Below are positions 1 to 64,000 of a stretch of DNA of 64,000 nt, piece after piece; the first letter of the stretch is position 1; every line of letters starts with the position of its first letter. Both the position numbers and the translations under genes were made by a program. Below the pieces are notes generated by a model. That model searched no databases. It saw nothing but the letters and a program-made list of their open reading frames with translations, and was not told the DNA's origin. Origin of the DNA: Sisyra terminalis. Its lineage: Eukaryota > Arthropoda > Insecta > Neuroptera > Sisyridae. Location: NCBI GenBank assembly GCA_958496175.1, contig OY292276.1, forward strand, positions 51,969,080 through 52,033,079. Direction: 5' to 3'.

Positions 1-2377
1 AAGAAATTGATGGATTAAGAAAAAAAAGTTACATAATTGCAACTGATTTATAACAATAAATGTTAAACGCTTAAAAATTTTGTAGCACCTCAGAATTCTT
101 CCTCTTCTGTAAAAGGGAACTAATTAAAAAAAATGATGAAAAAACGATGGATACTTGCAAACTGCTTATCTTGTACTTAACTCCCAAAACATAAAGCAAT
201 CATTTGTACATATTTTTAATGGACGCAATAAAAGATTCATTTTCCAACCATGTAAAATAGTAATTTTTATATTACTTTGTAAAAGGAAATTAAGTTAAAA
301 GTTAAACTTTTGAGAAAAACAATACTAAATATTATTAATTAATATATTCTTTTTTTTTGTTTTAGGTAAGTACCAAAATTACTTTGTAATATTTATGGGA
401 CAACGTTTAACATCCACATTTGGCAATGTAAGTAATTTTCTCTACGAGTATTATTATATATTTTGAACGTAATGTTATAGTTGGTCAAAAAAAAAATATA
501 ACGGTTTTGTATTTTAATTGGAACTAATAATAAGGTAATAAATTCAGAAAATTATATACAATTTAAAAGATAATACTTATTATCGAGTTATTTACAAAAA
601 TCGCTGATAGAATCAATAAAATGAACAGTTTTATTTAAGCAATGCAGAAAATTAATTGAATTTGTCTTTTCTTCACAACGAAAATAATTTGACTTCAACA
701 AATATTTGTCTATCTTCAGACAAAAAGGTCAATGAGCTTTCGCGTACAAATTTAAAACATGCCATTAAATAACAATTAAAATTGCTCAAATTAAATTTCA
801 ATTACATTTATAATTTTCCTTGGAAAATAGAGCGAAGCAACGAATAATTAATGGATATTCCGCTAAACAGCAGATTAAGTTTTTCCTTTTAAAACAAAGA
901 CAATAACTTCATCGTTATACAGCTTTGTTACAAGTGAAATTATTTTGAATATTAAATTTATAGCTAAAGAAAGACACATTCAAGGTTGTTGTCCCGTCGT
1001 AAAATTTATAGAAGACGCAACAGATGAGAAAATGTGCATTTTTTTTTATTGTATTCATTTTCTCTAGAAAAATGTTATTATAAAATTGCATGTGCAAGTA
1101 AATAAGATCGCTATAAATTTGTGCAAATTCCACGGAAAAAAGGAAAAGCTTTTTATTAATATGAAAATGCTTGAGATGTTGCAGCAAATGCTTGAACGTT
1201 GATTTTTCTAATAAATCATTTTTATATTCCATTTTTTATAATTACTGCGTGCAGATATTATTTATGGTAACGAGTTTCTTAATTTAAATGAAAAATATTT
1301 TCAAAAATTATAAGAAAAAAACTTTGAGACATATAAATTAATAACAGTTACAGCCAGCAAAGCATTTTTGTTCTATTTTCTATGAATGGTTCTTAATAGT
1401 TTATGAAACATTAAGGCTAATATTTAGGCCTTGATTTGTAAATTTTATTGCTATCTCGATAAAAATAATTTCGTTTTTGGTTTTAGAGTTCCGAAAGGGC
1501 TTCCATATATCTTTGCACTGCGGGATGTTTTATGATTTAGTGGTTTAGATTTGTTTATATTATGTGGAAATAAAGAACAATATTTTCTGTTTATTAATAT
1601 GTCTAAAAATATTGTTTTATTTTCTTAATATAAAAGTGAACTATAGTTAAAGTTCAAGGCCGAAAATGAAAAAATTTTTTTTGCTCGAAGAAATTCTATT
1701 CTTCAAACATAGAGAATTATCAAAGAATTTAAAATATTAAGCATTTTAACACATTCTTTGCGGAAAACAAGTTTACTTAGTTTACTCCGTGAAGCGGTGG
1801 GACACGGGAAACTTATAGACAAGGGCTCTAAAAATATATCGAAAAATATGAATTTTTAACGAAAGAACTAATTTTGGCGCGAAAATGTCAAAAAAATCAG
1901 CTCTTTAACGCAATTTAGCGGGAAAATGCCCAACTACATAGTGTTAAAAAATTGATAGTAAAATAAGTAGGCAATTAGTAAAGATGGGGTTTTTATTTTT
2001 AAAAATGGTAATCAATTCAAGTTTGTTTCCCTTAAATTTGGTAGGCTTTAGATTTAAAACCATGGTAAGCTGATTTCGGAAATATACTATAATGATACTT
2101 CATAATTATTTAGAATACTTATAGGTACTATGGTCCTGAAAGTTACTGATCTCTTTTTCATTTAGTTCTTAAAAAAAGGACTAAAAAAATAACGCATAAA
2201 AACAAAGTTTTCGTTCTAAATCTTTCATATTTAACTTTAGATAACATTTTAAAGATTAACGTCTTTTTCAATTTTCGAATCATTTGTGGTTTTCTATAAT
2301 AGAAGACTACATAAAATTTATAGTGTTTTACTACTAGATATGAGAATTTCATAGAGGTATTTTCGTGGATCAGGCAT
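1..2377. other. AT-rich non-coding DNA, no gene seen
   Basis: I see no recognisable gene, RNA or mobile element. There is a 105-codon open frame on the minus strand (915-1232), but its product is rich in Phe, Lys, Asn and Ile as expected from AT-rich DNA and has no motif I know. Short homopolymer A and T runs are common. Confidence 0.5.
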
Positions 2378-3204
2378 GCTATTTTATCCTTAATATTTCA
2401 GTAATTCCATAAATTTTATTTACTTACCGAATTCTTTTATGGTTGTTTTATTTTATTTTTATAAAAATGATATTATAAACCCCTAAATTATATTAAAATT
2501 CTTGATCAATCGGTTAGCTACACTCTCAAGAAAAAAATTTTTGTTTTATATGTTATCTGTTTTTAAATCCATTGTAATATATTCGCGTTTTTTATTGGAA
2601 TAAATTTTGGAAGTGATAATCATGATATGTAATTAACACACTTCCAGTTATCCACGGGATTGTCATTTCGGTTTTCCCGTGGATCAAGCACTTACGTATT
2701 CGTGGATCAGAACCAATATGGTCCAATTTATTTGCGAATTAAAGTGAAACCAAAGTAGAAAATACAAAGTTACCAAATATAGACGTCCCTAAAAAGAGCA
2801 TGAGCCGATTTCATTGAATTTGCTGTGGATTTTGAATATATTTTCGTGAATAAATTTGACCATAATAGTTCTGATCCACGAGTATGTAAGTGCTTGATCC
2901 ACATGAAAACCGAAATGACAATCCCGTGGATAACTGGAAGTGTGTTAATTACATATCATGATTATCACTTCCAAAATTTATTCCCATCAAAAACTCGAAA
3001 CTAATACAAAGGATTTAAAAACATTTATCATATAAAACATTTTGTCTTCCTTAAAGTTTAGCTTACCGATTAATCCAGCATTTTAATTTGATTTAGGAGT
3101 TTATAATGTCATTTTTATAAAAAGAAAGTAAAATAACCATAAAAGAATTCGGTAAGTAAATGAAATTTATGGCATTACTGAAATGTTAAAAATAAAATTC
3201 TATT
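2378..3204. repeat. Long foldback (inverted-repeat) element
   Basis: The left arm (about 2381-2722) is matched by an imperfect reverse complement at about 2858-3201, leaving a spacer of about 135 bp. The arms share long blocks: the TTACCGAATTCTTTTATGG block near the outer ends, TTATCCACGGGATTGTCATT, and GACCATAATAGTTCTGATCC beside the spacer. The motif GTGGATCA recurs several times in direct and inverted form, and once just outside the left arm at 2366. No coding sequence is present. This is the layout of a non-autonomous foldback DNA element or long-TIR MITE. I found no convincing target-site duplication, so the superfamily is unknown. Confidence 0.85.
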
Positions 3205-3288
3205 GTCTTTCTGTAATCGAATCACCATGTTAAATCGCTAGGTCCTTTAATCATTTAGATTGGAAACCTAAATTTTTCATTAAAATCC

Positions 3289-3935
3289 CAATTGACAATT
3301 AAATCAAAACCAACGCTATTGGCACTAAGATAATTAAATTTTATACTTCAATAACATTTCACTTACTTAAATAATAGAATTTTTATCCTGATTAATTAGG
3401 CACTATTTAAATTATCACTTAGATCACTTTTTTGCTTTTAATCAAATAAAATTAATTAATCAAGAACAAATAAAGTATGAATAATTCAAGCTTTGCATTG
3501 ATATCTGATGATAGCACAAACATACACACGTCAATGCACAAGGCTATTAGCCAATGGGATTGCGCGATTCAGTGATGTTCATTTGTTTTGATTATTGAAA
3601 TTTGAAAATGTAACAAAACTACTCCCAGACTCAATGCGGTATGCGTATACGAATACGTAAACGTAAATTATATGGAACATCTAGTGCAATGACGTCATTC
3701 GGAGTCTATCGATACATGTAATTAAAGCGTTAGATTATTAAATATTTTAAAATTAAAACAAAACCTTGAAATTATTTTTTTTTTACTAAGAAAAAAAGAT
3801 TTTTTATCATTGAAGGTAAATGATTGATAATATGATAACAATTAAAGGAATTAGTATAGGGAACATTGCAAAATATTGCAATAATGACTATTGAATTTGT
3901 GAATTAAAAATCAAACCAAATACTTTTCTGAAGAA
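3289..3935 (+). repeat. Dispersed repeat R1, copy a
   Basis: This stretch aligns in direct orientation with 42716-43600. Shared landmarks in the same order include GCACTATTTAAATTATCACT, TTCATTTGTTTTGATTATTG, AATACGTA repeats, TATATGGAAC, a block ending AGTCTATCGATA, and AAATACTTTTCT near the 3' side. The two copies differ by many substitutions and small indels, so the duplication is old. Copy b also contains an inserted hAT MITE. No open frame and no terminal repeats were found. It may be part of an unclassified transposon. Confidence 0.8.
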
Positions 3936-6900
3936 AATATTTGAAAAAAAAAGTAGGATAAACAGTATGAAATGAATATTTATATACTTGAAATTATTCT
4001 CTTTACTCCTTGGCCTTTTTCTAAAAGAAAATAAAAAATCACCATTTCAATATTGTATGGTATTGGCTTTAAGTTTTACTATGGGCAAATGGTGAAAAAT
4101 TATTGTGACTTTATCTTATGGCGATAAAACATTAAAAGCTCAAATCTTAAATTTTAGTTTTCAAAATAATTTAGTAACAGTTTCAATGTTTATATCCTAC
4201 TTTACCTTTTTGAACATTTTCTTTTTGTTGATTTGTTTATTATTTCCAGTCTTTCCCTGGACAATAAGCGAATTAACTATACTTTTTTAAATTATATTTG
4301 ACTATTTTTAATCAAAAGTATTGTATTACTTTGGCATTTTATGTAAACAAAACTCAAGTCTTATTTTTGCTAAAAAAATTAGTGTTATTTTATTTTGTAA
4401 AAAAAAAGAAATCGAGAATATTTTATGGTTAAAACCAAACAATAATTATACGCTGATTTACTACATAAACTTGATGGTCGATTTGTGTACCACTTTTAAA
4501 CAAAGAAACACCTGAAAGAACCTAGGAACTTATGAATTGTAGAACCATTGTTAAGAAATATATTTCTTGGGTTCCAAAGACATGGCACATAAATTTTATA
4601 ATTTTTAGTTAAAGGAAGTGCTATACTTTCTTTTTGTAAAAGAAAATGAAGATTTTACTAGTACTTCTTTCTTAAAAATATATTAATTTTAATTTATAAT
4701 ATTCTTTTTAAAATGAATCGTAAATATTTGGAGTAAAATCCAATCCAAATCCAATGGAGTGAAAAGGATTAATTGACACAAATTAAAATATCTTACCACG
4801 AAAAATCCACATTTTAATTAAATGTAAACTTAAGCTTATTGAACATTTCAACTTTATTATAGAATCTAAGAGATTAAAAGTTTTTGCTCTAGAAAACCAC
4901 AATCAAGCTGTTAGTAATAAGTGAAAACTGAGTTAGTTTTAAAAGCATCCTTTGCTTCATTTTCTTTTGATAACCAAAGTTAAATAAAACCATTTAAAAA
5001 GTAAACCCAAAAAGAAGTTAGAAATTGAGAACATGGATGGATTACTTTGTATCGAAGTTTATGGTATTTATAAAAAAATATTTGTTCAGACTTTAAAATT
5101 TCAGGTTCAAATATTTTGCAACAACCATTTTCTTCGTCTCTAATACTTATGCTGATCAAAAATATAAATTTCGAGACAAATTAATCCACACGCGTTTCAA
5201 CACGTTTTAGCGGAAGAATTCTACTTGATAGACTTTGGTACTCACAGTTCTTTGATCCTTGAATCACCAACAATCATTGCTCAAACCAACGGTTTATTGA
5301 AGAATCGTGGCCAAATTTCGTTGGCCAATTCTGTAAAAAAATTAATACTTTAACAAAAATGTTCACAATATTGGATATTCTCCAATTCAACCCTAAATAA
5401 CGGTGCTAAATAACTAAAGTGTTACTCTCTGACCTCTTTCCAAATATACATTTTCCTAATTTTCCTAATTCTTAATGGATCCCTAATGGTTGCGTAAGAC
5501 CCATGTTTATAACGAGAGAAGAGAAGTTGTTCACGAGCCATACTTGGTATGGTAGTATAGAAGTTATAATTAAATAAATCTAATCCTTATCGAACAGTCT
5601 TTGACTACTTTAATTAATCAAAAATATAATTTCCAACAGTAACAATTTTATAGTATCAAAGTTTGCACACAATTTAACAAAATGATGAATTAATGAACAA
5701 TGTATCGTTTTTTTTTGTTAAATCCTTTCTTCAAACTTTTACCTTAAATTATTTTTTCTTGGAAATTCAATTGGCGAATGCACATATTTTTTAAATACAA
5801 CAAAAGAAAATGGGATAAAGCCTAGGACTAAAAACGTACGAATGTTAGAGGTTCGGAAAAAAGGAAGGCCTTAGATCTATAGAGATCTAGTTTATGGAAC
5901 TTTTCTTCTTCTTCATCGTTTTGAAGGCTTTCCAATTCCATTAAAAACTTGCAAAACTCAAAACAGAGCCTGTTGTTAATTTCCAAACCTTGACATACAA
6001 GCCTGGCCCAAAGCTTTACCAAGCGTCAATTCCAGAATTCAACTAAGATGGTAAGTGATCAAAAAAAAAATATCAACACAACTAAAATTGTTTTTAAACT
6101 CTATTGGATTGTATATTATTTTGAGTTATTTTTTAAAATTTTAGTATAAATTGAGACTGGTTGCCAATCTGGCCCATGGATATAATTTCGAAATTTAACC
6201 AGTCTTGGCCCAGGCTTGAGCCAATACTGGATCAATTATTAATTCCCACGAGGGTTAGAGTTCCTTTGTTGCATCCCAGCTTTTAACTAGTTTCAATTGA
6301 GTAGACTTATCTCCAGATAAATCTTAGCAGACAGCCTGAATCCCCAAACAGCCCAAAAGAAATACAAAACCCCAAAAATACCTTAGACCAATTTTTTTTA
6401 ATTTGGAAATAGTGTAACTTCAACATTTGCCTTCCTTGTTGACTTGGGTGTAATATAATACAAATACTTCATAATTTAGGAACCAAACTCTTACATAGTG
6501 TTCCTAAAATAGAGCAAGCTTTCAAAAGCTACAAAACAAAAGCTTTATCAGTCAATCTAGAAATGAAATATTATATTCTAGTTTTGTTTTGTCATGTCAT
6601 ACCTGACCGATTCAAATAAAACTAAAAATACAACGGATATCCGGACCTGAGAATATTTTCAAATGCAAACATGCAATTCAAACTTTTCTATACTCTTTCT
6701 ATTGCACAATATTCTTTCGTATGACTCCAATTTGTTAGACGCCCACAAATCATTTTACAAATCGACATATTTACATTGAAAGCTTAAATCTTTAAGACTT
6801 AACACTTCATTAAAAAATTCACATGTATTAATTTAACGAGAAATACAGATATAATCTTTTATTATGAAAACCGCTTTATTTCATTCGAAAATAGTGTTAA

Positions 6901-7799
6901 GGACGTCGTTTAATCCACGTTATTTTTAAAATGCGTGATATAGGTCGTAAAATTTTAATTATACTACTTAAACTTTTATGATTTTTTGTCAAAAATAATC
7001 GAGGGATTAAAATGATAAAGCTTGCCCCGGTTTTCTTTTTCACGTCCAATTGTTTTGTTTCGCCACATTAATTATGAAAATAAGTACGCAGTTAACGTAT
7101 ATCTGAAATACAAACATTACGTGAAAGTAATTTGCATGTGTAAGTGAAAGAAGACAAAAAAAAAAATTAATACGGAGTGAAGGAAATTTTCATGATATGA
7201 GAACTAAAATAGCGGAACGCACATCGGGAAAAGTTTGTTTGCTGAATAGTAGGTACAATGTTAAGTGAGTGCTTTATGTGCTTTGTGTTGTTGTTTGTGA
7301 GCTTTTTCCATGAAGGAGTACAGGACACGCGATATATTTATTATGTTCACGATAATATTGTTAGGGGTTGGATGTCAAGCTCATGTATCGTTTGATGTAA
7401 AACGACTATCAAAACGATAATGTTTAATTGGAAAATAAAACTTTTTAAACGACTTTAGTTTTGAACATCGCATCAATAAGTTTTGAACAAGCTGGAAAAT
7501 TAAGTTAATTAATACATGACCCCTTGTAATATTCAACTTCAGACCCATTTTAAAAACGTTAAACTTGTTGAATACTCATTACTACAACAAATTAATTGCA
7601 GCTAGAAAAAGCTGCAAGCAGCACATAATAGTAATATTTTTTTTTAAAAATTGTTTAAAAAAAAGTTTATTTTATAAGGTAAAATCTTGTTCAACATTGA
7701 AAGTATAAAAGCTTGTGTTAAAATATTTATAAAATATTTTATTTACATCACCAAATGCCAAGAAAGCGCAACGATTAGCTGAGTAAGGATGGACATCTT
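3936..7799. other. AT-rich non-coding DNA, no gene seen
   Basis: I recognise nothing. A 64-codon minus-strand frame (5828-6022) has a less AT-driven composition, with an acidic run NDEEEE, but lacks a recognised domain, and I cannot show splice sites that would make it an exon. A weak inverted repeat (AGACTGGTT with AACCAGTCT) lies at about 6157-6209. Confidence 0.4.
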
Positions 7800-8304
7800 A
7801 TAAAATAAAACACCTTTACGCGAAAAAAGATGAAATCAACTATTGTCTATACAAAGCTCATTTAAAATTTCTCAACACTATCCATCCATGTACAGTTGAG
7901 CCTATCATTAATGAAATCAACAAATTAAAATGGCCCGAAATAGAAAGAAAAAAGCTGAAATTACAACAAACAATAAATAAGATATTAAGATCAAAAAATA
8001 CTGAAAAAAACTTCAACTAACAACAATTATACCGAATCATGACAGATTATATAATTGCACTAATATTTAATTCACCAAAAAAGAACTTATCACATTAAAT
8101 AAAGGTCCAGAATTCAATTTACCGAAATTCCAAAATAACACTATATTACAAGATATACTTAAATCAAAATAAATCATTATAACACTTCCAGAACAAGACC
8201 TCCAGAATGAAGCATGATCTATCATAAAAAGAAGCTAAAAAAGTTTAAAAACAAATTTACATGAAACTATTAACAAAATTAAATTTTCATTCCATCAAAA
8301 CCAA

Positions 8305-8754
8305 TTGAACATTAACAATATAAAAGAAAAACAACAAAAAAATAACACTTATATCACAAAAGTCGATAAAGGAAAGATCATCGTAATCATTAGCCAGGAC
8401 AAATATACAAACAAAACGGGACAATTCATTAAAAAAAATAATATACTTCACATGAAAAAATATCCAACTCCGAACTTTTCCAAAACAGTATACAAGACCA
8501 TAAATGAAAGCAACTATCTATTTGAAAACGAATTTTCAAATAGAATCCTCAAACCAATAAAACCTCAAGCTCCAATACTTCATAGTTTACCCAAAATCCA
8601 TAAAATAAATATACCAATCCGACCGGTAATGGATTACAAACTTGCTCCTAGATATTGGTTAGCCAAAAAATTAGAACAACCCATCAAATCAGGCATTACA
8701 TTGAAAGAAAATTTTTCATTAAGAAACATATATGAATTTATGAATAATACTTAA
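8305..8754 (+). pseudogene. PLE reverse transcriptase, N-terminal part (broken)
   Basis: An open stretch of 149 codons. It contains a segment reading TKVDKGKIIVI, LHSLPKIHK followed by NIPIRPVMDYKLAP and then WLAKKLEQPI, which match the conserved early RT region of Penelope-like elements (consensus LPKIHKP..PIRPI). The frame stops at 8752-8754, and the next RT segment follows at 8782 in the same frame after the TAA and an intervening non-ATG stretch. Upstream sequence from about 7830 encodes further PLE-like residues (CLYKAHLKFLN) but is interrupted by stops. Not functional. Confidence 0.88.
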
Positions 8755-8781
8755 AACCTTAAACTACCACAGAACATCAAA

Positions 8782-9314
8782 ATGACATCACTTGACATTG
8801 TTAACTTATATACAAATGTCCCTATTGAAGAAACAACCAAAATTGTGGAATATAATCTAATGACATCAAAAATTTATAATTATATGCTAATCAACGAAAT
8901 AATGCACTTGTTAATCACAATATTACAAAAAACTATTTCACTTTCTACCAAAAATTTTATCACCAAAAGGAAGACTTGGCCATGGGTTCCCCTATATTAG
9001 GACTACTAGCTAATATTTACATGAATAACTTTGAAAATAAATATATTATGAACAATACCTACACAAATAAAATAATATATAATGGAAGATATGTAGACGA
9101 TATATTTATATTATTTAATGGAATTACTCGACAGATTGACAATATGGTATCTGATCTGAACAAAATTAACCCGAAAATAAAATTCACTTCAGAACACGAA
9201 CTAAAAGGAATAATCAGTTTTTTAGACACAACAATCACCAATGAAACTGGAAAGTTGTCATACAATATATACAGAAAACCAACAACAATGAACAAAACCA
9301 TCCATAAAACATAA
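8782..9314 (+). pseudogene. PLE reverse transcriptase, palm part with YVDD (frameshifted)
   Basis: The first part (8782-9000) begins MTSLDIVNLYTNVPIEE, the catalytic motif A region of PLE RTs with its Asp. A frameshift near 8976-9000 leads into MAMGSPILGLLANIYM (the motif B region) and then GRYVDDIFILF at about 9089-9121. The YxDD metal-binding box is intact. FTSEHELKGIISFLDTTI follows, matching the thumb-proximal region (consensus FLD). The catalytic Asp residues survive while the frame does not, which suggests decay after insertion. Confidence 0.9.
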
Positions 9315-9472
9315 TTTCACCCAAGAAACCAAAAAATTGCAGCTTAGAACAGTCTAGTGAATAGAGCGATCAAGTTCCCTCTTAGCACCGAAGCTCGCGA
9401 AAAAGAATTAAGATACTTAAACATATAGCCAATACTAACGGATACTACAGCTCAATCGGAGACAAAATAATA

Positions 9473-10008
9473 TTGAAATTTACTAAAAAACCCATGCTTC
9501 CAACTCTACCAAAAGAAAACAAAACATATATAAAATCAAAGTTCAATAATATATTTAGTTTTACAATCGCCAACTACCTAAAGAAAAATAACTTCAATAT
9601 TTCATTTTCAACAATCAACAATGTGATGAAAATTCTTAAACCATTGAAGAACAACCAAATTACAACGAAAAATAAAACCAGAATATATAAAATTAAATGT
9701 GGTTCCTGTGAAAAATTCTACATTGGCCAAACTGGTAGATCTTTCAGAACAAGATATAAGCAATAAGCACCCAAAAAACCTACCTCAACAACTACGTCAA
9801 ATTTTACAAAATACCTTTATAACGAAAATCATCAATGCTAACATTTCGAAACAAATTTTAATCCATTGTATATTTGCAAGAAAGAATCACATATGAACTC
9901 CTTAGAATAATATGAAATATACAAAGTCCACAAAGTAGATTCAAATAACATGCATAACGACAAATTATATAAAACAATCAACCTTTATGAAGTTTGTTTA
10001 CAACTGAC
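9473..10008 (+). pseudogene. PLE linker and GIY-YIG endonuclease (frameshifted)
   Basis: The frame 9473-9766 ends with RIYKIKCGSCEKFYIGQTGR, the GIY-YIG nuclease core (consensus GVYKI.C..C...YIGQTGR) with the neighbouring cysteines typical of PLEs. After a frameshift near 9766 the family's HL..NH..., ETNF and LE..EIY segments can be followed in changing frames to about 10008. The nuclease is predicted to nick target DNA for integration. This copy is dead. Confidence 0.85.
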
Positions 10009-10020
10009 AAAATAATCATT

Positions 10021-10060
10021 ACCTGATAATGGCATCTAAAAACTGTTGAAACGCATCGTA
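10021..10060 (+). ncRNA. Degenerate hammerhead-like motif at PLE 3' end
   Basis: The sequence reads CTGATAA, then GGCA, a loop, TGTT, then GAAACG, CAT, CG and TA. It resembles the CUGAUGA / stem II / GAAA core of the hammerhead motifs reported at PLE termini. The first core block is mutated (TAA for TGA), and stem II pairs weakly, so I expect no activity. Its place just after the last endonuclease residues supports the identification. Confidence 0.5.
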
Positions 10061-10089
10061 ATAAAGAAGAAATTGAGTCATAGGATATA

Positions 10090-11532
10090 TATTATTATTC
10101 ATTAATCATTAATATTATTCATTAATAAAATATTTATCAATGTTAAATTTATTAAATATTAAGAGCTTTTTTCTTAATGGTCGAAGAATTAATCTTACAT
10201 TAAAATAATATTTTTAATAAGGGAGATCGTTGAAAAATTTAATGGTTGATTATCAGATAAACTTTTAAATGAAAAAGTCAATATAAAACGAAAGTGATTA
10301 AACTCATAAAAATATTTCTATTTAAATGTTTTACAACTATAAAAAAAATACTAAATTGCTGAGAAAAGCTTCGTCAAATAAATCATTTCTACCATTTTGA
10401 CCATTACTCATACGCAAATTTGGCGTAAAGAACATTTATCCTGTACATCTATTTATTTATTTTTTTGCAAAAAAGCTCCTGACAAATTATTACGAAAAAT
10501 CTACATAGACCATTTACGCATGTAGCATAGATGTACGTGTAAGTATTGTATGTAGGATATTATACAAATATTTTTTGTCGGTCGTTTCGTTATTACTTTT
10601 TATATAATTTATGGCTCTATTTTCTATGTTTGTTATTTCCTCTGAGCTTTTATTGCTATTTTTATTTTGTTTGCTGAAACAGTCTATTGTTTCTCGGTAA
10701 TTTGTTTTCTATTTTTTTTTCAGCACTTTAAAATGATTATTTGTTGAACAACTGAAATATGTTTGTTGAAAGTTAATGGTTTAGTGTAATGAATTGATGT
10801 GAAATGAATTCTTTGAACTGTGATCAAATCTGTGGGCAACCGAACCGGTGATTTGGTTTCAATTGTCATTTACAGCCATAAATTTCATCAAACGTAAATT
10901 ATTAAAATGCAAAAGCGATGTGTTCAAGCCAAATCCGATGAGAGGATTTTTTTTCCCCTTTTTCTTTTAAATTTTCTCTGCACTCTCGGAAATAGTATGT
11001 TGGAAGTGTTGAATTGAGGAAAAGTTCACGAAGAAATGTGACGTTCAATATTCAATAAGTTGCATATAAAGTATTAAGGAAACTAAATCGCGGTAAATTC
11101 GTGATAAAACTTTGATTACTGTTCACCTTTTCTCGAGTTTTCCTGCTGGTTTATTTATGCAGGTAATGTGGATGTTTCTGTCTACTAAAAATGTTACACA
11201 CGTACTATATTTGACAGGAAAAAAATATATTGGGAATATGAAGACATTTTTTGTTAACGTTAAAAATAGAACAAGATGGGAAATGTTTCGAAGAATTTGA
11301 AGCATGTTTTTGAAGGAAAGTATTTTTTATATTGCTAGATATATATTTATTTAATTATTTATATTTTTCACTAGAGAACCGGCAAACTTCGTACCAACTA
11401 AAATTGAATTATGAAAATCCATTGATATCGGTATATTGCCATACTTTTAGTTATTAACAAATGCTTGATTATAAACAAATTAAGTGCGTTTTTGAAATAC
11501 ATAAATGTGAGCGATAAAGAAAAAAAAAATTC
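10090..11532. other. AT-rich non-coding DNA, no gene seen
   Basis: Nothing recognised. A complementary pair of about 60-codon frames overlaps at 11112-11305 on opposite strands; both are probably chance. Confidence 0.4.
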
Positions 11533-11790
11533 TATGTTATTGTGATGTATATTGTGTACTTCATATTAAGATAATTTAACAATTAGTAATAAATGTTTTG
11601 AAGGATTCTGTAATACATGTGTTTGTATGATTGTAGAAGCCTGATGAAGGTCTAATAAAAGACCGAAACGTGTCGCTAAATTAATAATTAGTACATGGAT
11701 CTACATCCTTTCATGTCCACTATCCTACTAAAAATAAATAAAATTATGTAAATTATGGACACAACCAATTTATCGTTAAAATACTTATGT
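11533..11790 (+). mobile_element. Hammerhead-bearing element, family 2, single arm (site D)
   Basis: This stretch matches the right half of the inverted-repeat element at 52714-53070. Shared blocks are TTATTGTGATGTATATTGTG (one change), the hammerhead core, GCTAAATTAATAATTAGTA, CCTACTAAAAAATAAATAA (near match) and GTAAATTATGGACACAACCA. About 75 bp of extra sequence separates the TTCATATTAAGA segment from the core. Only one arm is present, so this is either a truncated copy or a simpler form. No target-site duplication was identified. Confidence 0.75.
11629..11690 (+). ncRNA. Hammerhead-ribozyme-like motif, family 2 (site D)
   Basis: CTGATGA lies at 11641-11647, followed by one unpaired A, stem II GGTC/GACC closing an 8-nt loop, GAAA at 11665-11668, a minimal stem III, and GTC at 11672-11674 as the predicted cleavage triplet. 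The 3' strand of stem I starts GCT at 11675 and pairs with AGC at 11638-11640; an AATTA/TGATT pairing can extend it beyond an internal loop. This is the type I layout with a tiny stem III reported for PLE hammerheads. The extra A before stem II is atypical. Confidence 0.7.
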
Positions 11791-12185
11791 TCATAGTTAT
11801 AAAAACATTGAACATATTAAATCCATATGCTTACAAAAATTCATAAAATCTCATTTTTCATGAATTCTTAACCATACGTACATATTTCTAAACATATCTT
11901 TATTTGGGACTGTTTAAATTCCTCGAAATTGTATTATTCTTTTGGACAATTTGCTCATAAGGTCACTATTTGTCAGGAACTGGATGCTTACAGGGAATTT
12001 TCCTGTTTTCTTCAAAACTATTTTAAACAGAATATTAATTTGTTTTCTATCATCTGGCACTTCAGCGCATGGTTAAGGGGGCTCACGTTTCTGTATTAGT
12101 ACAATCAAGCTTTTAACATTGATAAGTATTTTATTTATTTCCGTAATAAAGTAATAAATTAATTTTTTAATTGAGTGTCAAAGAC

Positions 12186-12205
12186 ATATATATATATATA
12201 TATAT
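12186..12205. repeat. (AT)n microsatellite
   Basis: About ten uninterrupted AT dinucleotides. Confidence 0.9.
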
Positions 12206-13004
12206 TTTATTATCCAACAATAAAGCTTTTTGATTTTTTTACAATGATGTCCTGATTTTATTCTGTTAATTATTTTATCCTTTCTGTGCTGTAATCTGAA
12301 GTGAACCATAGTCTTTAAGCCATCATACGATTTGTAATATATTAAGATTTGTTTGATAAATATTTCACTTCTTTGGGTATACTCTTCATGTCTTTGTACA
12401 TATATTGATCTTTTTTAGATTTTAAAATGGCAAATGAAGGTATAAACATGTTTCTTTTTAATTAATTTATCAACTCTCCAGTGACCCTCTTTGTGACCTG
12501 GTACCCATAATAGTTTTGGTGATAATACCAAATAAGTTTTTTTTTAAATTCAAATTCGATCATTTTCTTTTCTTCAACTGTTACCAACGAAGAATAGCAA
12601 AAAATTTAACCAATAAGAAGTTAAGGGAGGTAATAATACTAAATTTAGGGCAGCAAGTCAAAGAGCTGTCAAATAATTTTAATTTCTTTGGTGGATCAAC
12701 CAAATAGCCAAAACTGCCCAAGAACTGTTAACAAAGAAAATTCTGTCCTACAACACGATAATGCCAAACTGTTCTGCAGAGGAAAAGCTAATTAATTAAG
12801 GGGGAGGGGTGATATTGCCATAATAACTATAATCTTTCAAAGATTTTCCATGGGATTTCAATATTTTTCAATCATTACAACATTTACTCAGTGGCAAAAC
12901 AATTTAAAGTTTAGGTAATGTTCAAAGTAATTAATTGTTTCTACTTATTTGGAATTAAAAATTTGTATAGTAGATCTCAAATCAATGATACTATTGAGGC
13001 TAAT

Positions 13005-13287
13005 AGATGATAAAATTCAGATCTCAGCTTTTATTTCTCTAAATAAGAAGCCAACTCAGGTTATTTAAGATCGGTTTTTTATTTATTTAATATTTTTACT
13101 ATACTACGTTTCGTTAATAAATAAAATTTTATTTTTTTATTGCATTTAAATTGAAAATATTATTTTTGTGAATCAAGAAGCCTGATGAAGTTACGATACG
13201 TAACGAAATGTAGCTAATTGAATAGTAAAAATATTAAATAAAAAAAACCCATCTTAAACAACCTGAATTGTCTTTTTATTTAAAAAA
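13005..13287 (+). mobile_element. Hammerhead-bearing element, family 1 (site A)
   Basis: An insertion inside the mariner remnant, bounded by copies of ATTGAGGCTAAT at 12993-13004 and 13288-13299. The uninterrupted mariner copy at 62.1 kb has a single version (ATTGAGGCTGAT), so both ends and the target-site duplication are well supported (10-12 bp, depending on where the end is set). The element starts AGATGATAAAATTCAG and ends TTATTTAAAAAA. Inside, 13038-13114 and 13203-13285 are inverted repeats. The right arm has a complete hammerhead-like motif; the left arm keeps only its GAAAC/cleavage half on the minus strand (about 13101-13117). It encodes no protein. Confidence 0.85.
13173..13221 (+). 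ncRNA. Hammerhead-ribozyme-like motif, family 1 (site A)
   Basis: Stem I is TCAA-ga-AGC (13173-13181) pairing with GCT-aa-TTGA (13213-13221), with an internal loop where natural hammerheads make loop contacts. The core is CTGATGA (13182-13188), one unpaired A, stem II GTTAC/GTAAC with a 5-nt loop, then GAAA (13205-13208). The predicted cleavage triplet is GTA, after 13212. The residue after GAAA is T where the other copies have C, which would weaken the already minimal stem III. Confidence 0.75.
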
Positions 13288-13399
13288 ATTGAGGCTAATT
13301 ATATTATTGATTTAAACCCAAAAGTATTAACAAAATTTTGAGTTTTAATTGTTGTTTAAAAAAATGACATTACTTTCCGTGACACCCAATAGTTTTATT

Positions 13400-16190
13400 A
13401 TACTCTGTATAATAGTTGCACTTAGTTCAAAACTTTATCGAAATTGTTAAAAACATTATTATTTTTTTATATACGAAGCTTTCAAGGAAATAATGGACCG
13501 AGCTTGGAATTTTATTGATTATTTGGAATACAATTTTAGTTTCAATTATTTCCTCTATAGATTTATTTTTTCTTCAATAATTACACATGCAACAATAAGA
13601 AAGAAACGGAAATTAGTTTAACAGGTACTGCTAAAATTACTTTTAAGAAAATAGTAATGATGATTTGTATAAAATATTAAACAGCTTTTTCTTTCATTAA
13701 CTTTCGAAAATTTAATTGTTTAGGTTCCATAAAATTAGACCCATAATTAGATTACCTTTATATGCAATTTGTATGCGTTTGTTAGGTTTCAATAATTGCA
13801 GAAAATTTTATGTTTAAAATTTAGAGTCGATAAAGTTAAGCATATCTAATTTCTAATTTCCATATAATTATAACAAAATCGTGAAAAAAGGCTGAAAAAA
13901 ATTTAAATAATTGGAAATTAAGATATACGTATACTTCCAGCTACTTAACATTCCATTGATTCACAGTATTAGTAAACAGTGATAATTGCAGATATTAAAT
14001 TAATTTACATTTAATTATATAAATCGAAACAAAAAAAAAACCAAACATATTATGAAACAACCGTTTTAATTATCATTCATCAAGATAATAATCCAAATCC
14101 ACCATAAGTTAAACACCAATATTCATATAGAAAATAATGACAGGTTTATAGTATTTACTACATATAAATTTTTGTATTTATATTTTTTGAATAAATAAAT
14201 AATAAATTTTGGCATAATTATATATTACTTTTTCACTAATATTCCCGCTTTGACCATTCGCTACGCGTATATCCGGCCGCAAGTCAATATCTGTGATTTA
14301 TAAGTGAAGTTCTTTATTAAGTTTTATTATCAGATTAATAGCGGCACGAAAAATAATATTAAAGTTTGATTCAAAAATAATATGATGATTTATTGTTTTG
14401 AACATTTCGTATTAAAATTTCTTTTCGACGATAATTAAGTTTTTATCAGTCATAATAGGAACGAAATTTAGATAGGGGAAATCTTAGAAATTTTGTTGGA
14501 AACTTTCCGAAAAAAAAAGAACTGGGAACTGAAAGAAATATTTTTAAGAAGTTAGACAACTCTAAACATCAAAAATGATATAGAATAAATTGGTATTAAA
14601 AAAAATAAAAAATCAGAAATATGCTGGTTCTTTTAGTATCTAATGTTTGAATGGAAAATCAGGCCTTCGTGGCTTCGTGGGGAGTAAATCTTCATATAGA
14701 TTAAAAATCTGGACCTTATAAAAACAAGAAAAGTATTTACGGATCTTTTCAAAATGGTTTGAAAAAAAACAAATCTGGCTACAGAATGCAACAAAAAAAG
14801 AACAATCGTCAATTGTTGTGGTAATAAAAAGAAAGACTAACTTGATGAATTACATTCTCGGAGGACAAATATTCAAATTTGATATCGTAAAAAAGAAATA
14901 GGAAAATCCCAGAAAAGTGATCCAGGATTTATAAAAACTCCTATTTGGAACCGTTCTTGGAAGTTTTTCAATACTTTTGCTAAAATTTCGGGCTAAATTC
15001 TGTCATGTTTTTTTTAATTGGTCGTCTTTTGAAAACATAAAAACGTCAGTTTTCCCAAGTCAATATCTATGAAGGGGCTGAATAAAAATTAGTAAAAATT
15101 TCACAGAATGATCTTTATACAAATCGAAATATCTCACAAAGAAACTATGACCGAAGCTTAATTATATTTAGAGTAATTGAGTAGTGAATTTCAGGAAAAA
15201 TGCTATCCTTCTTTAGGCCCTTTTAGTTTCAAGTTAGCAATCGAGTACTTGAAATTCTTATAATTTATATTAGTAGACCTAAGTTTAAATCATTGCATGT
15301 AATAACTTATCTAATATTACAGCTCTAAATCAACAATTGGTAGTAAAAACAACAGGTAAGTAACAGTTCAAGTTTTTAAATTTTATTAGAATTTGATGAT
15401 CATCAAAGTTTGAGCTTCCAGAAGTTGCAAAGCATCTAATTTTATTATAACTTATAGGGACATATTTGTGATGCATCTTGTTTCTTTCAATGTAAACAAC
15501 ATTCCAATCTTTCATTAAGTTTACTCTTCATTTACTGAATTTCAGTTGAAGACTGAAGAAACAGATATATACTTAACTCCAGTAATATTCTCTCGACAGT
15601 ATTAATATTAAAGGGTGCAATTTAAATATATGCCAAAAATGGTGCAAATCACGTCAAAAAGTGTATTTAAACGCCAGATAATAAGAGGAAATAGTTCTTT
15701 TATAATGAGTACAGAAAAATATTATATTGGACATCTATATATATAAAAAACACTGCAACAATGGTTATTTAACAGCATTAAAATTTAATTTACAGCTTTA
15801 TAGTGTAAAATCATTTTAAATATGATCAACAACACTTAAGTACTATAGTAAATTGGTAAAAATGTTTACATTTGTAATTTACTCACCAATTTAAAAGTCA
15901 AATTTAATTGTTTTTTTTATTATAAATTAAAATTGATAAATTGATATTATTATTGATATACCTAGCAAGTTTATTAATTTATAATTAACAATCAAATTGA
16001 GTTTACAAACGTGCAATAATAAACAAACTTTTGTAAAGGCATCAGCACTTTTCGTAGAAAAGTGGAAAGAAACAGTTCCGGAATTTATTAATTATTTCAA
16101 TATACTAAGTGGCCAAAATCATATCAAAATTAGTTTGATGGTACAGCATCAGACTATCTAAGTACAAACAATGGGATTGAATCTACCAAT
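13400..16190. other. AT-rich non-coding DNA, no gene seen
   Basis: Nothing recognised. A small perfect hairpin (CACTTTTC/GAAAAGTG, loop GTA) sits at 16047-16065. A 61-codon minus-strand frame at 15330-15515 has no motif. Confidence 0.4.
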
Positions 16191-16320
16191 TCCATAATTA
16201 AAAAAGAATAAACTTAAGAGATCGTTTATTTGTTTCTCAATTTTTAAATAATATAAATGATTTACTAATAACATTGATATCAATAAGTCAGTTAAGCACA
16301 ACTGCAATACCTTTTTTCTA

Positions 16321-17785
16321 TTGCCCACTGGTGCAACAGAAATTAAAAAAATCATACTTGACATGAAAGATAAAGCAGGTGGCGTTGATGGCATAAGTAG
16401 TAAAATTCTTAAAACTATAGTTAACGATAATTGTTTCCCACTAGAATATATTTTCAATAAATGTATTAGCGAAGCTTGTTGGCCAAATTCCTTAAAAAAA
16501 GCTGATATTGTACCTATATTTTAGTCAGGAAATAAACACTTAACAGCAAACTATGGACCTATTTCGCTTGTCTCTAATCTAGCCAAAGTGTTCGAAAAAA
16601 TAATTTACACTAGACTGTATGATTTTTGTACTAGAAATAACTTAATATCTGAAAGACAATATGGCTTTATGAAAAATAGGGGTTCAAATGATGCCCTAGC
16701 TTACACTTCTAACTTTATATACAACAATATGGATAAAAATATACCAACAGTGTTAGCTTTCTTAGATCTTGCAAAATCTTTTGATACTGTCAATCATGAG
16801 ATACTATTGAAAAAACTTTGGAGAAAAGGGATCAGAGGTCTTCCGCATCAGCTAATTCAAAATTACCTAACCCACAGAGTGCAATGCGTTAAAGTTGGCA
16901 ATGTTATGAGTGATTATAAATATGTAAGAGTTGGAGTTCCGCAAGGAACTATTCTAGGACCATTTTTTTTATCTTGTATATTGACGATATATTTGATACC
17001 GAAAAACAACTTAGTTTCTTATGCTGATGACACGGCTGTGTTATGTTGTGGTAGGAACTGGGGAGAGGTTAATGTTCATTTGTCAAATTGGTTAAAAAAA
17101 TGAATATTTGGCTAAGAAATAATCAATTATCATTAAACACAGATAAATCTACCTTTATTACTTTTGGAAGCTATGTAGACAGTATACCAGTTAAATTTCA
17201 ACTGTTTATTAGAGATAAGGAACTAAAAAGAGTAAGAAGCTGCAAATACCTTGGTATATATTTTGACTGCCACATGAAATGGAATATTCATGCTATGGAA
17301 CTTGCAAAAAAATCAAATATTTTACTTTCCTATTTTATAAATTAAATAACTATCTCCAAGCACCTGTTCTAAAAACAATTTACCATGGTCTTTTTGAAGG
17401 CATGATTACCTATGGAATTATAGCGTGGGGTGGGGCCTACGACAACTCGATAAGACAACTAGCTTACATCCAAAATAAGTTAATTAACAAAATATGTAAC
17501 AACAATCGATTGACTGCGCCACTGAAAATACGAGACTACTTTATAGTTAGAGCTCTTAGTTTTTATTATAATGATTGTAAAAAACTTCATGGTGAAAGGC
17601 TGAGTAACACTAGATCTAAGCAGCTGGTATTGCCAAAAATTAAAAAAACTATTCAAGCCAAAAGTGCTTACTACGTTGCGATTAAGTATTTTAATATGCT
17701 ACCTGAAAACATGAAATCACTGATCTGTTCCAAAAAGATATTGGGGAAGAAGCGGGGAAACTGGATTTCCAACTCTAGGACGTAA
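16321..17785 (+). pseudogene. Non-LTR reverse transcriptase, one nonsense and two frameshifts
   Basis: The RT blocks appear in order: GGVDGISSKILKTI, KKADIVPIF, LAKVFEKIIYTRLYDF, LDLAKSFDTVNHEILLKKL (motif A, Asp present), GVPQGTILGP (motif B), SYADDTAVL (catalytic YADD intact), LSLNTDKSTFITFGS, CKYLGIYFD, then a C-terminal extension with YGIIAWGG and IQNKLINKICN. One TAG at 16522-16524 interrupts the PIF-SGNK segment, which stays in frame afterwards. Two frameshifts lie at or near A7 runs (about 17094-17100 and 17305-17311). Its role is to copy element RNA at a nicked target. It is inactive as written but may be recent, or the shifts may be assembly errors. Confidence 0.9.
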
Positions 17786-17910
17786 TTTTAGAAAAAATAG
17801 TTTTAAGTAATATTGTAATATATCTTTTTTAAGTTTGTATTATTGATTTGATAAATTTTATTAACTATACTATTTTTGTGTATATTTTGTAGTTTTTCTG
17901 GTTCTATGAA

Positions 17911-17932
17911 CAGGTGTAACGCACCTCTATAG
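17911..17932 (+). other. LINE 3' UTR stem-loop
   Basis: AGGTG and CACCT pair across the loop TAACG, followed by CTATAG. A related hairpin (AGGTGTT/AACACCT, then CTATAG) occurs at 44428-44453 in the truncated relative. In several LINE families the RT recognises a 3'-terminal hairpin; that role here is inferred. Confidence 0.6.
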
Positions 17933-17975
17933 AATTTCCACCAGAAGTAAAAAGAATAAATAAAAAAAAAAAAAA

Positions 17976-20243
17976 TAATTACATGATCTAAGGACAGAAA
18001 TCCAGAGCTGCAATACCACAAAATCTTTTCTGTGAAACCAACAGTTACTTTAAAAGAATGGACCGAATCTTGTCATTGGGTATTGCAAAACAAGAAAATA
18101 ATAAAAATGGATAATACATACAATGTTTGTACTTCAATTCGAGTTATAAAAGTATAACTTCAGAATTGATAACCAAATATATTATTGAAGATTGGGAAAT
18201 TTTTGAAGATTTTGAACAGAGCTTTATGGTTATTGGGCAATTAAAATAGATGCTGATATGAGTAAAATGTAATTGCTAATATCCAATATTTCAAAAAAAA
18301 AAAATATAAGTTCAAGCATAAGTGGGGTCTTCTAATCCGTTTGGTAAAAATTGAAGTTAGCTTCCCTGCTTCTGCTTAGCTGATTTAGCTTCCCTGAGGA
18401 AGCTAAATGTATTTCTGAAGGACACAAATGTAAATGTGGGCGCCCATCAAAAGCAAAAAAAGCATTAATTATCAATAAATTTACATATTTGGCTTCAAAA
18501 GATTCGCTACTTGGCGTTTTTAATTCTATTTTGTTCATGCTTGTATTGTCGTTTTAAATTTAATATATACGTCTATTTGATCAATTTTGGAGTTAAATAT
18601 TTAAATCTGGCGTGCAAATCAACTATTTAAAAAATTTAACATCTAGCGTTCATTAACATATTTTAATATGCACTTATATATACCCCAATATTAAATAAAC
18701 AATTGCTTATTAATTTTTTTCAAATTTTTTTTGATTTTTTTTGGGACTGTTTATCTTAAAGGAACTCGTATTTAAAGAATCATGAAAATTAAAAATGTTT
18801 AGCTGCAATGTTTGGGTGATTTCAAATGAAATGATCCGCTACTGTTTTTGGACTCCTTATATGTAACTTATGCCATAGAAGTATGAGTTCAAAAAATAAA
18901 TTATTTTTTTAAAAGAAAAACGTTTTCCATTTAAATATTTCGTTTTCCTTATAAATTAAAAAATTATTAAATTCTGAATAGTTTTCCTGTATGAAATGCT
19001 TACAAAAAATGAGGAATCCAAACGTTTTAAATACTAAAAACAAAAACCGAAATAATGGTTAAAAATGATGTTAACGACCGAGGAAACTTGAAAAAAATGT
19101 GTCAAGAAAAAAGATATTGAAACTCAAACCTCAGCCTCATTGTGGAATACAACAGTAGGAGGATATAATTTATTAGGTGCTGACAAAACAAATGTAATAT
19201 TCAATGAAGCGAAATGTTGGCACGCCGAGATATGAAAAAGTGATTTAAATTAAAACTTTCATTGTATTCAATTAATGAATTCCTTTGCCGCACATATAGT
19301 GGGTATAATTCTCGCAGTTGATATCCTCAAAAATGTCTAATTACCCATTGCTCGGTCGACGGCAAAACCGCAAAATTCCATCACAAAACGTTCGCTTCAT
19401 TGTACGACCATACGACATTTACGGCCAGAAGTGACACACTCGTATCTGGACTGGGTTCCGTTTGTTTGGGGAACACCTCGCAATAGAAACGGGAATACGG
19501 GGAACACACATGCATAACTCACACTGCATTCACAGGAGCATCGTCGTGTGTTCCTGTATTCCTCCTGGCATGATTAATGACAGCATTTATTCGCACATAG
19601 AAAATATTCAACAGAGCCAAACGTTCTTTCTACGTAGGTATTATATCTTCCATTCGCAAAGTGAAATTCTGATATGTGAGAATGTAAACTTCCAAAGTTA
19701 TTTTTAATATATTGTAATATTTTTTTTCCACGAAATTCCCCCATATGAAAATACATTAATTTTAAACGTCATCTACACAACTTACGTCAAAGATATGTAT
19801 CGCTGTTTTAATACATATTCAGCTATTACATTGATTAAATCTATTATTAAATAGGTCATTTACCTCAATCGACCAAGATTAAACAAACTTGTACTTGAAA
19901 GTTTACATTTTAATTACTTAAAAGTTAGTCATATATATCTTTTATAAATCCCACCTTCCACACGTTTTAGGTCTATCTTTATATTTATAAATTTCACCAA
20001 CTTTTTTTCCCCCCATTCTTTTCTACGTCATAGCCAAAACTCGGGAATTATGTGAACCGCAAAACGTGTCTAACAAGGCCTAGACCCTTGTCACAGGAAA
20101 ATTTTCTTAAGCATTTTCAAGCCTTATTAATAATACTTGAATAATACGCTAAGGGTAACATTTCCATTCCATTTATGCATTCATATTACATACATTTGCT
20201 TATTATTATTATTATGAAAATTAAAATACGTTTAGAATATTTT
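17976..20243. other. Non-coding DNA with two hairpins and a less AT-rich island
   Basis: No gene recognised. A perfect 11-bp hairpin (ATTTAGCTTCC, loop CTGA) lies at 18383-18408. The stretch 19280-19620 is clearly less AT-rich than its surroundings. It contains an inverted pair at about 19491-19510 and 19545-19564 (GGAATAC.GG.AACACAC against its reverse complement). Open frames on both strands across the island lack known motifs. It could be a regulatory element or an unrecognised repeat. Confidence 0.45.
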
Positions 20244-20521
20244 TTAATTGAGTCGTTTATTTTGAAAGTGAGTTAAGTCCATTTCAAGAACAATCCCTAC
20301 AGTGTTATCATTTTTATCCACATAAGATATTACTTACATAAGATATTAAGGAGGAGGGAAAATTGGCGTTTTTGTTAACAGCTAAAATGAAATCAGTAAT
20401 TTCTGATAACTTAGCAATTAAATAATTTACATACTTTGTTCTAGTTACAAAAAGAAGAATCACCATATACACCGTCCTTGAAATGGACTTACGTCACTTT
20501 CAAAATAAACGACTCAATTAA
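20244..20521 (+). mobile_element. MITE family Q, copy 1
   Basis: The ends form near-perfect terminal inverted repeats of about 45 bp, beginning TTAATTGAGTCGTTTATTTT and continuing GAAAGTGA..TAAGTCCATTTCAAG. The outer TTAA on both sides could be part of the repeat or a TTAA target duplication. The interior is non-coding. A second copy in the opposite orientation lies 388 bp away, sharing interior blocks such as TTTTTGTTAACA and ACTTTGTTCTA.TTACAA. Confidence 0.9.
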
Positions 20522-20908
20522 TCAACGCAATGTTTAAAATAATGATAGGAAATTGACACTTTATATGACATTATTCTTTTCGATATGTATTTGAATTAAA
20601 AATCAGTTGCAATACATTAATAAAATGGGGAAATAAAATATACAATTACCATTGTATTAATGTAACTTTTAGGACGTCGGTATTTTGGATTATTTACACA
20701 TATCTATACATGATATTTTATGGCAACTACTCGTATTGACTTCTATAAGGCAAATGTTTTCGATAAGCATTTTTCAAACGCATGACCTATACTGTATTGT
20801 TAAACGGTTAATTCATATAGTATGTAATATAATTTTTTTTAAGTAACCAAATGTTTATACATATTGTACAGAATATACAAGCCAACTGTTTATACATACA
20901 GTATCTAT

Positions 20909-21135
20909 ATGACTCATTTATTTTGAAAGTGGTGTAAGTTCATTTCAAGGACGGTCTATATGGTGATTCTTCTTCTTGTAATTAGAACAAAGTATGTTAA
21001 TTATTTATAGTTGTTAACAAAAACGACAATTATTCCCTATTCCTTTGTATCTTAAGTTCCTATAGTTAAAAATAATAACACTATAGGGATTGTTCTTGAA
21101 ATGGACTTAACTCACTTTCATAATAAACGGTTCAT
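20909..21135 (-). mobile_element. MITE family Q, copy 2 (inverted relative to copy 1)
   Basis: Terminal repeats TGACTCATTTATTTTGAAAG and the reverse complement of TGAACCGTTTATTATGAAAG flank a 135-bp interior homologous to copy 1. The shared inner end reads GTCCTTGAAATG.ACTTA. Its flanks do not show the TTAA seen at copy 1, so the target preference stays open. Confidence 0.88.
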
Positions 21136-22344
21136 GTATAAATATCCAATTTTATCTTTTATTTGAAGATCAGTAACTTTCCGTGAAATATTCACAGTCC
21201 AACACTGACACAACTGACAAATGGTTAAATTTAGCAATTGAATGAAATCAAAATGACAGTTGAAACTAATGACACGATAGTTCAAATTTGAGACATTAAT
21301 TATTATGTTTAAATTCCACTCACATGAATGAGTTTACAACTTTATATTCTTTGTTCTTGCCGCAACACATAAATTTGCTTAGTATGAATTTTAATATCAA
21401 AGCAAATTTTCTTTACAATTGTATCATATTTTAGTTAGCACAAACCACTTATAACTGGTTAAGGAACTACCGGAATTTCACTACAACAGTGGATTGTAAA
21501 TATCTTTTAAATTATACCAAAGAAGTGTAATTTCTCAAGCGTGTCTATAAATACACATACCGTTTTTAAAAATTTTTATTTGTAAGTTATTGGCTGTTAA
21601 GAATTAAATTTGTGATCAATTATATACTATTTAACTCTCGCATGAAGTATAGAATTATTTCTACTTACAAAAATCCGCTGAAAGCCAGAAATATGACTTC
21701 TATTTAGTAAAATAAATATTTTAGTTCAAACGATCATGCAAAAATTTGACAAGAAGGTTCATGAACCAAAACACTTTTAAGAAACTACTCCAGTGTTGCA
21801 TATTCGATGCAACACATGCTTTTTTTTAAACGTACTTTTTTGAAGTATATTTAAATATTTAGTGCTGTATAGGTTACCCAATCAAATCATCACTCCCTCT
21901 TATGAAAACTAATGAAAACGTAAGAATGAAATTAATGCACTTAGTAGATACAATATACCATAATCCAGAAGTCTAATATATGGTAAAAGTTTCAAAAAAA
22001 TATATATTTTTATAATAGTAACTTATGGGTGAGCATACGTTAAATAGTCAGGTAGCACCATGGTGTCCATGAGGCGTACGTTTGAGGACCACTGCCACTC
22101 ATGAAACTCTTTCTTCAGAAAAAATAGTTTCTTCAGTTTTGAAGGAAAAGTTTCATGAACGAAAAGTTTACACGAAATCATTCCTGTTTACACCTGGGTA
22201 CGTAAAAATTGTGGCTAATCTTGAAAATCTTTTAAATACACTATTGTGAAGTAGTGTTAGCTTTATTTCCATAAGATGTAAACGAAATGTTTCTCTAAAA
22301 GTCAACTAATAATATGTTGATTAATAGTCGGCGGACTGTTACGC
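21136..22344. other. AT-rich DNA; possible hAT terminus at 22051-22094
   Basis: Mostly featureless. The reverse complement of 22051-22094 reads CAGTGGTCCTCAAACGTACG, closely resembling hAT terminal repeats (CAGTGGTTCTCAAAC type). I did not find the partner end or an 8-bp duplication, so this is at best an orphan end. A small hairpin (TGTTGCA/TGCAACA) lies at about 21793-21813. Confidence 0.4.
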
Positions 22345-22905
22345 AGGTTATTATGACCTAATTTTACTCTTGACACTAAAAATAAATTAACAATATATAA
22401 AGCCTTAATTCAATCCATTTGGACATATGGGGTAGAGCTGTGGGGTTCTGCCAAGTACTCCAAGATCCAACGAATCCAATCCTTCCAATCAAAATTTCTC
22501 CGCCGCATCTAAATGCTCCCTACTACGTTAAAAATAAAGCAATACATAATGATATCAAAATTCCCTTTATCGATAACCTAATCCAAGACCGGTTCCAAAA
22601 ATTTCACAACAAGCTGCACAACCACCCAAACCCCAACGCTCAAATCATTTCCTCTACATTCCATCCAAATAACCCTCCACGTCGATTACAACGCCAATGG
22701 CCGCGAGATCTACTAAATGATTAACAGAAAGTCCCAACAATGGTTGGGTTCTTTCAATAAGTTCCAAATTCAAATGTCCCTGGTGAAGGATCACTCCTCA
22801 CTAAGGGAAGAGATTTATTTTATTTTATTTTGTGCGCATATTACATATTACACTAGAACTATTGTATGAAAGGCAATTTGTTTTAATAAAAAAAAAAAAT
22901 AATAT
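22345..22905 (+). pseudogene. Jockey-like LINE 3' fragment (RT C-terminus, UTR, poly-A)
   Basis: A 5'-truncated LINE. In the first frame it reads LTIYKALIQSIWTYGVELWG and SKIQRIQSFQSKFLRRI, the conserved region after the RT thumb. A frameshift near 22510 then continues NAPYYVKNKAIHNDIKIP, LIQDRFQKFHNKL and PPRRLQRQWPRDLL before a stop at 22722-22724. The 3' UTR has the Jockey-type TCACTCCTCACTAAGGG segment and a poly-A tract at about 22888-22902. It is non-functional. Confidence 0.9.
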
Positions 22906-25339
22906 TAAGTACTGGCAGGCAATTTTAAATTGGCACCTTATGAAAAATAAATTCCTTCACTTGTGAAAATACTTAAAAATTGAATTTTGATTATCTGCAT
23001 TATTCAAGTACTAATTTTGCAACAGGATCCAGTACTATAAGTCTTGTTTAGAAAGGGAGAAAAATCCTGAATAAACCTGAAGTATTTATAGTAGCTGAAA
23101 TGTCCTAATATTGGTATTAAAATTAGAGAGCTTATAGTGTAGTAACATTTTCGTTAATTCTTGCACAAGAGTGTATTTTCCAGAAATCTCATTTACCATA
23201 TTTGATTCAAATGTTTTAAGCTTAAAATTTCGAAGTAGGAAATTAGTGTTTCGTAATCACTCTCATGAATGCAATAAGTCTTTCGTAAATGCAACTAATT
23301 AATCCCCTTAAATATCATTTTGATGTTGTAATAGTAATCAAATAAGCCCTTTGCCTTTCTCAATTTCATAATTGGGACTTCAACTATCTATTACGTTGAA
23401 AGCTTGATTGATTCTGCTAAATACTTTAAAGCTGCTTTACATTGAGATTAAAGCTCAATGAAGCAGCTTTAATTGCAATAATGACTAGCGTTCTGCTATC
23501 GATTTATTTTTCTAGAAAATTACATTCAAATGATTGGTAGCGATGGTTGGAACTGCAAAAATAGTTTTCAAAAACATTGTTTGCCGAATAATTCATTTTA
23601 ATATTCGTAATTCGCGTCGAATAATTTATGACTTTTGTTCGCAACTTTGTGCTTCACTCGTGTTTTTAACTGAGGTGAAAAATCTAACATGATATTTTAT
23701 TGCTGTGTATGAATTACGAACTTGAGACATGTGAGAAAATATTTGTATTTGCAGACTTATTTATATGTAAGCATTGTGTGAAACCGGAATTCTACATAAA
23801 GCAGTTGTCGCTTTTATTTTACTTCTTACATCAATACGGGAAATAAAATTCTTAGATTCAGAAGAAAAAAACAATAAGAAACTGATTAAATTTAACGTTC
23901 CTTAAATAATTATTCAGCTGCCACGTGTGCATCAAGCGATATTAGAAAATTTTGATTACAATTTATATATTCTTTCTCCTTGTTTTTAGCTCTAGATTTA
24001 TTCGTATGCACATTTGCTTTATTTTCTTTTACAGAGAAAAAGAATAAAGTCAAAAAGTAGGGCAACCTCTTCCAAGATAAGCTAAAAGTTTCCAACCAGA
24101 CATGCATATAAAATATATCATTAAATTTCATTAACGTTCTTTATAAAAGCTCCGCGCCAGAACTTCCAATTTGAAAGTATAAAAAAGACAATTCTCATTT
24201 TTAAATTAACAATCATAAACTTCTTCGTTTTACAATTGCACTCATATTGTTTGTTTTGCATTTTGTTAAAAGGAAACGGTTAATTTATTACTTGTAATGG
24301 AATTTTATTAATTCTCAAACTGTTTGGGATTGTAAACACAACGCGAATCGTTGTTTGAATAAAAAGTAAATGTTTATAATGAACTTGAGATAAAAATATT
24401 TAGACTGTGACATAAATATGCTTTCTGGTAGAAAATTTTATGATAAATTAACTTAATTAACATTCCCTGTCACTTAGTTGGATTAAGTAAAGTGAGAAAT
24501 TTCCAGAGGTAAATAGAAAAGATTGTATGTTTTTTGTTTAGAACTTTTTTTTTTTTGTATTTTGAAATTCCTTAAAGCAGAAATATTTGTTTTTGAATTG
24601 AAATGCATTATGGAGTAAATTTATCAGGCTTAATTAAGCCACGGGTTAACGAAGCTATTGTCAGTGGTTTAAGAGCGAAAAAGTAATAAGATATCAAAAT
24701 ATCAAAATATCAAAATATCAAGTGGTATTCTCTCTCTAGGAAGAGTTGAAATTCGAGGATGTGGATTAGTCTGCTTTACATCGTATATAATAAAAAAGGG
24801 TTCGAAATAACAATTTAAAAAAAAAATAATAACCATTCAGTGGTTAAGGATATATGCGTCCTTGGTATAGTTGCATTTTGCTTACAAATTTATTCGAATT
24901 TCATTGATACTTTCATAAAACATTTTGCTTTGAAAAAAACACGAAAAGTACATTTTGAATGTAGGATAAAAATAAAATATGGCAAATGTCCGGTCGGTCC
25001 CGGGCGGCAAAAAGGTACGCTATGCCACTATATATGCATATAGAAAAAATTTATAACTTATAATAAATATCGAATTTTCGATTGTTTTTCAAGATTCTCC
25101 GCCACCATATTTCAAAATCTTCCTGATACTTCCTTTCTAATACTTCCTTTCTTAATTTCTTAAGGTTCAGGCTTCCAACCCTTAAATTGCTACTTATGTT
25201 TAAGTACAAAAAGAACCATTAATTAGGATTTAGAAATTTATAACACCCCGAAATCAATTCAATTTTTTGATTATTTTTCCATTAAATTTAAATAATATAT
25301 GAAGATAATATGTATCACAAATATTTGGTATGGTTCAGT
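22906..25339. other. AT-rich non-coding DNA with one strong hairpin and a short tandem repeat
   Basis: At 23427-23472 TAAAGCTGCTT..CATTGAG pairs with CTCAATG.AGCAGCTTTA around a 7-nt loop. At 46 nt it is too short for a normal insect pre-miRNA. An 8-bp tandem repeat (ATCAAAAT, about four units) lies at 24690-24722. A GC-rich patch (CGGTCGGTCCCGGGCGG) is at about 24992-25008. No gene was recognised. Confidence 0.45.
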
Positions 25340-25870
25340 ACAGAAAAACTGGAACTAGATAGAGAGATTAAGTGCAAAATTGAAACAGGTTGCAAAACTT
25401 TTTCGAAAATGATATCATACTTTTTAATGACAATCTAAAACTTCGCTAAAGAATGATCGAATGTTGTATTTGGTCTGTATAGTTATATGAAGCTGAAACC
25501 TGGACCCTTAAACTATCAATCGTCTGGAAGGTTCAAAATGTGGTTACATAGAAGAATGCTTTGATTTTTTAGAATAACTATGATATTCGGAAATTATTTA
25601 AAACTTTTAAGATATGGAAGATAGCATACCTGCTGGGGCATGTTTTGAGAAGATACATAAAAAATCCTTCACCGCATAATCAAAGGTAAAATCATGAGTC
25701 ACAGATCAATTAGAAGAAAGCAGATATCAAAGCTTAAGAAAATTTGCGATTGGACTAACTTATCTGCAGTGCTGAACAATTATTTAGATTAGTCGAAAAC
25801 CATAAACAACTTGCCAACATATTTGCCGACTCCTGTGAGACCTGATATGGCAATAAAAATACGATACACA
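25340..25870 (+). pseudogene. Non-LTR retrotransposon RT C-terminal fragment, heavily decayed
   Basis: Translations in mixed frames give LDREIKCKIETGCKTFSKM, VVFGLYSYMKLKPGPLN, MWLHRRML, IIKGKI, RRKQISKLKKICDWTNLS and LNNYLD. These follow the order of the common insect endonuclease/RT proteins often annotated as craniofacial development protein 2-like (E.K.RIE.AR..F.KM; YGAETWTL; FEMW.YRRML; I.GK; W..NI..WT). Stops and frameshifts are frequent. The same type of element is present on the other strand at 56.4-57.1 kb. Confidence 0.75.
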
Positions 25871-26577
25871 TATATGACAATTTAATTGATTAGTAATGAC
25901 ATACGTTCAAAATTTGGGAAAATTTGTTTTATTTTATGGGTTTATAAGACAAGTATTTTTATGGCTTAATTTTTGATGCAACTTGGCTTTATTTTTAGCA
26001 TAAAGAAGCCTTTACCAAAATAATAGTTTCCTAATTATTTTAATTATTTGAAACCATACTTTGAAGAAAAAACACTGGAAGAGGTTTTCAAAGCAAAACT
26101 TCTTCAAACAATGCCAGTTCTAGAAAAAAAAATAATGCTGCTATAAAGACAAAAGCACAGAGTATAGATACTAGAATTCCGAACGGTATTTGCCTTTTTA
26201 CAATATTCATGTACACAATAACAGACCCAGATCATAGTTCTCTTTTCTGTCACTAATAGCGCAAGTATTCAGAACGTACCAAAGATCCTTTAGGTATTAA
26301 GAAGGTTTTCCAATTTTGAAATGTATGAATCTTATGTAAGGAAATATGTCAATATTTGGCGCCATCATTAATGTGTTAGCAGTACTAACACAAATCGATA
26401 TTATATACTTTCTGCAAAGAAACTAAGCTAACATAAATTAGTATTCCAGATACACTTGTAGCAACGCTATATCTTAACATATTGTGCAGCAGATTGGGTT
26501 AAATAGTTTTTCATAATAACACTTCCCATGTAATGACTTAAATGCGTAATTTTATAGGGATAACCGATGACCCTTCT
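25871..26577. other. AT-rich non-coding DNA
   Basis: No gene recognised. A small hairpin (TGTGTTAG/CTAACACA) is at 26371-26391. Confidence 0.4.
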
Positions 26578-26690
26578 TTGGTTACTCACAATTAGGAAAC
26601 ACGGGTACATATAGTAACCATAATAGATGTAAAGACGAATAAACATATAAAATACTGTGATCCGAATTACCCTATCGATAATTCTCATAT
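26578..26690 (+). mobile_element. LTR fragment of a Ty3/gypsy-like retrotransposon (plus strand)
   Basis: This stretch shares blocks with 27165-27290 in direct orientation and with 26915-27085 in inverse orientation: GGTTA.TCAC, GAAACACGGG.ACATATA, GGTAACCATAATA, ATAAAATACTGTGATC.GAAT and CTATCGATAA. It ends directly before a primer-binding-site-like sequence, the position expected of the 3' end of a 5' LTR. The 5' limit is set only by the end of the similarity. Confidence 0.7.
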
Positions 26691-26704
26691 TAGTGACTCC
26701 GACG
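26691..26704 (+). other. Primer-binding-site-like sequence (plus)
   Basis: TAGTGACTCCGACG resembles the TGGTGACCCCGACG primer site used by many insect gypsy/mag-type elements, with two substitutions. It sits immediately 3' of the LTR fragment. Confidence 0.6.
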
Positions 26705-26743
26705 TATACTGAAGGCATAAAAAGCAAAAAAAAATCGTTAAAA

Positions 26744-26905
26744 ATGGAAGAAAAAGGTCAAGACTTTTCACAGCAGCAACAAATTGAACAACGACCTGAA
26801 ATAATGGCAGCTCGCATCACCAGAATATCATCATTTTGGCTCAAGACTCCTAAAGCTTGGTTTTCTCAAGTAAAGGTCCTATTTAGGATATATGGAATCA
26901 CGTCG
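26744..26905 (+). pseudogene. Truncated gag N-terminus
   Basis: After the ATG the frame reads a Gln/Glu-rich start (FSQQQQIEQRPE) and then ITRISSFWLKTPKAWFSQVK, matching the N-terminal gag core of insect gypsy elements (consensus PPFW...P.LWFAQVE.QF...GIT). The similarity stops at about GITSG, where the inverted primer site begins. Only about 55 residues remain. Confidence 0.75.
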
Positions 26906-26914
26906 GGGTCACCA
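26897..26914 (-). other. Primer-binding-site-like sequence (minus)
   Basis: On the minus strand the sequence reads TGGTGACCCCGACGTGAT, the canonical-looking form of the site at 26691 and facing it. Confidence 0.65.
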
Positions 26915-27085
26915 ATGTGGATATTATCGATATAGTAATATTTAGATTCCGAATATTCAGTATTTTATATGTTTAAACGTTTATATAGAGTTTAGATAAT
27001 TCCTTCGTGAAAATAATGGTTGTCATATGTATCTAGAGGTACCCGTATTTCCTAATTGTGCACAATTAGGAAACATCTTCTATGG
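26915..27085 (-). mobile_element. LTR fragment (minus strand)
   Basis: The reverse complement matches the two plus-strand LTR pieces (TATCGATAATATCCACAT at its 3' end, ATAAAATACTGAATATTC, CATATGACAACCAT, AATTAGGAAATACGGGTAC). It carries about 40 bp absent from the 26578 copy. It begins at an internal palindrome, CCTAATTGTGCACAATTAGG (27052-27071). Confidence 0.7.
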
Positions 27086-27105
27086 TTCTTTTGGTTCTTC
27101 CCAAC

Positions 27106-27142
27106 GTTCTTCCATGGTTAACCATGGGTAACCATGGAAGAA
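27106..27142. repeat. Perfect-looking palindrome
   Basis: GTTCTTCCATGGTTAAC is followed by its near-exact reverse complement ending GTAACCATGGAAGAAC, with a few bases between. It lies between the minus and plus LTR fragments. Confidence 0.85.
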
Positions 27143-27164
27143 CTATCGGTTATCCCTACATCTC

Positions 27165-27290
27165 CAAGGTTATTCACCATAAAGAAACACGGGCACATAT
27201 ACATATGGTAACCATAATAAATTGCAGTTAGGAATTATCTAAACTATAAAATACTGTGATCTGAATATTTATCTATCGATAAACCCCATA
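27165..27290 (+). mobile_element. Third LTR fragment (plus strand)
   Basis: Direct similarity to 26578-26690 from GGTTATTCAC to CTATCGATAAACCCCATA. No primer site follows it, so it may be the end of a solo or 3' LTR. Confidence 0.65.
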
Positions 27291-29210
27291 CTTTGAAAAG
27301 TGTAGCGCTTCACTTCAAATTGATGTCATTTTTTTAACATTGCGTTCCAACAAGAGGCAAGACCTCAAAAAACATTTTGAATAAAAAAATTAAAAAAGAA
27401 GCCTTTTTATTAGTGTCGTGGAAACTGAAAGGTTTTTGTCATTAAATTGGTACTTACGATGGTAAAAATCAAATTTATATTGAAAGAATACAGCTACTAT
27501 ATAAGTATCATTATCTTTATTAAGGCTTCAAATATCGTTTAGTAAAGAAAAATTAAAAAGTAATAATTACGTTTTCAAGCTTATAGAATTGAGTATTGAG
27601 TAAAACTACTGATATTTTTAAAAAAAAATAACCATTTTTTTTCTTTTTGATTCGATTATAAAATGTACTGTTAGATTTATTGAGATGGTTGGATGAAAAC
27701 AATAAATTTAGAGTAAACCAGTCTACAATTAATAATAGTTGTGGTGTAATATTTTCCGAGAAGTCCAAGTACTTGAGGCATTATCAATTATTGTAGTTTA
27801 ATGTATATGTGATGTAGGTAATTTGTATCGAAAAATAAAAAAAGATAATTTGCTCTGCTTGAACTGGACTATGGAAGATCATAAATATATTTTGTAAAGC
27901 TGTGTTTATTGCATCAAGGAAATAAATATTAAACAAATGTAGCGATTCAAGTGAATCAAAAGTTCATTGAATTGACCATAGATACCTAGTTGTGGACTGA
28001 TAAGAATTCTAAGCAGGTGTCATTATAGGCGTTCATTGTAAGTTATTATTCGTATCGGTTTTGAACTGATGTGAATCGGATAAAAACCGATATTGTCTTA
28101 TAAGTGAATGTTCTAATGGTCATACTTCCATAATGAAAATTAAATATTGATATGTGTTTGGATGGATTGGAGGGAGATGTATAAACTCGGGGCAATTAGT
28201 TATAGTGTGGCGGTATGTTTGAAATGCAATGTGGCCACAACTAACTAGTTTGCGAGTTCACGCAATGGCCGTTTGCACGTGCAACTATTGCCACGTTTGG
28301 CGTGTTCCGGAATGAAGCCATACCGGTCTACCCAGCTCCACATACTGGCTGCTTAAACACTTTACCACATATCAATGTAACAAACTATCATCGTTCATTG
28401 CAAAAATAAAACGTTAGAGAATATCAAACGGGTTCTAATAGCATATGGCAATATGGCATGCTATCCGTTTTATCCGACTTATGCTACATAGACATTCAAC
28501 GTCGACACCACCATTCCAATCATATTATTTGTTTTGCTACAACTCGATCGAAAATCATCGACACTTAGTTTTCAACTTTATCGTTAACGCTATGGAAATA
28601 AATCATATTACCCGGCGATCCGTAATCCCATTTCTTTTCTTTTTTTCGTTACATACCACCAAAACTGGTTATCGTAATGGAAATAAAGTGCAAATGCAAT
28701 TGAAATCTGGTTTTATATTCAAATCTAACAGATCCGTTTAAAATTACCAACATACATTGCTTTTCCATTCCATGCCAGTAATTTTCTTGTTCCTTACATT
28801 TTTACAGCGGATTCATTCATTTTATTTCCTTATAATTTATTACCATCCAAAATGTTATTTGCAAGAAAATTATCCAAAAAACTAGTCAAAGTTAAAATTT
28901 TCAAATCATAAAATAATTTTATTGCATTCCATAATGCAATGAGCACATCAATCAATCATTTTATCAAGCATGATGAAATTTTTAAGGCCTCTTAGATTTC
29001 CTTCTTTAGGAGGTTTAATGTCCAAAAGAAGAAAACAAGAAAATTTAAGGCAATCCACAAATTGCAAACGTAGATAAAACTTAGGTTTAATTTTCGCAAT
29101 AAGCATCAGGGAATTGCAAATCAAACAAAACTGATATTTTCATTGCAATTTTCGATTTTTTATTTGGGTAGAAAATATAAGGAAGTCCCCGTTCAAGTCC
29201 TAAAGTTTTT
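27291..29210. other. Non-coding DNA with a GC-richer patch at 28190-28340
   Basis: No gene recognised. The patch 28190-28340 is markedly less AT-rich and contains GCACGTGC (an E-box core) and paired GCCACGTTTGGCGTG-type sequence. It may be a conserved regulatory element or an unknown repeat. The 98-codon frame at 28445-28741 has no motif. Confidence 0.4.
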
Positions 29211-29218
29211 CTGTTTGT

Positions 29219-30123
29219 TTGTTACTTAAAGTCCGACTAACTAAAGTTCATTTACTTAAAATATTAAATTATCTCATAGAGCATCATTTTTATGTGCAAA
29301 TCAAAAATGAAATGTCTAGTAGTAGATTAATTAAGTCTGGAGTCCCTCAAAGGCGCATAATGGGACCTATTCTATTTATTCTATATATAAATGATATCCC
29401 GCGGACACCCGAAACTTTCCTTTCCCTATATGCTGAAGATACAGCAATTTTTGTGTCCTCCTGGAGAGCTGATACCGTGGCCAACAGAATAACGAAGATC
29501 TTAAAAAGAATAATGATATTTTTTTAAAAAATGGAAAATAAAGGGCAATGATAACAAAACTGAAGCTATCCTATTCACTAGAAGAAGACCCAACAAGCAT
29601 AAAAAGGTATTAGTAAATGGGAAAAATATAAAATGGGCAAAAACAATTAGATATTTAGCAACTGGAATCCAGATTCAACTTTGCTGAACATATCAAACTA
29701 TCTAAAAACAAATTAATGGCCCAAACTAACATCTCATATCCTTTATTAAATAGACAATCAAGGCTGTCTTCCAACAATAAATTAATAATTAATAAAACAG
29801 TGCTCAGACCAGTGCTAACATATGTATGTCCAGTCTGGAGTTCAGTAAGCAAAACCAAGTATCTGACAATACAAAGAGTCCAAAATAAATTACTAAGAAT
29901 GCTGGGAAACTACCCAGCCAAATACAAAGTATACGACCTTCATGAGGAATTGAGGATACTACCGCTTGACTTATATATCCTTGCTTTGTCGCGGAAATTC
30001 AACACAAATTATAAAAGTGGTCCTAGTCAAATAATTAGAAGCATCAGTGACTACACCCTCGATGGCGTACTCCACAAATACAGAAAATACAAACATAAAA
30101 TAATAAGACATATGGTCTTATAA
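29219..30123 (+). pseudogene. Jockey-like LINE RT fragment with mutated YADD
   Basis: The first frame (29219-29527) has VQIKNEMSSSRLIKSGVPQ, then RRIMGPILFILYINDIP (motif B, with QRR where QGS is usual) and LSLYAEDTAIFVSSW, where the catalytic YADD has become YAED. Frameshifts follow (TEAILFTRRRP, KTIRYL), then the frame 29716-30123 reads TVLRPVLTYVCPVWSS, IQRVQNKLLRMLGNYP, YKVYDLHEELRILPLD and a terminal KYKHKIIRHM. It is 5'-truncated at about 29200. No poly-A tail is clear; similarity ends before about 30330. Confidence 0.88.
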
Positions 30124-30329
30124 CAAACGGAAAGCAGAAACAATATTCGGGGATTTTTAAGAATTGTCATCTATATTTCCCCAACTCAAATAAACAACTT
30201 CAATATCGTAAACTAATCTCTATCCTAGATCAGGATCTACAGACGCTGCTTGGATAGATTATGCAAGGTACATCACACTTAAAATTAAAAACAAATTGTA
30301 AACAAAAGTATTTTATTTAATTTATTTTA

Positions 30330-31539
30330 AATCTAATAAAATGAGAGATTTTGAATTTCAAATTGTATCAATGTTCGGAAGTTCATATATTTACGAGGGC
30401 GCTTACTCCGATATGAAATATATAAAGTCAAAATATAAGAATAGTTGGAAAGATTCCGATGATTCCACTCTTGTAAATATAATTAGACTTGCCACAATAA
30501 ATATTGATGAAGACTTGTAATTAAAGATATTTTTAGTAAACAATTACAGTATCAATGTTCTCATTAATATATTACGAATATTTTAAAGTTGTTTTTTAGT
30601 ATAAATAAAATATTTTTTTAATTAACAGAAAACTGAATTTTCATTTATCAACCTTCTTGGCCCCCAAAATGTTTGTTGAAGAAAACATGACCCGTGGGCT
30701 ATAATAAGTTGTACAGCGCTGATTTAGGCGATAAATAGGTTTTCATTATTGATTTAAGTATCAATTTGGTTCCAATAATAAACGTAGAACGTTAGCAGTT
30801 TTCATTTCAATGATAGAAGTACTAATACTCTTAAACTTCTTCTAGACTAATCGATTAAATATCAATCAACATTTAAACAGGAACAATGGCTTTAAGAAGG
30901 CCCCAATCCAAAACAAAGAGAAAACAAAATGGGAGCTTTAACCAATTCCTTAATTTCCGTAGAATTTTTAACTTTATTTATATAGGCATTTTTATTATGA
31001 AAAAATGGAAAACACGTATTAGTAATTAATAGGAATTCTCACATTATACTGTGGAAATGCAAAGCAAAAAAGCAATTAATGTTTTAACATATAAAAAAAT
31101 TCTTATTATATTGCACAGGAGACTTCTTCAGATTCTTCGGAAAGTCATTGTTTTTTTTTTTTTTTTTTTTTTTTTTTTGGGAAAATGAAAGAAGATTTTT
31201 TAAAGTGTATATTTAAATGGACCATATTTTGTCCCATCTTGTCTAACACTTAGTTCTTTTCAGGTAATTGCATAGTTTCACGGCTCAAAAAATTGTTATC
31301 CTTTAATGACAAAAAACTAATTTTAGTGACTTTTACGTAGAACTCCTCATTTAACGTAAAAGTTGTTTTTCACATAATAACTCATTAATTTGAAAATTGT
31401 CAATTGTAAAACTAACCCTTCTCCATTTGTAATTCAGGACACCATTTCCATAATCGGCAATAAAAAATACCATCAAATATAAAATTCCTATTAAAATTTG
31501 TTCCTATATAAAAATCATTGCGCAATGAATAAGAACAAT
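30330..31539. other. AT-rich non-coding DNA with a 28-base T tract
   Basis: Nothing coding recognised. An uninterrupted T28 tract lies at 31151-31178. It could be the tail of an unrecognised minus-strand retroposon or simple slippage. Confidence 0.45.
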
Positions 31540-31830
31540 AAGAACACCACCGAGCACAAGCTCAGTAAAACATTGAAAAGATAATGGAAAACCATCCGTG
31601 AACTTTACTACTGAAATACTTAATCTGACAAAGAAACAATTCACAGTAGCTAAGGGTCTAATAACCGGAAACACGAGGAAAGAAAAAACACCTGCAATCA
31701 ATTGGGGTACATGTAAATAATCCAATTTGCAGATTTTGTTAAGCAGAAAATAAAAGTGCCTTATACGTCCAGGAAGAATGGCGACATGATCAACTAGGGA
31801 TAACAATCCCAGGAATCAAAAAACACCTAG
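31540..31830 (+). pseudogene. Non-LTR retrotransposon C-terminal fragment (RNase H / zinc-finger region)
   Basis: Plus-strand frames read LTKKQFTVAKGLITGNTRKE, then NPICRFC and ENKSALYVQEEWRHDQLG. This matches the C-terminal region of R1/Jockey-type LINEs (L...LTGH..L..HL...G....P.CRFC....ET..H.LCEC..L...R...LG). The second Cys pair and the His are not all preserved and the frame shifts. The open minus-strand frame across the same bases is a shadow. Confidence 0.7.
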
Positions 31831-34800
31831 TAAACAGTAGTAATAGATATGGTTCATAAGTATACTTATATTTTAAAAATGAATTCTTCAATATTTACAG
31901 ATTTACTCGGTTAATCTTCATTATTAATTAAATTAATTATTTTCATAAATAATGGCTGTTTACCATAATTTATTTTTAGTTTATTATTGGTGATATTTAA
32001 TTGTGATAATGGGGAAAATGCATTTTAAAAGTTTTTATATAATAATCCCTTTATGTTTCGACAATAATGTTCATTATACTTTTTCTGATATATGATTGAG
32101 GTAAATGATTTTAAGTTATAATTTTCGCTAAAAAATTTTGTGCTGGGATACTGTTTGAGATTGTAAACATTATTTTTGCTACAGTACTTGATAAAGTCTC
32201 AAAAGGTAACGTACGAAAGTCAAATAAATAAATAACAAAAAATTTGGTTATTTGTTTAGTCCAAAAACCCTACGAAAATAATTAATTTATTATTTTCATC
32301 TAGCATTCAACAATAGTATGAACTTACTGATGACCAGGTAGTGAATCGTGGCCGTAAATTTTCAATATTTCTTGGTTCCCGGTTCTTTATTAACCCTACA
32401 GTTGCTAAAATGCTTGGCATTTATCAAACGATGATAATTAATAACAACAATATCATGTTTGTGTTATTATCTTGCATTTTTTGTTCTATGCTGAGAATCC
32501 CATCATTTAAATTTTACCTCAATGAATTAGGGTGGTAAATATGACAAAAAAAAATTATATTGAAAATTATTAACATTAGCTTGTTTTTTTTTTTCAATTT
32601 TGACAATTATTATTTTTTTCTATTAAACCAAAGGTATGTGTGATGTTCTTATATATGATATATTTTGACTCTTAAGAACATTTAAAAGACAATTTTTAAG
32701 TATCGGTTATATTTTTTAAGTGAATTTATCAAAAAAACAATCTTTGGTATCTTTGAATTGAATTAATGTCAATTTGATTTACTAACATTAATGCCCTTTT
32801 AAATTATGTACGCACAATTAAACAGATTATTGATAAGGAAAATTATTTTCATTCATTCCATTTTAAAATTTATTGGATGTAATGACTTCTTGATGCAAAT
32901 TAAACTTGTAAATAATCGACATTATTTATTTGTAAATAAGAAAAATTATCGACTCTACAAAACACGATTCGTTAATTGAATTTTTATAGCTCCAATTATT
33001 ATAAAATTGAAGACTCGAAAGTTGCATCAGTCTTATTACCATTAAAATTTAATTTCTCATCCCATTTAAATACTTTACAAGTAGTAAATCGACCCACTAT
33101 TAACAGCATTACAAAAAAAAATATTTATTGCATACAACTTCGCTTATGTTTTTGATAATATTTCTTTTGCAATCTCCATATAATTTAATACACTTAAATT
33201 GGCACTTGAAACCTTATCAAAAATCTCATATAAAAATTGTTAAGCTTTTAAATCGAAACTTTTTCAATAAAATTTTTCCGTACATTGATACATAATTTTC
33301 CCATTTTACCTACTTTAATACTATTGAAGTCAGTGTATTGGAGACTATTTTAAGTAAATTCAATTCATTGAAAATTCATGAGACTCAAAGGACTTATTGA
33401 AAGATTTCATCGTTTTATTTCATCAAATAAAACCATATAGAGACCTTTGACTGCGACATAATTTTATTTTAATGCACAAAAAAAAAATATTGCAATTTGC
33501 GTAAAAGATTTTAATGCAAATTGTGTATCTTAATTTCAAGCAGCAGAATGTAATCTATAGCAAATAGAAGCACTTTCCATGAACATAAATTTCATTCGTT
33601 TCGTATATTCCCGCCCATTTCAAGAAAAGGGACACAGATATTTTCAACCCTTGAAGGTTCTGTAATTTAATTATATTAAATTAAAATAAATTAACATTCC
33701 TTCTCGTACGAGTCCAGCATTTATCATTTTTGCGCTAATTATACTTTTGAACGCTTTAAAATCTTTATACTATGTCATACTACTACCTAATAATTATATG
33801 ACATTTTCTACGTGAAAAATGCAGTTGTAGTGTTTATAATGAGGCTTCGAATTAGAATGAAGAAAATATTACGGGAAATATTATAATCGATAAATCAAAT
33901 GGGAAATAATTTCAGTTCTCATAACCATAAATCATATGTTAGCTACTCCAATTGATGAGTTGTAAGTGCAGCATGTGTTTTATCTTCTTCTTTTTTTGTC
34001 ATTTCTTTTGTGTCTTATATTTACTTGGGTTGTTCACGAAAATATTTTGTTAAAGTTTTAACCTAGTTCCATTTGAATATCTGACCCATATGTACTTTAA
34101 ATAAAATCAATAACTGCTGCGTTATAAATCATTAATTAAAATCAACATTAGCTCATTTTTCGTATTGCATGAAATCCAAAAAAATGACTTATGTATTGAT
34201 TATTGAAGTAATGATTACTGCAAAGCCATTTTACTTGGAAAATTTTCACTTTATAAAAGATGGATTCTATAAATCGCTTTGAAATATTATAAGGAAAGTC
34301 AAAATAGGGGAAAATAAATATATGACGTTGATATAATTTTGAAAATCTTTTTTTTTCAAAAATCGTTCATATAATGATATCCACTGTAACAAAATTCAAA
34401 TCACGTCTTTCAAGTCGATTTAAAGTTTGGCCACCTCACAAATAGACAATCGTGTACGAATGCAGATAATAAATTTATTCTACAATGAAACATTTTTGAG
34501 ATAAAGCTTATGCAATACGTAATATTAACATGTGCATGGCATAGTTTAAAATGAAATTGTCCGAATCTTTCCACCCCAAATATAAAAGTAATAATTTTCA
34601 GTTGTTGTTCAATGACACAATGTAATCAAAGTTAAATGTCTCCACTGCCAAATTACGTTTAAGTTTCTTGGCGATGGCAATATTATTATTTTCTTGATGT
34701 CATGTTTGTTGGTTTGCAACCGATTTTTAATTACATGTCGTTTTAATTAGAAACAAGTTGACATTTTCTTAATGTTCAAGTAAACTCATAAATCTCGTGA

Positions 34801-36275
34801 AACGATCACGATAAGTTTTCTAGGAAATATATGGTAGATACTTGTTACAAATAGCTATGCAAATTACGTACAATCTATAATTAAAACTGTGCTAAACCAT
34901 AATTTTCCACTGTTGTATTTTGGTGTTCAATTTATTTCCAAGTATTTAAAGACTTGATATGTTAATAACGTTAATTATTTGCAAATAACGCTGGTCAACA
35001 AAAATTATCTTTTTAATATGCAACCAGAAAACTGTTAACTAATTATATTAAGAAAAAGAACATTTCAAGTACAAACAGTTTTACTATAAAAAGGCTTTGT
35101 TTAATTTTAATAAAAATACAGTTCTTTGAAAGAAAGTCAATTTGAGTACAGTTTAGTCTTCTGATTTCCTTCTATGGTTTGCTTTAGGTAACTAGGTTGT
35201 ATTTCGAGGGCTCCACTTGCCCGGATATCTTTTATCTTTTAAGGATAAAACTATATCACCATTCCGATCCATTGCTATTACGAAATTATTCATTAGGTCA
35301 AATATTTTATGCAAAGGTGGCAAACACATCATTTTATTGTACTAGAAGCATGCTTAATATATTTTATCCTGATGTAAAAGATTCTTTGTTGGATCAGCGT
35401 TTCTTAAGGTTATATATTTCCAGCTTTAATTGTTAATTAAACTCTCTATTAATTTATTTTTTTTTCTGTCCGTCCCTTGTGCCTCTCCCAAAAAAAATCC
35501 TGGATCCACCCTTGGCGGATATCAATATATAAATAGGCAAACGTATAGAATACTAACAGTTACTGGTCCACTTTGGTGGACGAATTATAAAATCGAAACT
35601 TAAAAAATGATTGGAGTATTTATTTTAGTACAAAGGGTATATCCTCAAAGGATTTAATCATATTTTTCTAAAAGTCATTTGTTTACAACCTTCTAAAGAG
35701 AGTATAAGTTCAATAATATTTATATATTTTTATTATTCTTTTTACTGCTTATATGCACCGTAATTTCATAGTTGATTTTGATGCAGTTTATAAAGAAATA
35801 TTCTTTGTATAAAGAGTACTTTAAATTAGTATTATATGTATTATATGTACGATATTCCAGGTTTTTCCTTCAGATACTAACGATACTAGGTCACTAGGTA
35901 AATTGACCCTTGACCAGGCCACAAAATTGGTCATATGAGCTTCCCTCAGGTCAAATGCTGCGTTTTTCAATGATCCTATGCTTTATTTATTATTATGGCA
36001 AAACATAACTTAAGGAGAAATTCCAGCCTTTTAAACTCCAATGAATACTCTGATGGTATAGACGAGATCAGAGTTATAAACACTCAAATTTGATCTCGAA
36101 AGCAGCTAGTAAATATAACGCCCTTTACCAAGTTCTTATTTTAGGTTTCCTGAATCCATTGCATTTTTTTTCTATTGCATTTTGCACTTTCAGAATAAGT
36201 GTATAAGACAGAAGACTAGGTAGATCAACGGATTAACAAATGTTTTATTAAGAAACTTTACTGAATAGTTTATAG
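31831..36275. other. AT-rich non-coding DNA; orphan hAT-like end at about 35461-35514
   Basis: No gene recognised. The reverse complement of 35499-35514 reads CAAGGGTGGATCCAGG, like the termini of some hAT elements, and is followed inward by an A-rich stretch. No partner end or 8-bp duplication was found. A 79-codon frame beside it (35197-35436) has no identifiable domain. A hairpin (CGAGATCA/TGATCTCG) lies at about 36063-36098. Confidence 0.4.
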
Positions 36276-36650
36276 CAGTAATTCCCAATGTATGCGCCCA
36301 TGGTGTCGTCATAATGGCACGGCGAAATATTCAGTTAAACAATTCGGTAACTTTCTTGGAGTTTCCAATTCGCCAATTTTTACAAAAATATATTAAAGAT
36401 GAAATTCAGTAGCATGAAGTTTTCAAGTTTTTAAATATTTTTAAAAGTAGAATATGCACTACTTAGTGGTAAAGCTCATTGAATATTAAGTTCATTCGGA
36501 ATAGTCTATTTAAGCGAAACTGGGTTTTTGGCAGTCATGGGAATAAAAAGTAAATATCCCTCGAATATTAACATTAATCAAGAAATAAAGGTCGCCTTAC
36601 TCAATTTTAGATGTGCGTATTTTGGCAAAGGTTTTTTTTTTATTAAAATT
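36276..36650 (+). mobile_element. hAT transposon remnant with transposase C-terminus
   Basis: CAGTAATTCCCAATGTATGC at 36276 resembles a hAT terminal repeat (CAGT..TTCCCAA.GTG.GC). About 250 bp later the frame from 36522 reads GFLAVMGIKSKYPSNININ then QEIKVALLNF, matching the extreme C-terminus of ZBED/GTF2I-like hAT transposases (L..IK.KYR.RLN...DLR.ALS...P). Most of the transposase is missing. The right terminus and target duplication were not found. Confidence 0.65.
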
Positions 36651-37079
36651 GCTTACTGTTGAACTATATATAACAATGACATAATATAAGATAATGTTGG
36701 CAAAGATAGAGAACAAAACATTTAAACACATACGTTAAGATCTAAACCAAAGAAAATTCATTCCGGGTTTCATATGTTTTCAGATACTTTTAATAAATTT
36801 AAACTTTTTTCGTCCGTGGAAGACTAAAAAAAGTTTATTATGTGCGGAAATTTTTTTTTGTTTAGAAGTGAGGAAAAAAAATTAAAAAGAAGCATTTCAC
36901 TTAATTTAGTCAGGAAAATCATTTGGTAGCTTAACTTTGGCTAAGGCTAAGGCAAAATTTGAGTAATGAAAGCTTGATATTTGCAATGATGATCTAATCT
37001 AGGGGTAGACCTGGACAGAGCTTTGGTTAAAAGGTTTAAGTACTCAAATTTCGAAATAACACCGAACAAAATCATATCA

Positions 37080-37243
37080 AAGGATTCTGGCCAAGTGGTC
37101 TAGGTGTCCCTTTCCTAAACTGGTCGGTATTGGGTTCAAATCTTGTATCGAGCAAATTTACGAGATTTTTCGATTATGGGTTTTTATTAACTCTAGAGTC
37201 ACTAAAGATCTTAATAGTTAACGGTAAATAACAATAAAAAAAT
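37080..37243 (+). mobile_element. tRNA-derived SINE, copy 1
   Basis: The head has a perfect polymerase III A box, TGGCCAAGTGG (37088-37098), and a near-canonical B box, GGTTCAAATCT (37133-37143). The unrelated body (TTGTATCGAGCAAATTT, CTAAAGATCTT, ACGGTAAATAACAATAAA) ends in an A-rich tail. The body recurs on the minus strand at 53541-53668. This is a classic SINE layout; the tRNA of origin is not certain, and no cloverleaf forms convincingly. Confidence 0.75.
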
Positions 37244-39545
37244 CATATAAAACATATAAAACGTTTTTCTGGAGTTTCTAGAAAAGTCAATAAAAATCGA
37301 TTATCTGTATTCAACAGATTATATATTGGACCCAATTTATTAGAGGGATATTTTACTACCTATCTCGAGGATAAAAAGGTAAATAAATTTTTTATAAAAA
37401 TCTTTGTAGATAGTGAATATTAATCATGTTTCATATTGGTCGTTAAATTCACCAAAAACTGGTAAGTTTAAGGTCAAAAAAATTGTCAATTTTAGCGACA
37501 AAATATTTAAACTTTTTCCTTAAATTTTGAATTCATTTAAAAGGTTCTATAAATTATTATAAAACATCATTTTAACACCGATTTCAGGTCTAGTACAAAG
37601 TTTTTATCCCAAATTTTAGGCAAGTAAATCAGACTTTGGTTAAATTAAAAAGATATTGGCGCAATCTTGAATCCTTGCTGAACCTCATCATCATTTCTTA
37701 CATTTGTTTGAAAAATTGTTTAATTAACAGATTAGCTAGCCTGAATTTAGAAAATTATCAGTGAAATTATTGAGCTTTTTAAGCTTTTTTGTGACAAAAT
37801 CGTGATATACTTTATATAAGAAAGTTTACGAGTATTTTAATAAACCTTTGTAAAATTTTCTTCATATTCAAATATTTACACACCTGATTTAGTAATAAAT
37901 AAATAACTTTAAAAAATTCAACACCAAATTCTTCCATAGAATTCAAAGACTCAAAACTTAAATTAAGCTTTGAAATGCTACAAGCAACTTTTGAAAACCC
38001 AAATAAAAATACAAGTTTCTAATAGAATTGATAGCTTGACTCAACTACAACAAAGTTTGAAAAACATTATTTCCAAAGCACAGACAAAAATAATTTCCAG
38101 CAAAACTTCTCATAATAATTTAGAAACTTTTATGGTTTGGTTCCTGATGATCATTCCTTGAATAAAAAAAAAACGATGAAAAATAAGAAGTTGGAAAATT
38201 CTTTAGTTTTACAATGAAATAATAAGATAAGAGCATTAATTTACAACGGCGGTAAAATCAATTTTTTATAGTAGAACAAAAAAATAAAGTTCAATTCTCT
38301 ATTAATCTCCTGAGAAATGAAATTAATTTAAACGCATTAAGAAAACAAAGTTGAACTTTACATTTTCTAATAAGTTTTTAAGTAGATTACGTTCCACTTT
38401 TGTGCTTTTGTTAAATATTCCTATGGGTAGTATCCGAATATATTGGAAGTAAAAAATATCAAAGGAAATATTTTATGTATGAATTTCATGGCCTCTTTCT
38501 TGATTATCATATGATAAGCATGTTTTTACTTTTTCCTGCTAAATCGAATTTATTTTGTTGCCACGTATATAAAAACGACATGAAAATTGTATTACCATAA
38601 ACTTAAAAACTTATATATTTATTTATACTTACATAAAAGTTTTATTACCACAACGCTTAGCTGATCCGTTGAAAAAGACAATTTATACGATAACAAATTA
38701 AATGATTCAAGAAACTTGAACACATCCATTTCTGAATAAATTTTATCAAAATCTTCCAATACCAATGAGCTTGCCGACATGTAAATGTATACATTTTACT
38801 AGATTTACATTCACGTTGAACACGTTTTAAATTAAACCTTTTCAACTGAAAATTTCAAATTGAAATACATGAAATCATCCCTATTATTCTTCTGATTCCC
38901 TGCCACATGCAACTGGAATAAATGATAGGTGGCTTAACGATCTTTAAATTACCTTCTGAATAAAAAATTTAAACACGCAAAAATATAAATAACAATTCAC
39001 TTCGTATAACCACCTTCCTGTTTTTCTATATTATATGTACATATGTATTATGTACACATGTGTAATTGATGATGTTTTTATTAATATTTGATAAATCTCA
39101 AATGCTCATTTTATGTCGGAAAATAAACTATAATTTTATTCAGAACATGATTTTGGCATATTTTAAAACGTTGAAAATATGATAAATTATGACATCCTGT
39201 TGAAACTTTTTAATATTTAGTTTTATATAATGCGGAAAAGAAACTCAAATATTATACCGAAAGAAAAAAGCTTAATATTTTTTCTACCTCCATCTAACAT
39301 TCATCAGAATATATTATAGTTTTTCGAAAGGGGTATAAATTGTAAAAGATTTATGAAAAACCAATAAAACACTATTGAATTTTTTTCAAGACAAAAAAAT
39401 CGTTTTACTACAATAAATTTAATAGAAGAATATTTGGAAAATTAAAAATCAGAGGAAATCCAATATTTTAATATTAAATGAGCTTTGTATCCCTCATTAA
39501 TTAAAAAAAAATCGGTTTTACCACCGATTTTGGTTCTGTTGTGAC
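37244..39545. other. AT-rich non-coding DNA, no gene seen
   Basis: Nothing recognised. The short frames at 37970-38161 (+) and 38657-38845 (-) have no motif. Confidence 0.4.
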
Positions 39546-39766
39546 CAGTGGCGAAGCTAGGGAACCAAGGGCCCTGGGGCAAATTAAAAAAATGGGGCCC
39601 CACTGGTATGTAAACTGATCAGGTTTTGTGTATACAATATATAGGATATATTGCAGTCAAATTTATGCAGTATAATTTAATATAATAATATAAAAAAAAA
39701 ACATACCATAAACATAAATTTGAACAGAAGTTCAAACAAAAATATTCGTGACGTATTACTCAGATA

Positions 39767-39975
39767 CGTATTTCGATTGCCAAGCAAGCTTCCTCAGTGG
39801 TCATCAAGTAGTTTGGATCACTCCGTAACTGCTTTATAATGATTTCCGAAATAATTACGGATTGATCTCAATTTATAAATCGTGCCTTTCTCTTTTTGCG
39901 ATGTGTTTATGGAGGAGGGGGGTGTTCCCAAATTTCTTTACTTTCACTGAATCCTTCGTAAGCAACCCGAAAAGT
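39767..39975 (+). repeat. Inverted duplication, left arm
   Basis: This is the reverse complement of 40172-40385 with moderate divergence. In the plus direction it starts FRLP, continues SSSSLDHSVTAL and stops, duplicating the end of the transposase-like frame that the right arm has on the minus strand, and then duplicates about 140 bp downstream of that stop. Confidence 0.88.
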
Positions 39976-39989
39976 GCTGAATTCCGATA

Positions 39990-40180
39990 AAAAAAATCGA
40001 TAAAAAAAATCATGTGTGGCAGAACATGCACTGCAAACAGGGCATACATTTGCAAAAGCTAGACTTCTAAAAAGTATTCACCGCACAAACCGATTGGATG
40101 CACTCGAAAGCATAGAAATTGTTAAAAGAAAGGGAAAGGTACTAAATTGGGAAAATGGACCAATTCCAATTTCCAAATTC
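39990..40180 (+). pseudogene. PLE-like C-terminal fragment inside the hAT element
   Basis: The plus-strand frame reads AEHALQTGHTFAKARLL, then RTNRLDALESIEIVKRKGK and VLNWENGPI. It matches the segment that follows GIY-YIG in Penelope-like proteins (EH....H.....I.KI......R...LE..EI......LN). No RT or GIY-YIG core is present, so it is a small fragment, probably inserted or captured. The frame runs on into the right inverted arm. Confidence 0.7.
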
Positions 40181-40308
40181 GGGTTGCTTACGAAGGATTC
40201 GGTGAAAATAAAGAAAATTGAGAACACCCACCCCTCCATAACCACATCGCAAAAAAAGAAAGGCACGCCTTAAAAATTCAGGTCGATCCATGATTATTTT
40301 GTGAATCA

Positions 40309-40560
40309 TCACAAAGCAGTTACAGAGTGATCCAAACTACTTGAGGACGACTTAGGAAGATTGTTTGGCAATCGAAATACAAATGTATGGCAATATAAAT
40401 GTCGAGTTGAGCCCATATTATTTCTTAAATATTTTTTTATTATTTTTAATTTACTAAATGACCTTTCAGCTGCTGCAGAAGTGTCAGGAATTGTAAAGAA
40501 TAATAACATTGCTGTAAATACTTCCGTTAAGTCGCATTCTATTACTCGATATTTGTTCAT
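40309..40560 (-). pseudogene. hAT transposase C-terminal dimerisation region
   Basis: The minus-strand frame reads FFTIPDTSAAAERSFSKLK followed by IIKKYLRNNMG, the signature of the hAT dimerisation domain (P.TSA..ERSFS.LK.IK..LR..M...RL). The usual LxxL.LL segment is absent; the frame goes instead into FRLPNNLPKSSSSSLDHSV and a stop. This tail is duplicated in inverted form at 39767. Upstream catalytic regions are missing. Confidence 0.85.
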
Positions 40561-40885
40561 TATTTCCTTACATAATTGGTGAACAGTTCGTGATTGAGTT
40601 AGTTGAGGTAACTCTAGGTGGTAAATATTAATAAATTGAAGTGAAAAACTTGGGTCTATTATTTATTTATTTATTAGGGGAATTTCCTAGGCATAACTTT
40701 TGAATTTCTCTCAACTGAGTTGTCATGATTAAAGTGGGGTTGCAGCCTATCATATTTATTTTGAAAATGGGAGAAATTTCCAAAAGTTCAGTTCGATCGA
40801 GATTTCTGGTAAGGATTCGAGGGCTCCCTGAGCTTGAGGGCCCCGGGGCACTGCCCCGCCTAGCCCGTAGGTTGCTACGCCACTG

Positions 40886-41889
40886 GTTGTGACTCCTCTT
40901 TTCTTTTATTTCCAGTTTAATCTTTAAAGTTCAAATAATCTGTTTCTCAAAAATTTAGCGTACAATTTCGTCACTTGGGACCGACCGGAAATTCACCATC
41001 CCCTATTGTCATCATTAGTCAAGAAAATCGGGAAAAATTCAAATATCTTTCAATTCTTGGATTATTTAAACAAGTTCTTTTCGTGTTTTGCCCATAGTAA
41101 AATCGTATCTTTTCCAATAGTAAGATTTTTTTGGAATCTTAAAATCCACACAACTCCTAATAAATTTGTAGATATTAGATAATATTTAGATATACTTAGA
41201 ACAATAAACATACGGTATTTTGATAGTAATTAACTTATTCAAATTAAATTAAACTGAAACACTCCCATATGTTGACAAAATGCATCTGTAAGCAAAGTAC
41301 ACTCTTAATTGAATTTCCAAATAGTATTGTACATTTGTCATTAGATCTTACAACATGTCATTTGGAACATACGTACGTATCAGCATACATTTCATGCATA
41401 TAAATCAATATTTGAGATAATATTCAACGTAGAACTTGTGCAGAATACATTTAAAAACAATAATGTGAAACTAAAATTTATATTTATCGAACTAATTTTG
41501 AACTTTCCAAATTATTCATCCAATAAAACCATCTTTTCAATACATTGATATAAAATTTTAGAGTCTTGAAATTAATAATTTTAAACTGATTTTATGCTTT
41601 TCCTCAATAAAAGTAACTTTATATTCATTTACTATTGAAGTTCAGAATTAAATTCTCAACAGCCACAATACTTAATGGCTAAAAAAACATTTAAATTTGA
41701 GTTAATAAACGTTAATAGCTATAAATTTTTAACGAGAATTAATATTTTTCATTTGATTTCTTGTTTTTAAAATAAAATTTCTTTGAAATTATGCGATGCT
41801 AAACCAGTAAACTGTTTAAAGTACAAACTTTCCACATCCATAACATTCATAATTCATAGAGTCCATCTTAAGCAACACTTTATCGTCTA
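40886..41889. other. AT-rich non-coding DNA
   Basis: Nothing recognised beyond the hAT target duplication at its left edge. Confidence 0.4.
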
Positions 41890-42150
41890 AAATCTTTGAA
41901 ATTTTCCTAATTTTAATTTTTGCGGTGAATTTTATGACCTTCGATTTATCGGATTTAGTCTAATCCGCCATTGTTTACACCATTCCTCCACTATTATTGC
42001 GTGGGACTGGGCAATTTTTTTGGTGTTACCTCGCAATCTTCTTTGCTAAGGTTTACATCATTGTCTGCACACTATACCAATATTGTGAAGTCAGGTTTGG
42101 TATAGTCGTAGATGCAAATAATGTATAGAAAGAATCCCAAAACACTTCAT
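41890..42150 (-). pseudogene. LINE RT fragment, minus strand, strongly decayed
   Basis: On the minus strand the frames give SFYTLFASTTIPNLTSQYWY, CADND in the catalytic-box position (YADD expected), then after a shift VEEWCKQWRIRLNP, the thumb signature of Jockey-like RTs (W..KWRI..NP.KS). Both the catalytic box and the frame are destroyed. Confidence 0.65.
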
Positions 42151-42715
42151 TAAAGTGTCAATTTTTTAAACCACTTATTTCTTATTTTTATAATTATTCA
42201 TACTTGAGTTAGTTTAACTAATTCCAACTTGTTTGCTGTTGCAACAAATATTTGTATTGCACCAAACTTTATACAATTTGTTCTTCTGCACCTTTAAATC
42301 AAATTTATCATCTCACGAGAAAATATTTTTTTTTTGTTTTTTTTTTTAATCAAACCATCAGCAGTTAAAGCTTTATGCGTCATTGTCAGGTATAGGTAAT
42401 TAATTACGTTTGAGTACTATGTAAATAATTGAAATGTATAATTTCTAATAGATACTAAATTTCGATAAAAGTTCATGAAAATGGGCTACGGATATAACCC
42501 TTACATGATATTTTTAAAATACTTTATCGATATAACGATTTTAATGGATTTCTATGATCCTGGACGTTTCCGATATCTATCTCGAATAGTTTAGAGAAAA
42601 AAGAATTAAGAGAAAAAAAAAAATTTAACCAATTGATCTTAAATTTTATCAAGATTTAGAAAAAATTAATAATGCCTTCTTTATAAAAAAATAACCTCAA
42701 GTAAAAATAAACCTC

Positions 42716-43600
42716 AGTTAACAATTGAATCGAAACCAACATTGTTGAGTCCTTAGCTTTCATATTTATGAAATATAATAACATTACACTTACTATTAAA
42801 AGAAATGTTCTTTTTCAATTGAGCACTATTTAAATTATCACTTATATCACTTTTTGATTTTTAATCATATGAAATAATTTAGTTAAGAACAAATTAAGAA
42901 AGAATAAATCAAGTGGTACACTAATATCTTATAACATTACACACAAACGACAATGTACGTAGCTCTTAGCTAATAGGATTGCTAGATTTATCGATATTCA
43001 TTTGTTTTGATTATTGAAATTTTGAAAATTTAACTGCTACATTCAACGCCAATACGTATACAAATACGTATACGTATATATATGCAAACTATATGGAACG
43101 TTTTGTGCACTGAGATCATTCAAAGTCTATCGATATAAAAAATGTATAGTTAATGAGTCAAATTTTAAAATACTTTGAAATAAACAACAAAAACTAAAAA
43201 TTAAGTTTGTTAAAAAGGAAAAAAGTAATTTATTGAAATTAATTAAAAAGACTAAATGAAGTACTTAATTGAGAACATTATTGCAATTTAATGGCGGATC
43301 TACAAATTTGCCGTCAGTAGGCTATTCAATTTTTACTACCCCTGCTGATCTCTGAAATTCGATATCCTATTTCACAAACATATTAATTACATTTATTCAA
43401 TCAATGGAATCGTAATTTGTGCTCTATTGCCGTTATTACATCAACTTTTCCTGTGATTAGCAAATTTTTTGGCCTAATTTATCGCCCTAAGCTTCAGCCT
43501 GCTGGTAAATCCGCCACTGTTGCAATTAAGTCTAATATTAAAATGAACAATAAGTAATGATTTTTCAAATAAAATACTTTTCTATTTAATTGAAATACGT
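42716..43600 (+). repeat. Dispersed repeat R1, copy b (with hAT MITE inserted)
   Basis: Homologous to 3289-3935 in direct orientation. Matching begins at AACAATTGAATCGAAACCAA, and the longest shared blocks are GCACTATTTAAATTATCACT and CATTTGTTTTGATTATTGAA. It is interrupted at 43289-43519 by a MITE, after which the AAATACTTTTCT landmark resumes. Confidence 0.8.
43289..43519. mobile_element. hAT MITE, 231 bp
   Basis: The ends TAATGGCGGATCTAC and (reverse complement) CAGTGGCGGATTTACC are inverted repeats, flanked by the 8-bp duplication TTGCAATT (43281-43288 and 43520-43527). The left end has mutated from the usual CAGTGG. The interior is non-coding. Confidence 0.88.
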
Positions 43601-44339
43601 ATTCTTTATAGTTACCACAAATTGTTTTTGTATATCTTTATTCTTTTTGACTACATTAGAATGCCTTGAGCTGTTGCTGTATTGATGGATGGATATTTTC
43701 CATAATTTTCATATTTTCACAATTTTTCTAAGGAATCGATTAAAATTCAACAAAAAACGACTTTTATAGTCAACTAATCGAATCTAAACCTAAAAATATG
43801 TAAAGTGAATGTCGAAATGAAAAATTGATTCTTTGGAAAATCCTACTCTTACTTATCACCCAAATTATGCAGTAAGTTTTGTCAGAAATTGTAGATAAAG
43901 TACAAAGTTTTTTGTATCTTAATTGAAGAAAGATCTCATTATTATTGAATGACCTACTTTACATTGCATTCCTTTATTTATTTATTATATTTTCGTTTTA
44001 GTGCAAACCAAAAACATTCCCTATTTTTTTTAATTTCGTGAATTACTTATGTTTAATCAAGCTCTTGTTTTCAGCACAGGAAACGACAGATAATTAATTT
44101 TAATTTTTATATTTTGACAATATTTATAAAGGATTGATTAAAATTGAAAAAAAAACAACTTGTTTGATCGATTAATCGAATAAGAATCTTAAAATGTTCA
44201 AAGTGAAAATCGGAGTGGAAAATTGATTCTTTGGAGAATCTTTCTACCCTTATCACCTAAATTATGCAGTAAGTTTCGTCCGAAATAAGCTTTATAAAAA
44301 AGAAATATTTAAGTCGATAGCATCAATTGACCTCTAAAG

Positions 44340-44474
44340 CATGTTCATTACTTGTTTTATACTGTTACTTTAAGTTTAAATAAGTTTGATGTTATATTTA
44401 ATAAGTTTTCCTTTCCAGACCTATGTACAGGTGTTTTTGTAACACCTCTATAGATGCATATTTTGTATGTATTT
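44340..44474 (+). mobile_element. Short LINE 3'-end fragment
   Basis: It contains a 3' UTR hairpin (AGGTGTT/AACACCT, then CTATAG) like the one in the LINE at 17911-17932, with a similar preceding TT..CCAGACCTATGTACA context. It is only about 130 bp and lacks coding sequence. It abuts the palindrome at 44475. Confidence 0.55.
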
Positions 44475-45440
44475 TAGACTGCGTCAAAAAATTCGACTTT
44501 TTTTTTTCGAAAAGTATATCGAAAATATTGTTCAAGGTGACAAAAAAAATTTCAGGAAGGTTTGAGCCCTAAATATTAATATTAAGAGGTACATCATTTT
44601 TAATTTCGATTTTTTATTTGTGCCTTCATTTTTGCGTCCATGCTGTCAAAGTATTAAGATAAAAAAATTCATCTGCACATATATTAATAGAAAATTAAAT
44701 TCCCTACAAAAAATGTTTCTTTGAAAATTTTTGCCAGACACGCCGTTTCCCAATAGTCAAGCTTTAAACATTGGTATAATTTTGAGATTTATCTTCTTTA
44801 TTTTGGAATTTTGTAACTAACAAACAAATAAATATATAGAAATGAACAATATAGATTCTCGAAGAAAATTTAATGCTCTACAAAAAAGGTGTCTTAACGT
44901 TTTTACATAAAATCACTGTTTCAAAATTGGTTCAACAACGAAAAAAACAATAATTTAATTTTTCCTTCAACTTTAATTGTGAATAACTTCTGAAAAAGTG
45001 ATTTTATGTAAAAATATTAAGAGACCTTTTTTGTAGAGCATTAAATTCCCTTTAAGAATCTATATTGTTTATTTCTATATATTTATTTGTTCGTTAGTTA
45101 CAAAGTTCCAAAAAAAAAGAAGATAAATCTAAAAATTATTTCAATGTCTGAAACTTGATTATTCGGAAACGGCGTATCTGGCAAAAATTTACAAAAGACC
45201 TTTTTTGAAGGGAATTTAATTTTCAATAAATATATGTGTAGATGAATTTTTTTACCTTGATAATTTGATAGCATTGACGCAAAAATAAAAGCACAAATAA
45301 AAGATCGAAATTAAATATGATAGACCTCTTAATATTAATATTAAGGGCTCAACCTTCCCGATAATTTTTTTTTGTCACCTTTAACAGTATTTTCGATATA
45401 CTTTTCAAAAAAAAATTGTTGAATTTTTTGGCCCAGTCTA
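44475..45440. mobile_element. Long palindromic foldback element P, copy 1
   Basis: A 966-bp near-continuous palindrome with its centre near 44957. It starts TAGACTGCGTCAAAAAATTC and ends with the complement GCCCAGTCTA. The arms of about 450 bp pair along nearly their whole length with few mismatches, so a transcript would form a very long hairpin. TA at both edges fits a TA target but is not proof. No coding capacity. A second copy is at 55342-56270. Confidence 0.92.
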
Positions 45441-45660
45441 ATATACATACCTATATATTTTTGTATATTGATAAACAAATAAAAAAAAATTTTGACAAAT
45501 GAAGTTTTTCATATCTTAAGGTTTCATTATAATTTAATGATTTACTTTTCAATGCATTCCTTAATTTATTTATTTTTTTCGTTTTAGTGCAAACCAAAAA
45601 CATTCCCTATTTTTTTCTTTAATTTCATAAATTACTATTTTGCTTAATCAACCAATAGTT

Positions 45661-47610
45661 TTGAGCTCCGGAAAAAATGATTTGTTCAGCAAAATTGTAA
45701 TTCGAAAGCTAAATAATTCGGTGAATCCTTGCCGCACAAATGGACATTCGATAGTGTAACAATTGAGGAGCAAATAGAAATTGTGTTCACACGTAACGAA
45801 GGTCGGTGAACGAGCCAAGGATTTACCATTCACATATACCATACACCCACAAATCTATATGTTTGAGTATGTGAACCCAAAAGGACAGCTTTCACTTAAT
45901 CAATCTCCGTCACCGTAATTTATCCTTTCGGTAAATTGCCTAATACTGTCACCAGAGAACTTCTAATCTGAACAATTCACAACTTGCTCATACGTTATCT
46001 ACATTTTCAAACCCTTCGCTACACTCGCAACAAATTCAATTTTATAAATCATTGAACACATTTTTCTTTCTTTCTCAAACTTGACAACACTTTCATTTTT
46101 CATGACGTTTCACTATACTTATACAGCTAATTTACATTTGGAAGTAATTACATATCCTTTTCACACAAAGAAACCAGGTCAATATCAAGCTTTTTAATTA
46201 TATCCCACACAATAGCAAAAAAATAAGGACAAATTATGTCAGTAATTACAGACAATGATTGCATGAAAACAACAATGAAAACCACATAAAAATCAATCGA
46301 AACTTTCATTGTAAAACTTGAAAATCTTTTATTTGATTCTTCTCCTCATAAAAATAGCACTCTAATAAATGAAAATTGACTATTTTTCTTTAAAACATGA
46401 TTAATAGATGGAGCGCTGATTCACAATTTATCATTTTTTTCTGATCAAAATAGAAACGAGCGAATGTTATTGACCTGTCTTAAGATAAATCGATTAAAAC
46501 AACTGAACAAAAATGGGGATGTCTTGCAAAGATCAAAAAAAAATGATTGATAGCAGAACAAATGGAATAGTTTTAATATTAATGAAATATTTATTAAGGC
46601 AATTATTTAATTGAGCCGAAACTAATAAAAAATTAATCATTTACTACAAAAAAAAAACTATCGTAACTTTTTGCATAATTATATGTTTTTTTCCGCATTT
46701 AATTTTCTTAATTACTACATTAAATTTTCATTAGAATATTTGCACATGCTGATTATGTCGTTCGGAATAAATGCTAATTTTACTTGACTAGTTGTTTGTT
46801 AAATTTTAATTAGTTTTGTGAATTATTTTACGTTAGTTTTATTTTTTGGGTGACGTAGTATTAAATTATCAAAACCAAAAAATTTAGTGTTCACATTAAT
46901 TTTGTGTTTTTTTTTTTTTTGTTTTTCTTTCGTTTTTTCTTTTCAACTTGCGTAATTTATGGCAACCGTAAAGCGTGAATTCTAAATTTATTTGGATGAA
47001 AGTATTAAAGTAATTAGAAAAGATAATTTCATTAAAAACGTGAGACAATGTTTTTGATGTTTTATTTTATTCGTGGCGGCGAATGCAAATTTTAAATTGA
47101 GTTGTGAGAGGTTTAACACTTTCACACTTTTCGGGGGGTGGTTTTAATTGAATGTGTTTTTACCGGAAGGGTTGAATAATACAAACCATACTGAATTTCT
47201 TTGAAGTATAAAAAAAGTTTCTTTTAGTTAATAACATTTTATAATAATAATAAACAAAAAAATCAATACGTAGGTAACAACATTGTAATTTTTTTTTTCA
47301 ATTTTTTCCTCGTTTACTTAACTAAAGTCCATACGGATGAGATTGTATAAATTAGGCTTTTGTAATGAGAAACTAAACTTTCTTAGGCGGCTTAGAAACA
47401 TAAGGAAGTCTGAATATATAGATTGCAGAAATTCAATTGCCATTTATCAGTTCATAAATATTTTTAACTCATAAAATATGGAAAAAATATTTTTTATTTT
47501 CTATAATTTATATTGAAATGATTACACAAATACTAGAAGGATTAAATTCAACATTCTATACTCTTTGAGTTTCGTTTTTTATTTTTCCAAAAAAAAAAAA
47601 CATTTTTGAG
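45661..47610. other. AT-rich non-coding DNA
   Basis: Nothing recognised. The 64-codon minus-strand frame at 45648-45842 has no motif. There is a T14 tract at about 46907-46920. Confidence 0.4.
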
Positions 47611-47614
47611 CACA

Positions 47615-48135
47615 TTTTTGGGTTCGTAACAATGTATTAAACAATAATATAACAATCTATTTCGATTTCGAGACCAAAACATTTTTCGTCAAAAAAACCT
47701 TGGGTTAACCATCGTTGAATTTTCACGAAAATTGTCAAATTTTAGATTTGGGTTTTTTAGGATGCCAATCGAAAGTATAAGTCTACACGTACATGCTATG
47801 CAAATTTTTTCGAAAAAAAAAAACACGTTTAAGGGAGGTAATCAACTATCAAAATCGTAGAAATCATCAAATCATCAAACCCATAAGAAATCATCAAACC
47901 CATCCAAACTTCAAAAGCTTATAACGTCGTTAAATAAGGGATGATTTTCGAACCAAGCACAGTTTCAGGTTCGACACACTGTATTAAACGATAATATAAC
48001 ATTCTATTTCGATTTCAAACAAAAACATTTTTCGTCAAAAAAAAACCGTGGGATAACCATTGTTGATTTTTCACGAAAATCTTCAACTTTTAAATTTGGT
48101 TTTTTAGGATGCCAATCGAAAGTATAAGTACCTAT
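47615..48135 (+). repeat. Partial tandem duplication, period about 347 bp
   Basis: About 170 bp at 47615-47785 recurs at 47962-48132: TGTATTAAAC.ATAATATAAC, AACATTTTTCGTCAAAAAAA, TTTTAGGATGCCAATCGAAA. The intervening sequence contains short ATCATCAAACCCAT repeats. Confidence 0.85.
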
Positions 48136-51100
48136 ACTGCAGCAGTTGCTACTAAAAATATTTGCGATATTTATCTCTATTTAAAACATTAAGACTTCTC
48201 GTACATAAATTTAATATGGATCAATGATCTAATGATCCAATAGTACTATGAAAGATGTATAGTTTAAATTTTTGAGTATAAACATTAATAACTGTTCCAC
48301 AATTAAGGTTGTTTAAAAGAAAATCACAAGTAATGAGAAAAAATTTAAAATAACACTGTAGCTAGTCGACTATTTGGGCCAAGCTTCAGAAAAATTTCAA
48401 ATCGATTTGGGGCTTATTAACGGAGTAAAAAATCATAAAGTTGCGTAATTTTTAACAGCTTAATACAGGGTAAATGGAGGGTAAATCAACTCACGGTTGC
48501 TCTTTTCGTAGAAATGAACATTGAAAAAAAACCATCAACAACTGGGGGTTTCTAAGCAAAGTATTTCAACTTAAAGATTAAAAATCTCGTCAAAATTCAA
48601 TCCGAGTGCATAAAAAACAGGCATAAATATCAACAATGCCTACTTATAAGCTTAGGGAAATTCCCCTTATTCTCATAATTCCCCAACACATTTATAAACA
48701 ACTTTAATAAAAGGTAGTTTCCCAAACCGATATTAAATAAAATAGATATAACGTTGTAGTTAAAAGATCCAGATTTTCAAAGCTCTAAAATTGGCCAAAA
48801 CAATTCATAAGTAGTCTTATGTTTAAATTATATTCTATGCAATGACATTTACTACTACTATTAGTTGATACCTAAAATAAATTATTTTCTATGTTTCCTG
48901 TTTTTAATGAGTAAGATAATCTGTTTATTTAATTTTTTTCTCTGTAAATAATTGCTATTGAATTCCTTGATATGTTGTTTTAATACTGTTTATGTTAAAG
49001 ATGAATGTAAAATTGTAAAAGCTATCAACTTTTAGTCGTGAATGACCAAGATGTTGAAGCGACTTATATTAAATAAAAAAAAATCATAAGTTCTGAAAAC
49101 TGTACTACTTTTTACAAAAATTTAACAAACAGTAGACCAAGAAGTGTAAAGTTATTACTTTAAAAGCTCAATTTTCAATAATTAACCTTATTAAAAAATT
49201 ATTGCACTAAATAACTCTAAATAACGAACTCCTTTTTATCTAAAAACTCCCTTAAAACTAAGAAGTCGCTATGGTTCGTTTGGTTTACTTTGCTATCCTT
49301 ATATTGAAACACTTTTTATAAAGCGTAGTAACTACTTTCAATAACACACAATACGTATTATTTTATATATTATTAGACCCCAATAAACATTCATTTAAGA
49401 AAAAAGATAACTGATGGTCATTGGAAAATCAAAAAATCCACGATTTTAGCCACTTTTAATGCTAACAAATCAGCTTCGTTTGAAAAAAACTCTTTTAAAC
49501 ATAATAAAATATCCAGACTTTTCAATTTCGTTATACATGGTTTACAGTTGTATTAATTATTATTACAAATTCAACCCAAAATCTATTAAATAAATGTGCC
49601 GGCCATATCAATAGTGGATTATAAATTTTATCCTGAATACTGATTAGGCAAAGCAATAGTTCAAACCATCATAGCCGGTCAAAAATATATATTACGATTT
49701 TATAAACAAAACTTAAAAATGACATCACTTTATAGTCTTATTGAAATCTTTAAGAAATTAGGTATATCCAAAACCCTTCTGAAGCATGTTAATGGTTTGA
49801 AAAAAAAAATGAACAATAAAACTTGAAAATTTAAACATCAGTGCTACTTCTATATTTGCTTTTTAAATATTGGCGACCAGCCATTAGCAACTAAACTGGC
49901 CAATAACACGTGGAGACATAATATATTTTGATAAATTATTTTCAGATTATATATATCGCTAGAAACTTTACATCCCAAAATTTTTATTGTTGAAAAAAAT
50001 TTGATCCCCTTTTGACATATACATAAGATTTTACTCTTACAGGTCTTTAAATAAAGAAACAGTGGGATTAAAATCCAAAGCTCTACTATCACATTAAATT
50101 TTTTGCATCAAAGATAAGTTTCAATTTTAAATTTCCCAAATTAAAATTTTCATAGAAAGACAGCAAAGAATATTTCTCTTTTGATAGTCCAAAATTTAGT
50201 TATTTATCGATAATAAGCTTTGATTCTATTAAAAATATTTTTTTTTCAATTTTGTAGAAGTTTTCAAAGCATAAAATGTAATCTATTTTACAGTGAGCTT
50301 TTCAATGCAACTGAAACATTCTAAATCTGATAAGTTTCATTTCCCAAGCAATTAATCTCAAAGGTTTTTTACACAATTTCAATTATACATTAAATACGAT
50401 GGAAAAACTTTTTTTGTATTTTTCCAACAAGCAACTCGGGGGAATAAAGAAAGAATTGAGAATAAAGCACATTCTACGGTTTGTCTACAATGCGCGCAAT
50501 TTTCGACTGTAAGTGGAAAACGGTCTTTTTTTGCACATCTATTTTTACACTGTGTTAAATATTTAATGAATATTTTTTGCATCATAAAACATAAATGTAG
50601 TTGAACATTTTTTTAAGAACTTAACGTTCCAGCTGAGTTCTTAATTGGAACGTGCGTGGCGAAAAAAAAATTACTTAAAATATCCTCTTCTACCACATAA
50701 TTATTATTCTAGTAAAATGCGTCGCATGAAATAATAAAGGGTACAAACAATTTCACCCTCTATTATTAAACGAAGGTAATTATATGCATTCAACGTAAAT
50801 ATACTAATTATGTGGAATGCAATACTGGTATATGGGTTAATTGCATTACGTAACCATAAACCTTGGAGTATTTATATATGAAATTTTGATTTTAGTTCAC
50901 CATCGATCTATTTCCGGATTGTTTATTTGCATTTTTCTAGCTAATAAATATTTAATATTGATGTTTTATGAGGCATCAAATTAAATCAGCAGATAAAAGG
51001 TTTAGGTTTTTTTTTCTTTCATGCAAAGAATGAGGTTACTAAAAAGAAAACGAAGAGCATTGCATTTGCAAATAAATTCTATTTGGACTTGGTTTTCATA

Positions 51101-51340
51101 TAATACAAAATGCTTTTAAGGAAACATAAATTTGCTTAAAGCTCTAGGGTTGCTATATGATTTTTAATCATTTCAAAATGGCGTGCATCGGCTTTTCATA
51201 TGAATGCATCAATATTTTACTAACTTATCAATATTTGGTTTTTCCTTTAGTGTTATTTTCAGTATTTAGTTCAATTTTAATATTTTTGTAACTTAAAGCA
51301 TTTATTTGACGAATGCTTTCTTTCGATAAAGTTTTAAATT
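48136..51340. other. AT-rich non-coding DNA
   Basis: Nothing recognised on either strand. Several 60-80 codon frames show only AT-driven composition. Confidence 0.4.
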
Positions 51341-51367
51341 TGAACCATTTATACCACAAGGCAGGTT

Positions 51368-52122
51368 TTGGGGCCATATCTATGTTTGATATACGCATAT
51401 GATATGCCACAAGCACAACAGTACATGACAGCACAATATGCGGACAATATGGGATATTTAGTGTCCGAGAATACCTATCAGTGTGCTGAGGAAAGAATCC
51501 AGGAGAACCTGGAAAACACCAATAAATGGTGCAAAAAATGGCGAGTCATTATAAACCCACTGAAATCTATAGTGGTACCGTTTTCAATGAGACGGGAGCA
51601 CTATAGAGGATAAATTCAATTAAACGGGACGATTTTTCCCGTTCCACAAACAGTTCAGTATCTAGGGATTCGCCTGGATTCCAAACTAACGTGGAAATAC
51701 CACATTGATGAGTTGGTCACTAGATTGCCAGGAAAGCTCAAACCACTGAAGCAACTTTTAGTACATACTACACCACTTAACCATTGCACGAAATTTTTAA
51801 TACATAAAATGTTAATAAGACCGATATGGACGTACACATATGGTCTATGGGGGACAACCGTGAAAACATATATTCAAAAAATACAAATGCTACAAAATCG
51901 AATTTAAAGATTAATAACTAATGCTCCATGGTATGTAAAAGGTTCAGTGCTACATCAGGATTTACAAATCACGAGTACAAGATGACATTAGGGTTGTCTA
52001 TGTTCACCTGCACTCCAGCATGGAAGACCATGGAAACTCTCTTGTTAGGGAAGAAGGATCTAAACCAATGATTCAAAACAGAAGATTGAAAAGAAAAAGA
52101 TTAAAAGCCAATCTAAGCTAAT
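51368..52122 (+). pseudogene. LINE RT C-terminal half with mutated YADD
   Basis: The first frame has GPYLCLIYAYDMP, then QYADNMGYLVS in the catalytic-box position (YADN for YADD), and WCKKWRVIINPLKSIVVPFS, the thumb signature. A frameshift leads to VQYLGIRLDSKLTWKYHID, IHKMLIRPIWTYTYGLWG, and IQKIQMLQNRI followed by a stop. Beyond it LITNAPWYVKG and LHQDLQI are readable, and a shifted frame continues to a Lys/Arg-rich tail. It is non-functional. Confidence 0.88.
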
Positions 52123-52246
52123 GATGTATAAAAAATAACTAAACACTTTATATAAATCTATTTTTTTAAATAAGAAGACAATTCAGGTTATTTAAGATCT
52201 TTTTGTTTTTTATTTTTTATTTAATATTTTTATTATTCAATTAGCT

Positions 52247-52295
52247 ACGTTTCGTTACTAATCGTAACTTCCTCAGGCTTCTTGATTCACAAAAA
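52247..52295 (-). ncRNA. Hammerhead-like motif, family 1, left arm (site B)
   Basis: On the minus strand: TCAA-ga-AGC, CTGAGGA, an unpaired A, GTTAC/GTAAC stem II with loop GATTA, GAAA, CGTA, then GCT-aa-TTGA. All stem I and II pairs are kept. The core has G for U at the CUGAUGA position that is the most tolerant of change (N7 in the usual numbering). Confidence 0.75.
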
Positions 52296-52393
52296 TAAAA
52301 TATTTTTAATTTAAATTCAATAAATAAATTTATTGAAATTATTTATTCAATTTATTTATTGAATTTAAATTAAAAATATTTTATTTTTATGAA

Positions 52394-52442
52394 TCAAGAA
52401 GCCTGAGGAAGTTACGATTAGTAACGAAACGTAGCTAATTGA
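52394..52442 (+). ncRNA. Hammerhead-like motif, family 1, right arm (site B)
   Basis: The mirror of the left-arm motif on the plus strand: stem I 52394-52402 with 52434-52442, CTGAGGA 52403-52409, unpaired A, stem II 52411-52415 with 52421-52425, GAAA 52426-52429, predicted cleavage after GTA at 52433. Confidence 0.75.
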
Positions 52443-52774
52443 ATAATAAAAATATTAAATAAAAAATAAAAAACAAAAAGATCTTAAATAACCTAAATTT
52501 TCTTCTTATTTAAAAAATATAAAATCTGAGATCTGAATTTTATCATCTATTATAAATCTAATTCTTAAAAAAATAGCTTGTCCGGGACAATTACTGAACA
52601 GTCACCGAATAAATGTGTCATATTAATTAGGCACTTTAGGTGCTTACTATACAATGTGAGCTGAACAGTGAGTCACTACGTGACAAAAGTGGACAATATT
52701 AAAAAAAAAAAAACAATTTTATTTATTTTTACTAGGAAAGTGGGCTTAAGGGATGTAAATCCATATACTAATTA

Positions 52775-52825
52775 TTAATTTAGCAACGTTTCGGTCCTTT
52801 ATTTGACCTTCATCAGGCTTCTCAA
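52775..52825 (-). ncRNA. Hammerhead-like motif, family 2, left arm (site C)
   Basis: On the minus strand: TTGA-ga-AGC, CTGATGA, an unpaired A, stem II GGTC/GACC, GAAA, CGTT, then GCT-aaa-TTAA. The predicted cleavage triplet is GTT, an accepted NUH. This is the best match to the CUGAUGA/GAAA core among the family 2 copies. Confidence 0.75.
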
Positions 52826-52907
52826 TTTGAAGTACACAATATACATCTCAATAACAGCAATTTTTTTTTCCCTAGCTGTTATTGAGATGTATGTTGTGTA
52901 CTTCAAA

Positions 52908-52958
52908 TTAAGAAGGCTGATGAAGGTCAAATAAAGAACCGAAACGTCGCTAAATTAA
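52908..52958 (+). ncRNA. Hammerhead-like motif, family 2, right arm (site C)
   Basis: TTAA-ga-AGG, CTGATGA (52917-52923), an unpaired A, stem II GGT/ACC with a larger loop, GAAA (52941-52944), CGTC, GCT-aaa-TTAA. The cleavage triplet is GTC. The base before CTGATGA is G in place of C, breaking the stem I pair next to the cleavage site. Confidence 0.7.
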
Positions 52959-53540
52959 TAATTAGTATATGGATTTACAACCTTTAAGTCCACATTCCTA
53001 CTAAAAAATAAATAATATTATGTAAATTATGAACACAACCAATTTCTCGATGAGTAATAATTATGTTTTTCACCTTATAAAAATGAGTATTGAGTAAAAC
53101 TACTTATGTTTTAAAAAAAATATTCATTTTTTTCATATAGCAATCCGAAATCAAATATCAATCAAAACACAATGATTTACATAATCTTCCTTAATTATCT
53201 AGTAACATCTGCATAATGTTTGCACTTAAAAATTCCAAATGCTTGCAAAAATCTTGATTAATAATTCCAACTGAATAATTAAAAAGATTTATTATTGAAA
53301 AATCAAAAAAAATTTATATTCATAAATCGAAGTACAATAAACGTTCTAAAGTTTGCCGTCATTGATACAGATAAGAGGATAACAACAATTAAAATCACAA
53401 AAGATCTTAGAAGAAAAGTTTTCAAATTCTTCAATTAGAGAAAATGATTGCAAACCGAAAGTTCGGGCGTTTCTTTAAGGACCTTATTTCAAATTCAGTG
53501 ATTAAAGAAGCCAGAGAATTGGATCAAGACATGGACGTAG

Positions 53541-53668
53541 TGATCTTATTTTTTAATTGTTATTTACCGTCATTTTATAACTGCCAAGATCTTTAGCGAT
53601 TCTTGGGTTGATAGAAAACCAAAATTGAAAAAACTATCGAAAATTTGCTCGATACAAAAATCGAATTG
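53541..53668 (-). mobile_element. tRNA-derived SINE, copy 2 (truncated)
   Basis: On the minus strand it reads a B-box-like TTCGATTTTTG, then TTGTATCGAGCAAATTT, CTAAAGATCTT and GACGGTAAATAACAATTAAA, matching the body of the SINE at 37080-37243. The A-box half is missing. Confidence 0.75.
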
Positions 53669-53701
53669 TTTATATATATTTGTATTTTATATACAAAAAA
53701 C

Positions 53702-54190
53702 TGGGTAACAGGACGTCCACAATTCCATTTTAAAGTTAAAACAAGGGCAATTTAAATTGGGAAAAACAGGATATAAGGGATGGTTTCTTTCGCTATAGTT
53801 GAATTGAATATCAATGTTTGAATCTTTCTCCACGTTCTCAAAAAAAGAAACATTAATTTATCGGGATAGTTTGCCGGGAATTTAAACCGGGAAGTTAAGG
53901 AGCTGTAAATTGATGTGACATTTTCCGTCTGAAATAAGGCCAGTTTAATGGGCGATTTTTCAATATAAGGCCTAGTTTTCTCAAGAAATTAAGATTAGGG
54001 ACCTTTTTGTGAATTACAATGTGAAGAAATTTTCTTCCTGTGGGTAACAGGACGTCCACAATTCCATTTTAAAGTTAAAACAAGGGCAACTTAAATTGGG
54101 AAAAAGAGGATATAAGGGATGGTTTCTTTCGCTATAGTTGGATTGAACATTGATGTTTGATTTTTTCTCCACGTTCTCAAAAAAACAATT
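53702..54190 (+). repeat. Tandem duplication, period 339-340 bp, well conserved
   Basis: GGGTAACAGGACGTCCACAA starts both copies (53703 and 54042). About 145 bp are nearly identical, with about ten differences, ending TCTCCACGTTCTCAAAAAA. The similarity is much higher than for other repeats here, so this duplication is comparatively young. Confidence 0.9.
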
Positions 54191-55341
54191 ATTATTTGTA
54201 TTTTAATAGATATTTGTATTTTCATTTATATTTCAGAAAATCAGCAAAAAAATTCAAAAAATAAAACAAAATTCATCAGTTTTTTCTGATATGTTAATAT
54301 AAAATTTAATGGTCTCGACTAAAAGTCAATTTCACAATTTTCACAGACTATAGTTGGGCTGATGAGTCTAGTCTAGCTTTAAAATTTACATAGTTAAGCA
54401 ACCGGAGATAAAAATAAGAGTAAAAGCATCATTAACGACTGAAAGATTAAACGCACAGCATCATCTCCGTCTCATTTATTACACTTCATATAAGCGTCTG
54501 TGTAAAAGCTTCATTTGTATCAAAGTTATAATTTTCCACCAGACACATTTCGCTTTCGCAAATTGAATAGGTTTGCAGATAGTAAAATTGAAAGTACTAC
54601 GTGAAAACTTTACGATTTACACAAAACTTGTTCCTTTTCAATGTCGATATTTTATTTACCAGAATAGGATTATATGGTAATAGCCGAAAAGAAAGTATGC
54701 ATGTGTATAACAAACGTCATTGGCACAAGAGGAATATGTTATATTGGTGTATCGATTGAAAAGATTTGAACTATAAGTGTTTGAGTCACTTAAAGTACGC
54801 GTTTATTTCCCGCAGAATACAGATATGGGATCATCGTTCTTGTCTTCGGTTAGTGTAATGTCATCCACATATAACACATCCTACACATCCTACACATAGT
54901 TTTGTACAAAGGACAGACGTAGGATTGTATCGTTATTCTTGTACGAAGACGTGGGTCGTTCACAACAATGTTTACCCCTTTCTATCGGATTCTGGTACAA
55001 CTATCATTGGTCAAATGTTTGCTTTTAGTTCAGTCTTTCGAAAATTCTGTCATTCTATTGCGTGGAAAAAATATCTTGTTTTTCCATTGGACAAAAAGAA
55101 ATTCAAAGAAGAGCTATCTTATCGTCTTTAATAAAGGAGATTTGAAATCAAATAAAAAAAAATCGAGTATTAATCAAATCCCTAGGTATAAACAAGTATC
55201 AGTAACTTTAAGTGAAAAAGAAGAACAAAATTATTTTTTTTAAAACTCTTGCCAGTCGATGTCAGTCGACTTTATTAAACAATAGTAGGATACAAGGTCT
55301 TAAATTTTTCCACACTTTAATAACCAAAATAGTATTTTTAC
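54191..55341. other. AT-rich non-coding DNA
   Basis: Nothing recognised. A short repeat (ACACATCCT, about 2.5 units) is at about 54875-54898. Frames at 54925-55243 have no known motif. Confidence 0.4.
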
Positions 55342-56270
55342 TAGGCTGAGCCAAAAAAATCGACTATTTTTTTTTTGGAAAGTATATCGAAAATATTGAT
55401 CAAAGTGACAAAAAAAATATCGGGAAGGTTTGAGGTTTATCGTCTTTTATTTCGATTTTTTATTTGTACTTTCATTTTTGTGTCAATGCTGTCAAACTAT
55501 CAAGGTAAACAAATTCATATGCACATATATTTATAGAAAATTAAATTCCCTACAAAAAATTTTTCTTTGAAAATTTTTGCCAGATACGCCGTTTTCCAAA
55601 AGTCAAGCTTTAAACATTGGTATAATTTTTAGATTTATCTTCTCTATTTAGGAATTTTGTAACTAGCGAACTAATAAATATATAGATTCTTGAAGGGAAT
55701 TTAATGCTCTACAAAAAAGGTCTCTTAACGTTTTTACATAAAATCACTCTTTCAAAATTGGTTCAACAACGAAAAAACAATAATTAAATATTTCCTTCAA
55801 CTTTAATTGTGAATAACTTTTGAAAAAGTATTTTTATGTAAAAACGTTAAGAGACCTTTTTTGTAGAGCATTAAATTCTCTTCCAGAATCAATATTGTTC
55901 ATTTCTATATATTTATTTGTTCGTTAGTTAAAAAATTTCAAAATAAACATGATAAATCTAAAAATTATATCAATTTTTAAAGCTTGATTATTCGGAAACG
56001 GTGGGTCTGGCAAAAATTTTTACAGAGACATTTTTGTAGGGAATTTAATATTTTTATAAATATATGTGCAGATGATTTTTTTTACTTTGATAGTTTGACA
56101 GCATTGACGCAAACATGAAAGCACAAATAAAAAATCGAAATTAAAGATGATAGACCTTTTAATATTAATATTAATAGCTCAAACCTTCCCAATATTTTTT
56201 TTTCACCTTAAAAAATATTTTCGATGTACTTTTCAAAGCAAAAATAGTCGTTTTTTTTTGGTCTTGTTTA
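55342..56270. mobile_element. Long palindromic foldback element P, copy 2
   Basis: A 929-bp inverted repeat homologous to 44475-45440 over its whole length (AAAGTATATCGAAAATATTG, GGGAAGGTTTGAG, TTGGTATAATTTTTAGATTT, TAATGCTCTACAAAAAAGGT). It starts TAGGCTGAGCCAAAAAAATC. The left arm lacks about 25 bp present in copy 1, and the right end is more diverged. Confidence 0.92.
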
Positions 56271-56419
56271 ATTTTTACATTTGGTAATTGTGAATACGTG
56301 TATCTTTGATGGTAGATATACATAAATCACGCTTAAAGACTTCGAAATAAAAACAGATTTCTTTGTTAAACAGTAACTATATGAGGAATTTTTTATGTAA
56401 TTAGATTTAATTGAGGACA

Positions 56420-57125
56420 ATTCTTACGGGAGGAATACTGTAGTGGGCAACTTTCATAGCATTTTCTTGGTATCATGGCGCACAAATATGCCCGAAAAAC
56501 TTAAGGATTCGTCCCTACGTTAATTAAGAAAATCTTTGGCTGATTTGACTTTGTTTAAGATAAAACATTTGTTTATCTAGCCACCCATGATATAAACAGC
56601 ATTCCCCTACAAACCCACATTTCCAAGGTGTCAATTCGTCGCCGATCAATTACATAAATAGTTCAAATCACCGAAGCGTAGGAGCAAATAGGAAAAACCA
56701 GCGTTTTAACCATCTGATTTTAGTAATTTTAGTTTTATTGGCATGTTTATATAAATAAAATAGTTGTATAATGGCAAACCGAACAATTTTATTTGGTTCT
56801 CTAATTTTGTATTTGCATTAGCCGAATTTTTACAACATCGAACTTAAATATACAAATGTATCCACAACTACGAAGGGATCTATTCATTTCGGCTGATTTT
56901 GATTTTCCTTAGCTCGATCAACGATCATTATCATGGTCTTCTTGATCTAAATTTTTTTAGACCAAAGTCTAGACTTATAACAGCAAGTTTTTGAATAAGT
57001 ACTAATAACTCTTTATCCCTTTTTACTATTAAGGTTGTATTGTCTGCAAAACAAAGGTTGGAAATCGCTTCCCGCCAATTTTATTTTAATCAATGTAATC
57101 CAAAGCGATTCGTATTATAATCTCA
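56420..57125 (-). pseudogene. Non-LTR retrotransposon RT fragment, minus strand, decayed
   Basis: On the minus strand, in changing frames: EIIIRIALDYID, KIGGKRFPTF, FADNTTLIVKRDKELLVLI (catalytic box FADN for YADD), VDTFVYLSSML, KITKIRWLKRWFF, RRRIDTLEMWVCRGMLFISW and ILKFFGHI. The order matches the insect LINE proteins often annotated as craniofacial development protein 2-like. Many stops and shifts. Same class as 25340-25870. Confidence 0.78.
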
Positions 57126-60100
57126 ACAGTTTTTATACTTTTTACTACATCCTATGAAATTCTCTAGTTTTCCGGATTTCCCTGATTTCCGGATTCCTGA
57201 TTCCTGATTCCCGGAAATCCCTACGCAGCCTGTACAAATGATTATTTTTCAAATCCAATTTTACAATAAAAACTTTTTTAACAAGTGTCAGTTAGCGCAA
57301 TTGTTAAACGTAAAATTCAACTAAAATATCGTTCCAAACTTGAATAATATACATATTTTCCAATTTTACGATCCAAAACTTACATTCTTTGAAAAACGAA
57401 CGCCGAAAACTTCACTCATAATTTCCATAGCGATCCTATTACACAAAACTTTAATTAATATTTATCTGCCACGGAAAAACTTAAAGTTGTTAATTATCGG
57501 CAAAACAAAGAAATTTTCCATGCAAACTCGTGAGTTTTTCTTGCAAAACTAATTAAAACTTTAATCATAAAATAATTTTCTGTTTCATTGCAAACTGATT
57601 TATTTACAACTTATATCCATCGCACGCAATTGAAAAAGATTTTTCCACATCCCACATGATTTTTCCCCGGGAATGGCCTAGTTATAAAATCGCACGTATT
57701 ATCCAAAAATTTCATTTGATTAAAAGCCATTCCACCTTTATAAATATATAGGTTTATTAATTCTCGTAAAATATTTCAGCGATTCCAGCCCTCTGCATTC
57801 CTAGCGGTGAATCAATGCAAAATTAATTAAATATAACTTTATGAGGAATGCATTCATGAATTTTCGGAAAGTCAGGACGTTTTGCGTTAATTTAAGGCGT
57901 AAAATTACGCCATGCATGCACATAATAGGTAGTTTTGTCGTTATAGATTAGTGTTTATGGTAAAATCAATATTATTTCCAATAAGATACAGATATTGCGT
58001 AACCAATCGTATCAATGTTTGGATAGTAAAGTGGTTAAAGGATAAGATAATTTTATAGAACAATGCATTAGATACATATGAAACAGTTTCTAATTAGATT
58101 CAAGAACACGCGTGGGAGCTTTGTAGTTTAGTTCACCCCATCTAACCCCCAAATACATTACAGTGTTTCGTTCCAATATTTTATCGCGCCAGTATTCCAC
58201 ATGTGGCTGAAAAAGACATGTTTATAGGTGAAAAACGGAATTTGCCGATTTGCGCGTGTAAACGCAAAATTTTCCAACCACCCCATAACATCCACTTTGA
58301 ATCAACCGAACAAAAAAGCCATACGAAAGTGAAAACTCATGTCATAAGGGTGAATAACTACAATGTTCCCAACTTGACAATATTCTTTTGTATGCTGTGA
58401 CTTTTACAAACGAAAAAAACGATAAACAAGCGGATGTTCAAGTCTCTAGAAATTTATGTACATTAAACTAACTAAAAACACAATCTTCCAGAGGATTACA
58501 TTTGAGTCCCATTTTAGTTGTGCCTGTGGGATTGTTCTGCTTATTGTTGATGTTATATGGCTTTATATCAAACGCTATCTCCTATTATATGTCGTCGTGT
58601 TAAAATAATACGAACGACAAAAACTATTTTATTTGAATAGTAAATCTATAGATTTCCGCTTTCATGATTAATGTTACCCGAGTTGTAAATGGGGTTTGAA
58701 GGCGAATATTTGTTTACGACTGTGCGAATACAAAAAAGGATCATTAGTTTAAATGCCAATTTAAATGTGATATATAATTGTTGGAGATTCTAGTTTACGC
58801 ACGTAATAAATCAGTTCACCATTTTGTTCAAGTTGGTTTCGCTTTGAAATTATTGTCATTTAATTAGTCATCGGTTACAGAGAATTTTGGATTATTAATG
58901 AATAATAAATCAAATTATTTCACTGATAATTAACAACCTTATATCCCAACAAAGCAATTAGATACTTTCCACCTCATTCAAAAATATACTTTTGGTAAAG
59001 TCAAACTTTTAATCAACGAATTTAAAATAATTTTAAAATTTAATTGATTTATTCAATAATATTTTTCACCTCAAATGATTGATTTATAAGAAAAAAAACA
59101 GCCTTTAGCGTTATTCCAGAGGGAACACCGTAAAATGATAAAAATGAATAATGATGCCAATGACTTTGTGTACCTATCATCCATACTCAAAGGAAAATTT
59201 TTATCAAATTTTCCTACTTTATGGTATTACTATCTAAATTGGATGACTTCACCTGTATGATATGTTATTCCTATACATCAATTGGCAATATTTTCTATGT
59301 ATATAAAGAAAACAGAAAAATATCATCAAAAAGCTTAAAACCTGCAACTTTCAAGTGCAATCATTCTAGTCATAAAGATAACTGATATTTCTTTTATTAA
59401 GTTTAATTTTAAAAGAAATTCATATATTCCATAAAAAAGTCATTTTTGAGACATTTCGTCGATAAACAAATAACTTTAACTCAATTATTTTAACAAAGGT
59501 AACAATTTTTGGGTAAGAACATTGAAAAAATTAAAAAATCCATCCAGTTAAAAGTTGTTTTTTTTAGATATACGACCTAGAACTTGTTAAATTTCTTGTA
59601 TCCAAAGGGAGAAATAAACTTTATATACAATAACAGAGTTGAACTTGCAAACTTTAAAGTTTATATCCACAAAAAAAAAATACTTAAGAAACCTGCATTT
59701 AAAGTAAAATATATATTTAGAGTAAAAGATCGTTACGAGCTTGACTATAATTTTTTTAGTGGGTCTTTTTGGGTCCCAATTGTGATTTTATGTTGAAATT
59801 CATAGTACTTCCCAGAAAATCCCATAAAAGCTAATCTAAGCTGGGATGGAATGGGAAAATCCCAAAGACAAGGGGAGTAATCTGAAAATTAATTATCGGT
59901 AATAAATAATGTTTTATCTTTGTATAAGATCTTCCCAAAAAGATTCTACGTGGCATCAAATTGAAAAGAATTGAATTTTTTTTTCACAGTAAAGTTTCAC
60001 TTTTAGATTCCATACCAAACCCAATCAGGAAAAATTGACAGTGATTATTTTATTATGAACTAGGATGCATTTAAGTATATATTGAGCACCAATTTGGGCT

Positions 60101-60361
60101 TCCATACTGGGCATACCTAATTGGTACCAAAGAGGCAATACTAAAATAATTTCTAGTAAGGAAATTTCTGTACATTATTAAATAGAATCTAGAAAGATCA
60201 ATCCATTGATAATACTACTCTTACAAAAAATCGTATTAATCGCTAATTTGCACAAGAAAACGATAAACAAAAATCGTGGGAATTATAAATTATAAACAAT
60301 CATAAATGATGAGTAATATGAAAGATATTATATCATTTAAAAAAAAAGGATTAACCAAAAG
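57126..60361. other. AT-rich non-coding DNA with a CCGGA/TTCC-rich patch
   Basis: At 57168-57218 short repeats of TTCCGGATT, GATTCCTGATTCC and the inverted CCGGAAATCCC form a small imperfect inverted and tandem repeat. A somewhat less AT-rich patch lies at 58100-58390. No gene recognised. Confidence 0.4.
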
Positions 60362-61329
60362 TAAGGTAGAGTGAGACTTAAAGGTCCGCGGGTATAAAGG
60401 TCCACCATGAGTATCTAAAATACTAATGGCTTATTGGTCTATTTAACTATAATGGTAGGGATGAGGAAGTGTAAGAAGTATTTCGAGGCCATCCTGGCAA
60501 TTAAGCTACATCCCAGATAGGAGATTTACTACGGCACCTCGATATTTTTACGAAAGTAAAATTTTTAATTATTATTCTTTTCGGTTTCCAGCAGTAATAT
60601 TACTTTGACTAGAGTAAAATATAATTTAGTAGCATATGAGATTTAGTGGTATCTCAGGATTTGTTATTAGTTTTTAGCTAATTTAAACAGTACTCTAGTT
60701 ATAACCTAGTAAAAGCACTTGAACGTAATTGGGGTAAAAAGGTCCACGTGGATCTTTTCCTTATCCAGCCACGTGAAGGTGGGATTCAACACAATCTTTG
60801 CAAGCAATGGGTCCATGAAAACTGAATTTCTAACCGAAGATTCGTTTACTTCGTTTGTTATAATTGTGATTCAGGAAACGCTGAGTTTGATTAAGTTTAG
60901 AGAAAGGTATAAAAAATATTACTTATGTTACATTTAATGTCAATATTATTATAAAGAAAGAAAGGTTTGATGTTATGTTTAAAATGACTGTAATAAAATT
61001 TTACAAATGAAAATCCAGAAATTTTTTATTGATTTAAATACTGTTATTAAATCATAATACCTGTTAAATATTTAAAATAAATAGAGAACCTTTTTACCTT
61101 TAGCCGTCCCTTTTTGCCCCTACTAAGGGGCAAAAAGAGACAAACGACAAGGTCTATAAAAAATGTAAAATGACAAACTTCTATATGGATGATTCCATTA
61201 AAAATTAAATTTAACATGGCCTGATATTTTTTGTTTGGTTAGCATTATATGTTTCAAATTAATAAGGTTGGCTTTCTCAATATAATATGGAATAGTAAAA
61301 TTGGACCTTTAAACCGCACCCTACCCTAT
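60362..61329. mobile_element. TIR DNA transposon, about 970 bp, superfamily uncertain
   Basis: The left end AGGTAGAGTGAGACTTAAAG plus GTCC matches the reverse complement of the right end (AGGGTAGGGTGCGGTTTAAA plus GGTCC). TA occurs at both edges, which would fit Tc1/mariner/pogo. The subterminal motif AAGGTCCAC recurs at about 60406 and 60737. A 72-codon frame (60719-60937) contains SNGSMKTEFLTEDSFTSF, faintly like pogo-type DDE transposase sequence, but this is weak. A strong hairpin lies at 61106-61141. Confidence 0.7.
61106..61141. repeat. Near-perfect 16-bp hairpin
   Basis: GTCCCTTTTTGCCCCT pairs with AGGGGCAAAAAGAGAC, with one mismatch and a 4-nt loop (ACTA). It is inside the TIR transposon and GC-richer than its surroundings. 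Confidence 0.88.
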
Positions 61330-61584
61330 ATGCACATTAAAGATAGGGAACTCATTTATCCTTTACTCGTTTGATTTTTCTTTTTTTCCAATTCTGCAAC
61401 TCCTTAAAGTAATACACCAAATTTGTTCCTTTTAAATTAATATTTTATACGGCAAGTAAAATTTAAACATACGAATTTTATCTATAAGGTCAATATATAG
61501 TCGATAAATAAGCATATACTCTCGTATTTGGTTACCAGAACGTAATTTCGTTTATAATCAATATGATATTAAGGACAAATAATC
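61330..61584. other. AT-rich non-coding DNA
   Basis: Nothing recognised; the unaligned 5' part of the mariner remnant may extend into it. Confidence 0.35.
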
Positions 61585-62215
61585 GAAGAGTTGTCAAATA
61601 ATCCTAATCAATTATGGTCGATCAACCAAATACCCAAAAGTATCCAAGAATTTTGACAGAGAAAATTCTATGCTGTCATATAATAATGCAAGACTTTTCT
61701 GCAAATAAAGGCCCTGGGAAAACACTAATAAATATTGTCGTCTAAAGCATTGTTTCCTAACCTGTGGTCCGCGGACCCCTGGGGGTCCACGTGCCTATGT
61801 TTGGAGGGCCGCGATAATTTAATGAAATATAATACTGTTCGAAAATTACACCTTTTTTCACTCAGGGGTCCTTGGCATTATGCTTGATTTCCTTGGGGGT
61901 CCGCGGATGAAAAAGGTTAAGAACCGCTGGTCTAAAGTTATATCATTGATTTTCTATTTATTTCATTTGTTACAACATTTACTAAGTGGTTAAAAAATCA
62001 AAAACTTAAGTGATGTTCAAAATATAATTTTTTGATATTTTCCTTAGTAATCACTTGATTTTTACTAATTTTGCATTAAAAATTTGCACAGTAGATGTCA
62101 AAACGTTACTATTGAGGCTGATTATATCATTGATTTATAAATCAATAGTTATAACAAAATTTGATGTATTAATTGTATATTTAAAAATACGAAAGTACTT
62201 TCCGGTACACCTTAT
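61585..62215 (+). mobile_element. Mariner-like transposon remnant, copy b
   Basis: Homologous to 12630-13390. Readable motifs are ENSMLSYNNARLFCK (catalytic HDNAR degraded to YNNAR), LQHLLSG and NLSDVQNIIF, and the terminal TTTCCGGTACACCTTATA resembling a mariner end. It is interrupted by a hAT MITE at 61748-61929. It keeps the single, unoccupied version of the site where element A sits in copy a (about 62113-62124). Confidence 0.75.
61748..61929. mobile_element. hAT MITE, 182 bp
   Basis: Flanked by GTCTAAAG at 61740-61747 and 61930-61937 (8 bp, hAT). The ends are CATTGTTTCCTAACCT and (reverse complement) CAGCGGTTCTTAACCT. GGTCCGCGGACCCC near the left end and the inverted ATCCGCGGACCCCC near the right end form GC-rich subterminal repeats of the common CAGTGGTTCTTAACCT class. 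Confidence 0.93.
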
Positions 62216-64000
62216 ATATTATGTATAGTATATAAATTAGAGTATAGTTGACGTAAAGTGAGATACAATAAAACTTTTAAGAATTTAAAAACGAAATCGT
62301 ACGCGTATCTATTATTGTCTTTGTAAGAAAGATTTATAGCTTTCCACTTGAAAAAAAGACAAAATCTCGAAAAATCGAAAGCATAATATTTCATGAAATT
62401 ATTGGCTATAAATTAGAGGGCGAGGTTGAATCGAATGATAACGATTTTACGACATTAAACGCTGAGATTCACTTTCCCTTTTCAGACTGGTCATGAGTCA
62501 AGTTTTATTTCCCGTGATAGCCCAAAAAGCTCAATAAACTTTGTGAACGGAAAAAAAAACTAATGAACTTTGGCAACGACATAACATAGCTAATTTCATT
62601 GTTGAATCTTTTTTTGTTCGATTTCAATGAATCCCTGACCGATTATTTTAATTGATTACTACACAAGTTTCAATTGTACCCCAATCGGTAATAATCAGTT
62701 TTAAAATTCAATGATATGAGTCCGTGAAAATATTGGTTCTTTTCGATAGATGTGGAGCTTTCATAAAAAACTGTAGTGTCACAAACATTTCATTATTATT
62801 CTCCTCGTGCCAATAAAATTGGAACATAAAAAATTTTGATTTTCAAGTAGAAGACTAGCAAAGCGGAATTGATATCGAGTGTATTATCTTCGTAACCTCA
62901 AACTATTCGCAAGATTGTTAGTAGTATATAACGTGAAAAAATCATCGCATAATATGAAATGCGCATAAAATAACAATCCATTTTCAATTGATGATATTGA
63001 CGTATGTAAGAAAACTCAACAATAGTCACCTCCAAGTAAACAATAAAAAAATAAGTCGGTACCCAAAAAGAATTGGTAAGTTTTTTTGATATATTATTTG
63101 TCAAATAAATATAAATTTATTGATGTTTTTCACTGTCACCTTCATCACCAGATATTCGGGGGAAAAAACCGTTAAGTTAATTAAAATAACCCGTCTTATC
63201 ATAAATTCCTTCTTTCACCTTTAATAATTTTTTCAATTTTTTGAATAAAACATGATATGCCTAACGCAAAACGGAAATCAGAAATATTTATAGCTTTCTA
63301 CCTATACAACTGAAATGACCTTAAATATTATAATAATAAAATCGGTTCAAAGTTCACCAAACTTGCGATATAGCAAGTAAAAAAATCAACTTATAATAAA
63401 ACTTTCACTCTTCACAGATAGCTACAAATGTCTTCTACTGAACGATGATAAAAAATGGATAAATAAAAATCACACTGACACTTCAATTTCCGTATTACCC
63501 AATAATCTAGCAATAAATTCTCTTAAATCAACACAGAAAAAATAAGGTTTCCATCATAAATCATAAATTGAAATCTTACAATAACGTTTTTTTTTTCTGT
63601 AGTTTTTTTTTCAAATTGATTCCTTCGTAAATATTTGCGGCAAACTTTTGTAATTGTTGTGAATTCAGATGGTTTATTTAGCGGTCGGGCTGGGGAATGA
63701 GATTGTTGAGGATATAATAAAAGATATGTTAAGAAAAGGGTACGAGATAGTCGCGCAACTTTAGGGACATTGAACTTGATATGTGTGTTACAAAGTTACA
63801 ACTTTAAGGATAATTCAAGGGTACAATGCAGAAGAACCATTAATTAGCGGAGTCTTGTTGGCTTAATTGCTCTTTTTAAGGGATGGTTGCCAGATTTATA
63901 CATTAAACATGCGACCTTAGCCAATTAATTTGGACTGATAAATTTATTTTGGAGGATAATGCATCAGTTATAATTCGCCTTGAATTTTACGTTTTTGTAA
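62216..64000. other. AT-rich non-coding DNA to window end
   Basis: Nothing recognised. Short frames at 62212-62394 and 62898-63104 (both minus) have no motif. Confidence 0.4.

Follow-up and report, generated by a model that had tools for sequence, protein, structure and literature searches.

Head-to-head hammerhead insertions in the genome of Sisyra terminalis as probable twin-primed copies of one, usually spliced, RNA

Introduction

What might explain why two short, non-coding units with hammerhead-like RNA folds, each enclosed by its own short duplication, lie in different surroundings of the same genome, each built of two related arms that point in opposite directions? The units occur in a stretch of 64,000 nucleotides from Sisyra terminalis (contig OY292276.1, positions 51,969,080 to 52,033,079), hereafter the window, and their construction leads to the Penelope-type jumping genes (PLEs), whose mechanism of movement is poorly understood.

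Bdelloid Penelope has head-to-head pLTRs, an optional 31-bp tail on one of them and duplications of 8-9 bp, and antisense-template self-priming was proposed in 2013 for its head-to-head copies together with their intron retention (PMC3846280). In Anolis Poseidon (PAc), both target strands are cut and extended; in vitro work from 2024 showed that reverse transcription begins at two adjacent internal sites, the tail being the stretch between them; no difference in start site between the strands was reported, and the enzyme is predicted to be a dimer (PMC11167929). A second body of work concerns ribozymes: thousands of minimal hammerheads are dispersed in genomes and PLEs have been suggested as helpers of retrozymes, according to PMC7761336, which cites Cervera and de la Pena 2014 and Lunse et al. 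2017 for a tie between minimal type I animal hammerheads and PLEs; tandem retrozymes are described in PMC7229834. Here we argue that the two units belong to a family, A, of what are probably (at roughly 0.78) non-autonomous PLE-type retroelements, formed when twin target-primed reverse transcription sets out from two neighbouring start sites of a single RNA, and that a second family of the window, B, behaves alike.

Results

Element 1 (13005-13287, +), a family A copy, consists of a tailed left arm placed head to head with a short right arm, and the target-site duplication ATTGAGGCTAAT flanks it at 12993-13004 and 13288-13299. The left arm (13006-13116, -) covers positions 81-195 of the family template and is truncated within the hammerhead, which is why the element has a single hammerhead core (13182-13208, +, CTGATGA..GAAA). 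This core lies in the right arm (13127-13287, +), which makes up the short end and whose alignment continues into the duplication as far as 13296. The duplicated sequence is present once at the paralogous site near 62.1 kb: in the comparison with a mariner-like paralogue (61951-62240) the target site, ATTGAGGCTGAT, stands in single copy, and it is therefore the empty site of element 1, as the first-pass annotation had proposed. Element 2 (52161-52550, -), also of family A, is 390 bp long and has long arms on both sides, namely a short arm (52159-52328, -, template 10-169, hammerhead core 52250-52276, -) and a tailed arm (52349-52547, +, template 8-195, hammerhead core 52403-52429, +). Its duplication occupies 52551-52560 on the tail side and 52151-52160 on the short-end side, the flanks reading TAGATTTATA/TATAAATCTA in that order. 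Both elements, with the ends and the 10-12 bp duplications assigned to them in the first-pass annotation, were thus recovered in the sequence, and its broader claim of a discrete non-coding mobile unit, with unrelated hosts, target duplications and common outer ends, was borne out; the contrary observations that it had named mostly failed to turn up. The annotation had also named the 3' UTR of a LINE as the host of element 2, to which an adjacent LINE-type reverse transcriptase-like remnant at 51344-51904 lends weak support (RVT_1, E 6e-5, below the Pfam cut-off). The units, of about 0.27-0.4 kb, are non-coding, and an open reading frame (ORF) with PLE reverse transcriptase and GIY-YIG, of the sort present elsewhere in the genome, is absent from them; they are therefore not autonomous PLEs, and the claim made here is of a non-autonomous derivative.

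The genome analysed comprises 376,648,809 bases (376.6 Mb) in 11 contigs. The hammerhead-core pattern is matched exactly at 3102 places in it, 1525 on the forward and 1577 on the reverse strand, and nowhere when the pattern is read backwards as a control. The pattern takes in at least two families, A, with both window elements, and B. When element 1 was used as the genome query, 89 matches came from the best 40 of 1610 candidates, many places being hit on both strands. RNA from 13160-13250 is predicted to adopt a hammerhead-like fold (z -4.29), none of 200 shuffles being equally stable. Rfam gave no family at gathering score on the window, and at low thresholds across 52100-53100 it returned chiefly microRNA hairpins and no hammerhead family. 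Core pattern and predicted fold together point to a hammerhead motif in the pLTR-like arms.

Among 100 listed places of the 3102, 24 neighbouring core pairs lie less than 2 kb apart, and 23 of these are in -+ order, one is ++ and none is +-. This order bears on whether the units are non-LTR retrozymes, in which hammerhead self-cleavage would yield a circular RNA and reverse transcription would turn the circle into head-to-tail multimers. The units are indeed short, AT-rich and non-coding with a type I-like hammerhead core, and PLEs are named as likely helpers of such elements in PMC7761336. However, head-to-tail neighbours make up just 1/24, for which we rejected the circle as the main route, and the copies stop at two sites downstream of the ribozyme and not at the expected cleavage site, so that we regard a retrozyme origin as very unlikely.

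With nhmmer and the approximately 195-nt family A template we located 131 arm matches, and assembled 53 head-to-head copies. Duplicate loci were excluded (L001, which is the window, L020, L043, L047, L056, L066, L068 and L071), as were arms without a partner, both at the five loci that gave just one arm (L022, L024, L058, L064 and L069) and as lone arms in L013, L015, L061 and L067; the 53 copies were thus chosen as pairs. The 40 loci L001-L020 and L022-L041 were retrieved by the element 1 query and so tend towards the shape of element 1. An arm was called short when its alignment ended before template position 185 and tailed when it ended at or after it.

Each paired insertion contains, head to head, two copies of one RNA of about 200 nt, with their 3' sides facing the flanking DNA. 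A 20-copy alignment has recurrent outer ends and a variable centre: read 5' to 3' on the template, an arm runs from a variable 5' point to either a short stop, mostly at about 160-170, or a tailed stop at about 195. One short and one tailed arm are combined in 46/53 copies (binomial p 2e-8 against a half), the seven exceptions being three tail/tail and four short/short copies; eight short arms end before template 155 and may be decayed. The short/tail combination also holds in 12/14 copies of the subset retrieved by the hammerhead core alone, and in 9/11 intron-bearing copies with ends inside the stretch, where the ends of L104 and L113 are unclear and from which L105 and L109 are left out as they extend past the stretch. 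Family B, which behaves like family A in the same window, is short/tail in 4/4 pairs with both arms shown; its head-to-head pair in the window (52714-53050) has a short arm at 52714-52855 (-) and a tailed arm at 52878-53050 (+). The recurrence of the outer ends thus agrees with the first-pass annotation, but the short end is ragged, and neither end is an inverted copy of the other, since an extra tail of about 30 nt is present on one side. Neither terminal inverted repeats at both extremities nor a duplication of fixed length was found, the tail lying at one end in 46/53, and a cut-and-paste DNA transposon or MITE was rejected on its non-inverted ends, the varying length of the duplication and the loss of introns. 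Classic-TPRT copies of LINEs or SINEs, with a single orientation and a 3' tail repeat, are likewise not what was found, the window elements and the 53 copies, the latter chosen as pairs, being head-to-head. Two further observations concern related sequences. Arms of a related but different hammerhead family (e.g. GAAAGTCACGATACGTGACGAAACGTTGCTGAATT) occur near family A at L094:1016-1084 and L114:452-564, and the family A pair at L067:1400-2140 seems to come from a template with a second, upstream hammerhead-like unit (CTCAAGAAGTTGCGAAAGTGGCGAAACG), both units being present in both arms.

Shared flanks of at least 8 exact bp occur in 32/53 copies, against 3.7% of mismatched flank pairs, and 21/53 have no shared 8-bp flank; the duplication that borders the majority of insertions measures about 8-15 bp and varies in length. 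Instead of direct duplications, L010 has palindromic flanks of 145 bp, L059 of 26 bp and L061 of about 99 bp, and two of the three are tailed on both arms. These three loci speak for a second strand made by folding back, whether the 3' end of the cDNA snaps back on itself or an antisense template primes itself, as put forward for bdelloid Penelope in PMC3846280. Palindromic centres are frequent, as fold-back would have it, and a mirrored flank is what snap-back is expected to leave when it runs into the flank; the three loci are possibly snap-back insertions, and they weigh against twin priming, which does not predict palindromic flanks. On the other hand, snap-back would duplicate one outer end, whereas 46/53 copies have two different ends, and it does not account for the direct shared flanks in 32/53. 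Self-priming on an antisense template was rejected because the GT-AG introns described below were removed in the sense direction. Fold-back is mostly refuted for the majority of copies, and as a general explanation we consider it improbable.

Is the palindrome itself the unit that moves, as the first-pass annotation supposed when it described an inverted-repeat unit? A palindrome copied whole, in the manner of a MITE-like foldback element or an inverted-repeat SINE, would account for the recurrent outer ends, and among 36 copies with informative centre junctions, 14 have another copy within two positions, the junctions of L008 and L009 coinciding exactly by template coordinates. Some of these 14 may have been copied as units. 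The other 22 have no such neighbour, however, and 5' truncation among the 46 short/tail copies affects either side (the tailed arm only in 12, the short arm only in 8, both in 16, with both near full length in 10). The outer ends are not inverted repeats, the two arms within a copy have variants in common, and precise intron loss from the sense strand argues against copying at the DNA level. Copying of the palindrome as a unit was therefore rejected for most copies; a few may have arisen in this way, and it is very improbable as the general route; the arms are instead two copies of one RNA.

The variants are informative in this respect. Compared at eight variable template sites, the two arms within one copy match in 254 of 291 cases (0.873), against a permuted mean of 0.710 (sd 0.021) and a maximum of 0.787 in 5000 shuffles of right arms among copies. 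Overall identity is less telling, at 0.928 between own arms and 0.911 to other copies, and the own arm is the top match in only 3/53. Some copies carry TTTTTTATAG joined to AAGCCTGATGAAG, most carry GTGAATCAAG joined to AAGCCTGATGAAG, and L051 has both joints about 200 nt apart, from which we predicted a splice donor, GAATCAAG followed by GT. A search of the genome for GAATCAAG followed by GTA then gave 64 matches, with 0 for the control. An intron of 203-204 nt with GT..AG limits, ending in ATAG before AAGCC, is present in 4/4 distinct arms first read (L091, both arms of L092, and L094; L093 is the L092 locus again and is not counted), and it sits just 5' of the hammerhead core.

Both arms of an insertion share their splice state. 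Of the 53 copies, 22 could be called, 20 as spliced in both arms, two as unspliced in both and none as mixed. At 23 loci selected for the intron donor, the partner arm is readable in 13 and intron sequence is present in 13/13 of these partners, the intron in the partner arm of L097 being represented just by its last bases before the acceptor; the remaining 10, among them L094 and L114, lack such a partner and do not enter the splice tally. Splice state is thus determinable in 35 copies overall, and none is mixed. Shared variants and shared splice state together argue that a sense RNA, usually spliced, served as template twice in each insertion. The second exon contributes the inner part of stem I (AGC/GCU) and the first exon the outer stem I strand (UCAA, which pairs with UUGA in the fold), so that splicing completes the predicted hammerhead, which may be relevant to cleavage.

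Related sequences offer further views of the template. A single family B arm at 11536-11775 (+) retains, by eye, an intron-like segment of 66 nt (11571-11636); it ends in TGTAG before AAGCC, begins with AT and not GT at the donor, and matches the family A intron in its position with respect to the hammerhead. The longer family A copies L051, L099, L104 and L111 have additional upstream stretches in common (e.g. GGGTAGAGTGTG), which probably represent the promoter, or some 5' portion, of the source gene.

Are there PLEs in the genome that could provide the machinery? A PLE-type reverse transcriptase query found 241 proteins; among the 120 listed, RVT_1 or PF26215 is frequent, GIY-YIG is found in two, and wherever the name includes an organism it is an insect. 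For PLE reverse transcriptase in the genome, the best 150 of 1129 candidates were scored, nine of them within an 839-residue open frame. The frame at L073 has RVT_1 above the Pfam cut-off, the sole Pfam domain to reach it, weak PDB matches to RNA-directed DNA polymerase and telomerase, and a GIY-YIG motif by eye. The GIY-YIG model PF01541 has one match only across the genome although the motif is visible in L073, and the model therefore misses these PLE endonucleases. Within the window, a Penelope-like ORF of type P1, with reverse transcriptase and part of GIY-YIG, survives as a broken relic (8047-10012, +; 77-83% amino acid identity in the main pieces), and there is a head-to-head P2-type pLTR relic (39681-40386, with arms at 39681-39870, -, and 40278-40386, +). 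Two P1 matches of identical score, at C1:19807920 (+) and 19812230 (-), lie 4.3 kb apart in +- order as against the usual -+.

P2 elements that still carry coding sequence are built like the short units. Two full P2 copies meet head to head at L078, where their centre is 97% palindromic across 1618 bp and has a hammerhead core in each pLTR. We examined six P2 pairs (frames of 563-854 residues), the left side of the sixth continuing into another copy. In all five readable pairs, one outer end aligns to reference position 58-64 and the opposite end to 99-102, which leaves a tail of about 40 nt at one end only (5/5); their shared flanks are 11, 12, 12, 14 and 14 bp, which may include a few element bases, against 4-8 in 20 mismatched pairings. 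Coding PLEs of this genome therefore insert with the asymmetry of families A and B. Unlike P2, the sole readable P1 head-to-head pair (L073) has, by eye, equal ends on both arms. The anatomy of the window elements is that of the inverted pLTRs of PLEs, a kind already known, and PLEs so built are present in the same genome; the suggestion in the first-pass annotation that the units belong to no standard named family falls short in this respect. Concerning P2 pLTRs, copies at L085 and at 39617-39870 of the window are missing about 70-100 nt that the L078 pLTR has on the downstream side of its hammerhead, which suggests a further intron, with its start by eye near GAG followed by GTATGA.

Among 13 PLE end or centre regions and six reverse transcriptase loci, no coding PLE with a family A or B pLTR was found. 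Family B matched none of these 19 loci and family A matched L089 only, where a head-to-head A pair stands beside a P2 remnant and is taken as an insertion there. At L049 and L057, too, family A and B pairs have PLE coding remnants no further than about 1 kb away; the family B pair at L057 is flanked on both sides by a 12-bp string (by eye) and is therefore taken as an insertion. The diverged PLE coding remnant near it (L057:551-1182) has 36-60% amino acid identity to P1. A third PLE type is seen at L082 and L090, where the frame crosses a hammerhead-like motif with an internal ATG (CTGAAG ATG CGA CCC...), and at L082 one copy extends into the ORF, while the inverted arm opposite it ends soon past the motif.

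Discussion

How would one RNA give rise to two arms with different ends? In the twin-priming mechanism that we favour, a source RNA with the hammerhead and the 203-204-nt intron is usually spliced ahead of copying, as the sequences show. A PLE reverse transcriptase/GIY-YIG endonuclease would make a staggered cut in the target, and the 3' end of each target strand would prime on the same RNA, one at an inner and one at an outer start site. The two cDNAs would extend toward the 5' end of the RNA and then be joined, leaving the variable palindromic centre. The hammerhead would probably trim the RNA or work in the RNP.

The two start sites are usually shared out between the strands and not independently drawn, which suggests that one RNA is engaged by two subunits at a spacing of about 30-45 nt. 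A dimer, as predicted for PAc (PMC11167929), would fit such an arrangement, although the in vitro work in the same study, with no strand difference in start site, is a point against shared-out sites. A common RNA stem at the two start sites was looked for, and the folds were weak (z -0.73, -1.89 and -1.17) and unconvincing. More generally, PLEs might integrate by symmetric twin TPRT, in which a single sense RNA is bound by a dimer whose two active sites are spaced by about 30-45 nt, and either strand of the staggered cut is extended by a subunit of its own; the tail would then be the spacing of the start sites, inverted pLTRs would be the normal product and not a by-product, and splicing may license ribozyme folding via the outer stem I strand. 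We put the odds of this wider model at about even.

The hairpin insertions bear on the mechanism of PLE integration, and their many short copies are a natural data set for separating antisense self-priming from models with two start sites. Three features discriminate: the template is sense and usually spliced, both arms of an insertion draw on one type of template, and the two start sites are usually represented once each. Some of the minimal hammerheads scattered through animal genomes may have originated as such insertions, which also provide a candidate for an intron-split ribozyme.

Twin priming itself is familiar from L1, in which two target-primed cDNAs of one RNA give an inverted structure with duplications, the second primer annealing at an internal, variable site. 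Unlike in L1, the primers of families A and B appear to use neighbouring sites, both close to the 3' end of the portion that is copied. Among the papers listed from an open-licence collection, no title or displayed abstract states the model presented here.

Compared with other hammerhead-bearing elements, families A and B resemble metazoan non-LTR retrozymes, as these are presented in PMC7229834 and PMC7761336, in being small, AT-rich and non-coding, with a type I hammerhead and suspected PLE help, but they are head to head and end away from the expected cleavage site. With the dispersed minimal type I hammerheads, as cited in PMC7761336, they share many cores with little or no helix III in non-coding DNA, whereas here the cores sit inside defined insertions that have outer ends and duplications and contain the template twice. 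The closest likeness is to PLEs with inverted pLTRs. Bdelloid Penelope (PMC3846280) has the same head-to-head arrangement, a tail of about 31 bp on one copy and short duplications, and PAc has a pLTR hammerhead and two adjacent internal starts of reverse transcription (PMC11167929). Unlike either, families A and B are abundant, non-coding, pLTR-like pairs without an ORF, their arms are mostly copies of a spliced RNA, and the outer stem I strand of their hammerhead lies in an upstream exon.
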